From NCBI GenBank assembly GCA_019636345.1, contig JAHBXQ010000008.1, positions 62,001 through 126,000 of the forward strand: 64,000 bases of DNA. The letters are read 5' to 3'. Positions 1 to 64,000 of the stretch are shown here, one piece after another. The DNA comes from Pirellulales bacterium (GTDB taxonomy: Bacteria; Planctomycetota; Planctomycetia; Pirellulales; Lacipirellulaceae). Both the position numbers and the translations under genes were made by a program. Position 1 is the stretch's first letter; every line of letters begins with the position of its first letter. The notes beneath the pieces were generated by a model that saw nothing but the letters and a program-made list of their open reading frames with translations, did not search any database and had not been told where the DNA came from.

Positions 1-578
1 CGCCGCATCGCGTAGAACAGATCCTGCCAGCCGCGCGCTTCGCCTGCGCTTGCGACGCAATCGCGCGCCGGGCGCGAGCCGCGACGGGTCGCGAGTTTTG
101 CTCGCCCGCCGCGAGTTTTGCTAGCAAAACCAGCCGCCCCGCGACCGCCGTCCCGGCACGCAAGATGTTGACTCCCAACAAGTTCGGCAAACCCTCCCCC
201 GCTCCGCAGCCCGGGGTTTTGCACGAGATAATGATGGAGTTTTGCTCGCCGGCAAAATGGCAACGCGTTCTCGGCGCCCCGCCGCCGGAGATTCGTGCTC
301 CGAAAAATCGCGAAGTTTTGCTCCTAGCAAAACGCATCGGGGCCCCGTAGCGAGTTTTCACGAACGAAGACCCGCGTGGCGCTCGATCGACCTGCTCGAC
401 AGACAGGTCTCGCCGACGTGAGCGCCCTCCCGTTCACGACTCCCCGAAATACTGGTCCAGGGACGCCCCGCCTCGCGCATTGTGTTGTCTCCCCCGCTCC
501 TGCGAGGTACTCTGACCTGTTTGGCCCCTGGTCGCGGGGGCTCGCTGGAGACTGGCCGGGGCCGGGGGACTGGGGCTG
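1..578. other. Non-coding region upstream of uvrA with palindromic repeats
   Basis: I see no convincing gene here. The open frames are short, or are antisense continuations of the uvrA reading frame. The left part carries several copies of a GTTTTGCT-type inverted repeat (listed separately). The right part (about 340-578) is plain GC-rich sequence leading to the uvrA start. The sequence is cut by the window edge, so a gene ending left of position 1 cannot be excluded. Confidence 0.6.
93..333. repeat. Cluster of GTTTTGCT/AGCAAAAC inverted repeats
   Basis: At least five copies of a TTTTGC core lie within 240 bases. The copy at 115-130 is a perfect 16-base palindrome (GTTTTGCTAGCAAAAC). The copy at 315-333 has the same two arms around a 3-base spacer. 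The copy at 239-257 has TTTTGC and GCAAAA arms around a 6-base spacer. Half copies sit at 93-104 and near 216. The same motif recurs in the intergenic region at about 32.68-32.85 kb and was not noticed elsewhere, which suggests a small dispersed intergenic element rather than chance. Function is unknown; a hairpin or protein-binding element is possible. Confidence 0.6.
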
Positions 579-3446
579 ATGGCGACGGCGGACGTGGAGA
601 TCGAGCACGAGCGCGAGGCGGCTCCGACTGCAATTCGCATTCGCGGTGCGCGGACTCACAATCTCAAGAACGTCGATCTCGACATTCCCCAGCACGCGCT
701 CGTGGCGATCACGGGGCTCTCCGGATCGGGCAAGAGCTCGCTGGCGTTCGACACGTTGCTGGCCGAGGGGCAGCGGCAGTACGTCGAGAGTCTGAGCGTG
801 TACGCTCGGCAGTTCTTTCAGCAAATGCAGCGGCCCGACGTCGACGTCATCGAGGGGCTGCAGCCGACGATCGCCATCGACCAACACGCGGCCAGCGCCA
901 ACCCGCGCAGCACGGTCGCCACGGTGACCGAGATCTACGATTACCTGCGGGTGCTCATGGCCCGTACGGGGGACGTCTCTTGTCCGCAGTGCGGCACGGC
1001 GATCGCGCAGCAGACGCCGGCGGAAATCCAGCAGGCGATCCTCGGCCTGCCCGAAGGGACCAAGGCGATGGTGCTCGCCCCCATGGTCCGCGGGCGCAAG
1101 GGGAAACACGCCGAAGTCATGGAGCGGATTCGCAAGGAAGGCTTCCTGCGAGTGCGGGTCGACGGGGTGACGTTCGAGGTCGAGGACGTCCCCGAGTTGG
1201 CCGCCGCGAAGGCGCACGACATCGAGGCGGTCGTCGACCGGGTCGTACTCCGCGAGGGGCTCGACAGCCGGCTTGCCGAGTCGGTGCGGCTGGCGCTCAA
1301 GCACGGCGAGGGGGCGCTGCGGCTGGTGTACCTCACCCCCGAGGCGAAGGAGTCGGCCGGCGGCGCCGACACCCGCGAGGCGACCGCCGAGCACGGCTGG
1401 TGCGAGCGGGTGTTCAGCACCCAATACGCCTGCCCCGACTGCAAGCTCAGCCTGGCGGAAGTCGAGCCGCGGATGTTCAGCTTCAACAGCCCGTACGGCG
1501 CCTGCCCCGCGTGCGAAGGGCTGGCGGCCCGCGAGGGGTTCGACCCGCAGTTGGTCGTGCCGGATCCGAGCCTGTCGCTGGCCACGGGGGCGATCGCGCC
1601 GTGGCGGGCGTCCTCGGCTGCGGCGCGGACGAAGCAGGAGGCGCTGCTGACCCCGTTTTTGGCGCGGGCCAAGGTCGAGTGGACCGCCCCGCTGGCCGAA
1701 TGGCCCGAGGGGGCGCGAACCAAGCTGCTGTCCGGGGACAACGGCAAATGGCCGGGGCTTTTGGCCCACTTGGAGATGGACTACGCCGGGGCCAAGAACG
1801 ACGCGGTTCGGCAGCGACTCGTCGCGTTTCGCTCGGTGCTCGCTTGCGGCGAGTGCGGCGGTTCGCGGCTGCGGCCCGAGGCCCGCTCGTGCCGACTCGC
1901 GGGGAAGGCGATCCACGAAATCGTCGCCCTGACGGTCGACGGCGCCGCGGAATACTTCGCCCGTCTGACGTTCGATCCGTCGCTCGCGCCGATCGGCGAA
2001 CCGCTCGTCGCCGAGATCAAGAAGCGATTGGCGTTCTTGCAGCAGGTGGGGGTCGAGTACCTGTCGCTTGATCGGGCGGCCGACTCGCTCTCCGGCGGCG
2101 AAATGCAGCGCGTGCGGCTGGCTACGGGGATCGGCTCGGGGCTGGTGGGAGTGCTGTACATTCTCGATGAACCGTCGATCGGACTTCACCCCCGCGACAA
2201 CGCCCGGTTGATCGCCGCGCTGCGCAACTTGCAGCGGCAGGGGAACACCGTGCTGGTCGTCGAGCACGACGAAGCGCTGATCGCCGCGGCCGACTGGGTG
2301 GTCGACATGGGACCCGGCGCGGGGCACCGCGGGGGCCAGGTGATCGCCGAGGGAACGCCCGCCGACATTGCCGAGGATTCCGCCTCGTTGACGGGCGGGT
2401 ACCTGTCGGGCCGACTGCGGATCGAGCCTCCCTCCGCGCGCCGCAAACCGGCGAAGACCCGGATGCTGGAACTCGAAGGCGCCACGCACCACAACTTGCG
2501 CAACGTGAGCTTGGCGGTTCCGCTGGGGTGCTTCACCTGCGTCACGGGGGTGAGCGGCTCGGGCAAAAGCTCGCTGGTGATCGATACGCTGGCCCGGGCC
2601 CTGGCGGTCAAGCTCAACGGCGCCGGGGGGCGCCCGGGGGCCTTCGCCGCGCTGCGCGGGGCGGCCAAGCTCGACCGCTTGGTCCATGTCGACCAGTCTC
2701 CCATCGGTCGCACGCCGCGCTCGAATCCCGCGACGTTCACCGGCATTTTCGACGAGGTCCGCCGCGTCTTCGCCGGCACGAAACATGCCAAGCAACTGGG
2801 GTACAAACTGGGACGGTTCAGCTTCAACACCAAGGGGGGCCGCTGCGAGGAGTGCCAAGGCCAAGGGGTGCAGCGAATCGAGATGCGGTTCCTGCCCGAT
2901 CTGTTCGTCCCCTGCCCCGCGTGCCACGGACGACAATTCAATCGGCAGACCCTGGCAGTGCGGTACAAGGACAAGTCGATCGCCGACGTGCTGGCGATGA
3001 GCGTCGACGAGGCGGTCGAGTTCTTCGAGAACCACGCTGCGATCCACGGCGTCGTGACAAGCTTGCGCGACGTGGGGCTGGGGTATCTGACCCTAGGACA
3101 GCGGAGCACGACCCTCTCGGGGGGCGAAGCCCAGCGGATCAAGCTCGCCTCGGAACTGGGCCGCCCCGCGAGCGGCAAGACGCTGTACATTCTCGACGAA
3201 CCGACCACGGGGCTCCACACCGACGACGTCGGCCGATTGCTGGGGGTGCTGCAGAAGCTGGTCGACCTGGGCCACACGGTGGTGGTCATCGAGCACCAGC
3301 TCGACGTCATCCGCTGCGCCGATTGGGTCGTCGACCTCGGCCCCGAGGGAGGCGCCGGCGGGGGGGAGATCCTGATCACGGGGACCCCGGAGGAAGTCGC
3401 CGCATGCGAGGCGAGCCACACGGGGCGGTGGCTGCGGGGTGCGTAA
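579..3446 (+). CDS. uvrA: Excinuclease ABC subunit A (UvrA)
   Basis: This is the damage-recognition ATPase of nucleotide excision repair, which loads UvrB on lesions in the cytoplasm. The 955-residue length is normal for the family. The first ABC module has Walker A GLSGSGKSS near residues 46-54, signature LSGGEMQR near 504 and Walker B ILDEPSIGLHP. The second has GVSGSGKSS near 657, LSGGEAQR near 846 and ILDEPTTGLH. Zinc-finger cysteines are present in both halves (CPQCG, CPDC and CPAC in the first; CEEC and CPAC in the second). The insertion region that binds UvrB appears intact, so this is a full-length UvrA and not the shorter UvrA2 type. The ATG follows a G-rich stretch. It stands alone, with no uvrB or uvrC nearby. 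Confidence 0.97.
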   Translation: MATADVEIEHEREAAPTAIRIRGARTHNLKNVDLDIPQHALVAITGLSGSGKSSLAFDTLLAEGQRQYVESLSVYARQFFQQMQRPDVDVIEGLQPTIAIDQHAASANPRSTVATVTEIYDYLRVLMARTGDVSCPQCGTAIAQQTPAEIQQAILGLPEGTKAMVLAPMVRGRKGKHAEVMERIRKEGFLRVRVDGVTFEVEDVPELAAAKAHDIEAVVDRVVLREGLDSRLAESVRLALKHGEGALRLVYLTPEAKESAGGADTREATAEHGWCERVFSTQYACPDCKLSLAEVEPRMFSFNSPYGACPACEGLAAREGFDPQLVVPDPSLSLATGAIAPWRASSAAARTKQEALLTPFLARAKVEWTAPLAEWPEGARTKLLSGDNGKWPGLLAHLEMDYAGAKNDAVRQRLVAFRSVLACGECGGSRLRPEARSCRLAGKAIHEIVALTVDGAAEYFARLTFDPSLAPIGEPLVAEIKKRLAFLQQVGVEYLSLDRAADSLSGGEMQRVRLATGIGSGLVGVLYILDEPSIGLHPRDNARLIAALRNLQRQGNTVLVVEHDEALIAAADWVVDMGPGAGHRGGQVIAEGTPADIAEDSASLTGGYLSGRLRIEPPSARRKPAKTRMLELEGATHHNLRNVSLAVPLGCFTCVTGVSGSGKSSLVIDTLARALAVKLNGAGGRPGAFAALRGAAKLDRLVHVDQSPIGRTPRSNPATFTGIFDEVRRVFAGTKHAKQLGYKLGRFSFNTKGGRCEECQGQGVQRIEMRFLPDLFVPCPACHGRQFNRQTLAVRYKDKSIADVLAMSVDEAVEFFENHAAIHGVVTSLRDVGLGYLTLGQRSTTLSGGEAQRIKLASELGRPASGKTLYILDEPTTGLHTDDVGRLLGVLQKLVDLGHTVVVIEHQLDVIRCADWVVDLGPEGGAGGGEILITGTPEEVAACEASHTGRWLRGA

Positions 3447-3746
3447 ACCCCTCAATCGTGGGGTGTTCGCCCCCTTATGCGTGACGATCCGGTGAGGTTT
3501 CGGCCTTTCGGAACAGCCGGCGGATCGCTCGATTCATTGGAATTCCCCGAGATCTAGCCCGTTTCGTTCGCAGGGCAAGTCGCTTTCAAACGGCCGCGAC
3601 TCCCTGCAAGAAGGTCTTTTTTGCGCAGAAGTTTGCGGACTCGGAGAAGTCCGTCTACTTTACGGATGACCGTGCCAGTTGCGATCGTCGGGGCACGTGT
3701 TTTACTTTTTTTGCGATCGCTAATCTTCCAACATCGAGTCGATCTC
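3447..3746. other. Intergenic region upstream of a PEP-CTERM gene
   Basis: No gene is supported. An open frame starting at 3621 runs into the downstream gene, but its first 42 residues do not look exported or conserved. The stretch holds a small hairpin (CGGACT / AGTCCG, near 3637-3654) and a direct repeat TTGCGATCG at 3679 and 3711 separated by a T-rich run. These probably belong to the promoter and leader of the next gene. Confidence 0.4.
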
Positions 3747-4406
3747 ATGAACCGAACCTACGTTCCGCTACGAGCGACCGCGCTCGTCTTGCTCGCGTGC
3801 CTGGGCGCCCAGGTGCAGGCCGCGAGCGTTTCACTAACGGTCGACGTCACGTTCAATACTCCGGGAGATATCCATTCCGGCGGCACATGGATCACAGTCG
3901 CAAAGGCCGACGAGTCGGGACTCGCAGGCATCTCCTACAACTTTGTTGTAGCCACCGTCAACTTCGACCCCGTGACCGGTTTTGACGTCAAGCCGCCGAG
4001 TTTCGACGTCGCCGTGTCGGCGATCTTCTCGGGAACGTTCCGCCAGATTGTCGAAGGAGACGATCTTTTTCCGGCGCCTGTCCTGGGGGTTGGGCTTGGC
4101 GGCGGCCCCTATGTTGATCCGCCTAGCGTGATGATCGCTCCCGGCAACTCCAATCTTGGTTCCTTCACGGGCGCCGCCACGCTCGCCCGTGGCACGTTCA
4201 ACTCGGGGGTCATTCCCACTTGGCACGGGACAGGGACTGGCCGTGCGGACGCCAACGTTTTCAATTCTGCGGGACAAGCGATCCAGGCGTCGGTCCAAAC
4301 GACCGTGCGTTACGTCAACATTCCCGAGCCGGCGACGATCGTCCTGTTGGGGATCGGCGGTTGTGCAGCGATTGTGCTGCGACGCATGTCGTGTCCGGCG
4401 ACGTAG
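3747..4406 (+). CDS. PEP-CTERM sorting domain-containing exported protein
   Basis: This is an exported protein of 219 residues. The chosen ATG gives a classical signal peptide: Asn-Arg start, hydrophobic run ALVLLACLGA, and cleavage near QAAS. The longer frame from 3621 would bury that signal. The middle is beta-rich and low in cysteine, with no domain I recognise. The C-terminus has the PEP-CTERM sorting signal: PEPA near residue 195, a hydrophobic helix (IVLLGIGGCAAIVL) and basic residues RR. Such proteins are processed by an exosortase at the cell envelope; no exosortase gene is in this window. The ribosome binding site is weak. A strong hairpin between this gene and the convergent oxidase probably ends its transcript. 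Confidence 0.85.
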   Translation: MNRTYVPLRATALVLLACLGAQVQAASVSLTVDVTFNTPGDIHSGGTWITVAKADESGLAGISYNFVVATVNFDPVTGFDVKPPSFDVAVSAIFSGTFRQIVEGDDLFPAPVLGVGLGGGPYVDPPSVMIAPGNSNLGSFTGAATLARGTFNSGVIPTWHGTGTGRADANVFNSAGQAIQASVQTTVRYVNIPEPATIVLLGIGGCAAIVLRRMSCPAT

Positions 4407-4455
4407 CAGTCTTCGTGCAATGTCCTGAAGTACGAAATAGAACTTGAGGTTGCGG

Positions 4456-4482
4456 GGGCCGAGTCTCACTGAGGCTCGGCCC
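4456..4482. terminator. Hairpin between convergent genes
   Basis: Arms GGGCCGAG (4456-4463) and CTCGGCCC (4475-4482) pair perfectly, and an inner CTC/GAG extends the stem. It lies between the stops of two convergent genes (4406 and 4504), where a bidirectional terminator is expected. There is no T-tract on either side, so it may act with Rho or only as a 3' stabiliser. Confidence 0.5.
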
Positions 4483-4503
4483 GCCCTCCTCGGCGAGACG
4501 GAG

Positions 4504-5976
4504 CTACCGTAGCGCGGCGAGGCGTTCCGCCGCGGCGCGGCCGCTGGCGATGCATTGCGGGATGCCGACGCCCCGGTAGGCGTTGCCGGCCAGCGCGAGA
4601 CCCGCGAGCGCCGTCGTGCGGGCTTCGATCGCCTCGACCAGTTGCACGTGCCCTACGTCGTACTGCGGCATCGCGTCGCGCCAGCGGGCGACGTCGCTCC
4701 ACAGCGGTTCGCCCCGCAGCCCCAGCAGCCGGTCCAACTCGCGCCGGACCGTGGCGACCAGTTCGGCGTCGTCGCGATCGACCAGTTCGGGCGCGAGCGC
4801 CCCGCCGACGAACGCCCGCAGGTGAACGCACTCCTCCGGGACGCGGCCTGGATATTTCACGCTCGCGAAACTGCCCGCCACGAGGGCCATCCTCTCGATC
4901 GCCGGGACGACGAAGCCGAATCCGTCGAGCGCATGGGCGAGGTGCTCGCGGCGGAACCCCAACCCGACCACGGCGCTCGATGCGCACCGGATGCGGCCGA
5001 CAAGCCCTGCGAGCTCGACGTCGGTCGATTCCAGGAGCTTAGCCGCAAGCGGCGCCTGGGTCGCGAGGATCACGGCGTCGAACGTTTCCTCGCACTGCCG
5101 CCCGGCGCTCGCCAGCGTCAACCGCCATGAACCGTCCTCGTTGCGAGCGAGTCGTTCGACGCTCGTCTCCCGTTGCACCGTTCCGCCGGGGAGCGCCGCG
5201 GCGATCGCGTCGATCAGTTCGCCGAGTCCCCCTTGCAGCGAGACGAACAGTCCGTAGCGGGCGCCGTGAGCAAGCTCGTCCGTCGACGGCGACTCGGATT
5301 GGGTCGTACGCCTGACGAGCCTCCGCCACGCGGCGCGCGTAAGGCTGCCGTGCTCGCGCTCGGCGGCGAGGAACTCGGGCATCGTCGCCGCGAGACTGAG
5401 TCGCTCGGCGTCGGCGACGTAGATTCCGGCCAAGAGCGGTTGCACGAGCCGCTCGAACGCCTCGCGTCCCAAACGGCGCGTCGCGAAACGCGCCACGCTT
5501 TCGTCGTATCCCGGCTGGCGCACCGTCGCAGGGACGCGAACCAGCGGTTCGGCGAGGAGGCGCAGTTTGCCGGGCCAGCTCAGCGCGCGGCTCTTGAGAA
5601 CGCCGCCGATCGTGTTGGCCCGCATCAACACGAACCCCTCGGGGGTCGGCAGCAGTCGGCCGTCGCGCACGACGAGCGCTCGGCGGTGCTCGGAATTCGT
5701 GCCGACGATCTGTTCGGCGATTCCCAATTCGCGGCACAGCGCGATCGCCTCGGGCAGTTTGGTCGTGAAGCTGTCGGCCCCGCGCTCGACGAGCCAGCCG
5801 TCGCGCCGGACCGTATCGAGCGGGCCTCCCAGGCGCGAGCTCCGTTCGAGAAGTCGCAGTTCGACGTCGGGGCGCAAGGAATGCAAGCGGTGGGCGGCGG
5901 CCAGCCCCGCGATCCCCCCGCCGATGATCGCCGCCCGGGGTCGCGACGCGGATTCAGGTTGCGTAGAACCGCTCAC
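4504..5976 (-). CDS. hemY: Oxygen-dependent protoporphyrinogen/coproporphyrinogen oxidase (HemY type)
   Basis: This FAD enzyme oxidises the porphyrinogen ring late in heme biosynthesis. The N-terminal dinucleotide-binding motif GGGIAGLAAAHRL and the following acidic LLERSSRLGG fit the amine-oxidase/PPOX fold, and RGADSF and the C-terminal GNAYRGVGIPQCI region are typical of the oxidase. I chose the GTG at 5976, giving 490 residues, the normal family size, with AAGCAGG just upstream. The frame stays open to 6174, but the extra 66 residues are Arg-rich and unlike the family. It stands alone; no other heme-synthesis gene is nearby. A heme-requiring cbb3 oxidase locus lies 8 kb downstream, though not in the same operon. 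Confidence 0.9.
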   Translation of the reverse strand: MSGSTQPESASRPRAAIIGGGIAGLAAAHRLHSLRPDVELRLLERSSRLGGPLDTVRRDGWLVERGADSFTTKLPEAIALCRELGIAEQIVGTNSEHRRALVVRDGRLLPTPEGFVLMRANTIGGVLKSRALSWPGKLRLLAEPLVRVPATVRQPGYDESVARFATRRLGREAFERLVQPLLAGIYVADAERLSLAATMPEFLAAEREHGSLTRAAWRRLVRRTTQSESPSTDELAHGARYGLFVSLQGGLGELIDAIAAALPGGTVQRETSVERLARNEDGSWRLTLASAGRQCEETFDAVILATQAPLAAKLLESTDVELAGLVGRIRCASSAVVGLGFRREHLAHALDGFGFVVPAIERMALVAGSFASVKYPGRVPEECVHLRAFVGGALAPELVDRDDAELVATVRRELDRLLGLRGEPLWSDVARWRDAMPQYDVGHVQLVEAIEARTTALAGLALAGNAYRGVGIPQCIASGRAAAERLAALR

Positions 5977-6276
5977 AGGCCTGCTTGCCGACGTTTGTCG
6001 GCGAACGAGAAAAAACCCACGGATCGCCGCGGTCGTCAGACGGCATTGTGGGGCGTCGAGAGGCGATTGTCGACCGGCGGCATGGCCGGCGAACCGAGCG
6101 GCGTCGCGACCCGTATGACGGAGAGCGCGCCGCCCCGGAGTCGATTCGGGGGTACGCCGATACTCGCTTCTCAACTACAATCGAATAGGTCGCGATACCT
6201 GCAAACGCAGCGGCGCCAGCACCGGCGCCGTCGCCTCGCCGGTCGGCCGCACGACTGAGAACCCCGAACATCCGTC

Positions 6277-6711
6277 ATGACCGAGCCGACTTCCGACGAC
6301 CCTCGCTGGCGGCGTTACGCGGTTCGCGCCCGCACGCTGGCCGTCGCTTACTTTCTGGTTCTCGCCACCGCGACCCACTGGCCGGACGTCTCGACCGGCG
6401 GCTTCTCGCTAAGCGACAAGGTCATCCACCTCGGCGCCTACTTGATGCTGACGGTGTTGACGCTGCTGGGTTGGGAACTGACGATCGGGCGGCTCGAACC
6501 GAAGCACTTCTTCGCGGTGTGGCTCGCCGGGACGCTGTATGGAATCCTCGACGAGGTGCTGCAGACGCCCGTGGGTCGCGATTGCGACGTTCACGACTGG
6601 CTGGCCGATGTGTTGGGGATCGTGCTCGGACTGCTCGTCTATCAAGCGGGCCGGGCACTGGCGCGACGGATGTTCTGTCCTCCCGTCGTGCAAGCCGCGC
6701 CGGGCCAGTGA
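6277..6711 (+). CDS. VanZ-like family membrane protein
   Basis: This is a small integral membrane protein of 144 residues. It has about three or four hydrophobic segments: near residues 22-35 (TLAVAYFLVLATATH), 53-70 (LGAYLMLTVLTLLG), 80-95 (FFAVWLAGTLYGILDE) and 110-126 (VLGIVLGLLVYQAG). The combination of DKVIHLGAYL, GILDEVLQ and HDWLADVLG is the pattern of the VanZ-like family. That family is named after a teicoplanin-resistance protein but is widespread with no defined activity in most bacteria. No vancomycin-resistance genes are nearby, so a resistance role is not implied. It is a single-gene unit transcribed away from the porphyrinogen oxidase. Confidence 0.85.
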   Translation: MTEPTSDDPRWRRYAVRARTLAVAYFLVLATATHWPDVSTGGFSLSDKVIHLGAYLMLTVLTLLGWELTIGRLEPKHFFAVWLAGTLYGILDEVLQTPVGRDCDVHDWLADVLGIVLGLLVYQAGRALARRMFCPPVVQAAPGQ

Positions 6712-6822
6712 GCGCCGCTCCGCTCGCCGGATCAAGCCGCTCGCGGTCGCAGCGATTGGAGCCCTCGGGAACGCGACGTCGCTCGTCTGGGGGCGGCGCA
6801 GACCTCGACCTCGGCCGCCGTT

Positions 6823-6866
6823 TGAACGTTCAGAAAACGCGTCGCGGAATTGACCACATTCTGAAC
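6823..6866. promoter_or_regulatory. Candidate operator with GAAC/GTTC symmetry
   Basis: A perfect palindrome TGAACGTTCA (6823-6832) overlaps the left arm of an exact 8-base inverted repeat, GTTCAGAA and TTCTGAAC, separated by 23 bases. This makes three GAAC/GTTC half-sites in 44 bases. It could be a repressor or activator site for the pair starting at 7166, or chance. No matching regulator gene is adjacent. Confidence 0.3.
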
Positions 6867-7076
6867 AATCGACAGCGATCCGATTCGGTAAAAATAGGCC
6901 CAAACAGGCGCCATCGCCATTGACTCCCGCGGCGGCTCGTTCGTAAACTTCTTCGCGATCTTCAACGATCTCCGTCGTGCCCGCACGCCTCGCCTGACGC
7001 GACGGCGACGGAGCACAAAAGGCGGCCGCCTTCGGTTCCTGGACCGGAATGTTCGGCGCCTTCGGCATCCGCTCAT

Positions 7077-7129
7077 AGCCGTTCTCTGACGGCTACCCGC
7101 CTACCGAAATCTGCCGGACGCAATTTCGG
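7077..7129 (+). promoter_or_regulatory. Two consecutive hairpins in the leader of the AdoMetDC gene
   Basis: Hairpin 1 is AGCCGT (7077-7082) with ACGGCT (7089-7094), loop 6. Hairpin 2 is CCGAAAT (7104-7110) with ATTTCGG (7123-7129), loop 12. Both stems are perfect and end about 37 bases before the GTG start, with a strong GGAGGAG Shine-Dalgarno in between. A structured leader that controls polyamine or AdoMet-related genes is plausible, but I do not recognise a known riboswitch class. Confidence 0.4.
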
Positions 7130-7165
7130 CTCTCTTGAGCTGCTTCCCCCCCTTGGAGGAGTCCT

Positions 7166-7561
7166 GTGTCGACTGCTGCGCTTGCTGAGTATCGTCGCAT
7201 CATCCACAACGGTCGGCCGCACTACGGTCAGCACCTGATCGCCACCTGCCTGGGGTGCAACGAGGCGATCCTGTCGATCGAACGGATGAGCGAGTTTTTG
7301 AAAGTCATGGCGGACGAAATCGACATGGTGCGCTACGGCGAGCCGCTCGTGGCGCGGTTCGGCGGCGGCATCGAGACCGGGATTTCCGGCGTCCAACTGA
7401 TCGAGACCAGCGCGATCGTCATTCACACCAACGACGCTCACCGCGACATGTATCTCGACGTGTTCAGTTGCAAGAGTTTCAAGGAAGAGACCGTCCGGCG
7501 CGTGCTCGACGAATTCCTGCTTCCGACTTCCGTGGATTGCGAGGTGATGTACCGCAAATGA
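7166..7561 (+). CDS. speH: S-adenosylmethionine decarboxylase family protein
   Basis: The family makes decarboxylated AdoMet for spermidine synthesis and is pyruvoyl-dependent, self-cleaving at a serine. The 131-residue length matches the bacterial class. HLIATCLGCN (N-terminal strand), GISGVQLIETSAIVIHT and LDVFSC align with the Thermotoga enzyme. The cleavage serine, the IHT histidine and the DVFSC cysteine are all kept. The usual Glu just before the cleavage serine is Thr here, and the HTWPE motif is HTNDA. The start is GTG behind an excellent GGAGGAG. Its stop overlaps the next start in ATGA, so the SET-domain gene is translationally coupled. No spermidine synthase is nearby. The product could be an active decarboxylase or a diverged relative. 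Confidence 0.82.
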   Translation: MSTAALAEYRRIIHNGRPHYGQHLIATCLGCNEAILSIERMSEFLKVMADEIDMVRYGEPLVARFGGGIETGISGVQLIETSAIVIHTNDAHRDMYLDVFSCKSFKEETVRRVLDEFLLPTSVDCEVMYRK

Positions 7562-8040
7562 GACTCTATCCCGACTTTCTGCCCGTGATCTCCGGCGAAC
7601 CTGTCGTCGGCGATTTTGAGGTGGCACGGATCGACGCCGAGCGGGGTGAAGGGGTGATTGCACAACGGAGGTTCTCCGCCGGAGAGCCCCTGTTCCGCAT
7701 GAACGGGATCCCCAAACGCGAAATCACGCAACACACCCTGCAAATGGGGCCGGGGCGGCATCTGCACGATCCCTGGGTCGCCGGCAAGGTGCTCCACAGC
7801 TGCGAACCCAACTCGCGACTCGACGTCAAGACGCGAAGGTTTTACGCGGTGCGCGACATCGCCCCCGGCGATCTGCTCACCATGGACTACGACGAGACCG
7901 AGGACGTCCTCTTCCGCAGCTTCGAATGTTGCTGCGGAGCGCCGTCCTGTCGGGGCCTGATCGCCGGACGCAATGTGCCGACGACGCTCGCCCCGCTGGT
8001 CGCCGTCGAGGACGCCGCGGCCTTGGCTGCGGCCGAATAG
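7558..8040 (+). CDS. SET domain-containing protein (putative AdoMet-dependent protein methyltransferase)
   Basis: This is a compact SET protein of 160 residues. SET enzymes transfer a methyl group from AdoMet to lysine or related side chains. It has HSCEPN near residues 80-85 (the NHSCDPN pseudoknot motif), GDLLTMDY near 104-111 (the GEELTxDY motif with catalytic Tyr) and a post-SET-like cysteine cluster CCCGAPSC near 124-131 followed by RG. It starts at an ATG inside the stop of the AdoMet decarboxylase gene (4-base overlap). Two AdoMet-using proteins are thus made in a fixed ratio. The substrate is unknown. A longer frame beginning near 7255 is antisense-like overlap and was not used. Confidence 0.85.
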   Translation: MRLYPDFLPVISGEPVVGDFEVARIDAERGEGVIAQRRFSAGEPLFRMNGIPKREITQHTLQMGPGRHLHDPWVAGKVLHSCEPNSRLDVKTRRFYAVRDIAPGDLLTMDYDETEDVLFRSFECCCGAPSCRGLIAGRNVPTTLAPLVAVEDAAALAAAE

Positions 8041-8367
8041 ACCCGAAACGACGTTTGCTTGAAGTTTCGCCCCGGCCGGTTGCGACCCCCGAGGCTTGTC
8101 CCGTTCCTGCGGCGACAGGCCCCGCGGGCGCGATCGGCCGGGGTTGTTCGTTTTGTCGGACGACGCTGCGTGCGGTCGTCTCTCGTTGCGGCGGCTCGCG
8201 GATCTCTGCGCACGGGTCAGCTTGTCTCCCCCCCGGCGACTGCTAGCAAGCGCGTGCATGCATCGCCGCCGCGCGTTCGCGATCGCCGTATACGCGATCG
8301 CGAACAATCACTATTCTCGCCCCCCGTCGATTCGCGCACGCGCCGCCGAACGAAAGCGAGACCTGCC
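8041..8367. other. Intergenic region, no gene seen
   Basis: About 330 GC-rich bases separate the SET gene from the next secreted protein. An open frame from 8059 joins the next gene, but its residues are Arg/Pro-rich and precede a clear signal peptide, so it was not accepted. A short palindromic stretch near 8285-8305 (GCGATCGCCGTATACGCGATCGC) may be promoter-proximal structure. Confidence 0.4.
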
Positions 8368-9129
8368 ATGCTCCGTCCCAGTTTGTTTGTCATGTCAGCC
8401 GTCATCCTCATGAAGCTCGTCGGACCCTCGCCCGTCGCGGCGCAGGAGTTTCGCGTCGAGACCGAAGTGTTCGTCGGCTCCCAGCCCGAGCCGACCAGCA
8501 CCTCGGTGACGCTCTTCGAGAAAGGGGCGGTGTACGACTTCTCCGACTCGCCGCCGCAGGTGGTCGTCTATCGTCGCGGCAACGAGGATCGTCCCGGGCA
8601 GTTCATCCTCCTCGACGGCCAGACGAAGCGCCGCACCGACGTGCCGGTCGATCGCCTCAACGCGTTGTTCGACAAAATCAACTCGTGGGCGGCGACGCAG
8701 GACGACAAACTGATGAAGTTCTCGGCCGCGCCGAAGTTCGACGTGACGTTCCAGCGCGACTTTGGTCAGCTCACCCTCGCCAGCAAAGAGTGGACCTACC
8801 AGGTCGCCACCGTGCCGGTCGAGGACGCTGCGGCGCTGATCCGATATCGCGATTTCACCGACGCTTACGCCAAGCTCAACGCCATGGTGTACGGCTCGCT
8901 CCCCCCGGGGCCGCGGCTGGCGCTCAACGAAGCGCTCGAGAAGCACGGCGTCATCCCCGTTGAAATCCGCCGCACGCTTGGCAAGGACGAGGACTCGCAA
9001 GTCCGAGCCGCCCACCTCTTTTCCTGGCGGTTGTCGCGCGAGGACCGGACCAGGATCGACGAAGCCCAGCGGTTCATCGCCAACTACGACAAGGTCGACA
9101 ACGAGACCTATCGGACGGCGAAGAGGTAG
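8368..9129 (+). CDS. Secreted protein of unknown function
   Basis: This is a predicted exported protein of 253 residues that I do not recognise. The ATG was chosen because it gives a good signal peptide (Met-Leu-Arg start, hydrophobic VMSAVILMKLVG, cleavage after VAA). The mature part begins EFRVETEVFVGSQ and has alternating beta-rich segments. Downstream it has a helical region with ALNEALEKHG. The pattern of an externally acting sensor or lipoprotein-like surface protein with no cysteines is seen in many planctomycete exported proteins. It is a single gene between the SET gene and a polytopic membrane protein. Confidence 0.75.
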   Translation: MLRPSLFVMSAVILMKLVGPSPVAAQEFRVETEVFVGSQPEPTSTSVTLFEKGAVYDFSDSPPQVVVYRRGNEDRPGQFILLDGQTKRRTDVPVDRLNALFDKINSWAATQDDKLMKFSAAPKFDVTFQRDFGQLTLASKEWTYQVATVPVEDAAALIRYRDFTDAYAKLNAMVYGSLPPGPRLALNEALEKHGVIPVEIRRTLGKDEDSQVRAAHLFSWRLSREDRTRIDEAQRFIANYDKVDNETYRTAKR

Positions 9130-9227
9130 CGAGGTTTGAGGGGCTTGGCGGCCGAGCCGATTTGCGCCTCCACCGAGGGCGACGGGCCGGATACAATCTT
9201 GGTTTTCGCCCCCTGCGACCGTCGTCG

Positions 9228-10280
9228 ATGAGCTTGTGGTTTGCATCGAGCCTGCTGTTGGCGGCCCATTTGTTGGCCGTCAATTTGGCCAGCGGCGGAC
9301 CGCTCGTGGCGGCGTGGCTCTTGGGACGCTCCGAGGCCGATGCCAACTTGGGCGCTCGGCTTCTGCGCTGGTCGCTCGCGACTCTGGCGATTGGCTCGCT
9401 GCTGGGAGGCGTCACGTTGCTCTTGCCGGGGCTGGGGCTGCGGGAAGCGTTCGGACGATTTCCCGCGAAGGCCTACATGTGGGCCGGGCTCGAACTCCTT
9501 TTCTCCGCGGCCTGCATCCTCGCGATGCTCGCGTGGCGCGGGTGGTTTCGTCGGCACGCCGTCGCCGCGTGGCTGATGGCGCTCGTGGCGTCGACGAATC
9601 TGCTCTACCACTTTCTCCCGTGGCTCGCGGTGATCGGCCGGATGGCCGTCGACCCGACCTGGGGGCCCCGCGGCGTGATCGACCGGAAGCAACTCCTGCA
9701 GCTTATGGGCGGCAGCGAGCCGATGTCGCTGTCGGCCCACGTCGTCTTGGCGTCGCTGGTCGTGCCGGCGCTCGCAGCCTTGGCGACCTTTCGCCGCGAA
9801 TCGAAGCTGGCCGAACTTCCCACCGCGGACGGCCGCGTCCGCACGGCGCGCGGGCTGGCGATGTGGGCCCTCGTGCCCACGGTCTTGCAGTTGCCGGTCG
9901 GGGCGTGGGTGCTCGTCGGCGTCACGCCCGCGATCCGCACGGCCGCGATGGGGGGCGATCCGCTGGCCGCGGTTTGCTTCGCAGCGGGGGTGGCGGCGGC
10001 CCTTTACTTCACGCAAGTGCTTGCCGGACTCGCGCTGGGCGAGCTCGAACCGCGGGGGATCCGCCGCGCCGGCTGGCTGCTGGTCGTCACCGTGACGTTG
10101 ATGACCGGCACGCTGCGCGCCGGCCGCATGGCCGCTCAACGGCCGAGTCCCGGCCGGCCGGCCGCCGCGACGGCATGGCCGTCGCCGACTATAACGAAAT
10201 GCCCAACTGCTTTGCACGCAGCGTCAGCGCCGGCTGGAAGTAGACCATCGGCCGCAGGCGATGGCTGCCGGGCCGCGTGA
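9228..10280 (+). CDS. Polytopic membrane protein of unknown function
   Basis: This protein of 350 residues has about eight hydrophobic helices between residues 1 and 300. Examples are LLLAAHLLAVNLASGG, LLRWSLATLAIGSLLGG, MALVASTNLLYHFLPW and AVCFAAGVAAALYF. Several histidines fall inside or beside helices (AAHLL, YHFLP, SAHVV), so heme or metal binding is conceivable, but I do not recognise the family. The ATG at 9228 opens directly into the first helix. The last 45 residues are Pro/Ala/Arg-rich. The 3' end overlaps the convergent gene at 10189-10587 by 92 bases, which is unusual and could mean the tail is recently acquired. Confidence 0.7.
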   Translation: MSLWFASSLLLAAHLLAVNLASGGPLVAAWLLGRSEADANLGARLLRWSLATLAIGSLLGGVTLLLPGLGLREAFGRFPAKAYMWAGLELLFSAACILAMLAWRGWFRRHAVAAWLMALVASTNLLYHFLPWLAVIGRMAVDPTWGPRGVIDRKQLLQLMGGSEPMSLSAHVVLASLVVPALAALATFRRESKLAELPTADGRVRTARGLAMWALVPTVLQLPVGAWVLVGVTPAIRTAAMGGDPLAAVCFAAGVAAALYFTQVLAGLALGELEPRGIRRAGWLLVVTVTLMTGTLRAGRMAAQRPSPGRPAAATAWPSPTITKCPTALHAASAPAGSRPSAAGDGCRAA

Positions 10281-10587
10281 TGTACCGGTTGCGAGCCCAG
10301 AGGAACGTGCTGTCGACCAGCTTGCGCGGCAGGACCCCCTGCTCGACGCGCAGCACGACCAAATTGATGAACTCAATGTCGGCTTGCGTCGTCGCCTTGA
10401 GTCCCACGCGCAACTGGTCGCGCAGTTGCACTTGGCGACCGTTCTCGCCCGTCGTGCGCCCGATGGTCGCCGGAGTCACCGGCTGCAGAGCCGCCAACCG
10501 CGTTCCTGCCAACAGGGCCAGCGCCACGACCGCAGCGGTGATGGCAGGCCGAACGGCGAATCGACTCGCGGCGGCGATTGGCGTCAT
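10189..10587 (-). CDS. Conserved planctomycete-type exported/anchored protein of unknown function
   Basis: This small protein of 132 residues has an N-terminal hydrophobic segment (AAVVALALLAGTRLAAL) that could be a signal peptide or anchor. A well-structured basic region follows, ending MVYFQPALTLRAKQLGISL. The body RDQLRVGLKATTQADIEFIN and FLWARNRYI look conserved rather than random. The ATG at 10587 is favoured over the TTG at 10602 because GGGGAG lies about 8 bases before it. The gene is convergent with, and overlaps the 3' end of, the polytopic membrane protein. Function is unknown. Confidence 0.75.
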   Translation of the reverse strand: MTPIAAASRFAVRPAITAAVVALALLAGTRLAALQPVTPATIGRTTGENGRQVQLRDQLRVGLKATTQADIEFINLVVLRVEQGVLPRKLVDSTFLWARNRYITRPGSHRLRPMVYFQPALTLRAKQLGISL

Positions 10588-11496
10588 TTCAATTCTCCCC
10601 AACGAAAGGTACGGGTCCGCAGGGGCTTGTAGGGCGTTCCGCCTCGGTCGGCAAGGGCGGTTTGGGGCGATTCTTGAGACGAGAAGCCCGGGCCAGTGCG
10701 ATCATGGGACGACGGAACAAGTTGACCGTGAGGCGAGGGACCATGTGTTACCCGTCTTTCTTTGGCGAGGCGCCGTTGTGCCGTCGACACGAGGTCCCAA
10801 AGGCCGACTGCCCCGCTGTCCTTTCGTCCCCATAGTCCCCCTGCTCCCCGTCCGTCCGGCATGTCTTTTGCTCGACCGGAATTCATTCGATTTGCCCCTT
10901 TCGTGAACTAGAATTAGGAGGTATCGTCCGCGTCCCCGCGAGCGAAAGCGTCCGCGGTGAAATCGGCTCACGCCGATGCGGTTGCCAAACCGATACCACG
11001 TTTGCGACCGACAGCAAGCATTTGACCGCGGCCGTTGTGCTGCGAACAATCCACCCCGCGCTTGTCGCCCTGGCTTTGGCCGAGCGACGGGCGCACCCAA
11101 GCCAAACTTCCTGGTCAAGATTCCGTCGGGAGGACCAATAATTCGGATCGGCCCGTCACGAACCATGGCAGCGCGCAGCGCTGTCCGAGGCGCGCCGTTC
11201 TTCCAGCGACTCCACCCAGTCGCAATCGGACCGGAAGTTTGATTCACGCCAGCCGCGGCGTCGGAACCCTCCGACGCCGCGGTTTTGCGTTCATGCGACT
11301 CGCATGATCTGGCTCTGCGCGGGATTCCGCTGGCGGGGAATCCGCCAATCGCCAGTCCGGGCGTACGATTCCTGGCTTTTTTGGCAAAGAACGGGTAACG
11401 CCGCGGCGAAATACTCGCTAGTTTCACCACATGCGAGTCGCCGGATCGCCCGGCCGCCGCCCGCTGCTTGCCACTCTCGAGTCCAGGAGCCCCGCC
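10588..11496. other. Long intergenic region with a stand-alone terminator
   Basis: About 900 bases hold no convincing protein gene. The open frames on both strands are Arg/Pro/Gly-rich and lack start signals. The stretch contains a TAGAAT promoter-like element at 10909-10914 and a perfect rho-independent terminator at 11253-11286 on the + strand, with no gene upstream for it to serve. A non-coding RNA of up to about 370 bases is a reasonable guess (see findings). Confidence 0.45.
11253..11286 (+). terminator. Rho-independent terminator without an obvious upstream gene
   Basis: A perfect 12-base stem CCGCGGCGTCGG (11253-11264) / CCGACGCCGCGG (11271-11282) with loop AACCCT is followed by TTTT. 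The T-run lies only on the + strand side, so it stops rightward transcription. The nearest gene upstream on this strand ends near 10280 and the next begins at 11497, so the terminated transcript is probably non-coding. Confidence 0.8.
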
Positions 11497-12267
11497 ATGC
11501 TACGCCGCACACGTCCGCAGGTCGCCGTCGCGTGTTGTTGCCTTGTCCTGTTCGCCGGCTGCTCGGGCGGTTCCGGCGGCGGATACGCCACCCCCGAAGC
11601 CTGCTTCGACGGGATCCGCGATTCGCTGGCCAAGAAGGACTACAAGGGCGCCTTGAACTCCGTGACCGACGAATCGCAAAACATCGTCGCGGCCGGCATG
11701 GTCATGGCGGGGACGATGATCCAGGCCTTCTCCGGCATGGCGGCCGCGATGGGGGGCGATGAGGAGGCCGCCAAGGCCAAGGAAGCCGTCGCCGCCATCG
11801 CCAAGGTGATGGACAAGCACGGGATCAACGAGGACAAGCTCAAGAGCCTCGGCGAGGAGACCAACCCCATGATGGGCATGGGAGACGAAGCCGCGATGGC
11901 CAAAATCGCCGGGTTGCTGAGCGACAAGACCGGCTTCATCCTCGACATGGCCCAGGCGCTCAGCTCGATGGGCGACGGCCCGGGCCCCAGCCCGCAGGAA
12001 ATGATCGACGCTCTCGCGTCCGCCAAGCTGACCGATCTGAAAATCGACGGCGACAAGGCGACCGCCACCATCGTCGCCGCGGACAAGCCGCCGGCGCCGA
12101 TCGCGTTCCGCAAATCGGCCGACGGCTGGAAACTGCACATCGATCTCGAAGCGATGAAGGCTGGCGACGACGGCGAGATGTCGGGGCCTGAGTTTGGCGG
12201 CGAGTTCGGCGGCGAGTACGAGGCCGACGAAGCGATGGACGAAGAACTCGAAGCCGTCGAGCAGTAG
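11497..12267 (+). CDS. Lipoprotein of unknown function
   Basis: This is a predicted lipoprotein of 256 residues. The signal peptide ends with a lipobox, LFAGC, so Cys becomes the lipidated N-terminus. The mature part starts with a Gly/Ser linker. It then has a short helical region resembling DUF4878/NTF2-like stress lipoproteins (TPEACFDGIRDSLAKKDYKG) and a long helical, Met/Ala-rich middle. The end is acidic (DEAMDEELEAVEQ). The C-terminal strand ADGWKLHIDLEAM fits an NTF2-like fold. The start at 11497 follows CCAGGAG, and an upstream ATG at 11431 has no signal peptide. It is a single gene. The role is probably in the envelope, but the exact function is unknown. Confidence 0.8.
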   Translation: MLRRTRPQVAVACCCLVLFAGCSGGSGGGYATPEACFDGIRDSLAKKDYKGALNSVTDESQNIVAAGMVMAGTMIQAFSGMAAAMGGDEEAAKAKEAVAAIAKVMDKHGINEDKLKSLGEETNPMMGMGDEAAMAKIAGLLSDKTGFILDMAQALSSMGDGPGPSPQEMIDALASAKLTDLKIDGDKATATIVAADKPPAPIAFRKSADGWKLHIDLEAMKAGDDGEMSGPEFGGEFGGEYEADEAMDEELEAVEQ

Positions 12268-12269
12268 TC

Positions 12270-12449
12270 CCGCTCGCGGCCGAGCGGATCGCGCCTGTTG
12301 CGTTTCGGACCGGCCAGCCGGAGGGTCAGATCAAGCAGCGTCGCCAGATCGAGCGCGTTGCGCATCAAGATCTGATTCATTTCGCGCGGAAGACCGGTGC
12401 GCACGAACTCCTGATAGACCGCGGGAATTTGACTGCCGGGAATGTCGTT
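12270..12449 (-). pseudogene. C-terminal remnant of an RNase H-like (YprB-type) exonuclease
   Basis: Read on the minus strand from 12449, about 60 codons give a sequence with NDIPGSQIPAVYQEFVRTG and then ILMRNALDLATLLDLTLRL. From memory this matches the last part of the YprB-like RNase H-fold exonuclease family, including the IPG..IP..Y segment and the HN.LDL segment (here RNALDL). An in-frame TAG stands directly before it (12450-12452), and no upstream exonuclease body is found. It therefore looks like a decayed 3' fragment lying between a lipoprotein gene and a small anchored protein. Confidence is moderate because the match is by eye. Confidence 0.45.
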
Positions 12450-12515
12450 CTAACGCGGCTGGGAATGCTGGCGCGGATTCGGGAGATGGGGGTGGGGGGC
12501 GGCCGCGCTGGGCGA

Positions 12516-12932
12516 ATGCGAAGGCTTGTCGCAGCGCTGCTTGTTGTCGCAGCAATCGCCGTTGGCGTTGTTCTCTTGACGAGATCGTCAAGCAAGATGC
12601 TTCCCGTTCCGTCCGACAACGCCGACAACGCGCTCATCGCCTTGTCGGGACGGCTTGAACTTGCCGCCAGCAATGGGCTTGATTTGGACGCCGCGGAGCT
12701 GCAGCGCGTCGTCGCGACGAACGCCCCGGCGCTCGCCGAGGTTCGCGTTATCTTGCAGCGGCCCAGCGTCGTCCCCGTCGGCTGTGGGGCCGGCCCGACG
12801 AGACTTTCTGATTTGGCTCCCGACTTCTTGTCGCAGCTTCCCGTCGATCCGGTCGCGGGCGGCGATTTCCACTACGAATCGACAGGCGAGGATTTCTCCA
12901 TTCAGCGATTTGCAGATGCGGAGGTCGAATGA
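12516..12932 (+). CDS. Small membrane-anchored protein of unknown function
   Basis: This is a predicted single-anchor protein of 138 residues. The ATG at 12516 gives Met-Arg-Arg followed directly by a hydrophobic helix (LVAALLVVAAIAVGVVLL), leaving a periplasmic body. The body ends with FLSQLPVDPVAGGDFHYEST, which resembles the C-terminal DPxxGxxxxY pattern frequent in planctomycete exported proteins. Alternative starts exist at 12429 (TTG), 12465 and 12486. None has a strong ribosome binding site, so the N-terminus is uncertain. It overlaps nothing on its own strand and lies across the upstream side of the exonuclease remnant. Confidence 0.6.
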   Translation: MRRLVAALLVVAAIAVGVVLLTRSSSKMLPVPSDNADNALIALSGRLELAASNGLDLDAAELQRVVATNAPALAEVRVILQRPSVVPVGCGAGPTRLSDLAPDFLSQLPVDPVAGGDFHYESTGEDFSIQRFADAEVE

Positions 12933-13366
12933 CCGTCGCCGGCAGTTTCGAGATTGCCGTCCGAGCTCCGATGATCGCACAGTAAGTGCGCCAATTCGCA
13001 CAGTCGCGATTCCGCTGATGGCACTCATATCGTCGAAGCGCACGCAACTGAAGTGCGCAGCGTGCGGCGCTGGCCGTTTCTAGTGAGCCCATTGGCCCGC
13101 CGCCGGCGATGAGTTTCAATCCACGACTTGTCACGTTTTTTTCGCGAGCGCTTGCCTTTCGCTTTTTTGGTTCTTACGATCGACCCCTTCGCAGGCTGCG
13201 CTGAAGTCGTCGTCTGGTCCGGCAATCGCTCGTTTTGGCGCCGCGGTTGGTTGAGGCTGGCGAGTCTTCTCCCCGTCGTTCGCTTGCGGCGCACACTTTC
13301 GTTGGCTCCTTCGTCGCTTGCGGCTTCTTAGCCGACCTGCGGCGAACGTTTGCACGAGGACGTCGT
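12933..13366. other. Intergenic region upstream of the cbb3 locus
   Basis: No gene is accepted. A 67-codon frame at 13128-13331 (+) and an Arg/Lys-rich frame on the minus strand lack start signals and recognisable domains. A T-rich run lies near 13137-13145. The final 15 bases carry GAGGA, the ribosome binding site of the diheme cytochrome gene. The promoter of the oxidase locus should lie here but I cannot point to it. Confidence 0.4.
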
Positions 13367-14599
13367 ATGCAGATTCGGCTCACGCCGTTCGCGGCTCTGG
13401 TGTTGGCGGCGCTTGTCGCGTCTGGGTGTCGGCAATCCGAGCCGTCGGAGTTCACCGCGAGTCGGCAAGTCGCAGCGCTGACCGAGGGAATCGATCCCAA
13501 GGAAGAGAAGGAAGACTTCGACCTCATGGTCGAACTGCAGCAAGACGTGGCCAAGGTCTTGGCCGAGCGCTGCGGGACGTCCGATGTGATCAAGGTCCTC
13601 GGCAATCCCCACGTCGACCAGGATCAGCTCAAGCGGGGCTACGTCCTCTACGCCGATTACTGCACGCAGTGCCACGGCGTGAACGGCGACGGCAACGGCC
13701 CGCTGGCGGCCCATCTCAATCCCCGGCCGCGCAACTATACGGCGGGGGTGTTCAAGTTCGTCGCCACCGACAACGGCGTCCCGCCGCGCAAGGCCGACAT
13801 TGTCGCCACGCTGCGCCGGGGGGTGACCGGCACGTCGATGCCGTCCTTCAAGGACTTTTCGCAGGAAGATCTCGAGGCGGTCGCCGAGTACGTCTTCGCC
13901 CTCACGTTCCGGGGCCTCCTGGAATCGCGGCTCGCTCAGATTGCTTACGACGACGAGGAGCTGCCCGACGACGAGGGAATCGACGAGGTCGTCGCGGAAC
14001 TGCTCGAACCGTGGGTCGGGGCGAGCGAGCAGGTCGTCATGCCCCTGTCCCCCATGCCGCGGATGTCCGCCGAGACGATCGCCCACGGCAAGGAGCTGTT
14101 CGTCAAATACAGTTGCAACAAGTGTCACGGCGACGACGGTCGCGGCGGCTCCGTGGGGAACGTCGAGGTCGGCAAGGACGCTTGGGGCTACGAAGCCGCG
14201 GCCGCGGATCTCACCTCGGGCATGTTCCGCGGCGGGGGGCGGCCGATCGATCTCTATCGCCGCGTGCTCGTGGGGATCAACGGCGCCCCGATGCCGTCGC
14301 GGCGGGTCGAGTTCGAAAGCGATCCCGACGGGATCTGGCACATCGTTCACTTCCTCAAGGACGTCGGCGAGAAGCGCCGTCGCGAGACGGTCGAGGCGAC
14401 CCTCACGGGCCTCGGCCGGTTGAAGCCCAAGGTCGAGTCGGCCGAAAAGGACGAAGCTGCCGCGACTGCGGAGACGGAGGACGCCGCGGCCGCCGAAGCG
14501 GATCGCGCGGCGGCTGACGACGGCGAGGAACCGGCGGCCGACGACGCCGAGGCTGCGGGCGAGGAGACGCCGGCCGCTGAGGAGACGACCGAGTCGTAG
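13367..14599 (+). CDS. Diheme cytochrome c lipoprotein of the cbb3 oxidase locus
   Basis: This is a predicted periplasmic, membrane-tethered electron carrier of 410 residues. The signal peptide ends in a lipobox, VASGC, so the protein should be lipidated. There are two CXXCH heme c sites: CTQCH near residues 99-103, followed by a GDGxGP motif, and CNKCH near 250-254. Axial-ligand methionines are likely in the MPSF segment and MPSRR. The last 60 residues are an acidic Ala/Glu-rich tail. It heads the operon containing ccoN and ccoO, where a diheme CcoP would be expected. It may do CcoP's job of receiving electrons and passing them to CcoO/CcoN. The ATG has a good GAGGA site, and the frame upstream lacks the signal peptide. 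Confidence 0.9.
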   Translation: MQIRLTPFAALVLAALVASGCRQSEPSEFTASRQVAALTEGIDPKEEKEDFDLMVELQQDVAKVLAERCGTSDVIKVLGNPHVDQDQLKRGYVLYADYCTQCHGVNGDGNGPLAAHLNPRPRNYTAGVFKFVATDNGVPPRKADIVATLRRGVTGTSMPSFKDFSQEDLEAVAEYVFALTFRGLLESRLAQIAYDDEELPDDEGIDEVVAELLEPWVGASEQVVMPLSPMPRMSAETIAHGKELFVKYSCNKCHGDDGRGGSVGNVEVGKDAWGYEAAAADLTSGMFRGGGRPIDLYRRVLVGINGAPMPSRRVEFESDPDGIWHIVHFLKDVGEKRRRETVEATLTGLGRLKPKVESAEKDEAAATAETEDAAAAEADRAAADDGEEPAADDAEAAGEETPAAEETTES

Positions 14600-14700
14600 C
14601 GCTTTGACGCAGGCAACATGTTCGAACTGACAACGCGCTCGCCCCGCCGCGTGGCGATTTTGGCCTGATCCACCCCTTATCCCGCTTGGGAGCCGCTCCC

Positions 14701-15336
14701 TTGAACGCGACTGACGCCAAACGAACGGAACTCGCCGAGCTGCAGGCCCGCGTCGCGCAGCTCGAATCGCAGATCGCCGACGAATCGCGCCCCGTGCCGT
14801 TCCGGCCGAAGGGGTTTTACGCCGCCTACTACGCAACGACCGGGTTTCTGCTGGGCGTGTTCGGCGCGATGGCGAGCTTGCTGTTCAACGTCGTTGGCTC
14901 GACCCTGACGGGGCGGCCGCCGCTGGAGATCATTCGGGCGTACTTGACGTTCCCGTTGGGAGATCAAGCCTTTACGCTCCCCGAGACGCAAAGCAACCTG
15001 ATGCTGGCGATCGGGTGCTGCTTGTATCTGGGCACGGGCATGTTGCTGGGAGTCCCCATGTACTTGGCGCTGGTGCGGTGGGGCGAAGGCAAGTCGCTGG
15101 CCGCCAAGTTCGTGATCGCGACGATCGTGGCGCTGGCGATTTGGGCGATCAATTTCTACGGCATTCTGTCGTGGTTGCAGCCGGCCGTGACGAAAACCTC
15201 CGCCGAGAATCTGATCGTCAATTACGTCCCCTGGTGGGTCGCCGCGGCGACTCACCTCGTCTTCGGCTGGACGATGGTCCTGGTGTATCCGTTGGGACAA
15301 TACGTGGCATACAAGCAGGTGACGGAGCAATCATGA
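14701..15336 (+). CDS. Four-helix membrane protein preceding ccoN
   Basis: This protein of 211 residues has a short coiled-coil-like N-terminus (TELAELQARVAQLESQI) and about four transmembrane helices: TGFLLGVFGAMASLLF, LAIGCCLYLGTGMLLGV, KFVIATIVALAIWAINF and AAATHLVFGWTMVLVY. I do not recognise the family. The TTG at 14701 is preferred because GGGAG lies about 8 bases upstream. The stop overlaps the ccoN start (ATGA), so the two are translationally coupled. A subunit or assembly factor of the oxidase is the most likely role. It has no cysteine heme site. Confidence 0.8.
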   Translation: MNATDAKRTELAELQARVAQLESQIADESRPVPFRPKGFYAAYYATTGFLLGVFGAMASLLFNVVGSTLTGRPPLEIIRAYLTFPLGDQAFTLPETQSNLMLAIGCCLYLGTGMLLGVPMYLALVRWGEGKSLAAKFVIATIVALAIWAINFYGILSWLQPAVTKTSAENLIVNYVPWWVAAATHLVFGWTMVLVYPLGQYVAYKQVTEQS

Positions 15337-16748
15337 CCGAAGCGAAAGCTCATTCCTCGACGGGCGAACTCCCGACGATCGACCCGGCCAACTTGGTCGA
15401 AGAGCGGCTCGTCTTGTGGTACTTTCTGGCCGGGCTGGGATATCTGTTCGTCTCGTTCGCGGGGGGGCTGCTGATGGCGCTGCAGCTCGTCTCGTGGAAC
15501 CCGTTGCAAGGGAGCGAATATCTCTCCCCCGGCCGATGGCGAATGATCCACACGAACGCCGTCGCGTACGGGTTCCTGGCGAACTGCTTTCTGGCGTCGC
15601 TTCATTGGTCGATCCCTCGGCTGACGCTCAAGCCGGTGTTGAACCGGGCGTTGTCGTACTTCATCTTCTTCGCTTGGCAGGTCGTCGTCTTGGCGACCGC
15701 CGGCGGGATCCTTATGGGGCAGGCCCAGGGGGTCGAGTGGGGCGAAACGCCCTGGTGGATCGACCCGCTGGCGCTCGCCGGGCTGGCGCTGGTGGCGATC
15801 AACTTCATGGCCCCCATAATCCAGATGAAGGGCCCGATGTACGTGTCGCTGTGGTACTACATGGCGGCGTTCGTGTGGACGTTCTTGACCTACGCGATGG
15901 GCAACTTCGTCCCGCAATACTTCGTCTCCGGCACCTCGGCGGGGGCGGTTGGAGGCCTGTTCATTCACGATCTCGTGGGTTTGTTCGTCACGCCGCTGGC
16001 GACCGGCATGATGTACTACTTCGTGCCGATCATGCTCAAGAAGCCGGTCTGGAGCCACGGCCTGTCGCTCGTGGGTTTCTGGGGGCTGGCGTTCTTTTAC
16101 CCGCTGCAAGGCATTCACCACTTCCTCTTTACGCCGATTCCGGACTTCCTGGAGTACGGGGCGATCGTCTCGACCATCGCCGTCGAGTTCGTCGTGATGA
16201 CGGTGGTGATCAATTTCTTCGGCACGTTGTGGGGTTCGGGCCGGGCGATCGTCACGAATCTGCCGATCCGCTGGTTCTACACCGGCATGGTGTTGTATTT
16301 CGTCACCTGCGCCCAATGCGCGCTGCAAGTGACCCAGACCTTCCAGAAGCTGATCCACTTCAGCGACTGGGTCGTCGGCCACGCTCACCTCGTCATGTTC
16401 GGCGTGTTCAGCATCTGGTTCTTCGGCATCATGACTTACCTGATGCCGCGGCTGCTGCGCACCTCGTGGTACAGCCGCAACCTGTGCGAGTGGCACTACT
16501 GGCTGAGCGCGGTCGGGATCTTCGTGATGTTCCTCGATCTCACGCTCGCCGGGTTGTTCGAGGGTTACTATTGGGTCTCGCTGCGGCCATGGCAGGATTC
16601 GGTCGACGGCGTGATCGGATTCTGGATCGTCCGCCTGTTCGCGGGGCTGGCGATGATCGCCGGTCAGGTCGTGTTCTTGTTCAACTTGTGGATGACCTGG
16701 CGGAAGAGCAAGAACCCGGCCGCCGCGACCCCGGCGTACGCGACCTGA
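15333..16748 (+). CDS. ccoN: cbb3-type cytochrome c oxidase subunit I (CcoN)
   Basis: This is the catalytic subunit of the high-affinity heme-copper oxidase that reduces O2 at the inner membrane. The 471-residue protein has about twelve hydrophobic helices. Expected ligands are visible: a low-spin heme His in MIHTNAVAYG near residue 72, the CuB His in LFIHDLVG near 212, the HH pair near 262-263, and HAH in GHAHLVMFG near 350. The catalytic Tyr aligns with FFYPLQGIHH near residue 256, as in other CcoN proteins. It starts at an ATG overlapping the stop of the membrane protein before it. The longer frame starting at 15015 is an overlap artefact. It belongs to the operon with ccoO and two small subunits. 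Confidence 0.97.
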   Translation: MTEAKAHSSTGELPTIDPANLVEERLVLWYFLAGLGYLFVSFAGGLLMALQLVSWNPLQGSEYLSPGRWRMIHTNAVAYGFLANCFLASLHWSIPRLTLKPVLNRALSYFIFFAWQVVVLATAGGILMGQAQGVEWGETPWWIDPLALAGLALVAINFMAPIIQMKGPMYVSLWYYMAAFVWTFLTYAMGNFVPQYFVSGTSAGAVGGLFIHDLVGLFVTPLATGMMYYFVPIMLKKPVWSHGLSLVGFWGLAFFYPLQGIHHFLFTPIPDFLEYGAIVSTIAVEFVVMTVVINFFGTLWGSGRAIVTNLPIRWFYTGMVLYFVTCAQCALQVTQTFQKLIHFSDWVVGHAHLVMFGVFSIWFFGIMTYLMPRLLRTSWYSRNLCEWHYWLSAVGIFVMFLDLTLAGLFEGYYWVSLRPWQDSVDGVIGFWIVRLFAGLAMIAGQVVFLFNLWMTWRKSKNPAAATPAYAT

Positions 16749-16962
16749 GCGAAAGGCCGATCGGCCGCGAACGGCTCGTCCCAAGACGCAAAGACATGTC
16801 CCAACATCCTCTGCCACGGCGCATGGCGCCCAATTCCCAAATCACGACGTTGAAAGCCGCTTGTTGATTCGCGTTCCTCCCTGTGCGCCGTCGCGCCTTT
16901 GCGCGAGGTTCTGGCGGACGAGCCGAATCCAGTTCGTTCAAAGCCCCTAACGATCGCACGTC
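16749..16962 (+). other. Short gap between ccoN and ccoO
   Basis: These 214 bases separate ccoN and ccoO, which usually overlap or nearly touch. I see no gene, and no clear promoter or terminator. A CACGGCGCATGGCGCCCAAT-like stretch near 16817 has weak symmetry. Either a small processing region or a decayed gene could have stood here. Confidence 0.3.
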
Positions 16963-17811
16963 ATGTTTGAAAGCAAATCCGGCATTCTGCTCATCGGCGG
17001 ATTGGGATTCTTCTTGTTCGCGTTCCTGTCGAACGCGCTGGTGCCCATTCTGCTGTACAGCGACATGCCCGAGCAGTCGGCCGCCGATCTGGCCAAGCAA
17101 AACGCCAACGTCCTGTACCAGTGGGAGGACCTCAGCGTCCGCTACCCCGAGGCGTTCCAGAAGCACTTCGGCAAGGCGGACGAGAAGTCGCTCGCCAAGG
17201 CGCTGCTGCTCGCCCGCGACGTGTACGTCGGCGAAGGGTGTTGGCACTGTCACAGCCAGTTCGTTCGGCCCGTGTCGAACGAGAGCACCCGTTGGGGGCC
17301 CGTTTCGCGGAGCGAAGAGTACCAAAACGAATTGCAGCGTCCCGTGCTGTGGGGCACGCGGCGGGTCGGCCCCGACCTAAGCCGCGAAGGGGGGCGCCGC
17401 GGCAACGACTGGCACGCTGTCCACTTCTTCGATCCCCCGGCCGTCTCGACCCGCTCGCCGATGCCGAAGTATCCCTGGTTCTTCGAGGGGCTCTCAGCCC
17501 CGGCGGCGGTGCGGCGACTCGACGTGCTGGCGGTCGAAGACCCGGCGGCGGGCGAGTTGGCCGCGGAGATCCGCAGCGAGTTCGGCGCCACGAACGAGGA
17601 ACTCGCCAAGAACGCCGCCAAGGTCTGGGCCGCGATTGCCAAAAAATATCCCGCCCTGGCCAAGGAACGCGAGCTGTCCGCCGACGCCCCCAACGAACGG
17701 GGCCTCGCGATGATCGCCTACGTCCAGTGGCTCGGATCGTGGCTGGAGGATTACCCGTTGTACGAAAGTTACCGGCCGCTCGAGGAGCAGATCGCCAATC
17801 CGTTGGAGTAA
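16963..17811 (+). CDS. ccoO: cbb3-type cytochrome c oxidase subunit II (CcoO)
   Basis: This is the membrane-anchored monoheme cytochrome c subunit that passes electrons to CcoN. The 282-residue protein has an N-terminal anchor (ILLIGGLGFFLFAFLSNALV) and one heme site, EGCWHCHSQFVRP, with C93, C96 and H97. The following STRWGP, GTRRVGPDLSREGG and SPMPKYPWFFEG match the CcoO signature, the last containing the Met ligand region. The C-terminal part is longer and more helical than in proteobacterial CcoO. It lies downstream of ccoN in the same direction, before two very small membrane genes. Confidence 0.95.
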   Translation: MFESKSGILLIGGLGFFLFAFLSNALVPILLYSDMPEQSAADLAKQNANVLYQWEDLSVRYPEAFQKHFGKADEKSLAKALLLARDVYVGEGCWHCHSQFVRPVSNESTRWGPVSRSEEYQNELQRPVLWGTRRVGPDLSREGGRRGNDWHAVHFFDPPAVSTRSPMPKYPWFFEGLSAPAAVRRLDVLAVEDPAAGELAAEIRSEFGATNEELAKNAAKVWAAIAKKYPALAKERELSADAPNERGLAMIAYVQWLGSWLEDYPLYESYRPLEEQIANPLE

Positions 17812-17878
17812 GGTCGTCGGACGTCGACTTGTCAGGCGCCTTGTGCTGCGGTTGATGCGTTCCACGCGGAGTTTTGCC

Positions 17879-18205
17879 ATGAAGAACATCGTCGTCGCCG
17901 TGATGGGCGTCTTCGTCATCGCAGTGAGCGCCTGGGGATTTGGCGGCAAGTTGTGGGAGCTTGTCCTGATCGTGAGGCAGTGGGATTCGGGATCCAGCGA
18001 GGGGGCGTTCGCGGTGACGCCGCTCGTCAATTACCTGTTGGCCACGTTCGGCTTCCTGCTCATGCTGTTCTGGGCGGCAGCCAACGGCATGTTCACCGAG
18101 ATCGAGCGCCCCAAACAGACGATGCTCGACCGCGAGGAGCAACTCGACGAGGGGCACGTCGAAGCTCACTACGCCGACTCGGTGACGCTGGGGAAGAAGA
18201 AATAA
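17879..18205 (+). CDS. Small two-helix membrane protein of the cbb3 locus
   Basis: This protein of 108 residues has two hydrophobic stretches (IVVAVMGVFVIAVSAWGF and LLATFGFLLMLFWAAAN). Its C-terminal tail contains PKQTMLDREEQLDEGH. I chose the ATG at 17879 because GGAG lies 8 bases before it; the open frame begins at 17843. The position between ccoO and the CcoP-like anchor suggests an oxidase accessory subunit, but the size and sequence do not match CcoQ closely. No cofactor ligand is evident. Confidence 0.75.
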   Translation: MKNIVVAVMGVFVIAVSAWGFGGKLWELVLIVRQWDSGSSEGAFAVTPLVNYLLATFGFLLMLFWAAANGMFTEIERPKQTMLDREEQLDEGHVEAHYADSVTLGKKK

Positions 18206-18287
18206 CGAATGACGCCGCGACCAAGTGCGTCGCGGCTCGCGGGGATGTGCGAGTTGTTCGGACCTTTACGCCGAGACCTGGGACGCC

Positions 18288-18494
18288 ATGAGCGATTATC
18301 TCGACACCGCGGCTGAGAACGTGCCGGTGGAGCATTCTTCCGCCGTCGACGAAAGCCGGTTCCACAATTACGTCGGCAACCGCATTCCGTGGTACGTCCG
18401 GTTGCTGTGGCTGGGTTTCTGGGTGCTGGCGGTCGTGTACGTCATCAAGTACCTGTTCCCGATCCTGCCGGTCGAAATCGCCGATCCTCCGTGA
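18288..18494 (+). CDS. Tiny membrane protein resembling the N-terminal anchor of CcoP
   Basis: This protein of 68 residues has one hydrophobic helix (LLWLGFWVLAVVYVIKYLF) preceded by HNYVGNRIPWYVRL. CcoP proteins begin with a similar short charged region, a Pro-Trp-Trp stretch and a helix ending in a Tyr, and then carry two heme c domains. Here the protein ends right after the helix with PILPVEIADPP, so no heme domain is present. It may be a split CcoP whose heme part is the diheme lipoprotein at 13367. The match is by pattern only. The ATG at 18288 was chosen over the frame start at 18225 since only the former gives a sensible N-terminus. Confidence 0.65.
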   Translation: MSDYLDTAAENVPVEHSSAVDESRFHNYVGNRIPWYVRLLWLGFWVLAVVYVIKYLFPILPVEIADPP

Positions 18495-18585
18495 CGGTCG
18501 CCGCAGAGGTCGCAGGGGACACGGAGCAGCTTCTCGACGGCAGGTTGTGCATCTTTGGAGCTCCGTGCCCCCTGGGGTTTCTGCG

Positions 18586-20886
18586 GTGAACGCCTCTCCC
18601 TCCTCGCCGAACGACGCCGCGTATTGCGCGTTCTGCGGCTTGCCCTTGCCGCCGGCGCTCGGCGGCTCGGCCGAGGGGGACGCCGTCGATTACTGTTGCT
18701 CGGGCTGCCGCGTCGCCTCCGATGTGCAAGCCGCGACGGTCGACGAGGATTCGCGCCGCCCGCTGTTTCGCCTGGGGTTGGGCGTGTTCTTCACCATGAA
18801 CGTCATGGTGTTCAGCATGGCCCTGTGGAGCCAGGACTTCTACCGGGCCGAGGACTTCCAAACGCCGCTCGCCCAGAGCGTGCGGAGCGTCTTTCGCTGG
18901 GGGTCGCTGCTGTTCTCCGCGCCGGTGTTGTTCTTGCTGGGCGAGCCGATTGTCGCGGGGGTGTGGCATGCAATGCGCCGGCGGGCCGTGACCACCGATC
19001 TGCTCATCCTGCTGGGGGTCGCCGCGGCGTACGCATACTCGGTGGTGAGCGTGCTGCGCAGCGAGGGGCACGTGTACTTCGAGACCGGCTGCGTCGTGCT
19101 GGTGTTCGTCTCGCTGGGGCGGCTGCTCGAAGCCCGCGGCAAGCGGCAGACCAGCGCCGCGCTCGACGAACTGAGCCGCCTGCTCCCCGACGCGGTCCGC
19201 CTCGTACTGGCTGACGGCGAGCAGCGCGAGGTCCCCCGCGCCGAAGTTCGCCGCGGCGACGTGCTGCGGGCGCTCCCCGGCGAACGGCTGGCCGTCGACG
19301 GCCGCATCGTCGCCGGCGCCGCGGCGTTCGACGAGCAGACTGTCACCGGCGAAAGCCGCTACGCCGCCAAGCGCGTCGGCGACCCGGTCTACAGCGGCAC
19401 GCTCAACGTCGACGGCGATCTGCGAATCGAGGTCACCGCCGCCGCCGGCGAGGAGACCGTCTCGCGGATGCTGGCGCTGGTCCGTGACGCCCGCCGGGCC
19501 AAGGGCCGGCATCAGCGGCTCGCCGACGCGATCGCCGCGTGGTTTGTGCCGTTGGTGGCGGTGATCGTGGTCGTCGCCGGCACGTGGCAGGGGCGGCTCC
19601 ACGGTCTCGACTACGGCATCCTGACGGCGCTGGCCGTGACGCTCATCGCGTGCCCCTGTGCGTTGGGACTCGCGACGCCGATGGCCGTTTGGACCGCCTT
19701 GGGTCGCGCCGCCCGCGGTCAGACCCTGTTTCGCAGCGGGGCGGTGCTCGAGCGCCTGGCGACCGTCCGTGCCGCGGCGCTCGACAAGACCGGCACGCTC
19801 ACCAGCGGCGAGCCGACCGTCCGCACGGCGCTGGTGAGCCGCGGCGAGAATCGCGTCGCCGCGCTGCAGACCGTCGCTGCGCTCGCCGCGGGGTCGACGC
19901 ACGCCCTGTCGCGCGCCGCGGTCGGTTACGTGGGCGAGTTGCACCGAAACGCGCCCGCCGGTTGCGGTGCAACCGGGCTCCGGACCGACCTCGCCGTCGA
20001 AACCCTCGGCGGCCGCGGCTTGGTGCTGCGGGACGATACGGGGCGCATCGAGGAGTGGCTCGGCAACGAGCGGCTTGCCCGCGAGGCGGGAGCGACGGTT
20101 CCCGACGACTTGATCGAGGCGCTTGTCGAGGCCGACGCCGGCGATGCGACGCTCGCCTACTTCGGCTGGGGTTCGCACGTGCGGGGCGTGCTTGTGTTCG
20201 ACGAACAGTTGCGTCCCGCGACGCGACTCGCGTTGACCGAGTTCCGTCAGCTTGGCGTCGATCCGATCGTCCTCACCGGCGATCGCTTCGCGCGCGCGGC
20301 GCGGATCGCCGACGACCTCGGCGTCGCGGTCCGCGCCGAGTTGCTCCCCGAGCAGAAGGTCGCGGCGCTGGCCGAACTGCGGGCCGGCGTCGAGCCCGAC
20401 GGAACGGTCGCGATGATCGGCGACGGGCTCAACGACGCCCCCGCGCTGGCGGCCGCCGACGTGGGGATCGCCCTGGGGTGCGGGGCCGAACTGTCGCGCG
20501 ACGCGGCGGGGGTGTGCCTGCTGGGGGACGACCTGCGCCGGGCCGCGTGGGCGATCGCCCTGGCGCGGCGCACCGTCCGCACGATCCGGCAGAACCTGTT
20601 CTGGGCGTTCGTCTACAATGCCGGCGGGATGGCCCTTGCCGCCACGGGCAAGCTCGCCCCCGTGTGGGCGGCCCTCGCGATGGCTGCCAGCAGCTTGATC
20701 GTCATCGGCAACTCGCTCCGCCTGTCGCGCTTTCCCGAACCGGAACCCGTCGAACCGCCGCAGTGGACCGCGTCCCCGACGCCCGCCGAATCGGAATCCC
20801 GACCGGCGACGACGCCGGCGGCGGCGCCAACCGCAACCCAGCGCGCTGCAGGCGACCTCGCCGCCAGCGCCCTTCCGCGCCCATGA
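18586..20886 (+). CDS. ccoI: Copper-transporting P-type ATPase, oxidase-associated (CcoI-like)
   Basis: This P1B ATPase moves copper across the inner membrane for the CuB site of the oxidase. The N-terminus has a cysteine-rich region, CAFCGLPLPP and YCCSGCRV (about residues 14-41), as in CcoI/FixI relatives. The CPC motif of the transport helix (ACPCALGLATP) lies near residue 356, and the phosphorylation site DKTGTLT near 402. The hinge GDGLNDAPALAAADVG lies near 612. It has 766 residues and about eight helices. The GTG start at 18586 is preferred over another GTG at 18547, though neither has a strong ribosome binding site. Its stop overlaps the next gene's start (ATGA). The location in the cbb3 locus supports a maturation role. 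Confidence 0.92.
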   Translation: MNASPSSPNDAAYCAFCGLPLPPALGGSAEGDAVDYCCSGCRVASDVQAATVDEDSRRPLFRLGLGVFFTMNVMVFSMALWSQDFYRAEDFQTPLAQSVRSVFRWGSLLFSAPVLFLLGEPIVAGVWHAMRRRAVTTDLLILLGVAAAYAYSVVSVLRSEGHVYFETGCVVLVFVSLGRLLEARGKRQTSAALDELSRLLPDAVRLVLADGEQREVPRAEVRRGDVLRALPGERLAVDGRIVAGAAAFDEQTVTGESRYAAKRVGDPVYSGTLNVDGDLRIEVTAAAGEETVSRMLALVRDARRAKGRHQRLADAIAAWFVPLVAVIVVVAGTWQGRLHGLDYGILTALAVTLIACPCALGLATPMAVWTALGRAARGQTLFRSGAVLERLATVRAAALDKTGTLTSGEPTVRTALVSRGENRVAALQTVAALAAGSTHALSRAAVGYVGELHRNAPAGCGATGLRTDLAVETLGGRGLVLRDDTGRIEEWLGNERLAREAGATVPDDLIEALVEADAGDATLAYFGWGSHVRGVLVFDEQLRPATRLALTEFRQLGVDPIVLTGDRFARAARIADDLGVAVRAELLPEQKVAALAELRAGVEPDGTVAMIGDGLNDAPALAAADVGIALGCGAELSRDAAGVCLLGDDLRRAAWAIALARRTVRTIRQNLFWAFVYNAGGMALAATGKLAPVWAALAMAASSLIVIGNSLRLSRFPEPEPVEPPQWTASPTPAESESRPATTPAAAPTATQRAAGDLAASALPRP

Positions 20887-21602
20887 TCGAGCTCCCCTTG
20901 ATTTTCGTCGGCGGGCTGTTGGGCTCGGCCCACTGCATCGGCATGTGCGGGCCGCTTGCGCTCACGCTGGGCGCCGGGGCGCGCGGGGCCAAGGACAACC
21001 TGCGGCGGCAAGTCGTGTTCAGCGCGGGACGGCTGTTCACCTACGCCGCGGCCGGCGCCGCCGCAGGGTTCGGCGGCTTGTGGCTCGCCCAGAACAACCG
21101 CACGGTGGTTTTGTCGCAGGCGTGGGTCGGCATCGTCGCCGGGGCGGCGCTCGTGCTGGTCGGGCTGGCGACCGCCGGGATCTTGCCGCGTAAGGCCTTG
21201 AAGCTGCTGGGGGGAGTCCCCTGCGGCGCCGCGGCGGGGCTCAAGAGTTTTCTCACCGCGCCGCATCTCTCCGGCGTGCTGCTGGCCGGCGTCTTTACGG
21301 GGTTCATCCCCTGCGGCCTGGTGTACGCCTTTCTGCTGAAGGCCCTCAGCACGGGGAGCGTGCTCGCGGGGGGCCTCACGATGCTCGCCTTCGGGCTGGG
21401 AACGATGCCGCTCATGATCGCCGCAGGAGCGGGGGCGTCGCTGCTGTCGATCGCCACGCGGCAGCGCGTGTTCCACGCCGCCGCTTGGTGCGTCGTCCTC
21501 ACCGGCGCCATCACGATCGCCCGCGGAGCGACGCAACTGTCCCCGCCGGACGGCGCGACAACGGCCCCGTGCCCGCTCTGCGAGGCCGCGGACGGCGAGT
21601 GA
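20883..21602 (+). CDS. DsbD_2/TauE-SafE-type membrane protein, oxidase maturation associated
   Basis: This polytopic membrane protein of 239 residues has the N-terminal motif GSAHCIGMCGP, with two cysteines in the first helix. That motif is typical of the DsbD_2/heavy-metal transport group of TauE-like proteins. A second Cys-Gly motif, FIPCGLVY, lies in the middle, and the C-terminus ends CPLCEAADGE. These proteins often sit beside copper ATPases and cbb3 oxidase genes and are thought to help copper or thiol handling. The gene starts inside the ATPase stop codon, so the two are coupled. A much longer frame starting at 19539 is an overlap of the ATPase and was rejected. Confidence 0.85.
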   Translation: MIELPLIFVGGLLGSAHCIGMCGPLALTLGAGARGAKDNLRRQVVFSAGRLFTYAAAGAAAGFGGLWLAQNNRTVVLSQAWVGIVAGAALVLVGLATAGILPRKALKLLGGVPCGAAAGLKSFLTAPHLSGVLLAGVFTGFIPCGLVYAFLLKALSTGSVLAGGLTMLAFGLGTMPLMIAAGAGASLLSIATRQRVFHAAAWCVVLTGAITIARGATQLSPPDGATTAPCPLCEAADGE

Positions 21603-21690
21603 TTGGCGACCGAGGAAAAGGGGCAAAGGCGGAAGAAGGAAGAGAGACCGCCAGCTGCGGCAGAGGGCGGCGGCGACGTTCCATCGCCAA

Positions 21691-22113
21691 TCACCCCCCT
21701 CCCCCCGGCCCCGTGATCGTCAGCGCCGCCGCGGCGACCCCCAGGCCGATGATGTTGAACACGACGATCAGCAGCCCGACGCCCCACAGGGTGCGGCTGC
21801 CGTCGTCGCGGTTGGCCGCTTTGCCGGCGCCCTTTTTCTTGGACGACGTCCGGCTGGCGACGACGCCGCAGACCCAGCTCCAGTGGAGCATCACGTGCAC
21901 AAGCACCCCCATCGCCAGCACGCACAAGCTGCCGAACTGGATGTCGCTCCAGACGAGGTAATCGCCGCCCCACAGCGTCCATCCCTCGGCCTTCGGCCCG
22001 GGCGGAAACACGTACCGCACCACGACCGACGCCCAGCACAACGCCATAAACGCCGCCAACAACAAGGCGTCGAGAACAAAGTTGACGTCCGTCTTCGAAA
22101 ACTTCTGTGCCAT
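21691..22113 (-). CDS. DUF4405-like membrane protein
   Basis: This protein of 140 residues has three or four hydrophobic helices: ALLLAAFMALCWASVVV, LCVLAMGVLVHVMLHW, LLIVVFNIIGLGVAAAA. His and Trp residues (VHVMLHWSWV) occur at helix ends. DUF4405 proteins resemble the membrane cytochrome b subunits of formate dehydrogenase and are proposed to bind heme; this assignment is by pattern only. It is convergent with the DsbD_2-like gene at the end of the cbb3 locus and faces away from it, so it is not in the same operon. A basic, Lys/Gly-rich stretch sits between the third and fourth helix. Confidence 0.7.
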   Translation of the reverse strand: MAQKFSKTDVNFVLDALLLAAFMALCWASVVVRYVFPPGPKAEGWTLWGGDYLVWSDIQFGSLCVLAMGVLVHVMLHWSWVCGVVASRTSSKKKGAGKAANRDDGSRTLWGVGLLIVVFNIIGLGVAAAALTITGPGGGG

Positions 22114-22175
22114 TGAACTGTCGAATCAAACGCCTGGAGGAACAACCCACGCAACGTGCCGCACCCGCTGGCGGC

Positions 22176-22964
22176 TTAGCCCACCCCCCGCAACGCCTCG
22201 AGCGCCTCGCGGTGCAGCGACTCCGTCGCCGCCGTCATATAGTCCGCCTCGGCCAACACGAACGGCCTGCCGTCGCAGCCGGTGGCAATTCCCCCCGCCT
22301 CTTGAATCAACAACACCCCGGCGGCGGCGTCCCACGGGTGGATTTCGTACGCCCAATGGATGTCGAATCGTCCGCACGCCACGTACGCCAGGTTGAGCGC
22401 CGCCGAGCCGGTGCGACGGATCGCTTGGCAGCGGATCGCCATCTCGACGAAGCTCGCCAAGTCGGGCGACTCGCGCGTGATGCCGTACGGCAGGCTCACC
22501 GCCGCCAGGGCGGATCGCAAATCGGGCGCCGAACTCACCCGAATCGGCCGACCGTTCAGCGTCGCCCCCTGGCCCTTCGCCGCAGCGAAGCATTCCTCGC
22601 GAGTCGGGTCGAGCACGACCCCCGCGAGCAGTTCGCCCCGATGGGCCACGGCCACCGAGGTCGCATAACACGGATTGCGGTGGACGTAGTTGGTCGTGCC
22701 GTCCAGCGGGTCGGCGACCCAGCAGTACGGCTCGTCCAACTGGCTGCGATCGGCCGACTCCTCGCCCAGAAAACCGTCGCCGGGGAACGCGGCCAGCACG
22801 GCGTCGCGAATCGCCCGCTCAGAGGCAAGATCGGCGTCGGTGACAAAGTCGGCCGGGTTCTTTTCGCGGAATCCGAACGTGGCCGCATGAGCCGCCAACT
22901 CCCGGGCGCCGGCGCGGGCCGCGGCAAGGCAGACGTCCAACAGCGAGTCGAGGGGGCGATCCAT
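22176..22964 (-). CDS. Inositol monophosphatase family protein
   Basis: This is a Mg-dependent phosphatase for inositol monophosphate or related sugar phosphates, a family that includes SuhB and CysQ. The 262-residue protein has GEES near residues 67-70, DPLDGTTN near 85-92 and WDAAAG near 210, which are the three metal and phosphate motifs. A DFVTDADLASE segment near 39-49 is also typical. The start is ATG at 22964. The gene lies on the minus strand close to the DUF4405 gene, with a 62-base gap that could allow cotranscription. Substrate specificity cannot be read from the sequence. Confidence 0.93.
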   Translation of the reverse strand: MDRPLDSLLDVCLAAARAGARELAAHAATFGFREKNPADFVTDADLASERAIRDAVLAAFPGDGFLGEESADRSQLDEPYCWVADPLDGTTNYVHRNPCYATSVAVAHRGELLAGVVLDPTREECFAAAKGQGATLNGRPIRVSSAPDLRSALAAVSLPYGITRESPDLASFVEMAIRCQAIRRTGSAALNLAYVACGRFDIHWAYEIHPWDAAAGVLLIQEAGGIATGCDGRPFVLAEADYMTAATESLHREALEALRGVG

Positions 22965-23537
22965 GGGAGGCGCAGCGGGGGGGCAGGAGGTTTCGATCGG
23001 GCCGGAGCGGTGCGGCGGCCCCTGCTCGGGGCGTCCGCCCGGTCGGCCGCTGTTGACGTAAAGCTTTGCCGGTCAGGCAATAACGGCTCGTGGCAGCGGT
23101 GCTGCCGCGAGAAGCCTGCAACTTTCTGGCCGGGGGGGCCTCAAAAAGCTGGACTTCGGCTTCCAAACGAGTATCATCATGGGTGAACGAGGAGAAATCG
23201 GCTAGGGCGTTATTCAGCCTGATCGCTCGCCTCGCGGTGAACGTGACTGCCTGATCTTCTTTATCCCCCCACAAACGCTTCGGCCTCTTCTCTGTTCCGG
23301 CCCCGTCGATTCGCCCTCGGGCGTTCGGCGGGGTTTTTTTGTGCGCCAATCTCGCATAGGGTGCGTGCATCCCGACTGCACGCGCCGCAGAGCGCGAAAC
23401 GCGATCCGCGGGCATCGAGACAATTTCGAAACCCGAACTTCCGATGCCCCGCACGGGATCAGCGCCTCGCCGGTACTCGACCTCGCCTTCCGCGTCGGCT
23501 GCGGTCAACCGGCTCGATCGAACGCAAGTGACTTGCC
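22965..23537. other. Intergenic region with a short transcription unit
   Basis: These 573 bases lie between two divergently oriented genes. They contain a promoter-like pair (TGGACT at 23150-23155 and TATCAT at 23172-23177, spacing 16) and an 8-codon frame at 23179-23205. A very strong terminator follows at 23301-23340 on the + strand. The distance from the promoter to the terminator is about 150 bases. The downstream gene starts 200 bases later, so this could be a small RNA or a leader with attenuation. Confidence 0.45.
23301..23340 (+). terminator. Strong rho-independent terminator upstream of a gene
   Basis: A GC-rich stem CCCCGTCGA / TTCGGCGGGG (with one G-T pair), plus an inner GCCC/GGGC, is followed by seven T. 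It is on the + strand, about 200 bases before the gene at 23538. Nothing known is transcribed into it from upstream, which implies a short RNA or an attenuated leader. Confidence 0.8.
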
Positions 23538-24209
23538 ATGTGGAAACTCGTCGACTGCCGCGCTGAACTTCGTCTCGAAGGCGTCGAGGGCGCCGTCAAT
23601 CTCGCCGAACCCGCCAGCGGCGTCGCCAACGTGTGCATCGATCGTCATCTCGTCGCGCACCGCTTGCTCGGCGTCGGGGGCGACGATGAAACGACCGCCG
23701 CCGATTGGCCGATCGCCGATGCCTACGTCCGCGGACGCGATCTGGTGGTCGTTTACGGCCCGACGCCCGCGCGCCCGTTTACCGTCGAGGTCTACTGGAG
23801 CGTCGTCGACGAGCCGCGGGCCCGGTTGGCGCTCGAAGTCGTCGTCTCGGTGCAGACGGAATTGCTCGAGTGTCACCCGCAGTTCTCGGTGAGCAGTCTC
23901 GTGCCGGCGCAGGCGCATTCCGAGCGGGCGATCGTGGCCAACCAACCGCGCCCGCTGGCGATCGTGCCGGCGACGCGCAATTGGTCGCTCGCCGAACTTG
24001 CCCCGCGCGCCGACTTTCCGCCGGCCGAGGTCGCTCTCGAAGCGATCGGAATCGCCACCCGCTGGCGGCTCGAACAGGAGTTCATGGAGAAGGGCGTCAT
24101 CCGCCGCGTGCGAGTCCGCGCGTTGATGCTCCCCGCGGACGACGCCGTGACGCTGGCCGAGGAAAGCTGCGACGCCCTCGGCGCCGAAAGCCCGCCGCTC
24201 ACGACCTGA
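23538..24209 (+). CDS. Conserved-looking protein of unknown function
   Basis: This is a cytoplasmic-looking protein of 223 residues without signal peptide or membrane helix. It is rich in beta-strand patterns (VEVYWSVVDEPRARLALEVV). It has one likely structural motif, LAELAPRADFPPAEV, and an acidic end. I do not recognise the family. It has a large number of Arg and Val residues and its content resembles its neighbours, so it is not recently acquired. It is convergent with the antiporter gene (30-base gap with a palindrome between them). A leader with an attenuator may control it. Confidence 0.65.
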   Translation: MWKLVDCRAELRLEGVEGAVNLAEPASGVANVCIDRHLVAHRLLGVGGDDETTAADWPIADAYVRGRDLVVVYGPTPARPFTVEVYWSVVDEPRARLALEVVVSVQTELLECHPQFSVSSLVPAQAHSERAIVANQPRPLAIVPATRNWSLAELAPRADFPPAEVALEAIGIATRWRLEQEFMEKGVIRRVRVRALMLPADDAVTLAEESCDALGAESPPLTT

Positions 24210-24210
24210 C

Positions 24211-24226
24211 TCCGCCGCGCGGCGGA
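24211..24226. terminator. Palindrome between convergent genes
   Basis: TCCGCCGCGCGGCGGA is a perfect 16-base palindrome, lying between the stop of the + gene at 24209 and the stop of the - gene at 24239. It is probably a bidirectional hairpin at the ends of the two transcripts. There is no T-tract. Confidence 0.4.
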
Positions 24227-24238
24227 CAGGACGCGACG

Positions 24239-25327
24239 CTACGCTTCCCGCGGAGCGCCTTTGCGCAACGCAAGGCCCACGCTCGCCAGGACGGCGATTC
24301 CCGCAAGCGGAGCCGCGAACGTCAGCATCGCGTACCGGTAGTCCGCCAGCGCCGACGAGTTCTTCGCCGCCAGCACGAGATAGGTCGTGTACGCCGCGTA
24401 CCCCCCGAGAAACAGCGCCCCTTCCCACCGTTCGATCGCGTGCCCCGTGAAGAAGATCGGCAAGCAAGCAGCGGCCACGACGATCATCACCGGGATGTCC
24501 AGCGCGATCGCCTGGGGCGAGACGGCGATCCCCTCCGGCGCCACGGTCGCGGTCAGACCCAGCACGGCCAGCAGGTTGAACATGTTGCTCCCCACGACGT
24601 TGCCGACCGCGATGTCCCGTTCCCCGCGCACTGCGGCCATGATCGAGGTCGCCACCTCGGGCAGCGACGTTCCCACGGCGACGACCGTCAGCCCGATGAC
24701 CAGTTCCGACACGCCGAACCACCGCGCCACGTCGGCCGCTCCCCCTGTGAACCACCGCGACCCGAGCACCAGCAGTCCCAACCCGGCGACCGTCAGCACG
24801 AGATTGAGCGGCAGCTTGGCCTGGGCCGCAGGCGCCGGCTCGCCGAACTCGGCGGCGTACTCGTCGCGGATCGCCTGCTCCTCGCGACGACTCTTGATGA
24901 TCGCCCACCCCGTGTAGGCCAGCAGACCCGAGAAGAGCAGGACGCCGTCCCCGCGCCCCAGCCGACCGTCCCAGGCGAGCGCCCCCATGACCGCCGACGC
25001 CAGCACCATCAACGGCACGTCGAACCAAATCAGTTGCTGCGCGACGACCAGCGGCACGATGACCGCCGAGATCCCCAGGATGAACAGCACGTTGAAGATG
25101 TTGCTCCCCACGGCGTTCCCCACCGCCAAGTCCGGCTGGCCGGTGAAGCACGACTGCAGACACACGACCAACTCCGGCGCGCTCGTGCCGAACGCCACGA
25201 CGGTCAGCCCGATCACCAGCGGCGACACCCGCGCGGCCGCGGCGATCCCCGAGGCGCCGCGAACCAGCACCTCCGCCCCGAGGGTCAGCGCGACCAATCC
25301 GACGATCAACAACCCGACGGCGAACAT
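24239..25327 (-). CDS. Calcium/sodium antiporter (YrbG family)
   Basis: This is an inner-membrane exchanger, probably moving Ca2+ or another cation out in exchange for Na+ or H+. The 362-residue protein has about ten helices and the duplicated CaCA motifs GTSAPEL (first half) and GTSLPEVATSI (second half), each followed by GNxVGSN (GNAVGSNIFN and GNVVGSNMFN). These two repeats form the ion-binding core. The Met at 25327 starts directly in the first helix. It is a single gene with a wide divergent region before the CHAD gene. Confidence 0.94.
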   Translation of the reverse strand: MFAVGLLIVGLVALTLGAEVLVRGASGIAAAARVSPLVIGLTVVAFGTSAPELVVCLQSCFTGQPDLAVGNAVGSNIFNVLFILGISAVIVPLVVAQQLIWFDVPLMVLASAVMGALAWDGRLGRGDGVLLFSGLLAYTGWAIIKSRREEQAIRDEYAAEFGEPAPAAQAKLPLNLVLTVAGLGLLVLGSRWFTGGAADVARWFGVSELVIGLTVVAVGTSLPEVATSIMAAVRGERDIAVGNVVGSNMFNLLAVLGLTATVAPEGIAVSPQAIALDIPVMIVVAAACLPIFFTGHAIERWEGALFLGGYAAYTTYLVLAAKNSSALADYRYAMLTFAAPLAGIAVLASVGLALRKGAPREA

Positions 25328-25605
25328 TCTCGAACCCTTTCGCTGTTTCCTCGCGGCGCCGATTTTGCCCGGCCCGCCCTGGCGGAAATTGTAATTCGCT
25401 CGCCCGCGGGCCTCCTATCGCCCTTTCGGCAAAACAGCCGCTTTTCCGTGGGCCGAGTCGTTGCCGATCTCCGCAACCTCCGCTGTGCAGTCTCTGGCCA
25501 CGACGCATTGGTCCTGCTTATCATGAACCGACGGCCTGCCGACCCTTCCGGAGGCGTCCTGGCCGTCCGTCGAGCCCGGTTCGCTCGGGCGTCGTCGGCT
25601 TCTCG

Positions 25606-26496
25606 TTGAGAGTGCACAACGTGGGTTATCGTTTCGCGACCGCCGAACCCGTCGCATCGGGATTGTCCCGCATTGCGCTGGAACAAGTCGACCGCGCACT
25701 GGGCGAGATCGCCGATCCGCAACTCTCCGCCGCAGTCACGGTGCACGAGGTCCGCAAGCGATGCAAGAAGCTGCGCGGGCTCTTGAGGCTCGCTCGCCCC
25801 GCTCTGGGACGAACGTATCAACGCGAAAATCGGGCGATCCGCAACGCCGCCCGGCTGTTGTCGACGACCCGCGACGCCGCCGTCGCCGTGGCGGCGTTCG
25901 ACGCGCTGGTCGGCGATTCCGCTGAGGAATTCTCTCCCGATGCGGTCGCCGCGCTCCGGGCGGCCTTGGCCGGCGCCAATCATGCGGCGGAGTCGCCTGC
26001 CGGAGAGCCGCTCGAGCAGTTCCGGCAGCACATGCTCGAGTTGCGGAACCGAATCCCCGCCTGGCGCATGCGCGGCAAGGCCGAACGAGCCGTCGCGCGC
26101 GGCTTCGCCGAGCAGCATCGACTTGCTCGGCAAGCGATGCACGTCGCCTTCGACGACCCGACTCCCGAGCGGCTTCACGAATGGCGCAAAGGGGTGAAGT
26201 ACCACGGCTATCACCTGCGACTCGTCGTTCGCGTCTGGCCGCGGGGGGTGAAGCCGTGGATCGGCGCGGCGACGAAACTCGGCGAAACGTTGGGCGAGGA
26301 TCACGACTTGGCGGTGCTTGCCGTGCGCGTCGTCGACGCGGGGCGGCAGGCCGATCAGGCGACCGCCGCGGCCCGGCTCGTCGAGCTGGCCGAGGACGCT
26401 CGGGCCCAGCGACAGGCCGTCGCCCGGGAGGTCGGCAAGCGGCTCTTCGCGTTCCGCTCGCGCGACATGGAGCGGTGGCTCGCGCGATTGTGGTGA
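25606..26496 (+). CDS. CHAD domain-containing protein
   Basis: This is a CHAD (conserved histidine alpha-helical) protein of 296 residues; the family binds polyphosphate or interacts with phosphate-bearing molecules. The two helical repeats begin with VHEVRKRCKKLRG and LHEWRKGVKYHGYHLR, where His and clusters of Lys and Arg recur. The whole protein is helical and basic. The frame opens with TTG at 25606; GTG at 25612 or 25621 is equally possible and no strong ribosome binding site decides the matter. No polyphosphate kinase or CYTH enzyme is adjacent. Confidence 0.88.
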   Translation: MRVHNVGYRFATAEPVASGLSRIALEQVDRALGEIADPQLSAAVTVHEVRKRCKKLRGLLRLARPALGRTYQRENRAIRNAARLLSTTRDAAVAVAAFDALVGDSAEEFSPDAVAALRAALAGANHAAESPAGEPLEQFRQHMLELRNRIPAWRMRGKAERAVARGFAEQHRLARQAMHVAFDDPTPERLHEWRKGVKYHGYHLRLVVRVWPRGVKPWIGAATKLGETLGEDHDLAVLAVRVVDAGRQADQATAAARLVELAEDARAQRQAVAREVGKRLFAFRSRDMERWLARLW

Positions 26497-26682
26497 TTGC
26501 ATCGCGCGAGTCGACGCCGCGCTTGCGCCCAATGCCCGCGCTTGCGCCCAATACGTGCGCCCAATGATTGACGACGAATGTCGTCACCTCGACGAAGCGT
26601 GCGGGAGCTTCTGCGCGGGCGCGCTTGGCTCGCGGTGCGAAGATTGCCGCGGGATTCACGACGCGCGCTCGGCGGATCTGCG

Positions 26683-26700
26683 ATTGGCATGCCCCGTGCA
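26683..26700 (+). promoter_or_regulatory. Sigma-54-type (-24/-12) promoter
   Basis: TTGGCATG-CCCC-GTGC shows the -24 GG (26686-26687) and the -12 GC (26698-26699) at the correct 12-base pitch. It matches TTGGCACG-N4-TTGC at all but two positions (C to T after GGCA, T to G before TGC). It lies about 100 bases before the start of the small exported protein gene at 26797. A second, better match precedes the next gene. Confidence 0.5.
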
Positions 26701-26796
26701 CTGAAGCTGCTCGCCGCGCGAGAGTTCTGCACGTCGCTGGAACGACCGCGCGTGGGCGATCACAAGCGGGCCGCCGCGGCCCCGGGAGAGAGAACC

Positions 26797-27099
26797 ATGC
26801 TGAAGAAACTGTTGTTGGCGATTGTGGCGACCGCGGGGCTTGCCATGACCGGCGCCAAGGCCGAAGCGGGTCATGGCTGCCACGCGGGAGGGTACGGCTA
26901 CCACGGCGGGTACGGTTACGGCGCTCCCCGCGCCGCCTACTACGGAGGCGGTTACGGCGGCGGCTACGGCTACACGCGGGTTCACTCGTTCTACGGCAGC
27001 CCCGCCCCCTACTACGGCGGGTTCGGACCGTATGGCGGCTTCGGCCCGGCTCGGTACTATCCTCCCCGCAGCGGAGTCAGTTTCTCGATCGGGTTCTGA
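26797..27099 (+). CDS. Small exported Gly/Tyr-rich protein
   Basis: This 100-residue protein has a classical signal peptide (Leu-Lys-Lys start, hydrophobic LLLAIVATAGLAMTG, cleavage near AEA). The mature part has repeated GGYGY / YYGGG stretches and ends RSGVSFSIGF. Low-complexity Gly/Tyr repeats occur in surface, adhesive or stress-protective proteins; I assign no specific function. The start follows GGGAGAG. It has a sigma-54-type promoter about 100 bases upstream and a terminator 45 bases after its stop. It is the first of three small exported proteins in 1.6 kb. Confidence 0.8.
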   Translation: MLKKLLLAIVATAGLAMTGAKAEAGHGCHAGGYGYHGGYGYGAPRAAYYGGGYGGGYGYTRVHSFYGSPAPYYGGFGPYGGFGPARYYPPRSGVSFSIGF

Positions 27100-27143
27100 C
27101 CCGGGGCCTCGACGGCCCACTTTCCAACTCCCTGGTCCACCAC

Positions 27144-27181
27144 GCGGCCTGTCGAGCATCGCCTCGGCAGGCCGCTTCTTA
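27144..27181 (+). terminator. Terminator of the Gly/Tyr-rich protein gene
   Basis: Stem GCGGCCTG (27144-27151) / CAGGCCGC (27168-27175), extended inside by CGAG / CTCG, is followed by TTCTTACTT. It lies 45 bases past the stop codon at 27099. Confidence 0.75.
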
Positions 27182-27395
27182 CTTGGGTTATTTGGGGTCC
27201 TCTGGATGTCCGGCCCGGCGGCCTCGATGTGAGGTGAAGTCGTTATGATGACATAGCCGCACGGCCTAGAGAATCATTGTGAGAGAGTGAGTTGTCAGAA
27301 TGATCTCATTCGAGCCTGTTCTCCACCAGGCTATAACACGAACAAATGAATGCAAATCGTTTAATATCAAGGTGTTATAAGAATTGTTCAGGCGT
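27182..27395. other. AT-richer promoter-proximal region
   Basis: This stretch is visibly less GC-rich than the surroundings, with TTATAA, TTAATA and AAATGAATG, and no gene. It ends at a sigma-54-type promoter. Such an AT-rich DNA segment upstream of a sigma-54 promoter could hold enhancer-binding-protein or IHF-type sites. Confidence 0.4.
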
Positions 27396-27413
27396 TTGGC
27401 ACGCCCGATGCTT
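27396..27413 (+). promoter_or_regulatory. Sigma-54-type (-24/-12) promoter
   Basis: TTGGCACG-CCCG-ATGCTT has -24 GG (27398-27399) and -12 GC (27410-27411) at the required 12-base pitch, and differs from TTGGCACG-N4-TTGCT by a single A for T. The predicted start of transcription, about 27423, gives a 100-base leader before the ATG at 27525. The expected enhancer-binding regulator is not in this window. Confidence 0.65.
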
Positions 27414-27524
27414 TAAGGCGATCCATACGAACGAGTCGCCTGGAGCCGCTGGGCTCGGCCGTTCGGAGCCAAACCTTGCAGGACCAGATCGCCTGGCAAC
27501 CGCACTTCAGAGAGGGAAATGACC

Positions 27525-27803
27525 ATGTTCAAGAAGATGTTCGCTGCGGCCGTCGTCGGTGTTTCCGCGTTGTTCGTCTCCGCCCCCGCGGCTGAGGCGG
27601 GCGTCATCGTCGGGGTCGCCCCGGTGCGTCGGGTCGCGGCTCGGGCCGTTCTGCCCCCGTACCCGGTCGCTCGCCGCGTGGTGGCGACCCCCGTCGTCGG
27701 ACCTGTCTACCGCGGTCCGGTGGTCTACGGGGGCGTCTACGGGGCCCCGGTGTACAGTCCCGTGATCGCCGTCCCGGGCGTCTCGGTCGGCTTCGGCTGG
27801 TGA
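27525..27803 (+). CDS. Small exported protein with a VAPVR/LPPYP motif (copy 1)
   Basis: This exported protein has 92 residues. The ATG at 27525 is preferred over one at 27519 because AGAGAGGG is about 8 bases before it. The signal peptide has a Phe-Lys-Lys start, a hydrophobic AAAVVGVSALFVSA and cleavage near AEA. The mature part holds VAPVRRVAARAVLPPYPVAR, then Tyr/Val/Gly-rich repeats (VYGGVYGAPVY) and ends GVSVGFGW. The same motif and end recur in the gene at 28112, so these two are paralogs. Expression is probably from the sigma-54-type promoter at 27396. Confidence 0.8.
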   Translation: MFKKMFAAAVVGVSALFVSAPAAEAGVIVGVAPVRRVAARAVLPPYPVARRVVATPVVGPVYRGPVVYGGVYGAPVYSPVIAVPGVSVGFGW

Positions 27804-27908
27804 TCAGCGCAGCTCAGCCCAGCCCAGCGAGGGCCCCCCCTGACGAGGGCCCCTCGCCCCCCCAAGCGGTTGTTCGTCAACAGTGTGCGGGTGACGGACA
27901 ACCTGGCG

Positions 27909-27950
27909 CCGCCCGTCGGCTCGCAAGAGTCGACGGGCGGTTTGCTTTTT
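27909..27950 (+). terminator. Terminator of copy 1
   Basis: A perfect 10-base stem CCGCCCGTCG (27909-27918) / CGACGGGCGG (27931-27940) is followed by TTTGCTTTTT. It lies about 105 bases after the stop codon of the preceding gene. Confidence 0.85.
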
Positions 27951-28111
27951 CACGCTCGGGCGTCGGCCTTGCAGGCCCGCCCGGTACTCTTCTCCCCGCT
28001 CGTCGCGTACCATGACTAGGAAGGGGCGGCTGACCCGCAGGCGCGCCCCGCCGAATTCTTACAGGTCGCCGCGACGCGTCCGTCCGGCGACCCGAGTCCG
28101 GGAGAGTTGTC

Positions 28112-28351
28112 ATGGGAAGAAAACTGCTCATCCTCGCGGCGCTGGGCGTCGGCTTGGTCGTCGCCGGCGCCTCCTCGGCTGACGCGGGGATTTACTATCG
28201 TCGCGTCGCCCCGGTGCGACACGTCGCCGCCCGAGCCGTCCTGCCCCCGTACCCGATTGCGCGGCGCGCGGTCGTCGGACCGGTCTACCGGCCGTATTAC
28301 GCGCCGTACTACTACGGCGGGCCCGGCGTCTCGGTGCGCGTCGGTTGGTAA
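28112..28351 (+). CDS. Small exported protein with a VAPVR/LPPYP motif (copy 2)
   Basis: This is a 79-residue exported protein with a signal peptide (Gly-Arg-Lys start, hydrophobic LLILAALGVGLVVAG, cleavage near ADA). The mature part has VAPVRHVAARAVLPPYPIAR followed by Tyr-rich repeats and ends GVSVRVGW, paralleling copy 1 at 27525. The start follows GGGAGAG. No sigma-54-type promoter was found upstream of this copy. It has its own strong terminator. Function is unknown; the family looks like a surface or matrix component. Confidence 0.8.
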   Translation: MGRKLLILAALGVGLVVAGASSADAGIYYRRVAPVRHVAARAVLPPYPIARRAVVGPVYRPYYAPYYYGGPGVSVRVGW

Positions 28352-28718
28352 GCGATTGAATCGGAACGAGAAGTGGAGCGACGCCGCCGTCGGCGCCGCT
28401 CGCGCAAGCCAGTTTGGTTTGCGGGAAGTGTGCGCCCTCGCAAACCGGACCGAGCCGTCTGCCGGCGGGAAACCGTCGGCAGGCGGCTCATTTTTTTGCG
28501 CGCGTCGCCGGCGCCAAGGCAACCCGTCGTCTCAAGCCATGCGCCGAACGGCGCCAGCGTGCCGGTCCCGTTTCCCCGGTCCGTCGTTTCCCGAGAATCC
28601 TCAATCTCCCCAGCCCCCGGCGCCGATGGTTGCGATAGAGAGACGGTGCGCACCGGAAGCGCATCACGCCAGTCTCCGACCACTTCGTTGCTAGCACGGA
28701 AGCGAGCACGGGTCCGCC
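28352..28718. other. Intergenic region after copy 2
   Basis: Apart from the terminator at 28452-28497, no gene is seen. The remaining 220 bases are GC-rich and presumably hold the promoter for the metallophosphoesterase gene, which I cannot locate with confidence. Confidence 0.35.
28452..28497 (+). terminator. Terminator of copy 2
   Basis: A long stem GAGCCG-t-CTGCCG... pairs with ...CGGCAG-g-CGGCTC (28452-28489) around a GGGAAA loop and is followed by seven T. It lies about 100 bases after the stop codon. Confidence 0.88.
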
Positions 28719-30224
28719 ATGCTGGTCATCATCAGCGACCTGCACCTGACCGACGGCACCAGCGGATCGATGATCTCGCCGGGGGCGTTCCAGTTGCTGC
28801 GCGATCGGCTCGAGGACCTTGCCTGCGGGGCCTCGCAGCGTCGCGACGGTTCGTACCGGCCGGTCGACCGCATCGACTTGGTGTTGCTGGGCGACGTGCT
28901 CGACGTCATTCGCTCGACCCGCTGGCTTGAGTCGCGCGTCCGACCGTGGGACGACCCGGCCGGCCCGGCGTTCGCCGCGATGGTCGCCCGCATCACCGAC
29001 GACACTCTGCGCCGCAACGCCGAGGCGCTGGGAGTCTTCCGCGCCGTCGCCGAACAGGGGATCTCCGTCCCGGCCGCCTTGGCCGACGGCCGCATGGCTC
29101 GCGGCGCCGCCGAGCCCGTGCCCGTGCGAATCCACTACATGGTCGGCAACCACGACTGGTTCTATCACCTGCCGGGGGCCCCGTACGACCAACTGCGGCG
29201 GCAAGTCGCCCAGCACATGGGCCTGGCGACCTCGCCCGAGGGACCCTTCCCGCACGAGCCGTGGGAAAGCAACGAGCTGCTGCAGACCCTCCGGCGCCAC
29301 AAGGTCTTCGCCCGGCACGGCGACGTCTACGACCCGTTCAACTTCGAGGGCGATCGCAACGCCAGCAGCTTGGGAGACGCGATCGTCGTCGAACTGCTCA
29401 ACCGCTTCGGCGTCGAGGTCGAGCGCCGCCTGGGCGAGGAGCTCCCCTCGAGCGTGCTCGCCGGTTTGCGCGAGATCGACAACATCCGCCCCCTGCTGTT
29501 GATTCCCGTCTGGATCGACGGCCTGCTCGAGCGCAGTTGCCCGCAGCCGGCGATCCGCAAGGAAGTCAAGAAGATCTGGGACGCCCTGGCCGACGAGTTT
29601 CTCGACCTGGCGTTCGTCCGCGCCCGCGACACCTGGAGCCCGGTCGACATCGTCGACGGCCTGCAGAAGGCCCTCAAATTCAGCCGCCGGCTGTCGGTCG
29701 GCTGGGCCAGTTGGGTCGCCCGGTGGATCTGCCAACTGCGCGGGGCCGACAACAGCTCCTACGCGACGCACGCCCTGGGCGAGCAGGACTTCCGCAATCG
29801 CCGGGCCAAGCATATCGTTTACGGACACACCCACCACGCCGAGACCGTCCCGCTCGACGCGAGCTACGCCGAGGGGTACGTCCTGCATCAGGCGTACTTC
29901 AACAGCGGCACTTGGCGGCGGGTGTACGAGCAAACCCAGTTCGCACCGCGGGAACACGAGTTCATCGCCGCGGACACGCTAACCTACCTGGCGTTCTTCA
30001 AAGACGACGAACGCAAGGGCCGACCGTACGAAACGTGGACCGGCACGTTGGGCATTTCGCCCCACACGACCCCCGTCTATCGCTTCGACGCCCCCGAGAC
30101 GAGCCGTGCCTCCGGCCAACCGATTTCGACACCAAGCGTACCGGTCCGAGCCCCCCGCTTCGCCGTACCGCTTGCTCCCATCCGGCCCGTGCGGGCCGGA
30201 ACCGCGGCAGGCGGCGTCCGCTGA
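28719..30224 (+). CDS. Metallophosphoesterase (calcineurin-like)
   Basis: This 501-residue metal-dependent phosphoesterase carries the full calcineurin-type set of motifs: SDLHL near residue 6, GDVLD near 58, GNHDW near 143, RHGD near 200 and GHTHH near 371. The long middle segment, mostly helical, is more than in typical members and has no domain I know. No signal peptide is seen, so it should act in the cytoplasm. Its 3' end overlaps the start of the next gene by about 120 bases, which suggests coupled expression. Specific substrate is unknown; UDP-diacylglucosamine or nucleotide hydrolases are possible. Confidence 0.9.
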   Translation: MLVIISDLHLTDGTSGSMISPGAFQLLRDRLEDLACGASQRRDGSYRPVDRIDLVLLGDVLDVIRSTRWLESRVRPWDDPAGPAFAAMVARITDDTLRRNAEALGVFRAVAEQGISVPAALADGRMARGAAEPVPVRIHYMVGNHDWFYHLPGAPYDQLRRQVAQHMGLATSPEGPFPHEPWESNELLQTLRRHKVFARHGDVYDPFNFEGDRNASSLGDAIVVELLNRFGVEVERRLGEELPSSVLAGLREIDNIRPLLLIPVWIDGLLERSCPQPAIRKEVKKIWDALADEFLDLAFVRARDTWSPVDIVDGLQKALKFSRRLSVGWASWVARWICQLRGADNSSYATHALGEQDFRNRRAKHIVYGHTHHAETVPLDASYAEGYVLHQAYFNSGTWRRVYEQTQFAPREHEFIAADTLTYLAFFKDDERKGRPYETWTGTLGISPHTTPVYRFDAPETSRASGQPISTPSVPVRAPRFAVPLAPIRPVRAGTAAGGVR

Positions 30225-31383
30225 GGCGGACCTCTCCGGGGGCTCGCTGCGCCCGACCTCGACCCCGGGCGAGGCCGCAACCGTCGCCGCAGCCCGCGAG
30301 TTCTACGCCCGGCTCGAACGCTGCGGTCGAACCTTCGCCGACGCGGGGGTCGTCGCCCTCAATCTCGCCCACGGCACGTTCGCGGGCAACGACTGGCTGG
30401 GGCTGGTGACCGAATTGGCCCGCGTCGCGCCGGGGTTGTGCGACGTGTTGCGCCGCGTCGGCAAAGGCGCCGTCGACCTCGTCGCCGGCGAGACGGGCAA
30501 CTTCACCCCCGCGTACGCCGCGCGGCTCGAACGGGGGCTCTCGGCCGGCGCGGGCCGCTCGATCCCCGTCCGGCTGTTTCACTGGTCGGGGCAAAACAAC
30601 CACGTGGCCCGAGCCGACGGGGCGGTGAACCTGCTGGTCGAACTCGACCGTCGCGCCGCCGAGCTGCCGGCCGAGGCCTGGGCCGACCCGCGCCGCCCGC
30701 CGCGCGTGCAGTTGTGGGGGCACAGCCACGGCGGCAACATGCTGGCGATCCTTACGAACCTGCTGGCCGCCGACGAGGCGACTCGGGCCGAGTTCTTCGC
30801 CGCCGCGCGGCCGTTCTACCACAGTTGGCTCGCCGGCCGCGCCGACCTCCCCGCGTGGAGCGCGGCCGAACAGCTTCTCGCCGACCCGGATCGCCCCGTG
30901 CGGCGCCTGCGGCTCGACGTCGTCACCTTCGGCACGCCGATCCGCTACGGCTGGGACTCCGGCGGCTACGCCCGACTGCTCCACTTCGTCAACCATCGCC
31001 CGGTCGCGGACCTGCCCGAGCACCTCGCCCCCTACCCGCCGGCGGTCGGCGACGTGTTGACCGCGCGGCACGGCGACTACGTCCAGCAAATCGGCATTGC
31101 GGGCACCAACCTGTGCGTCACCCCGCTGACGCTGCGCACCTTCAAGGCCAACCGCCGCTTGGGGCGATTACTGGAAGCCGGCGTCGACCGCGAAGGACTC
31201 CGCCCCCGCTTGCGCCGCGGCGTGCGCGTCGCCGCGGAGGGGACGACGCTGCTCGTCGACTACGCCGACCCCGACCGCTCCCCGTTGCGCCACCTCTGGG
31301 GCCACGGCCTGTACACCCGCACCCGATGGCTGGCATGGCAATGCGAACGCATTGCGGAGGAGTTGTACGGGGGGGACGAGTAG
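30106..31383 (+). CDS. Alpha/beta-hydrolase-like protein
   Basis: This 425-residue protein has the nucleophile elbow LWGHSHGGNML, with Ser in GHSHG, which is the lipase/esterase signature. FHWSGQNNH before it and VVTFGTPIRYGW after it fit a lipase-like core. A catalytic Asp and His are probably in the C-terminal part (ARHGDYV or WGHGLYTR). The start at 30106 (GTG) or 30172 (TTG) lies inside the preceding phosphoesterase gene; both starts overlap. The N-terminal 50 residues are Pro/Arg-rich and may be non-native. A metallophosphoesterase joined to an esterase-like protein suggests a shared phospholipid or phosphodiester substrate, which is inference. Confidence 0.8.
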   Translation: MPPANRFRHQAYRSEPPASPYRLLPSGPCGPEPRQAASAEADLSGGSLRPTSTPGEAATVAAAREFYARLERCGRTFADAGVVALNLAHGTFAGNDWLGLVTELARVAPGLCDVLRRVGKGAVDLVAGETGNFTPAYAARLERGLSAGAGRSIPVRLFHWSGQNNHVARADGAVNLLVELDRRAAELPAEAWADPRRPPRVQLWGHSHGGNMLAILTNLLAADEATRAEFFAAARPFYHSWLAGRADLPAWSAAEQLLADPDRPVRRLRLDVVTFGTPIRYGWDSGGYARLLHFVNHRPVADLPEHLAPYPPAVGDVLTARHGDYVQQIGIAGTNLCVTPLTLRTFKANRRLGRLLEAGVDREGLRPRLRRGVRVAAEGTTLLVDYADPDRSPLRHLWGHGLYTRTRWLAWQCERIAEELYGGDE

Positions 31384-31530
31384 GGGCGGATCAGCGACCA
31401 AACTCGCGGTGCGCGCCATGGGCTGCGCCAGTGTTGTGCAATTCCTTAAGATGGGGTCACCTCACTATGCAACGGCAGCGCAGCAGCGAATCTAGAATCA
31501 ATCCGCACCAAACCACGTGAGGTCGAATTC

Positions 31531-32385
31531 ATGAATACCAGTGAACTGATTCAAGCGAAGTTTCAGGCGTGGGCCCGTCGTCAAGACATGCCGCTGCAGG
31601 CCAAAGACAAACGTGGAGCGAAAAACTACACGTTGTCTGTTGAAGCGAATTTGTTCGGTGGTCAGTTGGACGACGATGTCCGAAACGCATTCAATGCTGG
31701 TGCTGGGGGTGAATTAAGAGGTGAGATATGCTCTTTGCAGGCGTTGCACTCTTCTGCCGCCATGGCTGTAAACGTTTTCCAGTATTGGCTCTGTCATCAA
31801 GAGCAAAGCCTGCTGGCGAAAATACTTTCGATTCCAAGCACTGGCATACGAGAAATTAGTTTCGAGAAACAGTTGCCGGTTTGCAGCGATCCGAAAGCGC
31901 AGGGGTTTAAGAAACCTCCGCATGTGGATGTTTGCGTTGAGTATACCAGAGGAGGGCGAGTCGGCATTGAATGCAAACTTCACGAACCATTTGGAAGGGA
32001 GAACCAGTCATTGCTGTCAGATCGTTACTTGCAACTATCCGATGCTTGGAAAGAAGTTCCGCGATGGCGAGATCTGGCAAGCAAGCTGAGCAAGTCCAAT
32101 CTCGAATTCAAAAGACTCGGCCCCGCGCAACTAGTCAAGCATGTCCTTGGCTTGATGTTTGATCAGCGCGCTCAAGATGTCAGATTGCTGTACTTCTACT
32201 ACGATGCCCCGGGTTTTGATAATAGTGAACACCTCATTGAGATACGTCGGTTCAGCGACATCATCGTAGATGATCCGATCCGATGTCAGCCCATCTCTGT
32301 CCAGGAGTTCATCGCTAAGGCATTTAGAGTTTTGGACGAGAAACGCAGCAATTACCTGCGATATTTGAGCGACCGCTATTTGTGA
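31531..32385 (+). CDS. Orphan PD-(D/E)XK nuclease, putative restriction endonuclease
   Basis: This 284-residue protein has a PD-(D/E)XK core: D133 in PPHVDVCVEY, then E147 and K149 in RVGIECKLHEPF. The N-terminal AGAGGELRGE and ALHSSAAMAVNVFQYW fit, from memory, the PGN_0703-type (PDDEXK_13) putative restriction endonucleases. The base composition is visibly more AT-rich than its neighbours, and codon use is different. That indicates horizontal transfer. No methyltransferase, specificity subunit or other defence gene is adjacent, so it may be a solitary effector or a remnant. The ATG follows GAGG. It is bordered by a repeat-rich intergenic region. Confidence 0.8.
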   Translation: MNTSELIQAKFQAWARRQDMPLQAKDKRGAKNYTLSVEANLFGGQLDDDVRNAFNAGAGGELRGEICSLQALHSSAAMAVNVFQYWLCHQEQSLLAKILSIPSTGIREISFEKQLPVCSDPKAQGFKKPPHVDVCVEYTRGGRVGIECKLHEPFGRENQSLLSDRYLQLSDAWKEVPRWRDLASKLSKSNLEFKRLGPAQLVKHVLGLMFDQRAQDVRLLYFYYDAPGFDNSEHLIEIRRFSDIIVDDPIRCQPISVQEFIAKAFRVLDEKRSNYLRYLSDRYL

Positions 32386-32966
32386 GCGCTGATTACTTGC
32401 GATCGCCCACGACTTTCGGACAGCGGCGGGGCTTGAGTTTACGCCGCTAGGACCGACGCCTCCGCCAAGTGCGAGGCACAGTTCCAAGTCCGCTGGCGCG
32501 GCCGCGCAGTCTGCTGCGAACGCGCGCCCGCTTCTCTGCGGCGGCTTGAATTGTACCGCCCGCCGCGCGGGATTCTGCTGGAAATTGGGCCGCCGCATCG
32601 TCTAGAACGAAGGCATCGAACCGCGCTGTGCGATCGGCCGGTCGGCCGGGGCGAGCCGACGGCGCCGGGCCCGTCGGGGGTTTTGCTCGGCGGTCGAGCA
32701 AAATGGAATATTGCTTGCAAAACTGCCCCCTGGCGATCGGCGGCGTCGGGCGCAAGTCCAACGCTTGCAAGCAGCTCGGATGACGACGACCGTGGCGCCG
32801 GCGGGGGTTTTGCTCCGTGAAAAACGATTCGAGGGCAGTTTGGCAAAACGTGCCGCGCCGTTCCCGACGAAGCTTGATCGAGACAGGGACGACAATTCGC
32901 TGGCGGCTCGCGCCGCGCGGCTCATGGTTTGTGGTCGAAGCCTTATTCCTTTTCCTTGTGATTGCC
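32386..32966. other. Intergenic region with GTTTTGC-type repeats
   Basis: There is no gene in these 580 bases. The GTTTTGCT inverted-repeat motif seen at the left end of the window recurs here (listed separately). The ends near 32592 share CGCCGCATCG and TAGAAC with the first 20 bases of the window, so a longer mobile or repeat element might be involved. The region lies directly after the low-GC nuclease gene. Confidence 0.5.
32680..32850. repeat. Second cluster of GTTTTGCT-type inverted repeats
   Basis: TTTTGCTCG (32681-32689) and CGAGCAAAA (32695-32703) form a perfect 9-base stem with a 5-base loop. More copies of TTGCTTGCAAAAC (32711-32723), GTTTTGCTCC (about 32807) and GGCAAAACG (32842-32850) follow. 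They match the cluster at 93-333 in core (TTTTGC / GCAAAA) and in position, namely a gene-free stretch upstream of a + strand gene. Confidence 0.55.
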
Positions 32967-33290
32967 ATGGCGACTGAATTCTGCGTCCTTGCGACCGCAC
33001 CTTCCGCCGCCGAGGCGGACGCGATCGCCGCCGCGCTCGTCGAGCGGCGGTTGGCGGCGTGCGTGCAGATTGTCGGGCCGGTGGCGAGCGTGTATCGCTG
33101 GCAGGGACGGGTCGAGCGGGCCGAGGAGCGGTTGCTCGTCGTGAAGACGACCGCCGCGGCGTATCCGCAGGTCGAGGCGGCGATTCGCGAGCTGCACAGT
33201 TACCAGTGCCCCGAGATCGTCGCGCTGCCGATCGTCGCCGGCAGCGACGACTACCTCGGCTGGCTCCGCGGGGAGATCGGGGATGGTTGA
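32967..33290 (+). CDS. cutA: Divalent-cation tolerance protein CutA
   Basis: This small trimeric protein of 107 residues, associated with copper and divalent metal tolerance, has the typical CutA sequence. The markers are ALVERRLAACVQIVGPVAS near residues 24-42, ERLLVVKTTAAAYPQVE, and IRELHSYQCPEIVALPI near 75-90 with the conserved SYxCPEI motif. The ATG at 32967 was chosen because the upstream 50 codons of the frame do not look native. It stands alone behind the repeat-rich intergenic region. Confidence 0.94.
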   Translation: MATEFCVLATAPSAAEADAIAAALVERRLAACVQIVGPVASVYRWQGRVERAEERLLVVKTTAAAYPQVEAAIRELHSYQCPEIVALPIVAGSDDYLGWLRGEIGDG

Positions 33291-33349
33291 CTGGGGATTG
33301 CTGAAGCGAAGAGCAGGCAACCGCCGGCAGCCTCGTCGCCATTCACCGC

Positions 33350-33724
33350 TCACGCTCCCCGCTCCGGCGTGATCCGCCAGGCGTACACGAACAGCGCACC
33401 GAGGACGAGGTCGACGACGCCGAACGCCAGCATCGGCGCCGCGAGCCGGCCTTGCAGGAACAGAACGACCGCGGCCAGTCCGAAGCCGAACTTCTCGAGG
33501 GCGCCGGCCAGCATGATCGGTCGCAACCGTACGGGGTCGCGGGCGATCATCAGAAACGCGATCTGCCATGCCGCGGCCACGCCGAGGAAGCCGTAGAAAT
33601 GCTCGGGGTGATTCAGCGGCGGCGGAAAGTCGCGCCCCAGCCGGCCCTCCATAAAGTACTGCGGCAGGATCACGGCAAGGCCGTAGACGCCGGCGTAGCG
33701 GAACAGGCGTTGGACGAAGTTCAT
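33350..33724 (-). CDS. Small integral membrane protein of unknown function
   Basis: This protein of 124 residues has about four hydrophobic helices: YAGVYGLAVILPQYF, FLGVAAAWQIAFLMI, FGFGLAAVVLFLQG, GVVDLVLGALFVYAW. The helices are joined by short charged loops such as RDPVRLRPIM. I do not recognise the family. It starts at ATG 33724 and stops 26 bases before the end of the region. It is downstream of fadA in the same direction with a 86-base gap, so it may be in the fad operon, but no beta-oxidation function is apparent. A frame that continues upstream through fadA's opposite frame is a shadow. Confidence 0.7.
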   Translation of the reverse strand: MNFVQRLFRYAGVYGLAVILPQYFMEGRLGRDFPPPLNHPEHFYGFLGVAAAWQIAFLMIARDPVRLRPIMLAGALEKFGFGLAAVVLFLQGRLAAPMLAFGVVDLVLGALFVYAWRITPERGA

Positions 33725-33810
33725 AGCGGCATGCCCGAAGGACGGCCAGGGGATTTGCTGCGGCCGGCGATCGGGGGCTGCCGACCGGCACGGCGGAACA
33801 CCGCGAGCGA

Positions 33811-34971
33811 TTACGCTCGTTCGAGCACGACCGCGACCCCCTGCCCCATGCCGACGCACATGGTCGCCAGGCCGAGGGCCGCGTCGCGGGCGACCATCGC
33901 ATGGACCAGCGTCGTGACGATCCGCGCGCCGCTGGCGCCGAGCGGGTGGCCGAGGGCGATCGCTCCGCCGCGGACGTTCACGCGCTCGGGGTCGAGTTCC
34001 AAGAGCTGGATGCAGGCGAGCGCTTGCGCGGCGAACGCCTCGTTGAGCTCGACGAGGTCGACGTCGGCCAGCTTCAGCCCGGCGCGCTTCAGCGCGGTCT
34101 TCACCGCCGGGACGGGGCCGGTTCCCATGACGGCCGGGTCGACCCCAGCGACGGCGGTTGCGCGGACCTTGACCAGCGGCGCCAACCCGAGTTCGCGGGC
34201 GCGGCGATCGCTCATCACCAACAGCGCCGCGGCGCCGTCGTTGACGGGGCTCGAATTGCCCGCGGTGACGGTCCCCACCTGCGGCATGAACGCGGGGGAC
34301 AACTCGGCCAGGGCCGCGATGCTCGTCTCGCGACGGATGCACTGGTCCTCGACGATCAGCGTTCGCGCGCCGGTTTCGCTGCGGCCCCAGACGGGCGTGA
34401 TCTCGGCGCGGAACTCGCCCGAGTCGGTCGCGGCGGCGGCCTTTTCGTGGCTCGCCAGGGCGAACACGTCCTGCGCCTCGCGGCTGATGCCGTAGGCTTG
34501 GGCCAGGAACTCGGCGGTGAGCCCCATCATCAGGGCGCCCTTGCTGGTGGTGCGGAACAGCTTGGGGTTGATCGCATCGGCCCCCGCGTCCATCGGGAGG
34601 TGGTGCATGTGCTCGACCCCCGCGACGATCTGCACGTCCTCGGCCCCCGCGACGATGGCGTGGGCGGCCTGCGCGAGGGCCTGGAGGCTGCTGCCGCAGA
34701 GCCGGTTGATCGTCGCTCCCCCCGCAGCGTGCGGCATGCCGGCCAACAGCGCCGCCATGCGGCCCACGTTGAACCCTTGCTCGTCCCGCTGCTGGGTGCA
34801 GCCCACCAGCACGTCCTCGATCTCGGCGGGGTCGATCTGCGTGCGCTCGACAAGCGTGCGAATGACGTGCGCGGCCAAGTCGTCGGCCCGCACGTCGCGA
34901 TAAGCGCCGCGCTCGGCGTGCGATCGGCCGATCGGCGTGCGACAGGCGTCGATGATGACGGGAGTGTTCAT
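33811..34971 (-). CDS. fadA: 3-ketoacyl-CoA thiolase (FadA)
   Basis: This is the thiolase that cleaves 3-ketoacyl-CoA in the last step of beta-oxidation, giving acetyl-CoA. The 386-residue protein aligns along its length with FadA. The nucleophilic Cys lies in NRLCGSS near residue 92, the [16 protein letters not shown] segment supplies the His near 342, and the C-terminal Cys is in [20 protein letters not shown] and [10 protein letters not shown] also match. It follows fadB in the same direction with a 139-base gap, so the two are probably one operon as in other bacteria, where they form the trifunctional complex. Confidence 0.95.
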
Positions 34972-35110
34972 GGGGGTGCTCGATTCGCAGAAGGCAGCCG
35001 CGGATGAACGCGGATCAACGCCGATGATTGTTGAGTCGGTCGCAACGTTCGCTGAGGCGTCAGCGTCGCCGGGCGGCCCGCGAGAGGCATCGCGGCGCCC
35101 CCGGGATCGC

Positions 35111-37288
35111 TCACCCCGTCAGCGAATAAAACTTCCCGTCGGCACGGGCGACGCGGAGCAGGGTTTCGGTCGGTTCGTAGCGCCCGCCCAGCGGGGCGAA
35201 GGTTTCGAGTTTTTCCAGAATCGCCTGCGCCCCGACCGTGCCGGCCCAAAAGAACAGCCCGCCGCGGAACGGGGGGAAGCCGATGCCGTAGATCAACGCC
35301 AGATCCAATTCGGCCGGACTGGCGACGATCCCTTCCTCCAGGATCCGCGTCGCCTCGAGCAGCATCGGCAGGACGAGCCGGTCGGCCAGTTCGTCCCCCG
35401 ACCGCTTGCGGCGTGCGGCGGCGTCCCCTGGGCCCGCGGCGTCGACGATCGCCTGCGCCGCGGCGCTGGGGGACGCCTTGTCGGGCTTGTGCGGATTGGC
35501 GTAGTCGAAAAACCCCTTGCCCGCTTTCTTGCCGAGTCGGCCCGCCGCGACCATCGTCGACAAGAGCGGCGCCTGAACGACCCGGTCGGGGAACGCCTCG
35601 TGCATCACCTCGCCGGCGTGGAGCGCCACGTCGAGTCCCACCGTGTCGTACAGCTCGATCGGCCCCATCGGCATGCCGAACGACTTGGCCGCGCGATCGA
35701 TCTGCTTGATCGACGCCCCCTCGGACAGCAGGACCAACGCCTCGTTCATGTACGGCATCAGCACGCGGTTGACGACGAACCCCGGGCCGTCCTCGACCAC
35801 GATCGGGCTCTTGCCCAGTTGCAGCGCGTAGGCGACGGCCGTGGCGATCGTCGCGTCGCTGGCGCCCGGGCCGCGGATCACCTCGACCAGCGGCATCCGC
35901 CGCACGGGGTTGAAGAAGTGAAGCCCGCAGAACCGCTCGGGATGTGCGAGCCCTGATGCGAGGCGGGCGACGGGGATCGTCGAGGTGTTGGTTGCCAGGA
36001 TCGCGTGCGGGGCGAGCTTCGGCTCGAGTCGGGCGTAGAGCGCTCGTTTCGCGGCGCCGTTCTCGTAGATCGCCTCGACGACGAAATCGGCCAGCGCCAC
36101 TTCGTCGTCGTCGATCGTGCCGTTCACCAGCGAGGAGATTTCGAGCACCTTCGCCGGCGCGGGACCGCGGAGCTTGCGGTCGTAGCTCGCCTCGTTGACG
36201 GTCGCCGCGAAGCCCCGCCGCACCGCGTCCATCGAGACGTCGGCTAGCGTCACGGGCAGGCCCCGCTTGGCGTTCGCGGCGGCGATCCCCTGGCCCATCA
36301 CCCCGGCGCCGACGACCGCGGCGGTCCGCACGTTTCGCGGCGCCGTTTCGGCGAGCTTGTTCGCGCTGCGCTTGTGGCCGTCCTGCAGGAAGAAGACGTG
36401 CAGCAGCGCCCGATTCACCGGCGAGCCCCACAGCGGGCCGAACGCTTCGGACTCGATCGCGCACGCCGCGGGCAAATCGACCGTCGCGCCGCCGATCATC
36501 GCCTCGAGCGCCGCCAGCGGGGCTGGGTAGTTTCCCCCCGTCTTTCCCTGGATGTACGCGTTGGCGGTCGCGGCCAGAAACGCCAATTCCGTGTCCGACA
36601 TCGGCAGCGGTTGCGACCACCGCTCGCGATCGCGGAGGTAGTCGCCCGAGGTCTGTTCGGCGCGAATCAGCCGCACCGCGGCGGCCAACAGGGCGTCGCC
36701 GGCGGGATGCTCGGCGACGACGTCGGACACGAGCCCCATGGCCCAGGCCGCGTCGGCGTCGATCGGTTCGCCGCCGGTGATTAGCTCGATCGCGTTGCTC
36801 AGCCCGATCACCCGCGGCGTGCGGGCCGTCCCCCCCCAGCCGGGAAGCAGCCCAAGCTTGACCTCGGGAAAGCCGAAGTTCGTCCGGCCGTCGCGCACCA
36901 TGATCCGGCGATCGCACCAGATGGCCAATTCCGCCCCGCCCCCCAGGCAGACCCCCTCGATCGCCGCGACGGTGACGAACGGCGCCCGGGCCAGTCGGCC
37001 GAACAGCTCGTGCCCTTGGCGGGAAAGCTTCATCACGTCGGCGGTCGGTTCGTTGATGCTCGCGGCAAACTCCCGCAGATCGGCCCCCGCGATGAAGCTG
37101 CCCGGCTTGGTCGAGCGGATCACCAGCCCGGCCAGCCCGGGGCGCTTCGACAGCGCGACCAACTTCTGCTCGAACGCGTGCAGCACCGACCGCAGCAGCA
37201 CGTTCGCGCCCTTGGCCGGGTCGTTGATCGAGAGGACCGCAATGTCCTCCGCGGGGAAATCGAGCGACAGAATCGCCGGGTCGGCCAT
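35111..37288 (-). CDS. fadB: Fatty acid oxidation complex alpha subunit (FadB/FadJ)
   Basis: This bifunctional enzyme hydrates enoyl-CoA and oxidises 3-hydroxyacyl-CoA. The N-terminal crotonase domain (about residues 1-190) has [15 protein letters not shown] and [16 protein letters not shown]. Their glutamates are the catalytic pair. The NAD-binding dehydrogenase domain begins at [15 protein letters not shown] near residue 320 and the [16 protein letters not shown] motif follows. A C-terminal dimerisation half completes 725 residues. The ATG at 37288 is preceded by GAGG; TTG at 37300 is less likely. It is upstream of fadA in the same operon. Confidence 0.96.
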
Positions 37289-37369
37289 GACAAGCCTCAA
37301 AAATACCGTGCGTCTTGAAAAGCGGAATGCGTCTGCGCGGCGCAGCCTTGCGGATCTCGCGCAATTGCT

Positions 37370-37924
37370 ATGCTGTATCTTATGACCGCCGACCCGTTAC
37401 GCACAGACGCCGCGCTTGCCGGGGGAGCGGTGCGCACGGTCGATGCGGAGCGGTGGTGGGCGTTGCCGCTCATGTTGGCGCTGCTGGTCGGCGTCGTGGC
37501 GGCTTTCGGATTCTGGACCACCGGGGGACAATTCCCCAACACGAGACGCCCGGACGCGCAGATCGTCCCCTCGCCGTCGCCGCAGGGCGACTCGGTGAGC
37601 CTGGCGATCGACTTCGGCAACGGCGCGCGGCGCGAGTTCGCCGCCCTCCCCTGGCGCCCGCAGATGACGGTCGCCGATCTCATGGAGGCGGCGCGCGAAT
37701 TCCGCCCGGGGATCGCCTACGAGCAGCAAGGAACCGGCGCCGGGGCGTTCCTCACCGCACTTGAGGGGGTGGCCGGCGAAGGCGCGGGGGGCCGCTGGTG
37801 GCAATACCTCGTCAACGACCGCCCCGCCAACGACAGCTTCGGCGTCCACGAGCTCAACCCCGGCGACCGCGTCTTGTGGAGATTCGCCGCGGGGGACGAG
37901 CAGGACGAACTGGCGACGGAGTGA
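37370..37924 (+). CDS. DUF4430 (transcobalamin-like C-terminal) protein, 3' end altered
   Basis: This membrane-anchored protein of 184 residues has one anchor (LPLMLALLVGVVAAFGFW near residues 32-50) and an external C-terminal domain. The domain contains GRWWQYLVNDRPANDSFG and LNPGDRVLWRF, the hallmarks of DUF4430, which folds like the cobalamin-binding C-terminal domain of transcobalamin. Ligand is unknown. The end RVLWRFAAGDEQDELATE is followed by a toxin-antitoxin module, after which a second copy of the RVLW segment appears at 38598-38648 with a different C-terminus. The original 3' end therefore was probably displaced (see findings). A DUF6580 membrane protein follows. Confidence 0.82.
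   Translation: MLYLMTADPLRTDAALAGGAVRTVDAERWWALPLMLALLVGVVAAFGFWTTGGQFPNTRRPDAQIVPSPSPQGDSVSLAIDFGNGARREFAALPWRPQMTVADLMEAAREFRPGIAYEQQGTGAGAFLTALEGVAGEGAGGRWWQYLVNDRPANDSFGVHELNPGDRVLWRFAAGDEQDELATE
37865..37892 (+). repeat. Left 28-base direct repeat flanking the toxin-antitoxin module
   Basis: This 28-base segment, encoding DRVLWRFAA in the DUF4430 gene, recurs at 38598-38625 with a single mismatch (G to C). The two copies bracket the ParE/ParD pair. They probably mark the boundaries of an insertion. Confidence 0.85.
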
Positions 37925-37962
37925 TCCTGTCGCCAGCCCGAAATGATCGAGCAGGCAAAGCG

Positions 37963-38265
37963 CTAGCGATCGTCGAACAAGGCTGGGTAGTCGCGGGCTG
38001 CGTCGAGAATCCGCATCACTTCGATTCCCTCCGAAGTTGGCCGATAGACGACGATCCACCGCTGTGCGGGAAAACAGCGAATGTTCAGACCCAGATCGGG
38101 GCGCGCCTCGCCGATCAGCGGATGAGCGGCGTACTCGTTGCACTTTGCGACGAGGTTCTCGACGACCCGCTCGGCCGCGAGCGGTCGAGCTTGCTCCACG
38201 GCGATGAACAGAGCGATCTCCTGCAGATCCTGCTCTGCGGCGGGGGTACGAACGGCATAGGCCAC
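37963..38265 (-). CDS. ParE/RelE-type toxin of a toxin-antitoxin module
   Basis: This 100-residue protein has the RelE/ParE fold pattern. There is an N-terminal strand (AYAVRTPAAEQDLQEIALFI), two helices with Ala/Arg-rich faces, and strands with IRCFPAQRWIVVYRP and IEVMRILDAARD near the C-terminus. ParE poisons gyrase; RelE cleaves mRNA; which one applies cannot be read here. The start is GTG. Its gene follows the antitoxin gene with only four bases between, so they form one operon. The pair is flanked by 28-base direct repeats. Confidence 0.88.
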   Translation of the reverse strand: MAYAVRTPAAEQDLQEIALFIAVEQARPLAAERVVENLVAKCNEYAAHPLIGEARPDLGLNIRCFPAQRWIVVYRPTSEGIEVMRILDAARDYPALFDDR

Positions 38266-38269
38266 GTCG

Positions 38270-38521
38270 TTAGCGCCCTTCAGCCGCCAGCCGGGTTCGG
38301 AGCGCCGCCTTCGTCGCCTCGACGTCGAACGGGGCGCTCTGACCAGCGGCGCTTTGCTCTTCGGCGACGCGAATTTTGTCCTTCAGATCCAAGAGTTGCC
38401 GCTGATGCTCGCGGAACTGCTCGACGGCCGCCTCAAGCGACGCCGGCCCTCGTCCGGCGGCAATCTGCGGACCGATGAAGTCGTGGAACAACTGGACTTC
38501 GCTGGGTGAATTTGCAGACAT
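38270..38521 (-). CDS. ParD-like antitoxin
   Basis: This 83-residue protein is the first gene of the toxin-antitoxin operon. It is helical and acidic-basic mixed, with SLEAAVEQFREHQRQLLDLK in the middle and TKAALRTRLAAEG at the end. A DNA-binding N-terminus is not clearly recognisable, but size, order and spacing match ParD-type antitoxins. It should neutralise the neighbouring toxin and repress the operon. The ATG at 38521 gives a normal length. The whole module lies inside a duplicated segment of the DUF4430 gene. Confidence 0.8.
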   Translation of the reverse strand: MSANSPSEVQLFHDFIGPQIAAGRGPASLEAAVEQFREHQRQLLDLKDKIRVAEEQSAAGQSAPFDVEATKAALRTRLAAEGR

Positions 38522-38597
38522 GCGCGGTGAACTCCTCGTCGAGCATTATACCTGAGGCGGGATGGCAGGCCAACGAATCCGGTTTCCTCCGCTCTCG

Positions 38598-38625
38598 GAC
38601 CGCGTCTTGTGGACATTCGCCGCGG
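38598..38625 (+). repeat. Right 28-base direct repeat flanking the toxin-antitoxin module
   Basis: This is the second copy of the 28-base segment at 37865-37892, 27 of 28 identical. In the same reading frame it encodes DRVLWTFAAEGYNSGP and then a stop at 38646-38648. It thus looks like the original end of the DUF4430 gene. Confidence 0.85.
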
Positions 38626-38698
38626 AGGGGTACAATTCGGGGCCCTGAAAATTCTTGCCCGCCTGCCGCGGCTAGCGGCCGAACTGGGAGCGTCTGCT

Positions 38699-39247
38699 GT
38701 GAATCGATCGGTCTTGCGCGACGTGTTGGTCTTCGCCCTGTTGGTGATCCTGGGGATCGCCGGTCGTTGGGCTCAGCCGACGTGGAACTTCACCCCGCTG
38801 GCCGCCACGGCCGCGTGTGCCGGATTCTACTTCCGGCAGTGGCTTCCCGCGCTGCTTGTGCCCGTCGCGACGCTGGTCGTTTCGGACTTGTGCTTGCGAT
38901 CGCACGACAGCTTGGCCGTCCTGGCGAGCGTCCACGTGATGATGCTGTTGCCGCTGGCCTTGGGGCGTTTGGCCCAACGGACGACCGGTTGGCGCCGCGC
39001 CGGGTGCTGGGTCGCCACGGGCGTGGTCCCCGCGACGGCGTTTTTCCTCGTCACGAACTTTGCCGTCTGGGCCTTTCAGAGCCACTATCCGACGACCCTC
39101 GCGGGGCTGGCCGAGTGCTATGTCGCGGGGATTCCGTTCTACCGGACGATGCTTGCGGGGGACGTGGTTTACGTCGGCGCCGTGGTCGCCGCGCTGGCGG
39201 CGGCTCGGTGGATCGAGACGCCGGCTCCGGCCGGGCAACTCGCTTGA
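38699..39247 (+). CDS. DUF6580-like membrane protein
   Basis: This 182-residue membrane protein has five or six helices: VLVFALLVILGIAGRW, LAATAACAGFYF, LLVPVATLVVSDL, VVPATAFFLVTNFAVWAF and VVYVGAVVAALAAA. WNFTPLAATAA and NFAVWAF.SHYP resemble the DUF6580 family, an uncharacterised group whose fold is similar to substrate-binding ECF-transporter subunits. The GTG start at 38699 is chosen because GGGAG lies about 9 bases upstream and the preceding part of the frame (from 38609) reads through the repeat. It sits after the DUF4430 gene and may have been its neighbour before the toxin-antitoxin insertion. Confidence 0.78.
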   Translation: MNRSVLRDVLVFALLVILGIAGRWAQPTWNFTPLAATAACAGFYFRQWLPALLVPVATLVVSDLCLRSHDSLAVLASVHVMMLLPLALGRLAQRTTGWRRAGCWVATGVVPATAFFLVTNFAVWAFQSHYPTTLAGLAECYVAGIPFYRTMLAGDVVYVGAVVAALAAARWIETPAPAGQLA

Positions 39248-39260
39248 GCTTGGGCGCCGC

Positions 39261-40628
39261 TTAGGTCGCGGCGACGCCCGCCGGCTCTTCTTCGGCCGCC
39301 GGCAGCCAAGCGTCGACCAGCGGCTTGATGTCGCGGGCCGCGACGAGCACCGCTGCGGCGACGTCGTCGTCGATCGCTCCGCGCGCGACCGTCGCGGCGA
39401 CCAGCGTCTTGATCACGCCGCGCATCTCGGTGATCCGCTGCTTAAGTTGCTCCGGGGCGGCGGCCTGGACCGCTTCGAGCCCGGCGTCCACCGCGACGAT
39501 CCGATCGAGCATCCGGCGCTTTTCGTAGCGCGGGCCGGTCTCCATCGGGGCGCCGATGCCGCCCCCGCCGAAACCGCCGCCGAACTCGCCTCTACCGTAC
39601 CCCCCTCCTGGGCCGCCAAAACCTCCCCCAAATCCGGGGCCGAACCCGCCGGCGCCGGCCAGCAATTCGTCCTGGTAATCGCGAGCCGCTTTGCGTTCGT
39701 CGGTGAGCACGTCCCACGCCAAGTCGGCCAGGGCCGGGCCCAGGATCTGAGCCTCGGGCCCGCCGGGGGCGAATTTCATCTGCTTGAGCAGCGCCGCCGT
39801 CTGGCACCGTTCGGGGAGCTTGATCGAACCGTCGCCGATCAGTTTGGCAAACGCGGCCGTGACCTCGGGGGTCGGCCCCTGGGCGAATTGGTTCGCAAGC
39901 ACTTCGGCCGCCTGCACCCGCATCCAGTTGTACACCGTTCGCGTGACGTCGTCCGGGATCTCCTCGCGGTCGATCACCCCCAGGGCCGCCTTGGCGACGC
40001 GCTCGGCCAGCTTCGGGTCGACGCCGAACTTGGCGTGCCGCTGCAGCCCGACCAGGGCGGCCACCTTGACCGAGGAGGGGATTTCGTTCCCCTTCCATTC
40101 GTCGTTCTCGGCCAGGATCAACAGCGCACTGGTGGCGGTCGACGAGACGACGGGCGCCTGGCCCCGCTCGCTCTTGTCGTCCAGGGCGCCGATGATCAGC
40201 ACCGCGTTGTACCGACACGCGGGGTGATAGTTGCCGAAGGCGATTTTGCCGCACTCCTTGATCGCCAAGGTGTTGAGATGCGTCCGCGCCTCGGCCGAGG
40301 GGGTCGAGCCGATGTACCGCTGGAACAACTCCTTGCGGGCCTTGGCGAGGTTCCCCAGGCTGTCGGCACGGGTGCTGGTCATCAGCGGGAAGAAGTATCC
40401 CGAGAAGAAGGCGTCGAGCACGCGCTTGTCCGCGTCGGTCGGAGGGCCGCTGTTACGGAGGATCTTCCCGACCTCAAGGGCCGCTTGCTTTCCCTTGGCG
40501 TCGGTGAGCTTCGGTTCGCTTTCGTCATAGCGACCCGATTGGGCGCCGGCGCGCGGCAAGAGCGCCAGCCCGACCGCCGCCGCGGCCAGCAGGCCGACGA
40601 CGCGGCATTGGCGAGAGAATCCCCACAT
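39261..40628 (-). CDS. Secreted HEAT-repeat-like protein of unknown function
   Basis: This is an exported protein of 455 residues. It has a signal peptide after Met-Trp-Gly-Phe (hydrophobic VGLLAAAAVGLALL, cleavage near RAGAQS). The bulk is helical with repeats resembling HEAT units (LAERVAKAALGVIDREE and WMRVQAAEVLANQFAQ). A Gly-rich linker of about 45 residues, rich in GFGGG, follows, and then a second helical C-terminal part. The start at 40628 is preceded by GAGGAG and is preferred over the frame start at 40694. It is convergent with the DUF6580 gene by 13 bases. Function is unknown; a protein-binding scaffold is likely. Confidence 0.78.
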   Translation of the reverse strand: MWGFSRQCRVVGLLAAAAVGLALLPRAGAQSGRYDESEPKLTDAKGKQAALEVGKILRNSGPPTDADKRVLDAFFSGYFFPLMTSTRADSLGNLAKARKELFQRYIGSTPSAEARTHLNTLAIKECGKIAFGNYHPACRYNAVLIIGALDDKSERGQAPVVSSTATSALLILAENDEWKGNEIPSSVKVAALVGLQRHAKFGVDPKLAERVAKAALGVIDREEIPDDVTRTVYNWMRVQAAEVLANQFAQGPTPEVTAAFAKLIGDGSIKLPERCQTAALLKQMKFAPGGPEAQILGPALADLAWDVLTDERKAARDYQDELLAGAGGFGPGFGGGFGGPGGGYGRGEFGGGFGGGGIGAPMETGPRYEKRRMLDRIVAVDAGLEAVQAAAPEQLKQRITEMRGVIKTLVAATVARGAIDDDVAAAVLVAARDIKPLVDAWLPAAEEEPAGVAAT

Positions 40629-40891
40629 GGCCTCGACTCCTCGATGGCGAGATCGACTGTTCCGGACGTCCCGCGCACAGAGCGACGCAACCATCGCCGG
40701 CGCGGGTCGATAAGCGGAGCGCCCCGGTCCCGGCCAGAGCCGCCGCGACGAGAACGCCCCTCTTGCACACTACTCACCGAGCGACGGAAATGTCAAGCTG
40801 GCAGGGAGTTAGGCCTCGCATCCCGGCCGAGAAAAACAGGCCGTCGCGGCGCGAATCGGCATTCCCCTCACGTCCAAACTCCCCGCGATCC

Positions 40892-41824
40892 ATGACGCTT
40901 CTGTACGCCTCGCCCCGATTTCTGGACCATGACACGGGCGTCCATCCCGAGTCCCCCCGCCGGCTCAAGGCGATCGCCCGGCAGCTCACAGCGGACGGCT
41001 GGCCCGAGCGGTGCGTCCAACCGTCCTGGGAGCCGGCCGGTCGGGCCGAAATCGAGGCGGTCCACACGGCCGACCATCTGGCCGCCTTGTGCGAGATGGC
41101 CGCTCGCGGCGGCGGGCGACCCGACGCCGACACGGTCGTCTCGCCCGAGTCGTACGACGTCGCCCTGCTCGCCGCGGGGGCCGTGTGCGACGCGGTGCGA
41201 CGGGTCGTCGCCGGCGAGGATCGCACGGCCCTGTGCCTCGTGCGACCCCCGGGGCATCACGCCATGCCGCACCATGCGATGGGGTTTTGCCTGCTGGGCA
41301 ACGCGGCGATCGCCGCCCGGCTGGCCGTCGACGCCCTGGGGCTCGAGCGGGCTCTGGTCGTCGACTGGGACGTCCACCACGGCAACGGCACCCAGGCGAT
41401 GCTGTACGACGATCCGCGGGTCGGATTCTTCTCGGCTCACCGGTGGCCTTTTTACCCCGGATCCGGGGACGAGGACGAGACGGGGGCCGGCCCCGGGCTG
41501 GGGACGACGCGCAACTTGCCGCTGCACTTCGGCATCTCGCGGCGCGAGTACCTGACTCGGTTCGCCGACGCCCTGGGCGAACTGGCCGACCGGGTGCGGC
41601 CGCAACTGATCGTCGTCAGCGCGGGTTTCGACGCCCATCGGGCCGACCCGGTCGGTTCGCTGGGACTGGAGAGCGAGGACTACATCGAACTGACCCGCAG
41701 CGTGCAGCAGATCGCCGCGACGCATGCCGCGGGGCGAGTCGTCAGCGTGCTCGAGGGGGGCTACAACACGGCCGTGCTGGCTGAGTGCGTGAGCCTGCAC
41801 CTGGGACAGTTGCTGAGCGCATGA
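40892..41824 (+). CDS. Histone deacetylase family protein
   Basis: This zinc-dependent deacetylase of 310 residues carries the class II/HDAC signature. It has RPPGHHAMPHHAMGFC with the catalytic HH near residues 119-134, VVDWDVHHGNGTQ with zinc-binding Asp and His, VSAGFDAHRADP with the second Asp, and EGGYN near the end. In bacteria such enzymes deacetylate polyamines, acetoin-related proteins or other small amides; acetyl-polyamine amidohydrolase is a candidate. The start at 40892 opens right at the enzyme fold. It is convergent with the next gene by 6 bases. Confidence 0.93.
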   Translation: MTLLYASPRFLDHDTGVHPESPRRLKAIARQLTADGWPERCVQPSWEPAGRAEIEAVHTADHLAALCEMAARGGGRPDADTVVSPESYDVALLAAGAVCDAVRRVVAGEDRTALCLVRPPGHHAMPHHAMGFCLLGNAAIAARLAVDALGLERALVVDWDVHHGNGTQAMLYDDPRVGFFSAHRWPFYPGSGDEDETGAGPGLGTTRNLPLHFGISRREYLTRFADALGELADRVRPQLIVVSAGFDAHRADPVGSLGLESEDYIELTRSVQQIAATHAAGRVVSVLEGGYNTAVLAECVSLHLGQLLSA

Positions 41825-41830
41825 GCCGGA

Positions 41831-44089
41831 CTACGGCAATTGCCAGCCGAGGGTCAGCCAGTGATCGTCGCAGAGGAAATCGGCGAGTCGCAATTCGCCG
41901 AGCCCCTCGATTCGGATCGGCGGGACGTCGATCTCGCCGGGGAATCCTTGCCCCGCCTCGGCGCGGGCGGTCATGTTCTTGGCCAGCGTGTTGCGAAACG
42001 CCGAATCGCGGCCCGCCATCCGCGTGTCCCAGGCCGGATCGAACCCGGTGGGCAGCGCCTCGATGTCTCCCGTGCGGACCAGCACGATCCGATTGCCGCG
42101 ACGCTGCGGCCGGTATCGCACCAGGATGTCCCAGTCCTTGTACTCGTCCTCGTCCGAGGCGAGCCGCGCCGCCCGCAGCCGCACCGTCAGCAGGTCGTCG
42201 TCGAAGGTCACGCCGATCGGCGCCTCGGCGTTGAGCCGCATCGACCACGGCTTGAACGGCGGCGTCCCGGCCGGGGGATGCAGCACCGGGGCGTCTTCGG
42301 CTCCGACATTGTTTTGCTTTGCCCGAGGAGGTTTCGCGGCGGCCTCTTTGAGCCACGGGGGAGCGTCGCCGGCGATTTTCAGCGGAGCGTCCTCGGCGTC
42401 CTGCGACAGTCGCACGCCCGCCATTGCCACAGCCAGGTAGTTGTCGACCGCCGACTCGTGGAGCCGCACCGACAGGTCCCGCGACCGGCTCGCCGCGGGG
42501 GGCGGGCCGTCGGCGCCCAGTTGGTTTCGTCGCGCCAGCGCCGCGACGATGCGCAGATCCTCGGCCGTCGACGACATCCGCAGCACCTCGGGAAAGAATC
42601 CCTGCCGCACGAGCGGGATGCGTACCTTCTCCTCATACCGGGCCCGCCCTTCGGCGACCGCGGCGGCCAGCTCCTCGTCGAAGTTCTCGCGAAGCTGGTT
42701 CGCGGCGTTGCGGGCGCCGATCATCTCCGATTGGCGTTTCTGCTGGCCGGCCCGCTTCCAGGCGACTTTCTCGATAAGCTTGTGGGCGAACTGACCGCCG
42801 GTCTTGTTGATCGCGTGAATCTTCGACCGCGTGTCGGCGTCGCTGACCGCCGCCCCGGTGACGAATCCCGCGTCGCTGAAGTGCACCCGCTTCACGGCCG
42901 CCAGCGCGGTGGTCGAGGTGCTGCGGATTTTCACCGGGCCGTTGTAGCCGTTGGTGTCGGCGTAGGCGTCGCCCTCGAATTGGGCGACCAGCGCGATCGC
43001 ATCGTCCCACGGCACAGGCTGCAGCCGCACGCCCCCCAGCGTACGCGACGTGCCGTAGATCCGCGTCCCCAGGATCGTCTGCCGCACCGGCCGGACCGTG
43101 TCGACCGGCGGACGGGGGACGCGATTGACGAACTCTCCCGAGACGATCGCATAGAGATTCGGTTGGGCGAGCTCGCGGCGCACCGTGGCGACCAGCTCGG
43201 GCGAATCGCCGAGTTCATCGACGACCCCCAGCACACGAGACGCCAGCCAGGGGGTTTCGCTCGTTCGCTTATCGCTCAGCCGCTCCAACTGGCGGCCCAA
43301 TTGGCCGATCAACCGGGCGTAGTCCGCGGCCGGATCGCGCTGTTTGCCGGCGACGTGCCAGGCAGCGACGGCCCGGTACCGATCGAGCGACTGCCGCAGC
43401 CGGCGGAACTCCTTCAGCTCAAGTCCCGGATGGTTTGCGTAGAGACGGTCGGAGACCAGGGCCAGATCGGCGAGCGCTCGTCGGTCGGGGAGGTCGTCCC
43501 CTGCAAGCTGCGGGGCGAGCAGGTCCCAGCGGAGGTATTTGTTCCAGCTTTCCGTCTGGGGTGAGCCGGAGCCGAGCCGCTCGTGCAACTGGCCGGCCCG
43601 GGCGCGGAGCTCGCCCCGAGCCGCCTCGAATTCCTGCCGCGAGACGGTGCGATAGTCCCCCGCCGCGGCCGCGGCGACGTCGGCCAGCCGACCAGATTGC
43701 GATTGAGCGGTACGCAGCTCGCGATGCCACTGGTCGAGCGCCGAGCGGACGGCCTGGAACTTCGGCCCCGCAAGCCCCGGACGGTCGGCGTGATACCGGG
43801 CGAGGACCCGCCCCGCATCGGCCGCGGGGGCGTCGGCGGGATCGGCCAGCAACTCGCCCAGCCGGTCGTTGTGCAAGTAAGCGTTCCACCGCCGGCCGTT
43901 GTCGTCGTCGCCGAGCCACGTTTGCAACTCGGCCAGGGCGGCGGCGGTTTGTGCGGCAGCCGCCGAGGGCGCCGGATCGGCCGCGAACGCCCACCGGGCG
44001 CCCGCACCGGCCAGGATCGACCAAGCTGCGGCGACGCCGGCCAGCCCCGAGAGGCTCAAGCGCCGCGAGAATGTGTAAGCCGCCTTCAT
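41831..44089 (-). CDS. Large secreted protein of unknown function
   Basis: This 752-residue protein starts with a signal peptide (Met-Lys-Ala, hydrophobic LSLSGLAGVAAAWSILAG, cleavage near AFAAD). It has long helical stretches in the first 350 residues (Arg/Leu/Ala-rich) and a beta-rich part near 400-500 containing DADTRSKIHAINKTGGQFAH. A C-terminal beta domain follows (YKDWDILVRYRPQRRGNRI). I do not recognise the family; such large exported proteins are typical for planctomycetes. Its 5' end is close to the divergent region before the coiled-coil protein gene, so the two might be cotranscribed on the minus strand. Confidence 0.78.
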   Translation of the reverse strand: MKAAYTFSRRLSLSGLAGVAAAWSILAGAGARWAFAADPAPSAAAAQTAAALAELQTWLGDDDNGRRWNAYLHNDRLGELLADPADAPAADAGRVLARYHADRPGLAGPKFQAVRSALDQWHRELRTAQSQSGRLADVAAAAAGDYRTVSRQEFEAARGELRARAGQLHERLGSGSPQTESWNKYLRWDLLAPQLAGDDLPDRRALADLALVSDRLYANHPGLELKEFRRLRQSLDRYRAVAAWHVAGKQRDPAADYARLIGQLGRQLERLSDKRTSETPWLASRVLGVVDELGDSPELVATVRRELAQPNLYAIVSGEFVNRVPRPPVDTVRPVRQTILGTRIYGTSRTLGGVRLQPVPWDDAIALVAQFEGDAYADTNGYNGPVKIRSTSTTALAAVKRVHFSDAGFVTGAAVSDADTRSKIHAINKTGGQFAHKLIEKVAWKRAGQQKRQSEMIGARNAANQLRENFDEELAAAVAEGRARYEEKVRIPLVRQGFFPEVLRMSSTAEDLRIVAALARRNQLGADGPPPAASRSRDLSVRLHESAVDNYLAVAMAGVRLSQDAEDAPLKIAGDAPPWLKEAAAKPPRAKQNNVGAEDAPVLHPPAGTPPFKPWSMRLNAEAPIGVTFDDDLLTVRLRAARLASDEDEYKDWDILVRYRPQRRGNRIVLVRTGDIEALPTGFDPAWDTRMAGRDSAFRNTLAKNMTARAEAGQGFPGEIDVPPIRIEGLGELRLADFLCDDHWLTLGWQLP

Positions 44090-44212
44090 CTACCGTTCAT
44101 CCGCGGGGGAGCGTGTCCCAGCGACCCGGGGCCGCCGACTGCCGCCCATCTTACCCAGACGGAAGGCTTTCCGCCATTTGAGCCCGCGCGCGGCGCGGCT
44201 CTCGCCGGGGGG

Positions 44213-45868
44213 TCATTCGCCGTCGCGGAAACGTTGGAAGTACTCTTCCGTGTGCTCCAGCCGGGATTTGGGGAGCCGCTCGATCACCAGCGGGTCGGCC
44301 GGTTCGCTGGCCTGCGAGGTCATCTGCTCCTTGACCGCCTCAAGGACTTCGCCGCGGAGGTTCGGGCCGTCGGCTTCCCCCACGATCACCGCGGCGCCCT
44401 GGCCGAGTTTCTGCTTCACTTGCGAGTCGCGAGCTGCGGCGGGGTCGTCCTTGTCCGATCGAGGACCGAATCCGGCTCGGCCCTTGCCGATGCCGTCGCC
44501 CGACTTGCCCCCCTTGTTTCCCAACTGCCGGCCGCCGGCGCCGTTGCAATCTTCGCACCCGGCGCCCTGGCACTCCTGACAGCCCATCGCGTCTTTGGCC
44601 ATCTGCAGTTGGTCCATCGCCATTTCGAGCATCTCTCCCTCGGCCATCTGCTGTTGCAAGTTTTCCAACTGCTGGGCGAGCTGCTCCATCGCCTTGGCCG
44701 CGCCCTGCTGATCGCCCTGCTGCATCGCTTGCTGGGCTTGCTGCAGTTGCTGGGCCAACTGCTGCATTTGCTGGTTCTGCGTTTGCTGCTGGGCCAGCTT
44801 GTCGAGCTTCTGCTGCAATTGCCCCGCTTGTTGCAGGTCGCCTTTCTGTTTGGCTTCTTCGATTTGCTTTTTGAGCTCTTCCATCGCCTGCTTCTTCTGC
44901 TTGGCCGCTTCGCCCAGTTTCTGGGCAAGCTGGTCGAGTTGCTTCTGAAGCTGTTCTTTCGCGTTGGCGTCGAGTTTGCCGTCTTTGACCTGCTGAGCGA
45001 GCTTCTCCAGTTCCTCTTTGGCCTTCTTCCAATCGCCCTGTTTCATGGCCTCGGCCATCTTCTCGGCCGGCCCCTTGGACATGTTTTTCATCCCTTCGAG
45101 CTGCTTGCGCAGCTCGGAGTCGCCCCCCAATTGCTCGCGCCGTTTCTCCAGTTGCTGGGCCAAGTCGTTGAGTTTGAGAAGCGCTTTCTTGCGATCGAGA
45201 TTGTCCTTGATCGCGATCTCCTCGGTCTTCTTCTCAAGCTGCTTGAACAACTCCTCGGCGTCCTTGAGCCCTGCCTTGGCGGCCTCCTCCTTGCGCTGGA
45301 CGAGCCGTTCGCGCACGGCTTTGGCGGTCTCGTCGAGCTGCTGCTTGGTGAGCGCGGCGTCGGTCGCGGTGCTTTTGGCCTCGCGGTTGTCGACGAGGGT
45401 CGCCAAGACGAAGGCGATCACCGCCGGCGCCAGCGGCAGCCACGCTCGCCGCCGTGGCCGGACCTGGAACCGCGATTCGATCTCGACCTTGGCGATCGCC
45501 CGCACGGCGTCGGCCACGAGCGCTTTGCCCGCAGGCGTGTCGAGCGCCTCGGGGGGGAGCGACAGGCTGCTGGCCACCCGCTCGCGGAGTTCGAAGCGGC
45601 GATCGATTTCCATCGCCGCGTCGAGATCGCTGCGCCCCCGGAACCAAGTCCACGCCAGAGCCGACAGAACGGCCAGCCCCGCGCCGCCTACGAGCCAGAG
45701 CAGGTTCCAATTCGCGGGCAGGTTCTCGACGACGACGAGCTTGGGGACCGCGATCCCCGCGACCGCCGAGGCCAGCCCGGCCATGAGACAGGCGACGAGC
45801 CGGTCGAGAAACAACTCGGTCGACATCCGCCGCCGCGCCCGAGCGACCTGTTCGCGCAACTGGTCCAT
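44213..45868 (-). CDS. Membrane protein with long coiled coil and Cys-rich zinc-finger-like motif
   Basis: This 551-residue protein has two N-terminal helices (near residues 20-40 and 55-72), then a cytoplasmic or periplasmic region. A third helix lies near 150-166. A very long helical, Gln/Lys-rich segment follows (for example LQQAQQAMQQGDQQGAAKAM). Its hydrophobic spacing suggests a coiled coil of about 250 residues. After it, CQECQGAGCEDCNGAGG repeats the CxxCxGxG pattern of DnaJ zinc fingers in a short form. The C-terminus is acidic. ATG 45868 was chosen; the frame start 45994 adds Arg-rich residues. Function is unknown, perhaps an envelope scaffold. Confidence 0.8.
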   Translation of the reverse strand: MDQLREQVARARRRMSTELFLDRLVACLMAGLASAVAGIAVPKLVVVENLPANWNLLWLVGGAGLAVLSALAWTWFRGRSDLDAAMEIDRRFELRERVASSLSLPPEALDTPAGKALVADAVRAIAKVEIESRFQVRPRRRAWLPLAPAVIAFVLATLVDNREAKSTATDAALTKQQLDETAKAVRERLVQRKEEAAKAGLKDAEELFKQLEKKTEEIAIKDNLDRKKALLKLNDLAQQLEKRREQLGGDSELRKQLEGMKNMSKGPAEKMAEAMKQGDWKKAKEELEKLAQQVKDGKLDANAKEQLQKQLDQLAQKLGEAAKQKKQAMEELKKQIEEAKQKGDLQQAGQLQQKLDKLAQQQTQNQQMQQLAQQLQQAQQAMQQGDQQGAAKAMEQLAQQLENLQQQMAEGEMLEMAMDQLQMAKDAMGCQECQGAGCEDCNGAGGRQLGNKGGKSGDGIGKGRAGFGPRSDKDDPAAARDSQVKQKLGQGAAVIVGEADGPNLRGEVLEAVKEQMTSQASEPADPLVIERLPKSRLEHTEEYFQRFRDGE

Positions 45869-46072
45869 GGCGATTCGTCCTGGGAATGGAAGAGCGAGAG
45901 CAAGACCGCGCCGGCCACGCCAGCAGGCATTGTACCGCCGCGATCTGACAGGGTCACGCTGGGCGCCAGCCGTCCGTCCGGTTGTGGGGTACAATGGATT
46001 GGTCAGCGGCTCAAGCAGGCCGCTTCCCTCGATTCGTGAACGCCAGCCGCCCCTGTCGCCCGTGACAATCCC

Positions 46073-46516
46073 ATGACGTCTTGCTCGATTCCCGCCGCCG
46101 ACGCCCCGCTGCCGACCCCGGCCGAGCGGCCGGGAACCGACGTCGTGCTGTACGACGGGGCCTGCGGCATTTGCACGACCGGCGTGCGCAGGCTTCTCTG
46201 GTGGGATTGCCAGCGAAAGCTGTCATACCTGTCGCTCCATGACCCGGAGGTGGCGCGGCGCTGGCCCGACTTGCCGATCGAGCGGCTCTACGACGAGATG
46301 TGCATCGTCGACCGCACCGGTCGGCGACACTGGGGGCCGTACGCGATCCGCTATCTCACCAAGCGTTTGCGACGGTTGTGGTGGGCGATGCCCGCGGCGT
46401 ACTTTCCCGGCAGCATGCTCGTGGGCAAGCCGCTGTACCGGTGGATCGCCAGAAACCGCTACCGCCTCAGCGGCCAGCAGTGCGAAAACGGCGCGTGCAA
46501 ACTGCACGTGCGATAG
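46073..46516 (+). CDS. DCC-family thiol-disulfide oxidoreductase (DUF393)
   Basis: This 147-residue protein has the DCC-family motif YDGACGIC near residue 26, in which the two cysteines form a thioredoxin-like active pair, followed by a helix. The C-terminal part has a KPLYRWIARNRYRLSG segment also seen in this family. Redox activity is inferred. An additional C-terminal CENGACK contains more cysteines. The gene is upstream of a convergent small basic protein gene. It is transcribed divergently from the coiled-coil protein gene. Confidence 0.88.
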   Translation: MTSCSIPAADAPLPTPAERPGTDVVLYDGACGICTTGVRRLLWWDCQRKLSYLSLHDPEVARRWPDLPIERLYDEMCIVDRTGRRHWGPYAIRYLTKRLRRLWWAMPAAYFPGSMLVGKPLYRWIARNRYRLSGQQCENGACKLHVR

Positions 46517-46560
46517 CAGCGAGAACAATCGTCGCCGCAACGGGCGCGCCGGCACGCACA

Positions 46561-46580
46561 GTCCGTTCCGCGGGACGGAC
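46561..46580. terminator. Hairpin between convergent genes
   Basis: GTCCGT (46561-46566) / ACGGAC (46575-46580) around TCCGCGGG forms a nearly perfect 20-base palindrome. It lies between the DCC gene stop (46516) and the small basic protein stop (46583). It could end both transcripts. Some T-rich sequence follows to the right. Confidence 0.45.
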
Positions 46581-46582
46581 GG

Positions 46583-46810
46583 CTACTTCTTCTTGGCCGG
46601 CGCTGCGGCGGCGGCATCGTCTTCCTTGGTCTTCTTCTTTTTCTTCTTCATCGAGAGCTTCTTGACCCGCACCTTGGGGAGTCCGATGGGGGACGATTCC
46701 TCGGTCCAACGCTCCATTTCCTGGAGCTTCTTGACGCGCTCGGCGCGGGTCAACACGGTGCGGGTGCTCACGGCGCCGCGCTTCACCTTGAGGCTCTTGT
46801 CGATCGTCAT
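46583..46810 (-). CDS. Small basic protein (Planctomycetes/Verrucomicrobia/Chlamydiae type)
   Basis: This short 75-residue basic protein is typical of the PVC superphylum, as in the TIGR04137 family that I recall as possibly ribosome- or rRNA-related. The core is MTIDKSLKVKRG, then STRTVLTRAERVKKLQEMER, then SPIGLPKVRVKKLSMKKK. The C-terminus is a Lys-rich tail with Ala repeats. The ATG at 46810 gives the conserved MTIDKSLK start; the longer frame from 46951 adds unrelated residues. Its presence supports the planctomycete identification. It is convergent with the DCC gene. Confidence 0.88.
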   Translation of the reverse strand: MTIDKSLKVKRGAVSTRTVLTRAERVKKLQEMERWTEESSPIGLPKVRVKKLSMKKKKKKTKEDDAAAAAPAKKK

Positions 46811-47163
46811 CGCATCGTCTCCGCTCGGCGTCGGGCTGCGAAATTCGGGCAGCCGGCCGGTCTCGTAAGGGGGGAGCCTCCGGTCGCGGGACCGTGGCGC
46901 AGTTCGCTGTTTGGTCATCGGCCTGCAAGGGACGGTGGTCGCCTTAGCCAAGGCAGCCCGGTATTATAGGGGGCTGCCCCGGGGCCCGCAATCGCCCCTG
47001 GAGGGCGTGTCGCCAGGCCGATCGCCCTCGCCGGAGGGCGGCCCGGGTCGGGGCAAACCGAGCCCCCGGTCGATCTCGCCAACCCCCACTGGCGGCCCGA
47101 GAGGGGCTTGCGGCCTTTCCGGTCACGCGCACTTTTTCGACTTCTTCTCGATAGGCTCCCGTC

Positions 47164-47853
47164 ATGACTCGATTCGCTCCCTGCTTCGTCCTGCTGCTAG
47201 CTCTGGCGTCCCCGGTCCGGGCCGAAATGCCTGTGGTCTTCGCCGACGATTTTGAGAAGGGGATGGACCGTTGGCAGACGACCGACCCCGACCCGGCTAA
47301 ACCGTTCTGGAAAGTGATCGAAACGACCGGCCCGGCCAAGAAGCCGACGCATGTCCTGCGGGTGACGGGCCTCAGCGACTACAAGCCCCCGTTTCGCAGC
47401 CCCCACAGCATCGCCTTAGCCAAGGATGTTGTCGTCGGCGATTTTGAGCTGACGGTGAAGGTCCAGAACACCAAGCCCGACGCCGGCCCTCATCGCGACC
47501 TGTGTTTGTTCTGGGGCCACCAGGACCCGGCCAAGTTCTACTACGTCCACTTCGGCGCGGTCAGCGATCCCAACGCCTGCCAGATCTTCATCGTCAACAA
47601 GGCGGCCCGCACGCCGATCACGGTGAAGACCGCCAAGGGAACCCCCTGGCGCGACGGCTGGCATACGGTGAAGGTCGTCCGCCGCGTCGACGACGGGGCC
47701 ATGGAGGTCTACTTCGACGATATGGACGAACCGCTGATGACGGCTGAGGACAAAACGTTCGCCTGGGGTCGCGTCGGCCTGGGGACGTTCGATGACCACG
47801 GCAACTTCGACGAAGTCGTCCTCCGCGGCGTGAAAGTCGAACCTCCGAAGTAA
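47164..47853 (+). CDS. Secreted LamG/DUF1080-like protein
   Basis: This is an exported protein of 229 residues. It has a signal peptide (hydrophobic CFVLLLALASPVRA) and a beta-sandwich body (FADDFEKGMDRWQ, LTVKVQNTKPDAG, FYYVHFGAVSD, AFAW...GLGTFDDHG). The pattern FYYVHFG...N...G, with WHTVKVVRRVDDG and FDDMDEP, is typical of LamG/DUF1080 glycan-binding or hydrolase domains. No catalytic motif can be assigned. It sits just before the Gfo/Idh/MocA oxidoreductase with an 89-base gap, in the same direction. The two probably serve extracellular sugar metabolism. Confidence 0.83.
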   Translation: MTRFAPCFVLLLALASPVRAEMPVVFADDFEKGMDRWQTTDPDPAKPFWKVIETTGPAKKPTHVLRVTGLSDYKPPFRSPHSIALAKDVVVGDFELTVKVQNTKPDAGPHRDLCLFWGHQDPAKFYYVHFGAVSDPNACQIFIVNKAARTPITVKTAKGTPWRDGWHTVKVVRRVDDGAMEVYFDDMDEPLMTAEDKTFAWGRVGLGTFDDHGNFDEVVLRGVKVEPPK

Positions 47854-47942
47854 CTCGACCAAACCGACGCCAGCGACGTCCCCGCTCCGCAGGTCTCAGG
47901 CCTCATCTCCTAATCCCTTCATCCTTCACCCCTCCTCCCGCT

Positions 47943-49397
47943 ATGTCACTTCCACGTCGCCAATTCCTGTCGCTGGCCGCCGCCGCGAGCGGGGCCGCCC
48001 TCACGTCCCGTTGGGCCCAAGCCGATCAGGCCAAAGGACTGCGGGTCGCCGTCATCGGCGTCAACGGCCGCGGACAGGCTCACCTCGCGGGCCTGTCGCG
48101 CTACGTGACGGCCATTTGCGACGTCGACGCCAAGGTGCTCGCCCAGCGGGTCGGCAAGTTCGAGGCCGACCACGGCCGCAAAGTCGCCGCGATTCGCGAC
48201 TACCGCGAGATTATCGACAGCCCCGCGTACGACGCCGTTGCGATCGCCACGCCCAACCACACCCACGCGTTGATCGGCATCGCCGCGATCCAAGCGGGGA
48301 AGCACGTCTACGTCGAGAAGCCGGTTTCGCACAACGTGTGGGAAGGGCGCCAACTGGTCGCCGCCGCTGAGAGGAGCGGGGTCATCGTGCAGGTCGGCAC
48401 GCAGTCGCGCTCGGCCCGGTGCCTGCAGCAGGCGGTCGAGTTCGTCCGCAGCGGCAAGCTCGGCAAAGTGCAGTACGCCCTGGGGACCTGCTACAAGCCG
48501 CGACCGCCGATCGGCAAGCTCGACCAACCGCTCGCGATCCCCGACTCGATCGACTACGACCTGTGGTGCGGGCCCGCGGCCAAGGTCGACCTCTACCGGC
48601 CGAATCTCCACTACGACTGGCATTGGGACTTCAACACCGGCGCCGGCGACATGGGGAACCAGGGGATCCACCAGATGGACGTCGCGCGGTGGTTCCTGGG
48701 GCACGACGCGCTGCCGCCGCGGACGATCAGCATCGGCGGTCGCGTGGGCTACGAAGACGCCGGCAACACGGCCAACAGCCAAGTCGTGCTGCACGACTAT
48801 CCCGACGCGCCGATCGTGTTCGAGACCCGCGGCCTGCCGCGCTCGAAGGCCGCCCAGGCGCGCTGGGCTTCGGGGATGGAGCGATACCGCGGCTCGCAAA
48901 TCGGCGTGGTCGTCCAGTGCGAAGGGGGCCGCGTCTACTCCCCCAACACGTATACCGAAGCGATGGCCTACGACAACGACGGCAAGCAGATCCAGCACTG
49001 GACCGGCGGCGGCAACCACTTTGCCAACTGGGTCGAAGCGATCGCCGCCGGCGATGCGTCACGGCTCAACGGCCCGGTGCGCGACGGGCACCTGTCGAGC
49101 TCCCTGTGCCACGTGGGAAACGTCTCCCACCGCACAGGCCAGGTCCGGACGGCCGAGGAGATCGCCGAGATGGTCTCGAGCAACCCGCTGTTGAGCAGTT
49201 CGTTCGACCGCTTGGCGGCCCACCTGCGGGCCAACGAGGTCGACGTCGATTCGGCGCCCGGGGCCCTCACCGCGGGGACTTGGCTGACGATCGATCCGAC
49301 CGCCGAGCAGGTCGTCGACAACGCCGCCGCCGCGAAGTTGTGGACCCGCGAATACCGCGCCGGCTTCGAGGTCCCGCAGGTCGCGGCCCAGGCGTAA
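47943..49397 (+). CDS. Gfo/Idh/MocA-family oxidoreductase with Tat-type signal
   Basis: This NAD(P)-dependent oxidoreductase has 484 residues. The N-terminus (LPRRQFLSLAAAASGAAL) is a twin-arginine-type signal. The nucleotide-binding domain starts at VAVIGVNGRGQAHLAG with GxNGRGxxH, and EKPVSHN supplies the conserved EKP lysine. GTQSR and the GDMGNQGIHQMDVARW segment (with the conserved His) are typical for the planctomycete subfamily. Substrate is unknown, but such enzymes act on sugars, amino sugars or inositol. It follows the LamG-like gene. The C-terminal part is long and beta-rich. Confidence 0.92.
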   Translation: MSLPRRQFLSLAAAASGAALTSRWAQADQAKGLRVAVIGVNGRGQAHLAGLSRYVTAICDVDAKVLAQRVGKFEADHGRKVAAIRDYREIIDSPAYDAVAIATPNHTHALIGIAAIQAGKHVYVEKPVSHNVWEGRQLVAAAERSGVIVQVGTQSRSARCLQQAVEFVRSGKLGKVQYALGTCYKPRPPIGKLDQPLAIPDSIDYDLWCGPAAKVDLYRPNLHYDWHWDFNTGAGDMGNQGIHQMDVARWFLGHDALPPRTISIGGRVGYEDAGNTANSQVVLHDYPDAPIVFETRGLPRSKAAQARWASGMERYRGSQIGVVVQCEGGRVYSPNTYTEAMAYDNDGKQIQHWTGGGNHFANWVEAIAAGDASRLNGPVRDGHLSSSLCHVGNVSHRTGQVRTAEEIAEMVSSNPLLSSSFDRLAAHLRANEVDVDSAPGALTAGTWLTIDPTAEQVVDNAAAAKLWTREYRAGFEVPQVAAQA

Positions 49398-49459
49398 ACG
49401 AGCCGAGCGGCGAAGAGAAGGTTCAAGGCCCAGGCTGCGCCCCGGCGCGCTGTCGCGGT

Positions 49460-50473
49460 TCAATCGGCCGTGAAGCGCGCGAACATCTCCCCGGCGTGCG
49501 AAAGCATGAGCGTCACGTGGCCCGACGGGGGGGCGATCGAGAGCTTGCTGCCGGGGAGTTGGGCGTGCAGCCACTGCGCCATCTCCGCCGGCGCCACCGC
49601 GTCGTCGCCGCCGTGGTAGATGGCGATCGGCACGGTCGCCGCCTCGCTCACGCGAAAGCCCCAGTTGGCTCCGAGAAGCCGCGCGTCGTGCACCACCCCG
49701 GCCGAGCCGCGCAAGGTCGCTTCCTCGAGCGTCGCCGCAATGTCGTCGCGCAGCCGGGGCGAACTGAGCACGGCCTGCTGCTCGCGGGGGGACCAACTGG
49801 CGGCGATCCGCTCGACCACAGATTGGGGCTTCTTGTCCAGACGCCGCCGCATGACGCCGACCCCCGTCTCGCTCAGCCGCGGCCGGCGTTCGAGAAAATC
49901 GAGCGTCCGGTCGACGCTCCCCCGCGGAACAGGCGCTTCGCGCGGCGCGTAGGACGACGCCAGCACGAGGTGCGTCACGCGGTTCGGCATGACTTTCGCG
50001 CAAGCGAGCGCGTAGGGCGTTCCCCCCGACATGCCGACGACGCCGAACTTGGCGCCTTTGCCGGCCAACGCGTCGACCAACTGGGCGACGTCTCCGGGCC
50101 AGTCGAGAATCGTTCGCCTGGGGGCGAAGGTCGAACCGCCGATCCCCGGCCGATTGGGTGCGACGAGCCGGATCCCGGCCCGCCGGGCCTCGTCGGCGAC
50201 CACTCGTCCGTCGAACCTCGATCCGGGCGTGCCGTGGAAGAACAACACCAGCGGTCCGCGGGGGTCGCCGTACTCGCTGTACTCGATCCGGCGACCGTCG
50301 GCGAGCGTGACGGCGCCGCGACCGGCCGAGGCCGCGCTCGGTTCGGCGCGGGCGATCCCGGGACCGAAGACGAGGGCCAGCCCCAGGGCGATCGCCGCCC
50401 GGCGGTTCGGGGGGGTGCAACTCGTCGGCGCCAACGACAGGCGCGACGATGCGTCGCGAGAAAGAAGGCGCAT
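49460..50473 (-). CDS. Alpha/beta-fold hydrolase with signal peptide
   Basis: This 337-residue hydrolase has a long N-terminus with a hydrophobic stretch (AIALGLALVFGPGIARA) that should be a signal or anchor after an Arg-rich start. The catalytic triad candidates are Ser in VGMSGGTPYALA, Asp in GGDDAVAP and His in PPSGHVTLM. FHGTPGSRFDGR holds the oxyanion-hole HG. It is thus of the lipase/esterase type; substrate unknown. ATG at 50473 is preferred over a frame start at 50704 that has no signal peptide. It is convergent with the oxidoreductase (62-base gap). Confidence 0.88.
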   Translation of the reverse strand: MRLLSRDASSRLSLAPTSCTPPNRRAAIALGLALVFGPGIARAEPSAASAGRGAVTLADGRRIEYSEYGDPRGPLVLFFHGTPGSRFDGRVVADEARRAGIRLVAPNRPGIGGSTFAPRRTILDWPGDVAQLVDALAGKGAKFGVVGMSGGTPYALACAKVMPNRVTHLVLASSYAPREAPVPRGSVDRTLDFLERRPRLSETGVGVMRRRLDKKPQSVVERIAASWSPREQQAVLSSPRLRDDIAATLEEATLRGSAGVVHDARLLGANWGFRVSEAATVPIAIYHGGDDAVAPAEMAQWLHAQLPGSKLSIAPPSGHVTLMLSHAGEMFARFTAD

Positions 50474-50896
50474 CGTGATCGAACTCGTTCCTAAGACTTC
50501 TCGTTCCGTCCGTGCGCCCGTCGGGACAGCATACCCGGCTCGCGCCGCGAGCGAAGGGGGGACGAATTCAGAAACCGCAGAGGAACGCCGATGCAGGCGG
50601 TTTACCGGAGATTGATCTGCGTCCAGCCGCATTGCTCTGCGGTTTCTGGGATCGCTTCGCAGTGCGTGCGTGCCTGTGCTGTTCACCTGACTGCTAGCAT
50701 CCACGGCGCGCTCTCAAGCGGCGAGACAAAGCTCGACAGTCGCCGCCCAACAACCAATGCGCCGACGTTGTCGAGTTCGCACGAAAAAGCCCGTCGGAGG
50801 CGCGCGGGCGTCTCCGACGGGTTGAAGCGAAAAGTCGAACCTGCCGGCGGGAAGATTGCCGGGCGTCGCTCGGAAGGTTGGCCGTGCGGAGCGCCG
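50474..50896. other. Intergenic region between the hydrolase and RRM genes
   Basis: No gene is seen in 423 bases. It contains the terminator of the RRM gene (50784-50821). The rest is GC-rich and should hold the promoter for the hydrolase, which is transcribed leftwards from 50473; no clear -10/-35 pair is found. Confidence 0.4.
50784..50821 (-). terminator. Terminator of the RRM protein gene
   Basis: On the minus strand CCCGTCGGAG / CTCCGACGGG (plus-strand positions 50790-50799 and 50812-50821) forms a perfect 10-base stem. It is followed by GCTTTTT (plus-strand run of A at 50784-50788). It lies 75 bases past the stop codon of the RRM gene. Confidence 0.87.
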
Positions 50897-51235
50897 TTAC
50901 CAGCGACCGCCTCCCCCGCCGCCGCCGTATCCGCCCCGGCCTCCTCCTCCGCCGCCGCGGCCGCCGCCATATCCCCCGCCGCCGCCGCGATCGGCCTTCG
51001 GGCGGGCTTCGTTGACGGTCAGCGTGCGCCCATCGACGTCCTTGCCGTTCATGCCGTCGATGGCGGCGCGTCCTTCGTCGTCGTTGTTCATCGTGACGAA
51101 CGCGAATCCGCGGGGGCGCCCCGTTTCGCGATCGGTGATGACGGCCACTTCTTGGACCTGGCCGAAGGCCCCGAACTCGTTGTAAAGGGTGTCCTGCGTG
51201 GTTTGATAAGAGAGGTTGCCCACGTACAGCTTCAT
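50897..51235 (-). CDS. RRM-type RNA-binding protein with Gly-rich tail
   Basis: This 112-residue protein has one RNA recognition motif. It has RNP2 LYVGNL near residue 3, RNP1 RGFAFVTM near 44, and a following KDVDGRTLTVNEARP strand. The tail of about 30 residues is GGGGYGGGRGG-type and ends GGGRW. Such small RRM proteins in bacteria (similar to the Rbp family of cyanobacteria) bind single-stranded RNA and are often cold-induced. ATG 51235 is followed by KLYVGN; upstream GGAG at about 10 bases supports it. The mRNA leader may be long (up to 447 bases to the sdhB gene), fitting post-transcriptional control, though the region also contains sdhB's 3' end. Confidence 0.92.
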   Translation of the reverse strand: MKLYVGNLSYQTTQDTLYNEFGAFGQVQEVAVITDRETGRPRGFAFVTMNNDDEGRAAIDGMNGKDVDGRTLTVNEARPKADRGGGGGYGGGRGGGGGGRGGYGGGGGGGRW

Positions 51236-51682
51236 CGAACTCGTGCTCCAAACGCCGATCTGGACTCTTCCGGCGAAAGCGGGGCGCCGCGGCAGGCGCG
51301 ACCCGGGAAGCGGGAAAAGAAGGACCGGAAGGCCAGTCGGGAGGGAACGGCGCGAGCCCCGGATGCGCCGCGAGAGTTGCCGACTCGACCCGCTACAATT
51401 GCAAACTCCCACCTCGTGCGACCAGTGACCGCCCCGGCGAACATCGGGGCAGACGGCGGCGGGTTAAGCGACAAAAACCGGCCGTCGTCCGAACGCAAAA
51501 AAACGCCGAGTGCGCGTATTGTAACGCTCCCGTGCGCCTTGTCGAGAGAATTTGCCCGACTCTGTCAAGGGGGCAAAATGCGTCTTTTCGGCCAGTCGCT
51601 AGCGTCCGCTTGCGGCCATTTGCGGCAGGGACGCTGCGGCTTGCAGCGTCAGAGAGGTCGCGGCTCGTTCCGCGGGGGCTGC
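51236..51682. other. Region between the RRM gene and sdhB
   Basis: There is no gene here. Both neighbours are read leftwards, so this is the 3' side of sdhB and the 5' side of the RRM gene. A hairpin at 51630-51650 lies 33 bases after the sdhB stop codon. Near 51460-51530 lies an AAAAAAC-rich stretch. The length suggests a long structured leader for the RRM mRNA. Confidence 0.4.
51630..51650 (-). terminator. Hairpin after sdhB
   Basis: GACGCTGC (51630-51637) / GCAGCGTC (51643-51650) pairs perfectly around GGCTT. No T-run follows on the minus strand, so it may be a Rho-dependent or weak terminator, or a stabilising structure at the 3' end of sdhB. Confidence 0.4.
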
Positions 51683-52552
51683 CTACCGGTCGAACCAACG
51701 CTTGATCATGTGGATCGTCGCCTGCCTGCCGGCCCGGGCGATGCTGGTCGTCAGCGGGATGCTTTTCGGGCACACGGCGACGCAGTTCTGGGCGTTGCCG
51801 CAGACCTGAATGCCGCCTGGACCCGTCAGGGCGTCAAGCCGGGCCGACGCGTTCAAATGGCCCGTCGCGTGGTCGTTGAACAGCACCGCCTGGCTGATCG
51901 CCGCGGCGCCGAGGAATTCCTGCTCGTACGCGGCGTTCTTACGGGCCTCGAACTCGGCGTCGCTTTCGCCGCTTCGCTGAGTCAGCTCGACCTTGGTGTA
52001 TTGCGGGCACGCCTCGACGCAGCAGCCGCAGGTCATGCACTCCGACAGCGGGTAGCGGGTCCCCTGCATTTCTTGCGACTCGCGCGGTCCGGGTCCCCGA
52101 TCGCCGTAGTCGTCCGCCTCGACCCATGCCTGGACCCGCTCCAGGGCCCGGAACATCCGGCCCCGGTCGACGCACAGATCGCGCAGCACGGGGAATTTGC
52201 TCATGGGGCGCAGCTCGAACCCTTCGGGGTCCTCTTCGAGCAATGTGTCGACCAGCGTCGAGCAGCTCTGCCGGGTTCGGCCGTTGACGAGCATCGTGCA
52301 GGCGCCGCAGACCTCTTCCAGGCAATTGCAGTCCCAAGCGACGGGGGTGGTTTTGTCTCCGTCGGAGGTGGTCGCCTGCGAGGCGATCTTTTGCAGCACG
52401 CTGATCACGTTGAGATTGGGCTCATAGGTGACGCGATGGCGTTCCCAGAAGCTTGGCTCGCCGGGGGCCGCTTGACGCAAGATGCGAACCTCGAACGAGT
52501 TGGGCTTCTTTGCGTGGGGATCGGCGTGGGCAATCATGGCGTTCTCTGGCAT
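51683..52552 (-). CDS. sdhB: Succinate dehydrogenase/fumarate reductase iron-sulfur subunit (SdhB)
   Basis: This 289-residue iron-sulfur subunit moves electrons from the flavoprotein to the membrane quinone. The 2Fe-2S ligands lie in CNCLEEVCGACTMLVNG near residues 73-90. The 4Fe-4S and 3Fe-4S ligands are in CMTCGCCVEACP near 170-180 and in CGNAQNCVAVCPK near 250. It is longer than the enterobacterial protein. The start is ATG at 52552, or the ATG at 52537; no clear ribosome binding site decides. No sdhA or sdhC is adjacent in either direction, which is unusual for this subunit, so the others must be elsewhere. Confidence 0.92.
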   Translation of the reverse strand: MPENAMIAHADPHAKKPNSFEVRILRQAAPGEPSFWERHRVTYEPNLNVISVLQKIASQATTSDGDKTTPVAWDCNCLEEVCGACTMLVNGRTRQSCSTLVDTLLEEDPEGFELRPMSKFPVLRDLCVDRGRMFRALERVQAWVEADDYGDRGPGPRESQEMQGTRYPLSECMTCGCCVEACPQYTKVELTQRSGESDAEFEARKNAAYEQEFLGAAAISQAVLFNDHATGHLNASARLDALTGPGGIQVCGNAQNCVAVCPKSIPLTTSIARAGRQATIHMIKRWFDR

Positions 52553-52959
52553 ATCGAGCGGGAAAAAGGTCGTCGGCGGAGGGCCTGATCATGGGAACCG
52601 CCGACGGGCCGAGTCCGACAACTGCCGATTGTAGGACACCCGTCGAAACCCGCCAAGGAGAACCAGTCAGGGGCTGGGGCGACTTCAGGGCGGGAATCCG
52701 TCGGGCCGCAGCGCGGCAGGGGGCTTCGAGGGTCGCCGAGCGGCGAAGCCGTAGGCATTCCGTTCCGCCGAAAGTTCATTTGCCAAGTATTTGGTTTGAC
52801 GGGCGTCCTCGCCCCGCCCCACAATGCCGCCGGCGGAACGGAGGCTCGGAGAAGCAGGCTCGTCGACTGGTCATCGCACCGCTTTGCTCGGTTCAGGGAA
52901 GTCGTCCTTCCCCGCGACCAGCGCAGCTAGTTCTTGCCGGGAAGTCCAGGGAGAGTCTC
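52553..52959. other. Divergent intergenic region before a PEP-CTERM gene
   Basis: No gene is seen in 407 bases; the frame from 52453 that joins the next gene does not have a signal peptide of its own. A promoter-like pair TTGACG (52796-52801) and CACAAT (52820-52825) with 18-base spacing points right, about 130 bases before the start of the next gene. Confidence 0.35.
52796..52825 (+). promoter_or_regulatory. Candidate sigma-70-type promoter
   Basis: TTGACG (-35, 52796-52801) and CACAAT (-10, 52820-52825), 18-base spacing, lie upstream of the PEP-CTERM gene at 52960. The -10 has four of six consensus bases. It is a modest candidate only. Confidence 0.35.
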
Positions 52960-53760
52960 ATGAGTCCGTTCACTCGACGATTCTGCGTCGCCGCAGTCGT
53001 CGCGGCGTGCGCCGCTTGGCAACAGGTCGCCCACGCCGGGGCGATCGCCGTCACGCCCGTCAATCTGAAGGTCAACGGCGTCGTTCAGAACATCGGCAAG
53101 ATCGACGCCTCGCTCGACGGCAACACGATGGCAGCGACGTTCACGCTCGACAAGGCTTGGGCCGGGTTGACCATGTGCACCGAATTTCACTGGTTGCAGG
53201 TGGTCACCAATCTCGTGGCCGCTCCCGGAAATCCCCAATACAACATGATGGCGCTGACCATCCCGATCATCGACACCCCCAGCGGCGGGTATGACGGTCA
53301 GGCGGGCGAAGACGACTTGCCGTGGTATCTCACCGCGGCCGACATTGCCAACAATATGCTCAACGGAACCGACGGGGCGGGCAACAAGTTCTACAAAACG
53401 AGCGACGTCCCCAGCGTCACGGGCGCGGCGTTCGATACGTGGATCGTCGCCGCCACGGCGGCAAAGGAATTCTGCGTGATCGCCGGATTCGAGTGGGGCT
53501 CGGGGACGCTGGGGGGGATGGCCACGCTGCAGGCCAAGAACATGAACGGGTTTCCCACGGCCGCCAACGTGGCGACGATCAACACGGCGCTGACGAACGG
53601 CGCGTTTGCGGGCTGGTCGGCGATGAGAGACTGCAACATCGTCTGCGAGATTCCCGAGCCAAGTTCCGTCGGCTTGGCCGTTCTGGCGTGCGGGGCCTTC
53701 GGGCTTGTGCGACGGCGACGCGGGGCGCGCGATCGCACCCCGCTCTGCGTGGCCGCGTGA
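52960..53760 (+). CDS. PEP-CTERM sorting domain-containing exported protein
   Basis: This protein of 266 residues is exported. The signal peptide has Thr-Arg-Arg, hydrophobic FCVAAVVAACAAWQQVAHA and cleavage near AGA. The middle has a Thr/Asn/Ala-rich beta-sandwich-like body with TFTLDKAWAGLTMCTEFHW. The C-terminus shows the PEP-CTERM sorting signal: PEPS, hydrophobic VGLAVLACGAFGLV and basic RRRRG. The start is ATG at 52960, 8 bases after GGGAGAG, which is clearly better than the upstream frame. It is convergent with the glycosyltransferase gene by 19 bases. Confidence 0.85.
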   Translation: MSPFTRRFCVAAVVAACAAWQQVAHAGAIAVTPVNLKVNGVVQNIGKIDASLDGNTMAATFTLDKAWAGLTMCTEFHWLQVVTNLVAAPGNPQYNMMALTIPIIDTPSGGYDGQAGEDDLPWYLTAADIANNMLNGTDGAGNKFYKTSDVPSVTGAAFDTWIVAATAAKEFCVIAGFEWGSGTLGGMATLQAKNMNGFPTAANVATINTALTNGAFAGWSAMRDCNIVCEIPEPSSVGLAVLACGAFGLVRRRRGARDRTPLCVAA

Positions 53761-53779
53761 GCGACTCGCGGGACGACGC

Positions 53780-54955
53780 CTAGCCGAGGATTTCGTCGTA
53801 CACGGCCGCCGTGCGGCGGGCCATGACTTCGGCGGAGAAGCATTCCGCGTGGCGGCGCTGGGCGGACTCGCTCAGCCGGGGGTAGTCGTACCGTCCCGCG
53901 GCGAGTTCTTCGATCGCCGCGGCGAGTTGGCTGACGCTTCCCGGTTCGACGAGCAAGCCGTCCTGCCCATGGCGGATCGCCAGGGGGATCCCCTCGACAT
54001 GGCTGGCGATCACCGGAACCCCGGCGGCCATCGCCTCCAAGACGACCATGGGCAACCCCTCGCCGAACAGACTGGGGAGCGCCAGCGCGTCGACGCGAGC
54101 CAGTTCGCCGGCGATCTCGGCGGCAAATCCGGTCCACAGAACGGCCTCTTCCAAGCCGAGCCGCTGGACGCGGGCCTTGGTTTGAGCCTCGTATTGCGGC
54201 GTTTCAAACGGACCCACTGCGCGGAGAGTCGCGTCGACTCCGGTTGATCGGGCGACGGCGAGCGCGTCGAGCAGAGTTTCGACTCCCTTGCGGGGGCGAA
54301 ACAGCGCGACCATTCCCAGCGTCCAGGTCCGCGGAGTCTGGGTCCGGGGGGGGACCTCGATCCGCGGCACGCCGTTGGGGACGCAAACGACGCGCTCCGC
54401 GGGGAACCCTTGGTCGATCATGTACTGTTGCACGCTCGGCGAGACGGCGATCAGTCGCGCGGCGATCTTCGCGCACCGGCGCTCGGTCCACGCGTTGATT
54501 CGGTTGACGAGTCGCCGCGTCGAGTCGCGCCCTGCAGGGCTATGGACGTGGTACACGAGCGGCACGCCGGCGAGTTCCGCGGCTTGACTCGCCACGACCA
54601 ACGACCGTGGCGAATGGGCGTGAACGAGGTCGTATTGTTCGTCCCGCACGAGCTGAGCGACCCGCCGACCGCAGGAGCGGTCGAGCCGGTTGCGCATCGG
54701 CAGTTCGTACAGCGGGGCCTCGGCGAACTTCCGCACACGGGGGAAGCGGTCCGGCTTCACGCAGGCGAACCCGACCGCGTAGCCGCACGCCGGGAGGTAA
54801 CCGGCCAACAGGTCCTGAACCCGTTCGGCGCCCGAATAATGCTCGCCGTTGACGACATGCAGGACCCGTGCCGCGCGGGGGGGCGCCGCGGCCGCGGAAC
54901 TAGGCGAAACGAGGTCGGGGTCGACAGGGGCAAGCGGGACGCGCGAGGTGCTCAT
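53780..54955 (-). CDS. Glycosyltransferase family 4
   Basis: This GT4-type glycosyltransferase of 391 residues transfers sugars from nucleotide donors to form polysaccharides, lipids or glycoproteins. The N-terminal part has HVVNGEHYSGAERVQDLL, the conserved Gly-rich acceptor loop. HAHSPRS follows. FRPRKGVETLLDALA and the C-terminal GEGLPMVVLEAMAAGVPVI, containing the EX7E motif, are the donor-site signatures. It lacks membrane helices, so it acts in the cytoplasm, peripheral to the membrane. It is a single gene, and donor and acceptor cannot be predicted. Confidence 0.93.
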   Translation of the reverse strand: MSTSRVPLAPVDPDLVSPSSAAAAPPRAARVLHVVNGEHYSGAERVQDLLAGYLPACGYAVGFACVKPDRFPRVRKFAEAPLYELPMRNRLDRSCGRRVAQLVRDEQYDLVHAHSPRSLVVASQAAELAGVPLVYHVHSPAGRDSTRRLVNRINAWTERRCAKIAARLIAVSPSVQQYMIDQGFPAERVVCVPNGVPRIEVPPRTQTPRTWTLGMVALFRPRKGVETLLDALAVARSTGVDATLRAVGPFETPQYEAQTKARVQRLGLEEAVLWTGFAAEIAGELARVDALALPSLFGEGLPMVVLEAMAAGVPVIASHVEGIPLAIRHGQDGLLVEPGSVSQLAAAIEELAAGRYDYPRLSESAQRRHAECFSAEVMARRTAAVYDEILG

Positions 54956-55149
54956 GGAGCAACCCTACCCCGCGCCGAACAGGTCCGCGCGCCGGCGGCA
55001 AGCGCGGGCGCGGGGCGGCGCTTCGGCCTCGGGCCGGGGAGGGGGACTATGCCGATTGCACGGGGGAGTTGGGCCCGGAGCGGGCAGGCCCTAACCGTCC
55101 GAGGGGCCAATCCCGGTGAGGACGGCCCCGCATCGAAGTTCAACGGGGG

Positions 55150-56220
55150 TCACTCCCCGCCGAGTTCGCTGCGGGCCTTGGCTGCGGCGGCGTCGATGCG
55201 GCGGACGTTGTCCCAGTCGTTCTTGTAGTTGATCCGTACGAATTCCGCGGCTTCCGACCCGCCCAGCGCCTCCTCGAGGCCCGTCCCGGCAAAGCCAAAG
55301 CCGACCAGCGTCTTTTCAATCCCGTTCCGCAACTCAGGCTTGAGGTTGTACGCGCAACCGATCGTCCCGGGGGGGAACCGCTCCGACTCGTAGATCGTTT
55401 TGATCGCGTCAGCCGAGACCTCGCCCGCGGCGATCATCCGTTCGAGGATGTCGCTGGCGACCGAGGCGGCCTGCAGTTCCCCCTTGGCGATTCCCTCGAT
55501 GGAGATTTCGTGCCCGTAGGAAAAACCCCACTTGTAGTCGCGCTCGGGGGCCAAGTCGTACTCGTCCAACAGGAGCACGAGGGCGGCCTTGAAGCCGCTG
55601 TTGCTGTTGGGACGGGTGAAGGTCATCCGCTGGCCCCGAATGTCCTTGGGGTCTTTCATCGTGCTTGCCGCGGGGACGATGATTTTCATCGTGTAGCCGA
55701 ATCGCCCTTGGGCGTCGCCGGGGACGACCAGCGGAATGAAACCCGCGCCGTTGACCGCGGTGGGCGCCTCGCCGGTGCCGAACGCCGCGATGTGCAGGTC
55801 GCCCGCTTTGAGGGCCCGAAGCTGCTCGTCGGGATCGGTGAACCGCATGTACTTCACCGGCTTGCCGAGTTGTTCGCTGAGGGCGCCCAGCAGTTCTTTC
55901 CAGGGGGTCTCAGGCGGGGCCGAGGTCGAAGCGACGTACGAAAAGGCGATCTCGGCCGGGTCGATCAGATCAGCCTCGTCGGCGGGGGCGTCGGCCAGCA
56001 GGTCGCCGTCAGAGTCGGCGTAGCGGTCCGACATCCGCAACTGCGACTGCGGTCCCAACATGCGGGCGATTGTCGTCTTGGCCAAGTCCTCGTCGGCATT
56101 GCGCTGGATGTCGCCCTTGTACCAACTGGCGCCTGCGTAGGCTGCAACCGCCAGGGGCAAGGCCAGCACCAGGACCCGCAGCAGGGAGAAGGTCGGCGAG
56201 TTGCCGCTCTGGTCGGACAT
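55150..56220 (-). CDS. PhnD-like substrate-binding protein (phosphate/phosphite/phosphonate)
   Basis: This 356-residue protein is a membrane-anchored periplasmic-binding-protein-like solute receptor. It has one N-terminal helix (LLRVLVLALPLAVAAYAG). The PhnD-type body includes IAAFGTGEAPTAVNG, DIRGQRMTFTRPNSNSGF (the phosphonate-binding loop) and LQAASVASDILERMI. The ATG at 56220 is preferred over the frame start at 56325. No permease or ATPase gene is adjacent, so it may act with a transporter elsewhere. Ligand is not predicted beyond the PhnD family. Confidence 0.87.
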   Translation of the reverse strand: MSDQSGNSPTFSLLRVLVLALPLAVAAYAGASWYKGDIQRNADEDLAKTTIARMLGPQSQLRMSDRYADSDGDLLADAPADEADLIDPAEIAFSYVASTSAPPETPWKELLGALSEQLGKPVKYMRFTDPDEQLRALKAGDLHIAAFGTGEAPTAVNGAGFIPLVVPGDAQGRFGYTMKIIVPAASTMKDPKDIRGQRMTFTRPNSNSGFKAALVLLLDEYDLAPERDYKWGFSYGHEISIEGIAKGELQAASVASDILERMIAAGEVSADAIKTIYESERFPPGTIGCAYNLKPELRNGIEKTLVGFGFAGTGLEEALGGSEAAEFVRINYKNDWDNVRRIDAAAAKARSELGGE

Positions 56221-56377
56221 GGGGAGCCTCGCAAGCGATGGGGAGGGCGGACGGCAAGCGGCGGCCGAGGCGCGACCTCGCCGCAAAAGGACCAAGATAC
56301 CGCGCCCGGGGGCGGTGGCAATCAAATCGCCTTGGTTGAGCGAGATTGTTATCGCCCGGAACGAGCGCGACGACCGC

Positions 56378-57256
56378 TCAAAGCGGGCGATGCGACGAGG
56401 TCAACCCGCGGGCCGCGGCCAGGGTGTTGACCAGCAGCATGGTGCGGGTCAGCGGGCCGACGCCGCCGGGGACGGGGGTGATGCGCCCCGCGACCTCGAT
56501 GGCCGAGGCGAAGTCGACGTCTCCCGTCAGCCCCGCATCGGTCCGGTTGATCCCCACGTCGACCACCGTGGCGCCCGGCTTGATCATGTCGCCGGTGATG
56601 AAGTTCGCTCGGCCGATTGCCACGATCAGGATGTCGGCTTGCCGGGTGATCGCCGCGAGGTCGCGGGTGCGGCTGTGGCAGATCGTCACGGTCGCGTCCC
56701 CTCCCGGTCCGCGCTGCACCAGCATCGCCGCGACCGGTTTGCCGACGATGTCGCTGCGGCCGACGACCACCACGTGCTGGCCCGCGATCGGCACGCCGTG
56801 CCGCATCAAAATCTGTTGGCACCCGCTGGGGGTGCAGGGCAGAAACCGCGGCCGGCCCTGCATCATGCGGCCGACGTTCTCGGGGTGGAACGCGTCGACG
56901 TCTTTGGCGGGGTCGATCGACTCAAGGATCGCCGTCTCGTCGATCTGCTCGGGGAGCGGCAGTTGGACCAGGATGCCGTGGACGCCCGGGTCGCAGTTGA
57001 GCCGGTCGACCGTCGCCAGCAGTTCGTCCTGAGCGGCCCCGGGGGAGAGCTCGACCAGTTGGCTGCCGATCCCCACGAGCTCGCAATCGCGGCGCTTGTT
57101 GCGCACATAGACTTCGCTCGCCGGGTCGTTGCCGACGAGGACCGCCGCCAGGGTCGGCGTCACGCCGGTCGCGGCGACGAACTCGGCGACCTCGGTCGCC
57201 AATTCGCCGCGGATTTGCTTGGCCAGGGCGTTGCCGCTGAGGATTTCGGCGGGCAT
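56378..57256 (-). CDS. folD: Methylenetetrahydrofolate dehydrogenase/cyclohydrolase (FolD)
   Basis: This bifunctional one-carbon enzyme oxidises methylene-THF with NADP and hydrolyses methenyl-THF to formyl-THF. It has 292 residues, the standard length. The catalytic Lys is in YVRNKRRDCE near residue 54. HGILVQLPLPEQI, GRSDIVGKPVAAML (NADP site) and PVPGGVGPLTRTML near the end are all present. ATG 57256 was chosen over the frame start 57373. It lies downstream of pgpA on the same strand with a 118-base gap; the two may be cotranscribed. Confidence 0.96.
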   Translation of the reverse strand: MPAEILSGNALAKQIRGELATEVAEFVAATGVTPTLAAVLVGNDPASEVYVRNKRRDCELVGIGSQLVELSPGAAQDELLATVDRLNCDPGVHGILVQLPLPEQIDETAILESIDPAKDVDAFHPENVGRMMQGRPRFLPCTPSGCQQILMRHGVPIAGQHVVVVGRSDIVGKPVAAMLVQRGPGGDATVTICHSRTRDLAAITRQADILIVAIGRANFITGDMIKPGATVVDVGINRTDAGLTGDVDFASAIEVAGRITPVPGGVGPLTRTMLLVNTLAAARGLTSSHRPL

Positions 57257-57374
57257 GGGAGGAGAAGACTTTGGCGTGAGGTGATTGGGGGAAGGCGGAG
57301 AGGGTTGGAGCGAGACGGGAGCATGACCGAAGGGCGAAACCGGCCAGCGGACCGATCGCCCGTCGCTTCGCAAT

Positions 57375-57908
57375 TCACCCGTTCCGCGTCAATGCGCCCC
57401 ACCCCGCCCAGGCGTCCAAGCTGATCGCTCCGTGGAGCAACACGCAGGCGAGCATCGCGGCGACGCAATCATCGGCGACGATTCCCCAACCGCGGGGGAG
57501 TTGCTCGGCGCTGCGGGCCAGTCCCGGTTTGAGGATGTCGCACACGCGGAACAGCAGGAACCCGAGCAGCAGCGTCTGCCAAGTCACGGGACCGACGCCG
57601 ATGAACGCCAGCGGGAGCGCGACGATCTCGTCGAGCACGATTGATTGCGGGTCGCTGCCGGCGGCGAGCGAGCGGGCCGCGGCCGTGCAGACCAGCGCGG
57701 CGAGCACGGCCAAGGCGACGACGACTCCCAACTGCAACCCGAGCGGGGCGAGCCGACTGGTCGCCGCGGCGAGGGGGAGCCCCCACAGCCCGCCGATCGT
57801 CCCTGGGGCGGGCGCCACGAGTCCGATCCCCAGCCCGGTGGCGATCCACAGGGCGAGTCGGCCGGGGAGGCCCGTCGCCGGCAGCGGATTGTCGTCATGC
57901 ACGCTCAT
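57375..57908 (-). CDS. pgpA: Phosphatidylglycerophosphatase A (PgpA)
   Basis: This 177-residue integral membrane phosphatase makes phosphatidylglycerol from its phosphate precursor. It has four helices. The PgpA motifs APAPGTIGGLWGLPLA near residue 33, IVLDEIVALPLAFIG near 90 and RVCDILKPGLARSAEQLPRG near 120 are clear, and GIVADDCVAAMLACV follows. The acidic residues in LDE and ADD are the expected catalytic ones. The start is ATG 57908. It is the first gene of the pair with folD on this strand. The intergenic stretch upstream is divergent from the sulfite reductase gene. Confidence 0.95.
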   Translation of the reverse strand: MSVHDDNPLPATGLPGRLALWIATGLGIGLVAPAPGTIGGLWGLPLAAATSRLAPLGLQLGVVVALAVLAALVCTAAARSLAAGSDPQSIVLDEIVALPLAFIGVGPVTWQTLLLGFLLFRVCDILKPGLARSAEQLPRGWGIVADDCVAAMLACVLLHGAISLDAWAGWGALTRNG

Positions 57909-58375
57909 GGGATCGCATGGTAGGCGGCCCGGCTCCGGGCCTCAAGCGGCGCTCGGCTGAATCGACTCGACGCGTGCGCCGCTTGCCGTCGCGGCGCCAG
58001 TCTTCGAGAACCCGCGTCGAGGCGCTGAGGACGCAGAGGGGAGTCGCAGCGCCGCCCGCTCCGGGGCCTGTCTGCTACGGGATCGGCGGCACGCCAGGAG
58101 AGCGTGCCGGCCTTTGCCGCCGAGGATTCAAGCGAAGTTGGAGCGGACTGGCGAACTCGCAGCGGGCTCATTGCCTCTGAGTAAGGAGCCCCGAAGCTGC
58201 CGGAGGCTTGCGTCCGCGGGTTTGTCAGTGCGGACGGCCCGGCGGCGCGTCGATATGGTCGCCCCGGGGCGACCCGGATATCATGGTTCGTCTCACTGTA
58301 AAATTCATCGACTAGGCAAGCTGCGTCGCCGTGCCTCGCGGCCCCCCCTGTTCGCCGAGCCCCTCACTCGCCGCC
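57909..58375. other. Divergent region before the sulfite reductase gene
   Basis: No gene is seen in 467 bases. It contains the 18-base palindrome at 58257-58274 (listed separately). A TAAAAT element at 58299-58304 fits a -10 box 72 bases before the ATG. The left part is plain GC-rich sequence. Confidence 0.4.
58257..58274. promoter_or_regulatory. Perfect 18-base palindrome, candidate operator
   Basis: GGTCGCCCCGGGGCGACC is a perfect palindrome at 58257-58274. Outside it GATAT and ATATC extend the symmetry imperfectly. It lies about 25 bases left of a TAAAAT -10-like element (58299-58304), so its centre would be near -46, a usual position for an activator. It is probably a regulatory site for the sulfite reductase gene; alternatively a hairpin. 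Confidence 0.45.
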
Positions 58376-60064
58376 ATGTCTGAAACGACTGAAGAGAAGT
58401 TGAGCCCCGTCGAGGGCTTCAAATCCGAGAGCCAATACCTCTTGAGCCCCATTGCCGAGGAGTTGGTCGACGGCAACGACCACTTCGGCAAGGAGAGCGT
58501 CCAGCTCATCAAGCACCACGGCACGTATCAGCAAGACAACCGCGACGATCGAGGGGGTGGCAAGCACTACAGCTTCATGGTTCGCAGCTCGATCCCGGGG
58601 GGAAAGCTCACCAGCGCTCAACTGCTGGCCGAAATCGATCTCTGCGACGAGGTCGGGAACACGACGTTGCGGATCACGACGCGTCAGGGGCTGCAGCTGC
58701 ACGGCATCCTCAAAAAAGATCTCAAGCACGTCATCCGTCGGATCAACGACGTGCAGCTCACCACGATCGCGGCGTGCGGCGACGTGAATCGCAACGTCAT
58801 GTGCTCGCCGCTGCCGCTGCACGGCGACCTCGTTTATGACGCGATGCAGGAGTTCGCCGACGTCCTGGCCAAGACGCTGCGGCCGCAGACTCCCGCGTAC
58901 TACCAACTGTGGCTCTCCGACGAGGCGACCGGGACCAAGGAACTGGCGGGCGGGGCCGAGGTCGAGCCGATCTACGGCCCGACGTATTTGCCGCGCAAGT
59001 TCAAGATCGGCGTCGGCCTGCCCGGGGACAACAGCGCGGACGTCTACTCGCAGGACCTGGGCTTCCTCGCAATCGTCGAGGGGGGCCAGGTCGTCGGTTA
59101 CAACGTGCTCGTGGGGGGCGGATTCGGCACGACTCCCAGCGCGGCCAAGACGTTTCCCGCCATTGCTCAGCCGTTGGCCTTCGTCACGCCCGAGCAGGCG
59201 GTCGATGCGGCTGTGGCGATCGTCAAGGTGCAGCGCGACTTCGGCAACCGCAGCGATCGCAAGATCGCGCGGATGAAGTACCTCATCCACAACTGGGGGC
59301 TCGAACGGTTCAAGCAGAAGGTCGAGGAGTACTACGGCGAGTCCCTCCCCGCGCCGCGGCCCGTGCACGTCACTGGCCACGACGACGGCATGGGGTGGCA
59401 TCCGCAGGGGGACGGCAAGTTTTTCTACGGCTTGAACGTCGAGAACGGCCGGATCAAGGACGAGGGAAATTTCCGCTTGAAGGCGGCGCTCCGCGAGATC
59501 TGCGGCACGCTCGCCCCGCCGCTGCGGCTCACCCCGCACCAGAGCGTCATCTTCTGCGACTTGGCCGAGGGGGACCGCGAGCGGATCGTCGAGATTCTGC
59601 ACAAACACGGGGTCCCCGCGACCGAGGAGACCTCGACCGTGCGGCGGTGGGCGATCGCCTGCCCGGCGCTTCCCACGTGCGGGCTCGCGGTGACCGAGAG
59701 CGAGCGGGTCCTTCCCGGCATGATCGACGAGTTGGAAAAGACGCTTGCCGATCTGGGGTTGCAGGATGAATTGTTCACGACCCGCATGACCGGTTGCCCC
59801 AACGGCTGTGCCCGGCCGTACAATTCGGACATTGGCCTCGTGGGCAAGACGAAGGGCAAATACACGATCTTTCTCGGCGGCCGCGTCGAGGGGGATCGAC
59901 TCAACTTCATCTACAAGGACCTCGTCCCGCAGGAAGAGGTCGTCCCCGCCCTGACGCCGGTCCTGCACTACTTCCGCGACGAACGCCAAAGCGGCGAATC
60001 GTTCGGCGATTTTTGCTGCCGAAAGGGCAAGGACGATCTGGAGGCACGGTGCGGCGGGGCGTGA
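58376..60064 (+). CDS. Ferredoxin-type sulfite/nitrite reductase (siroheme and 4Fe-4S)
   Basis: This assimilatory reductase of 562 residues transfers six electrons to sulfite or nitrite via siroheme and a 4Fe-4S cluster. The cluster cysteines are in CPALPTC near 431-437 and GCPNGC near 473-478, the C-x5-C and C-x3-C pattern of the family. TTLRITTRQGLQLHGI and GCPNGCARPYNSDIGLVG are typical. The protein is one-polypeptide, like ferredoxin-dependent SiR/NirA. Whether sulfite or nitrite is the substrate is not decided. The start is ATG 58376. An 18-base palindrome stands 102 bases upstream. larC follows. Confidence 0.93.
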   Translation: MSETTEEKLSPVEGFKSESQYLLSPIAEELVDGNDHFGKESVQLIKHHGTYQQDNRDDRGGGKHYSFMVRSSIPGGKLTSAQLLAEIDLCDEVGNTTLRITTRQGLQLHGILKKDLKHVIRRINDVQLTTIAACGDVNRNVMCSPLPLHGDLVYDAMQEFADVLAKTLRPQTPAYYQLWLSDEATGTKELAGGAEVEPIYGPTYLPRKFKIGVGLPGDNSADVYSQDLGFLAIVEGGQVVGYNVLVGGGFGTTPSAAKTFPAIAQPLAFVTPEQAVDAAVAIVKVQRDFGNRSDRKIARMKYLIHNWGLERFKQKVEEYYGESLPAPRPVHVTGHDDGMGWHPQGDGKFFYGLNVENGRIKDEGNFRLKAALREICGTLAPPLRLTPHQSVIFCDLAEGDRERIVEILHKHGVPATEETSTVRRWAIACPALPTCGLAVTESERVLPGMIDELEKTLADLGLQDELFTTRMTGCPNGCARPYNSDIGLVGKTKGKYTIFLGGRVEGDRLNFIYKDLVPQEEVVPALTPVLHYFRDERQSGESFGDFCCRKGKDDLEARCGGA

Positions 60065-60163
60065 GGGGATTGGCGACTGGCGATTGGCGACAGGCCTAAC
60101 CCAGTCACAGCTTCCTTCTCCCCTTCTCCTTCCCCCAATCACAAGTCGCCAGTTTCTCTCCCC

Positions 60164-61360
60164 ATGTCCCTCGCCTACCTCGACTGCGCCAGCGGCATCA
60201 GCGGCGACATGACGTTGGGGGCCCTCGTGGACGCCGGGGTCGATCTGGCAGCGGTGCAGGCGGGGATCGATTCGCTGGGGCTTCCCAGTTGCACGCTGCG
60301 GGTCGAGACTGTGAAGAAGCGCGGCTTCCGCGCGACGCAATTGGTCGTCGAGCACGAGCCGGAGCACGCCCATCGCCATCTCAGCCACATCGAGGCGATG
60401 ATCGAAGGGAGCGTTCTGACGCCGCGGCAGCGAGAGCTCGCCCGCGCGATCTTCGGCAAGCTCGCCGCGGCTGAGGCGAAAGTTCACGGCTCGACGATCG
60501 AGAAGGTCCACTTCCACGAGGTCGGGGCCGTCGATTCGATCGCCGACATCGTCGGCACGGCGATCGCGATTGACCTGTTGGGGATCAAGCGAATCGTCTG
60601 CTCGCCGATCCCCACGGGGCACGGGTTCGTGACGATCGCCCACGGACGGTGCGCGATCCCGGCGCCCGCGACGGCGGAGCTGTTGGCCACGGCCGGCGCC
60701 CCGCTGGCGGCGTGCGATTGCCAAGGCGAGTTGACCACCCCCACCGGCGCCGCGATCGTCGCCGCGCTGGCTGAATCGTTCGGCCCTCTGCCGGCGCTGA
60801 CGATCGACCGGATCGGCTACGGCGCCGGGCAAAAGGATTTCCCGCAGCCGAATCTGCTGCGGCTGATCGTGGGCACGTCCGTCGAACCCGCAGCCGCCGC
60901 GACCGGTTCCCCCCAGGCGGACGCGATCGTCGAGCTGCGGACCAACATCGACGACGCCTCGGGCGAGATGATCGGCCGGTGCGTCGAGCGGCTGTGGCAG
61001 GCCGGCGCCTTGGACGTGGCGACTTCGCCGCTGCAGATGAAGGGGGGCCGCCCCGGCGTGTTGCTGACCGTGCAGTGCCGCCCCGGCGACGACCGTTGCC
61101 TGGCCGAACTGATCTTTCGCGAGACGACGACCCTGGGTCTCCGCCGCGAGTTCGTCGAGCGGCTCACCTTGCCGCGTCGCACGGCCACGGTCCTCACCCC
61201 GTGGGGCGAGGTGACCGGCATCGTCGCCACGCTGCCCGACGGCGCCGAACGATTCTCGCCCGAGTACCGCTCGTGCGTCGCCGCGAGCGATCGGCACGAC
61301 GTCACTTGGCGCCAAGTCGACGCCGCCGCCCGGCAGGCATATCTCAACGCTCCGGGGTGA
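60164..61360 (+). CDS. larC: Nickel pincer cofactor biosynthesis protein LarC
   Basis: This protein of 398 residues is LarC, which inserts nickel into the pincer nucleotide cofactor of lactate racemase and related racemases. It begins with LDCASGISGDMTLGALVDAG, the family signature, has GSTIEKVHFHEVGAVDSIADI with conserved His and Glu residues, and TPTGAAIVAALAE. The C-terminal half contains the NIDDASGEMIGR segment. larA, larB and larE are not visible in the window. In other organisms LarC is sometimes encoded alone. It starts 100 bases after the sulfite reductase in the same direction; a shared transcript is possible. Confidence 0.95.
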   Translation: MSLAYLDCASGISGDMTLGALVDAGVDLAAVQAGIDSLGLPSCTLRVETVKKRGFRATQLVVEHEPEHAHRHLSHIEAMIEGSVLTPRQRELARAIFGKLAAAEAKVHGSTIEKVHFHEVGAVDSIADIVGTAIAIDLLGIKRIVCSPIPTGHGFVTIAHGRCAIPAPATAELLATAGAPLAACDCQGELTTPTGAAIVAALAESFGPLPALTIDRIGYGAGQKDFPQPNLLRLIVGTSVEPAAAATGSPQADAIVELRTNIDDASGEMIGRCVERLWQAGALDVATSPLQMKGGRPGVLLTVQCRPGDDRCLAELIFRETTTLGLRREFVERLTLPRRTATVLTPWGEVTGIVATLPDGAERFSPEYRSCVAASDRHDVTWRQVDAAARQAYLNAPG

Positions 61361-61541
61361 GGGGGCGCCGCCCCTATTCGCGGCTCGAAGCACTTCGGGT
61401 CCCAGGCCGACCCGATTGCTCCGATCAGGCGAAGTTTGCCGCCCTCGCGTGCAGTCGCCCGGCGAAATCACCGAGGCTCCGCCCCTCCGCGGGTCGATAA
61501 CCCTCAGTGGATGCCCCCTTCCCCCTTCAGCCCCTTCGGCG

Positions 61542-61937
61542 ATGTCCCTGCTCGCAATCCAATCCGACTGGATGCTGTTGGCCGGGATCGCGCTGTTGAC
61601 CGGGGTGTTCGTGCGACTGAACGTCCGGCGACGACGGAGCGCCGCGAAGCTCCTCCAGCGGCGGTTCGTCACGGATCCGCTCGAACGCATCCCGCGACCG
61701 AAGCAGAAGTGGGAGGGAGTGCAGCACGACGCAGCGGCCTTGGTCAACCGCGAGTCGGTCGAGCTCCACGAAACGGCCCGCGAAATCATGGGCCAACTGG
61801 CGTCGAAGATCGCGGTGTTCGAACGACTCGTCTCCCAGAGCAGCTCCCAGATCAAGCGGATGGAGTCGCTGCTGGACGAACTGCACGCCGTCGAAGGCCA
61901 GCCGCGGGAAGGCTCGGGCGGACTTCGCGTTTCTTGA
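61542..61937 (+). CDS. Small membrane-anchored coiled-coil protein
   Basis: This 131-residue protein has one N-terminal helix (DWMLLAGIALLTGVFVRL near residues 8-26), a basic stretch RRRRSAAKLLQRR, and a helical C-terminal half. The helix pattern SVELHETAREIMGQLASK and SSSQIKRMESLLDELH is a likely coiled coil. I do not recognise a family. The ATG 61542 was chosen since the preceding frame from 61416 has no helix. The gene follows larC with 180 bases between. Confidence 0.65.
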   Translation: MSLLAIQSDWMLLAGIALLTGVFVRLNVRRRRSAAKLLQRRFVTDPLERIPRPKQKWEGVQHDAAALVNRESVELHETAREIMGQLASKIAVFERLVSQSSSQIKRMESLLDELHAVEGQPREGSGGLRVS

Positions 61938-62001
61938 ACTCGCGTTCCTGCGTGCGATTCCCAAGCCCCGGGACAGCGTGACCGGGCATCTCGGCCGAGG
62001 C

Positions 62002-63093
62002 TCACCGCTGAACGCGGGCCGAGCCGCCGGCGGCGAGGGATTCCACTTCGCTCAGCTTGGCCATCGAGACGTCGCCGGGGAACGTGGTCAGCAGCGCGCC
62101 GTGGGCCCAGCCGAGGCGGAGGGCTTGTTCGGTCGGTCGGCCGTCGAGGAGTCCGAACAGCAGCCCCGCGGCGAATCCGTCGCCGCCGCCGATGCGGTCG
62201 ATCACGTCGAGCTGCATCGTCGGGCTCACGAGCTGTTCGTCCCCCAACACGACGACCGCAGCCCAGTCGTGCCGGTTGGTGCTTTTCACCTCGCGGAGCG
62301 TCGTGGCGACCCCCTTCACGCCGGGGAATTCGGCCCGGACGCGTTCGATCATGCCGAAGAACGCGCCGGGATCGAGCTTGCCGGCTCCGGCGTGCCCCTC
62401 GGGACCGGCGATCCCCAGGCCCAGTTGCAGGTCCTCCTCGTTGCCGATCAACAGGTCGACGTTCTCGACGATGCTGCGCATCACCTGCCGCCCCTTCTCG
62501 TTTCCTCCCGCAAGCGTGGCCCACAACTTGGCGCGGTAGTTGAGGTCGAACGAGACGACGGCGCCCGCGGCCTTGGCGGCCTGCATTCCTTCGATGATCG
62601 TCTGCGAGGTCGTGTCGGACAGGGCGGCGAAGATCCCGCCCGAATGGAACCACCGTACGCCGCGGCTGAAGATGGCGTGCCAGTCGAAGTCGCCCGGCTT
62701 GAGCAGGGCGCCCGCTTCGTTGGCTCGGTTGTAGAACACGACCGGCGCCCGCACCCCCTGGCCGCGGTCGCTGTAGACCGTGGCGATGTTCGGCCCGCGC
62801 ACGCCGTCGTGCTTAAAGCGTTTGTAGAACGGGCGGACCCCCGTCTCGCGGATGCGGGCCTCGACGAGTTCGCCGATGCCGTTGTCGACCATGGCCGTGG
62901 CGACGCCGGTGCGCAGCCCGAAACAGCTCGCCAAGTTCGCGGAGACGTTGTACTCGCCTCCGGAGACGTGGACCTCGAACGACCGGGCTTGCCGGAAGGG
63001 GATCACCCCGGGGTCGAGCCGATGGACGACGGCCCCCAGCGAGAGGAAGTCAAGTTCGCATTCCGCAGCGGGACGAAGCGTAAGGGCGGGCAT
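62002..63093 (-). CDS. PfkB-family sugar kinase (2-keto-3-deoxygluconate kinase-like)
   Basis: This 363-residue ribokinase/PfkB-type kinase phosphorylates a sugar acid. It has VHVSGGEYNVSANLAS near residues 41-57 (first PfkB motif), SFDLNYRAKLW in the middle (substrate loop), and DRIGGGDGFAAGLLFG near 305-320, the second signature with the catalytic Asp (GGGDG). Its neighbour is a D-mannonate-oxidoreductase-like SDR on the same strand. The pair fits 2-keto-3-deoxygluconate phosphorylation in hexuronate breakdown. The ATG 63093 was chosen; the frame start 63234 adds unrelated residues. Confidence 0.9.
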   Translation of the reverse strand: MPALTLRPAAECELDFLSLGAVVHRLDPGVIPFRQARSFEVHVSGGEYNVSANLASCFGLRTGVATAMVDNGIGELVEARIRETGVRPFYKRFKHDGVRGPNIATVYSDRGQGVRAPVVFYNRANEAGALLKPGDFDWHAIFSRGVRWFHSGGIFAALSDTTSQTIIEGMQAAKAAGAVVSFDLNYRAKLWATLAGGNEKGRQVMRSIVENVDLLIGNEEDLQLGLGIAGPEGHAGAGKLDPGAFFGMIERVRAEFPGVKGVATTLREVKSTNRHDWAAVVVLGDEQLVSPTMQLDVIDRIGGGDGFAAGLLFGLLDGRPTEQALRLGWAHGALLTTFPGDVSMAKLSEVESLAAGGSARVQR

Positions 63094-63276
63094 CAGAGGA
63101 TCCAAGCGAGTGACGGGTGGTGTAGCGGCGGAATCAAGCTTGTCTGTCGACAGGGTTGTCGCCGTAGGGCGCGGAGAGGAGAAAGGAACGCTTCCACGCA
63201 GGGCACTGTCCCTGGGCTGAGCGACGCCGGACATGACCTCTGCAGTCTTTGCGAACTCGGCGATGAATCGACGGGA

Positions 63277-64000
63277 TCAAATCGTCGTCGACGAGAATCC
63301 CCCGTCGACGACGATGTTCTGACCGGTGACGAACGACGAGGCCCGGTGCGAAGCCAGCCAGACGACGGCGCCGGCCAGTTCGCTCGCTTCGCCGAAGCGG
63401 GCCATCGGGGTGTGGGAGATGATCTGACCGCCCCGCTCGGTGTAGCTGCCGTCGTCGTTGAACAGCAGCTTGCGGTTTTGATCGGCAGGGAAGAAACCGG
63501 GGCTAATTGCGTTGACCCGCACGCCGTGGGTCGCCCACTCGCGGGCCAGGAACTGCGTGAAGTTGATCACCGCCGCCTTGGCCGCCGAGTACGCCACGAC
63601 GCGCGAGAGCGGGATCATGCCCGACATCGAGGCGATGTTGATGACGCTCCCCCGCCCTGCGGCGAGCATTCCCTCTCCGAACGCCTGGCACGGCAGGAGC
63701 GAACCGCCGACGAGGTTCAGGTCGAACACGTCGCGCCACGCTTCGAGCGGCAGCTTGCAGAAGTCGGCGCCGGGGGGGAGCGTCGCCTCGGGGCGGTTCC
63801 CTCCGGCCGCGTTCACTAGCACCGTCACGGGGCCGAGTTGCGCGGCGATCGCGTCGCGCGCCGCGCAGAGCGAAACGAGATCGAGCGCATCGGCCGATTG
63901 AAACATCGCCGTGCCGCCGGCGGCTTCGATCGCGCGGACCCGCTCGGCGCCGCGCTCGGCGCTGCGTCCGACGACGGCCACCTTGGCGCCGGCGGCAGCG
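63277..64000 (-). CDS. SDR-family oxidoreductase, D-mannonate oxidoreductase-like, 5' end outside window
   Basis: This short-chain dehydrogenase continues beyond position 64000, so its N-terminal NAD-binding Gly-rich loop is cut. The visible 241 residues include VLVNAAGGNRPEATL, INIASMSGMIP, the catalytic YSAAKAAV (Tyr-x3-Lys) and RVNAISPGFFPADQNR. The C-terminal pair HTPMARFGEASELAGAVVWL and FVTGQNIVVDGGFS follows. From memory these lines match the SDR-type D-mannonate/fructuronate oxidoreductase group. It is upstream of the PfkB kinase on the minus strand with 183 bases between. The two fit one hexuronate catabolic step. The start codon is not visible. Confidence 0.88.
   Translation of the reverse strand, partial: AAAGAKVAVVGRSAERGAERVRAIEAAGGTAMFQSADALDLVSLCAARDAIAAQLGPVTVLVNAAGGNRPEATLPPGADFCKLPLEAWRDVFDLNLVGGSLLPCQAFGEGMLAAGRGSVINIASMSGMIPLSRVVAYSAAKAAVINFTQFLAREWATHGVRVNAISPGFFPADQNRKLLFNDDGSYTERGGQIISHTPMARFGEASELAGAVVWLASHRASSFVTGQNIVVDGGFSSTTI

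What the first reader, a model, noticed from the sequence alone, without database searches (positions are those of the whole stretch)
37865..38648. Toxin-antitoxin module inserted into a gene and flanked by 28-base direct repeats
The last coding part of the DUF4430 gene (GACCGCGTCTTGTGGA...) recurs at 38598-38625 with one mismatch out of 28. Between the copies lies a ParE/ParD operon. In the same frame the second copy encodes RVLWTFAAEGYNSGP and a stop, which looks like the original C-terminus. The first copy continues into a new end (AAGDEQDELATE). So the toxin-antitoxin pair probably entered by a mechanism that duplicated target sequence, keeping the host gene functional by supplying a replacement end. 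The long duplication is unlike a normal transposon target site.
Basis: partly seen in the sequence, partly recalled or inferred. Interest (0 to 1): 0.75.

Follow-up and report, generated by a model that had tools for sequence, protein, structure and literature searches.

The report
Toxin-antitoxin insertion duplicating a gene end
A small toxin-antitoxin gene pair appears to have landed at the end of a bacterial gene and left a second copy of that gene end behind, and the same pattern is seen around some other toxin-antitoxin pairs in related bacteria, hinting at how such genes spread without a known mobile element.

Summary
The repeat is real: 37865-37892 and 38598-38625, 27 of 28 identical, with a ParE toxin gene and an antitoxin gene on the minus strand between. 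DUF4430 and DUF6580 are adjacent in all 29 relatives fetched; 28 lack the pair, and G015 has a lone antitoxin there followed by a decayed second gene end. In 23 of 36 genomes TTGTGG-N18-TAnRAT overlaps the DUF4430 end, so copy 2 (TACAAT) is probably DUF6580's promoter. The pattern recurs: of 190 toxin loci (125 ParE-type, 65 PIN-type; 43 family genomes searched), 16 have strong flanking repeats and 9 of these are a duplicated end of the neighbouring gene (8 three-prime, 1 five-prime), against 0 of 800 random positions and 0 of 30 acetyltransferase loci. In the eight 3' cases inserts are 606-850 nt; four duplications end within 2 nt of the host stop. Two more sites (RNase R; a DUF4159 gene) are empty in relatives. 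This resembles "insertion with long target duplication", described for restriction-modification genes; my literature searches showed no such description for toxin-antitoxin units. Mechanism unproven: target duplication, one-sided homologous integration, or remnant att sites.

The parts
37370..37924 (+). host gene, DUF4430 protein (184 aa) with a new C-terminal end GDEQDELATE
   Evidence: PF14478 E 1e-9; adjacent to DUF6580 in 29 of 29 relatives fetched
37865..37892 (+). repeat copy 1, near the end of the DUF4430 coding sequence; ends 32 nt before the present stop
   Evidence: 27 of 28 identical to copy 2
37893..38597 (.). inserted segment, 705 nt: toxin-antitoxin operon plus about 70 nt on either side
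   Evidence: absent in 28 of 29 relatives fetched; length; the three longest other overlapping ORFs have no Pfam hit
37963..38265 (-). ParE-type toxin gene (100 aa)
   Evidence: PF05016 E 3.3e-16; PDB 6x0a E 4.3e-12
38270..38521 (-). antitoxin gene (83 aa), ParD-like by position and C-terminal similarity
   Evidence: no Pfam, NCBIfam or PADLOC hit; relatives sit next to ParE in 5 of 5 loci; weak profile match to the antidote chain of 6x0a, E 0.021, below two better-scoring matches to designed TIM barrels that I take as spurious
38545..38573 (-). promoter-like site of the toxin-antitoxin operon, TTGGCC-N17-TATAAT
   Evidence: 10 of 12 consensus matches; 0.1 expected
38598..38625 (+). repeat copy 2, relic of the DUF4430 gene end
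38607..38636 (+). inferred promoter of the DUF6580 gene, TTGTGG-N18-TACAAT; matches the motif at the DUF4430 end in relatives
   Evidence: the generic sigma-70 scan did not list it
38699..39247 (+). DUF6580 gene (proposed GTG start at 38699)
   Evidence: PF20221 E 4.2e-36 on the longer ORF from 38609; start by comparison with L016

Best explanation
A stand-alone toxin-antitoxin operon of about 0.7 kb was inserted at the 3' end of the DUF4430 gene with direct duplication of about 28-31 bases of that end (A-B-C became A-B-insert-B-C). Shown: the repeat, the empty site in relatives, the recurrence in the family. Inferred: copy 1 keeps the DUF4430 protein whole with a new short tail, and copy 2 keeps the promoter of DUF6580, which in this family overlaps the DUF4430 stop codon; an insertion without duplication would have cost one of the two. 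The duplicating step is most likely of the insertion-with-long-target-duplication type, that is, incoming DNA joined by repair or recombination and not by a transposase. Addiction to the toxin would then help keep it. Which recombination route made it is not shown.
For: Empty site in 28 of 29 relatives fetched, with conserved DUF4430-DUF6580 adjacency. The sister genome G001 is empty (sisterhood 100/100), and copy 1 differs from copy 2 at 2 of 31 bases, from G001 at 6 and from 16 other gene ends in 15 chosen loci at 4-14, so the duplication looks younger than the split. Promoter overlap: the Leu codon of the LW motif is TTG in 31 of 32 genomes against 24.5% of 1191 background Leu codons, stop+3 is TAGAAT in 19 of 36, and TTGTGG-N18-TAnRAT with LW in frame occurs in 23 of 36. 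Recurrence: gene-end duplications around 6 of 125 ParE-type loci and 3 of 65 PIN-type loci; controls 0 of 800 random positions, 0 of 30 acetyltransferase loci, 0 pairs in 400 kb. RNase R site in G064: none of 11 informative relatives carries such a pair, and in 8 of them the sequence downstream of copy 2 follows RNase R; copy 2 keeps the codon AAA found in 5 of 5 relatives aligned. Inserts are 606-850 nt although inserts to about 3 kb were allowed. Unequal duplication lengths (28-159 nt ungapped) speak against a transposase with fixed target duplication.
Against: Four of eight 3' duplications end within 2 nt of the host stop, too precise for random target duplication; this suggests homology between coding ends, or att-like sites. 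Stop codons differ between the copies in L308, L241, L219 and L016. Most toxin loci (181 of 190) are not gene-end cases, and 7 of the 16 loci with strong flanking repeats are of other kinds or unclear. Weak cases: L114 (33 nt, mostly downstream of the stop) and the window itself (28 nt). Three of the host ORFs (L123, L219, L114) have no Pfam family. The end of distant G059 differs from copy 1 at only 4 of 31 bases, so the dating is rough. The promoter role of copy 2 is by motif only, and the generic scan did not report it.
Confidence: 0.7

Rival explanations
1. One-sided homologous import: DNA from another species in which the pair sits directly after the orthologous gene end entered by a single crossover of a circle, or by homology-facilitated illegitimate recombination. 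Copy 1's end is then the donor's, copy 2 is the recipient's own. This is a special route to the same product.
For: Homology stops at the host stop codon in several cases, and the two copies can carry different stop codons (TAG/TAA, TAG/TGA) and many synonymous differences (L219 5 synonymous to 2 non-synonymous codons, L123 3 to 1, L159 5 to 4). At one scorable site each in L121 and L308, copy 2 carries the base found in relatives. Single crossovers gave lacZ-end duplications of 109-950 bp in E. coli (PMC3240628, passages seen). In one E. coli genome read, the ccd pair at folA-apaH also joins about 9 nt after a stop codon.
Against: In the window the one differing base inside the 28 nt is AGA in copy 1, as in G001, which fits plain duplication with later change of copy 2. 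Over all eight 3' cases 16 codons differ synonymously and 16 not (summed), which a decaying copy 2 beside a constrained copy 1 could also give. No donor genome was found; none was searched for beyond the calls listed.
Confidence: 0.3
2. Remnant of a larger integrative element (tyrosine-recombinase type) that targeted gene 3' ends: the repeats are attL and attR, and everything but the addictive pair was deleted.
For: Gene-3'-end direct repeats with an element-supplied gene end are what such integration leaves (recalled knowledge); several repeats end at stop codons.
Against: No integrase-sized or integrase-like ORF in the window insert; inserts of 606-850 nt in all eight 3' cases even when inserts to about 3 kb were allowed; one case duplicates a gene 5' end (L283); the host genes with a Pfam family are unrelated.
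Confidence: 0.12
3. Two steps: the gene end was first duplicated in tandem (slippage), later a toxin-antitoxin pair landed between the copies.
For: The product is the same.
Against: No tandem gene end was seen in the 28 empty relatives; 400 kb of control sequence holds no such nearby repeats, so the coincidence in 9 of 190 loci would need a cause.
Confidence: 0.05
4. Integron cassette, with the repeat as attC site.
For: One ParE locus in the family (L092, G032) does lie in an attC-like array.
Against: The window repeat is coding sequence in empty relatives, occurs only twice in the window and no attC-like inverted repeat is listed in it.
Confidence: 0.01

Closest known systems
Insertion with long target duplication of restriction-modification genes (Nobusato 2000; Furuta 2010; originals not read; reviewed in PMC3874152, section 7 read)
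   Same: Stand-alone addictive gene pair not linked to a mobile element, long direct duplication of variable length
   Different: Cargo is a toxin-antitoxin operon; duplications sit at gene ends and several stop at the stop codon; the review gives the order of 100 bp, here 28-159 nt ungapped
ParE/ParD-like module behind MaOC1 in Microcystis (PMC7935541, passages seen)
   Same: Toxin-antitoxin pair flanked by direct repeats just after a gene
   Different: Repeats are 152 bp, identical, begin 14 bp after the stop and contain a 16-bp inverted repeat; not a gene-end copy
Chromosomal ccd pair between folA and apaH in E. coli (one occupied genome read in sequence)
   Same: Stand-alone pair at gene ends, empty and occupied sites in one species, join close to a stop codon
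   Different: Intergenic sequence is replaced, not duplicated; no repeat flanking the pair was listed
Integrative elements that enter gene 3' ends (recalled)
   Same: Gene-end direct repeats and an element-supplied gene end
   Different: No integrase found here; insert under 1 kb

Membership tests
Insertion with long target duplication (restriction-modification type) | empty site in close relatives | tested here: met
   28 of 29 relatives fetched; RNase R site: none of 11 informative relatives carries the pair
Insertion with long target duplication (restriction-modification type) | direct duplication of target on both sides, long and variable | tested here: met
   28 nt in the window, short for this kind; 28-159 nt ungapped over eight 3' cases; about 250 nt with gaps at L121
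Insertion with long target duplication (restriction-modification type) | no transposase and no terminal inverted repeats | tested here: met
   no other ORF in the insert with a Pfam hit (three longest tested); no listed inverted repeat joins the insert ends
Insertion with long target duplication (restriction-modification type) | cargo is a restriction-modification complex | tested here: not met
   cargo is ParE and an antitoxin; so it works like this kind, it is not a member in the narrow sense
Type II toxin-antitoxin, ParDE | toxin of the ParE family | tested here: met
   PF05016 60.1 bits against cut-off 23; 6x0a E 4.3e-12; no NCBIfam or PADLOC hit
Type II toxin-antitoxin, ParDE | upstream antitoxin of a known ParD family | tested here: inconclusive
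   no Pfam, NCBIfam or PADLOC hit; weak profile match E 0.021
Type II toxin-antitoxin, ParDE | toxicity and neutralisation | not testable with these tools
   needs expression
Tyrosine-recombinase integrative element | integrase gene within the element | tested here: not met
   no such ORF in the 705-nt insert
Tyrosine-recombinase integrative element | direct repeat of a gene 3' end with element-supplied end | tested here: met
Integron cassette | attC sites | tested here: not met
   repeat is coding sequence in empty relatives; contrast L092

The most novel reading that the evidence does not exclude
Toxin-antitoxin operons in this bacterial family are self-sufficient mobile units that enter genomes at stop codons, guided by a short piece of the neighbouring gene end that travels with them, and leave a second copy of that end which keeps the downstream promoter. 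The presence of related antitoxins at the same DUF4430 junction in two genera (G000, G015) would then reflect re-entry at the same address, not chance.
Probability: 0.22. Interest if true: 0.85.

Novelty: new variant of a known kind. Interest (0 to 1): 0.62.

Why it matters
How chromosomal toxin-antitoxin pairs move when no mobile element carries them is largely open. Here the repeats mark where inserts begin and end, so age, unit of movement and target choice can be read from sequence. It also shows a simple filter: where a promoter overlaps a stop codon, only an insertion that duplicates the overlap leaves both neighbours working. If the gene-end rule holds, such insertions can be searched for in any genome collection without knowing the toxin family.

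Tried and rejected
Flank repeats around other members of this antitoxin family: only weak, chance-level repeats in L034-L037, L039, L040 and L041-L044 (scores 10-13 for L034-L036 and L041-L044). L045 has a repeated parD fragment behind parE. So the duplication is not a general property of this antitoxin family.

A single ancestral insertion shared by G000 and G015: disfavoured, because each has an empty sister (G001, G027) and the window copies are too alike. The antitoxin tree groups the two only weakly (76/84; rows L037 and L039 were mis-extracted and dropped), so shared ancestry with repeated loss is not excluded.

Loci with repeat score 24 or more that were not counted as gene-end cases: L092 (attC-like array) and L193 (palindromic element) among ParE loci; L242 (palindromic by eye), L277 (own genome, 72 nt, dispersed type by eye), L294, L315 (unclear) and L302 (30 nt inside a gene) among PIN loci. 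Lower or found only in the wider scan: L208, L147, L255, L141. In one search L242, L277 and L302 matched nothing else held, so 'dispersed' is not shown for them. The sorting was done by eye, not blind.

Rows dropped: L087 and L106 (contig ends, self-overlap), L140, L141, L164 (short flank), L233, L245, L253, L257, L281. The wider scan used 193 loci: the 190 plus L140, L141, L164. Four of the 30 acetyltransferase control loci were shorter than planned, so their flanks are approximate. L273 holds only 2 bases beyond the RNase R match and L274/L275 are one place in G059, so 11 relatives are informative. The last loop failed to anchor and was ignored. The long match listings of the genome search were capped.

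Searches for this in print: 106 of the held open library; Furuta 2010 is not held. No description of gene-end duplication by toxin-antitoxin units was seen in those listings, which is not proof that none exists.

Full report
Observation. Between the copies lie 705 nt with a ParE-type toxin gene (PF05016; nearest solved sequence 6x0a) and an 83-residue antitoxin gene, both on the minus strand, with a good promoter-like site in front (TTGGCC-N17-TATAAT). The three longest other ORFs that overlap the insert have no Pfam hit. The antitoxin has no Pfam, NCBIfam or PADLOC hit, but relatives of it stand beside ParE in 5 of 5 loci and in several.

Empty sites. DUF4430 was found in 41 of 59 genomes and 30 loci were fetched, the window's and 29 relatives'. 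DUF6580 lies beside it in 29 of 29. In 28 the DUF4430 gene runs to its stop and on to DUF6580 without the pair. The exception is L016 (genome G015, another genus): DUF4430 ends in TGA, then comes an antitoxin gene 52% identical to the window's with no ParE match, then CTTGTGGCAGTTTGCGAAACCGGGGTAGAAT, a decayed second gene end, then DUF6580. In a wider set of 36 genomes only G000 and G015 have more than 400 nt between the two matches. G062 has a second promoter-like match in that gap that does not read as a gene end.

What the second copy is for. In 32 genomes with a readable LW motif, window included, the Leu codon is TTG in 31, against 24.5% of 1191 Leu codons in the matched parts of the two genes; the stop codon and next three bases read TAGAAT in 19 of 36. 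TTGTGG-N18-TAnRAT with LW in frame occurs in 23 of 36, counting copy 2 of the window and of G015. This is the form of a -35/-10 promoter whose -10 element contains the stop codon of the gene before. Copy 2 keeps TTGTGG-N18-TACAAT; copy 1 lacks the -10. Of 31 relatives with the LW motif 27 stop exactly where copy 2 has TAC (from the list), so the reading YNSGP is either a change after the duplication or an older read-through, as in G061 (SYNEGPAEE) and G035 (GYTEPEALTEP). The rows are related genomes, so these counts are not independent; the generic promoter scan did not list the site.

Age. G000's sister G001 (100/100) and G015's sister G027 (98/94) are both empty in the DUF4430+DUF6580 tree. 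Copy 1 differs from copy 2 at 2 of 31 bases, from G001 at 6, and from 16 other gene ends in 15 chosen loci at 4-14; the 4 is from distant G059, so the dating is rough. This fits two separate arrivals at one junction. The antitoxin tree joins the two only weakly (76/84).

Recurrence. PF05016 was sought in 43 genomes of the family (listing capped). 130 of the matches were taken (30 automatic, 100 fetched) and 125 were usable. Scoring the best ungapped direct repeat (+1/-2) between the 900 nt on each side of the toxin, 8 of 125 reached 24 and 9 reached 20; of 800 random positions in 400 kb from 20 of these genomes 0 reached 22 and 3 reached 20. Six of the eight are copies of a neighbouring gene's 3' end: the window, L121 (RNB and S1 domains, RNase R-like), L159 (GDSL lipase family), L123, L219 and L114 (no Pfam family; L123 and L114 look PEP-CTERM-like by eye). 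Two are not: L092 is an attC-like array, L193 a palindromic element. For PIN-type toxins (listing capped), of 70 loci taken 65 were usable and 8 reached 24. Gene-end copies flank L241 (BPL_N family) and L308 (DUF4159) at 3' ends and L283 (TatD) at a 5' end; L242, L277, L294, L302 and L315 were not counted. Together 9 gene-end cases in 190, out of 16 loci with strong repeats. Fisher's test of 9 of 190 against 0 of 830 controls gives 2e-7; with the overlapping random positions counted as 200, 7e-4. An exhaustive scan of the same 400 kb gave 0 pairs of score 24 or more at 560-2060 nt spacing and 2 of score 22 or more when spacing to 3300 was allowed. Thirty acetyltransferase loci gave none above 15. 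Blast of the repeats against 1.4 Mb of held loci found the window repeat only at the DUF4430 end (own loci, L002/L047, L013/L059), those of L121 and L308 only at the same gene end, and the other six gene-end repeats only at their own locus.

Anatomy of the eight 3' cases: duplication, identity, end of copy 1 relative to the last base of the host stop, insert. Window 28, 27/28, -32, 705. L121 159, 154/159, +5 (runs on about 90 further with gaps), 814. L123 94, 90/94, -9, 821. L159 61, 50/61, 0, 767. L219 95, 88/95, -2, 606. L114 33, 30/33, +25, 781. L241 71, 64/71, -1, 850. L308 75, 74/75, -1, 765. So four of eight end within 2 nt of the stop. With inserts to about 3 kb allowed, the gene-end cases kept these sizes. 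The toxin runs against the host gene in the window, L123, L159, L114 and L308 and along it in L121, L219 and L241.

Second and third empty sites. For L121, 13 loci from 12 relatives of the genus were fetched; L273 ends at the contig edge and L274/L275 are one place, leaving 11 informative relatives. None shows the pair by tblastn at E 0.01, and in 8 the sequence after copy 2 follows the gene end (9 loci). Copy 2 keeps the codon AAA seen in 5 of 5 relatives aligned and a TAGAAT box seen in L263 and L264; copy 1 does not. For L308, neither of 2 genus relatives matches the insert DNA or the PIN protein within the fetched flank, and one shares sequence further downstream.

How it most likely works. 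Shown: insertion, duplication, recurrence, unit size. Inferred: the product arises by joining of incoming DNA through repair or recombination and not by a transposase. Plain target duplication explains the variable length. One-sided homology (a circle with a gene end, or homology-facilitated illegitimate recombination) explains better why the homology often stops at the stop codon and why the two copies can carry different stop codons; in E. coli single crossovers gave duplications of a lacZ end of 109-950 bp (PMC3240628, passages). Remnant att sites of a decayed element remain possible. The codon differences between copies (16 synonymous, 16 not, summed) do not decide.

Comparison with the known. 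[quoted passage not shown] that section does not say so of toxin-antitoxin systems. The Microcystis pair of PMC7935541 (passages) has 152-bp flanking repeats that are not a gene end. In E. coli the ccd pair at folA-apaH, read in one genome (AGR5151), replaces the intergenic stretch, joins about 9 nt after the folA stop and has no listed repeat flanking it, so gene-end duplication is not universal.

Limits. Classification of repeats was by eye. The search for prior description covered only the held open library.

Noticed in passing
L016:1920-2420 (G015): Antitoxin gene without toxin at the same DUF4430-DUF6580 junction, followed by a decayed second gene end with an intact promoter-like motif.
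   Followed up: partly
37865-37930 and the matching gene ends in L002-L030: In many relatives the stop codon of DUF4430 is part of a TAGAAT box, with a TTG leucine codon at fixed distance: a promoter apparently written into a gene end.
   Followed up: partly
L092:1-2723 (G032): Integron-like array of attC-like sites with a ParE cassette, in the same family.
   Followed up: partly
L283:1180-2043 (G012): The first 62 nt of a TatD gene are duplicated around a PIN-type toxin locus: a 5'-end case.
   Followed up: partly
L255:927-3162 and L315:247-2295 (G023, G034): PIN loci in sister genomes flanked by related 124-196-nt direct repeats with 1.7-2.0 kb between; nature unknown.
   Followed up: no
L045:1587-1639 and 2084-2136 (G114): A 53-nt piece of the antitoxin gene is repeated just behind the toxin gene.
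   Followed up: no
27519-27803 and about 28112-28351: Two neighbouring small paralogous genes for secreted-type proteins (by eye), the only other nearby direct repeat of this strength in the window.
   Followed up: partly
L193:10-864 and L147 (G064): The same palindromic element beside two ParE loci in one genome.
   Followed up: no
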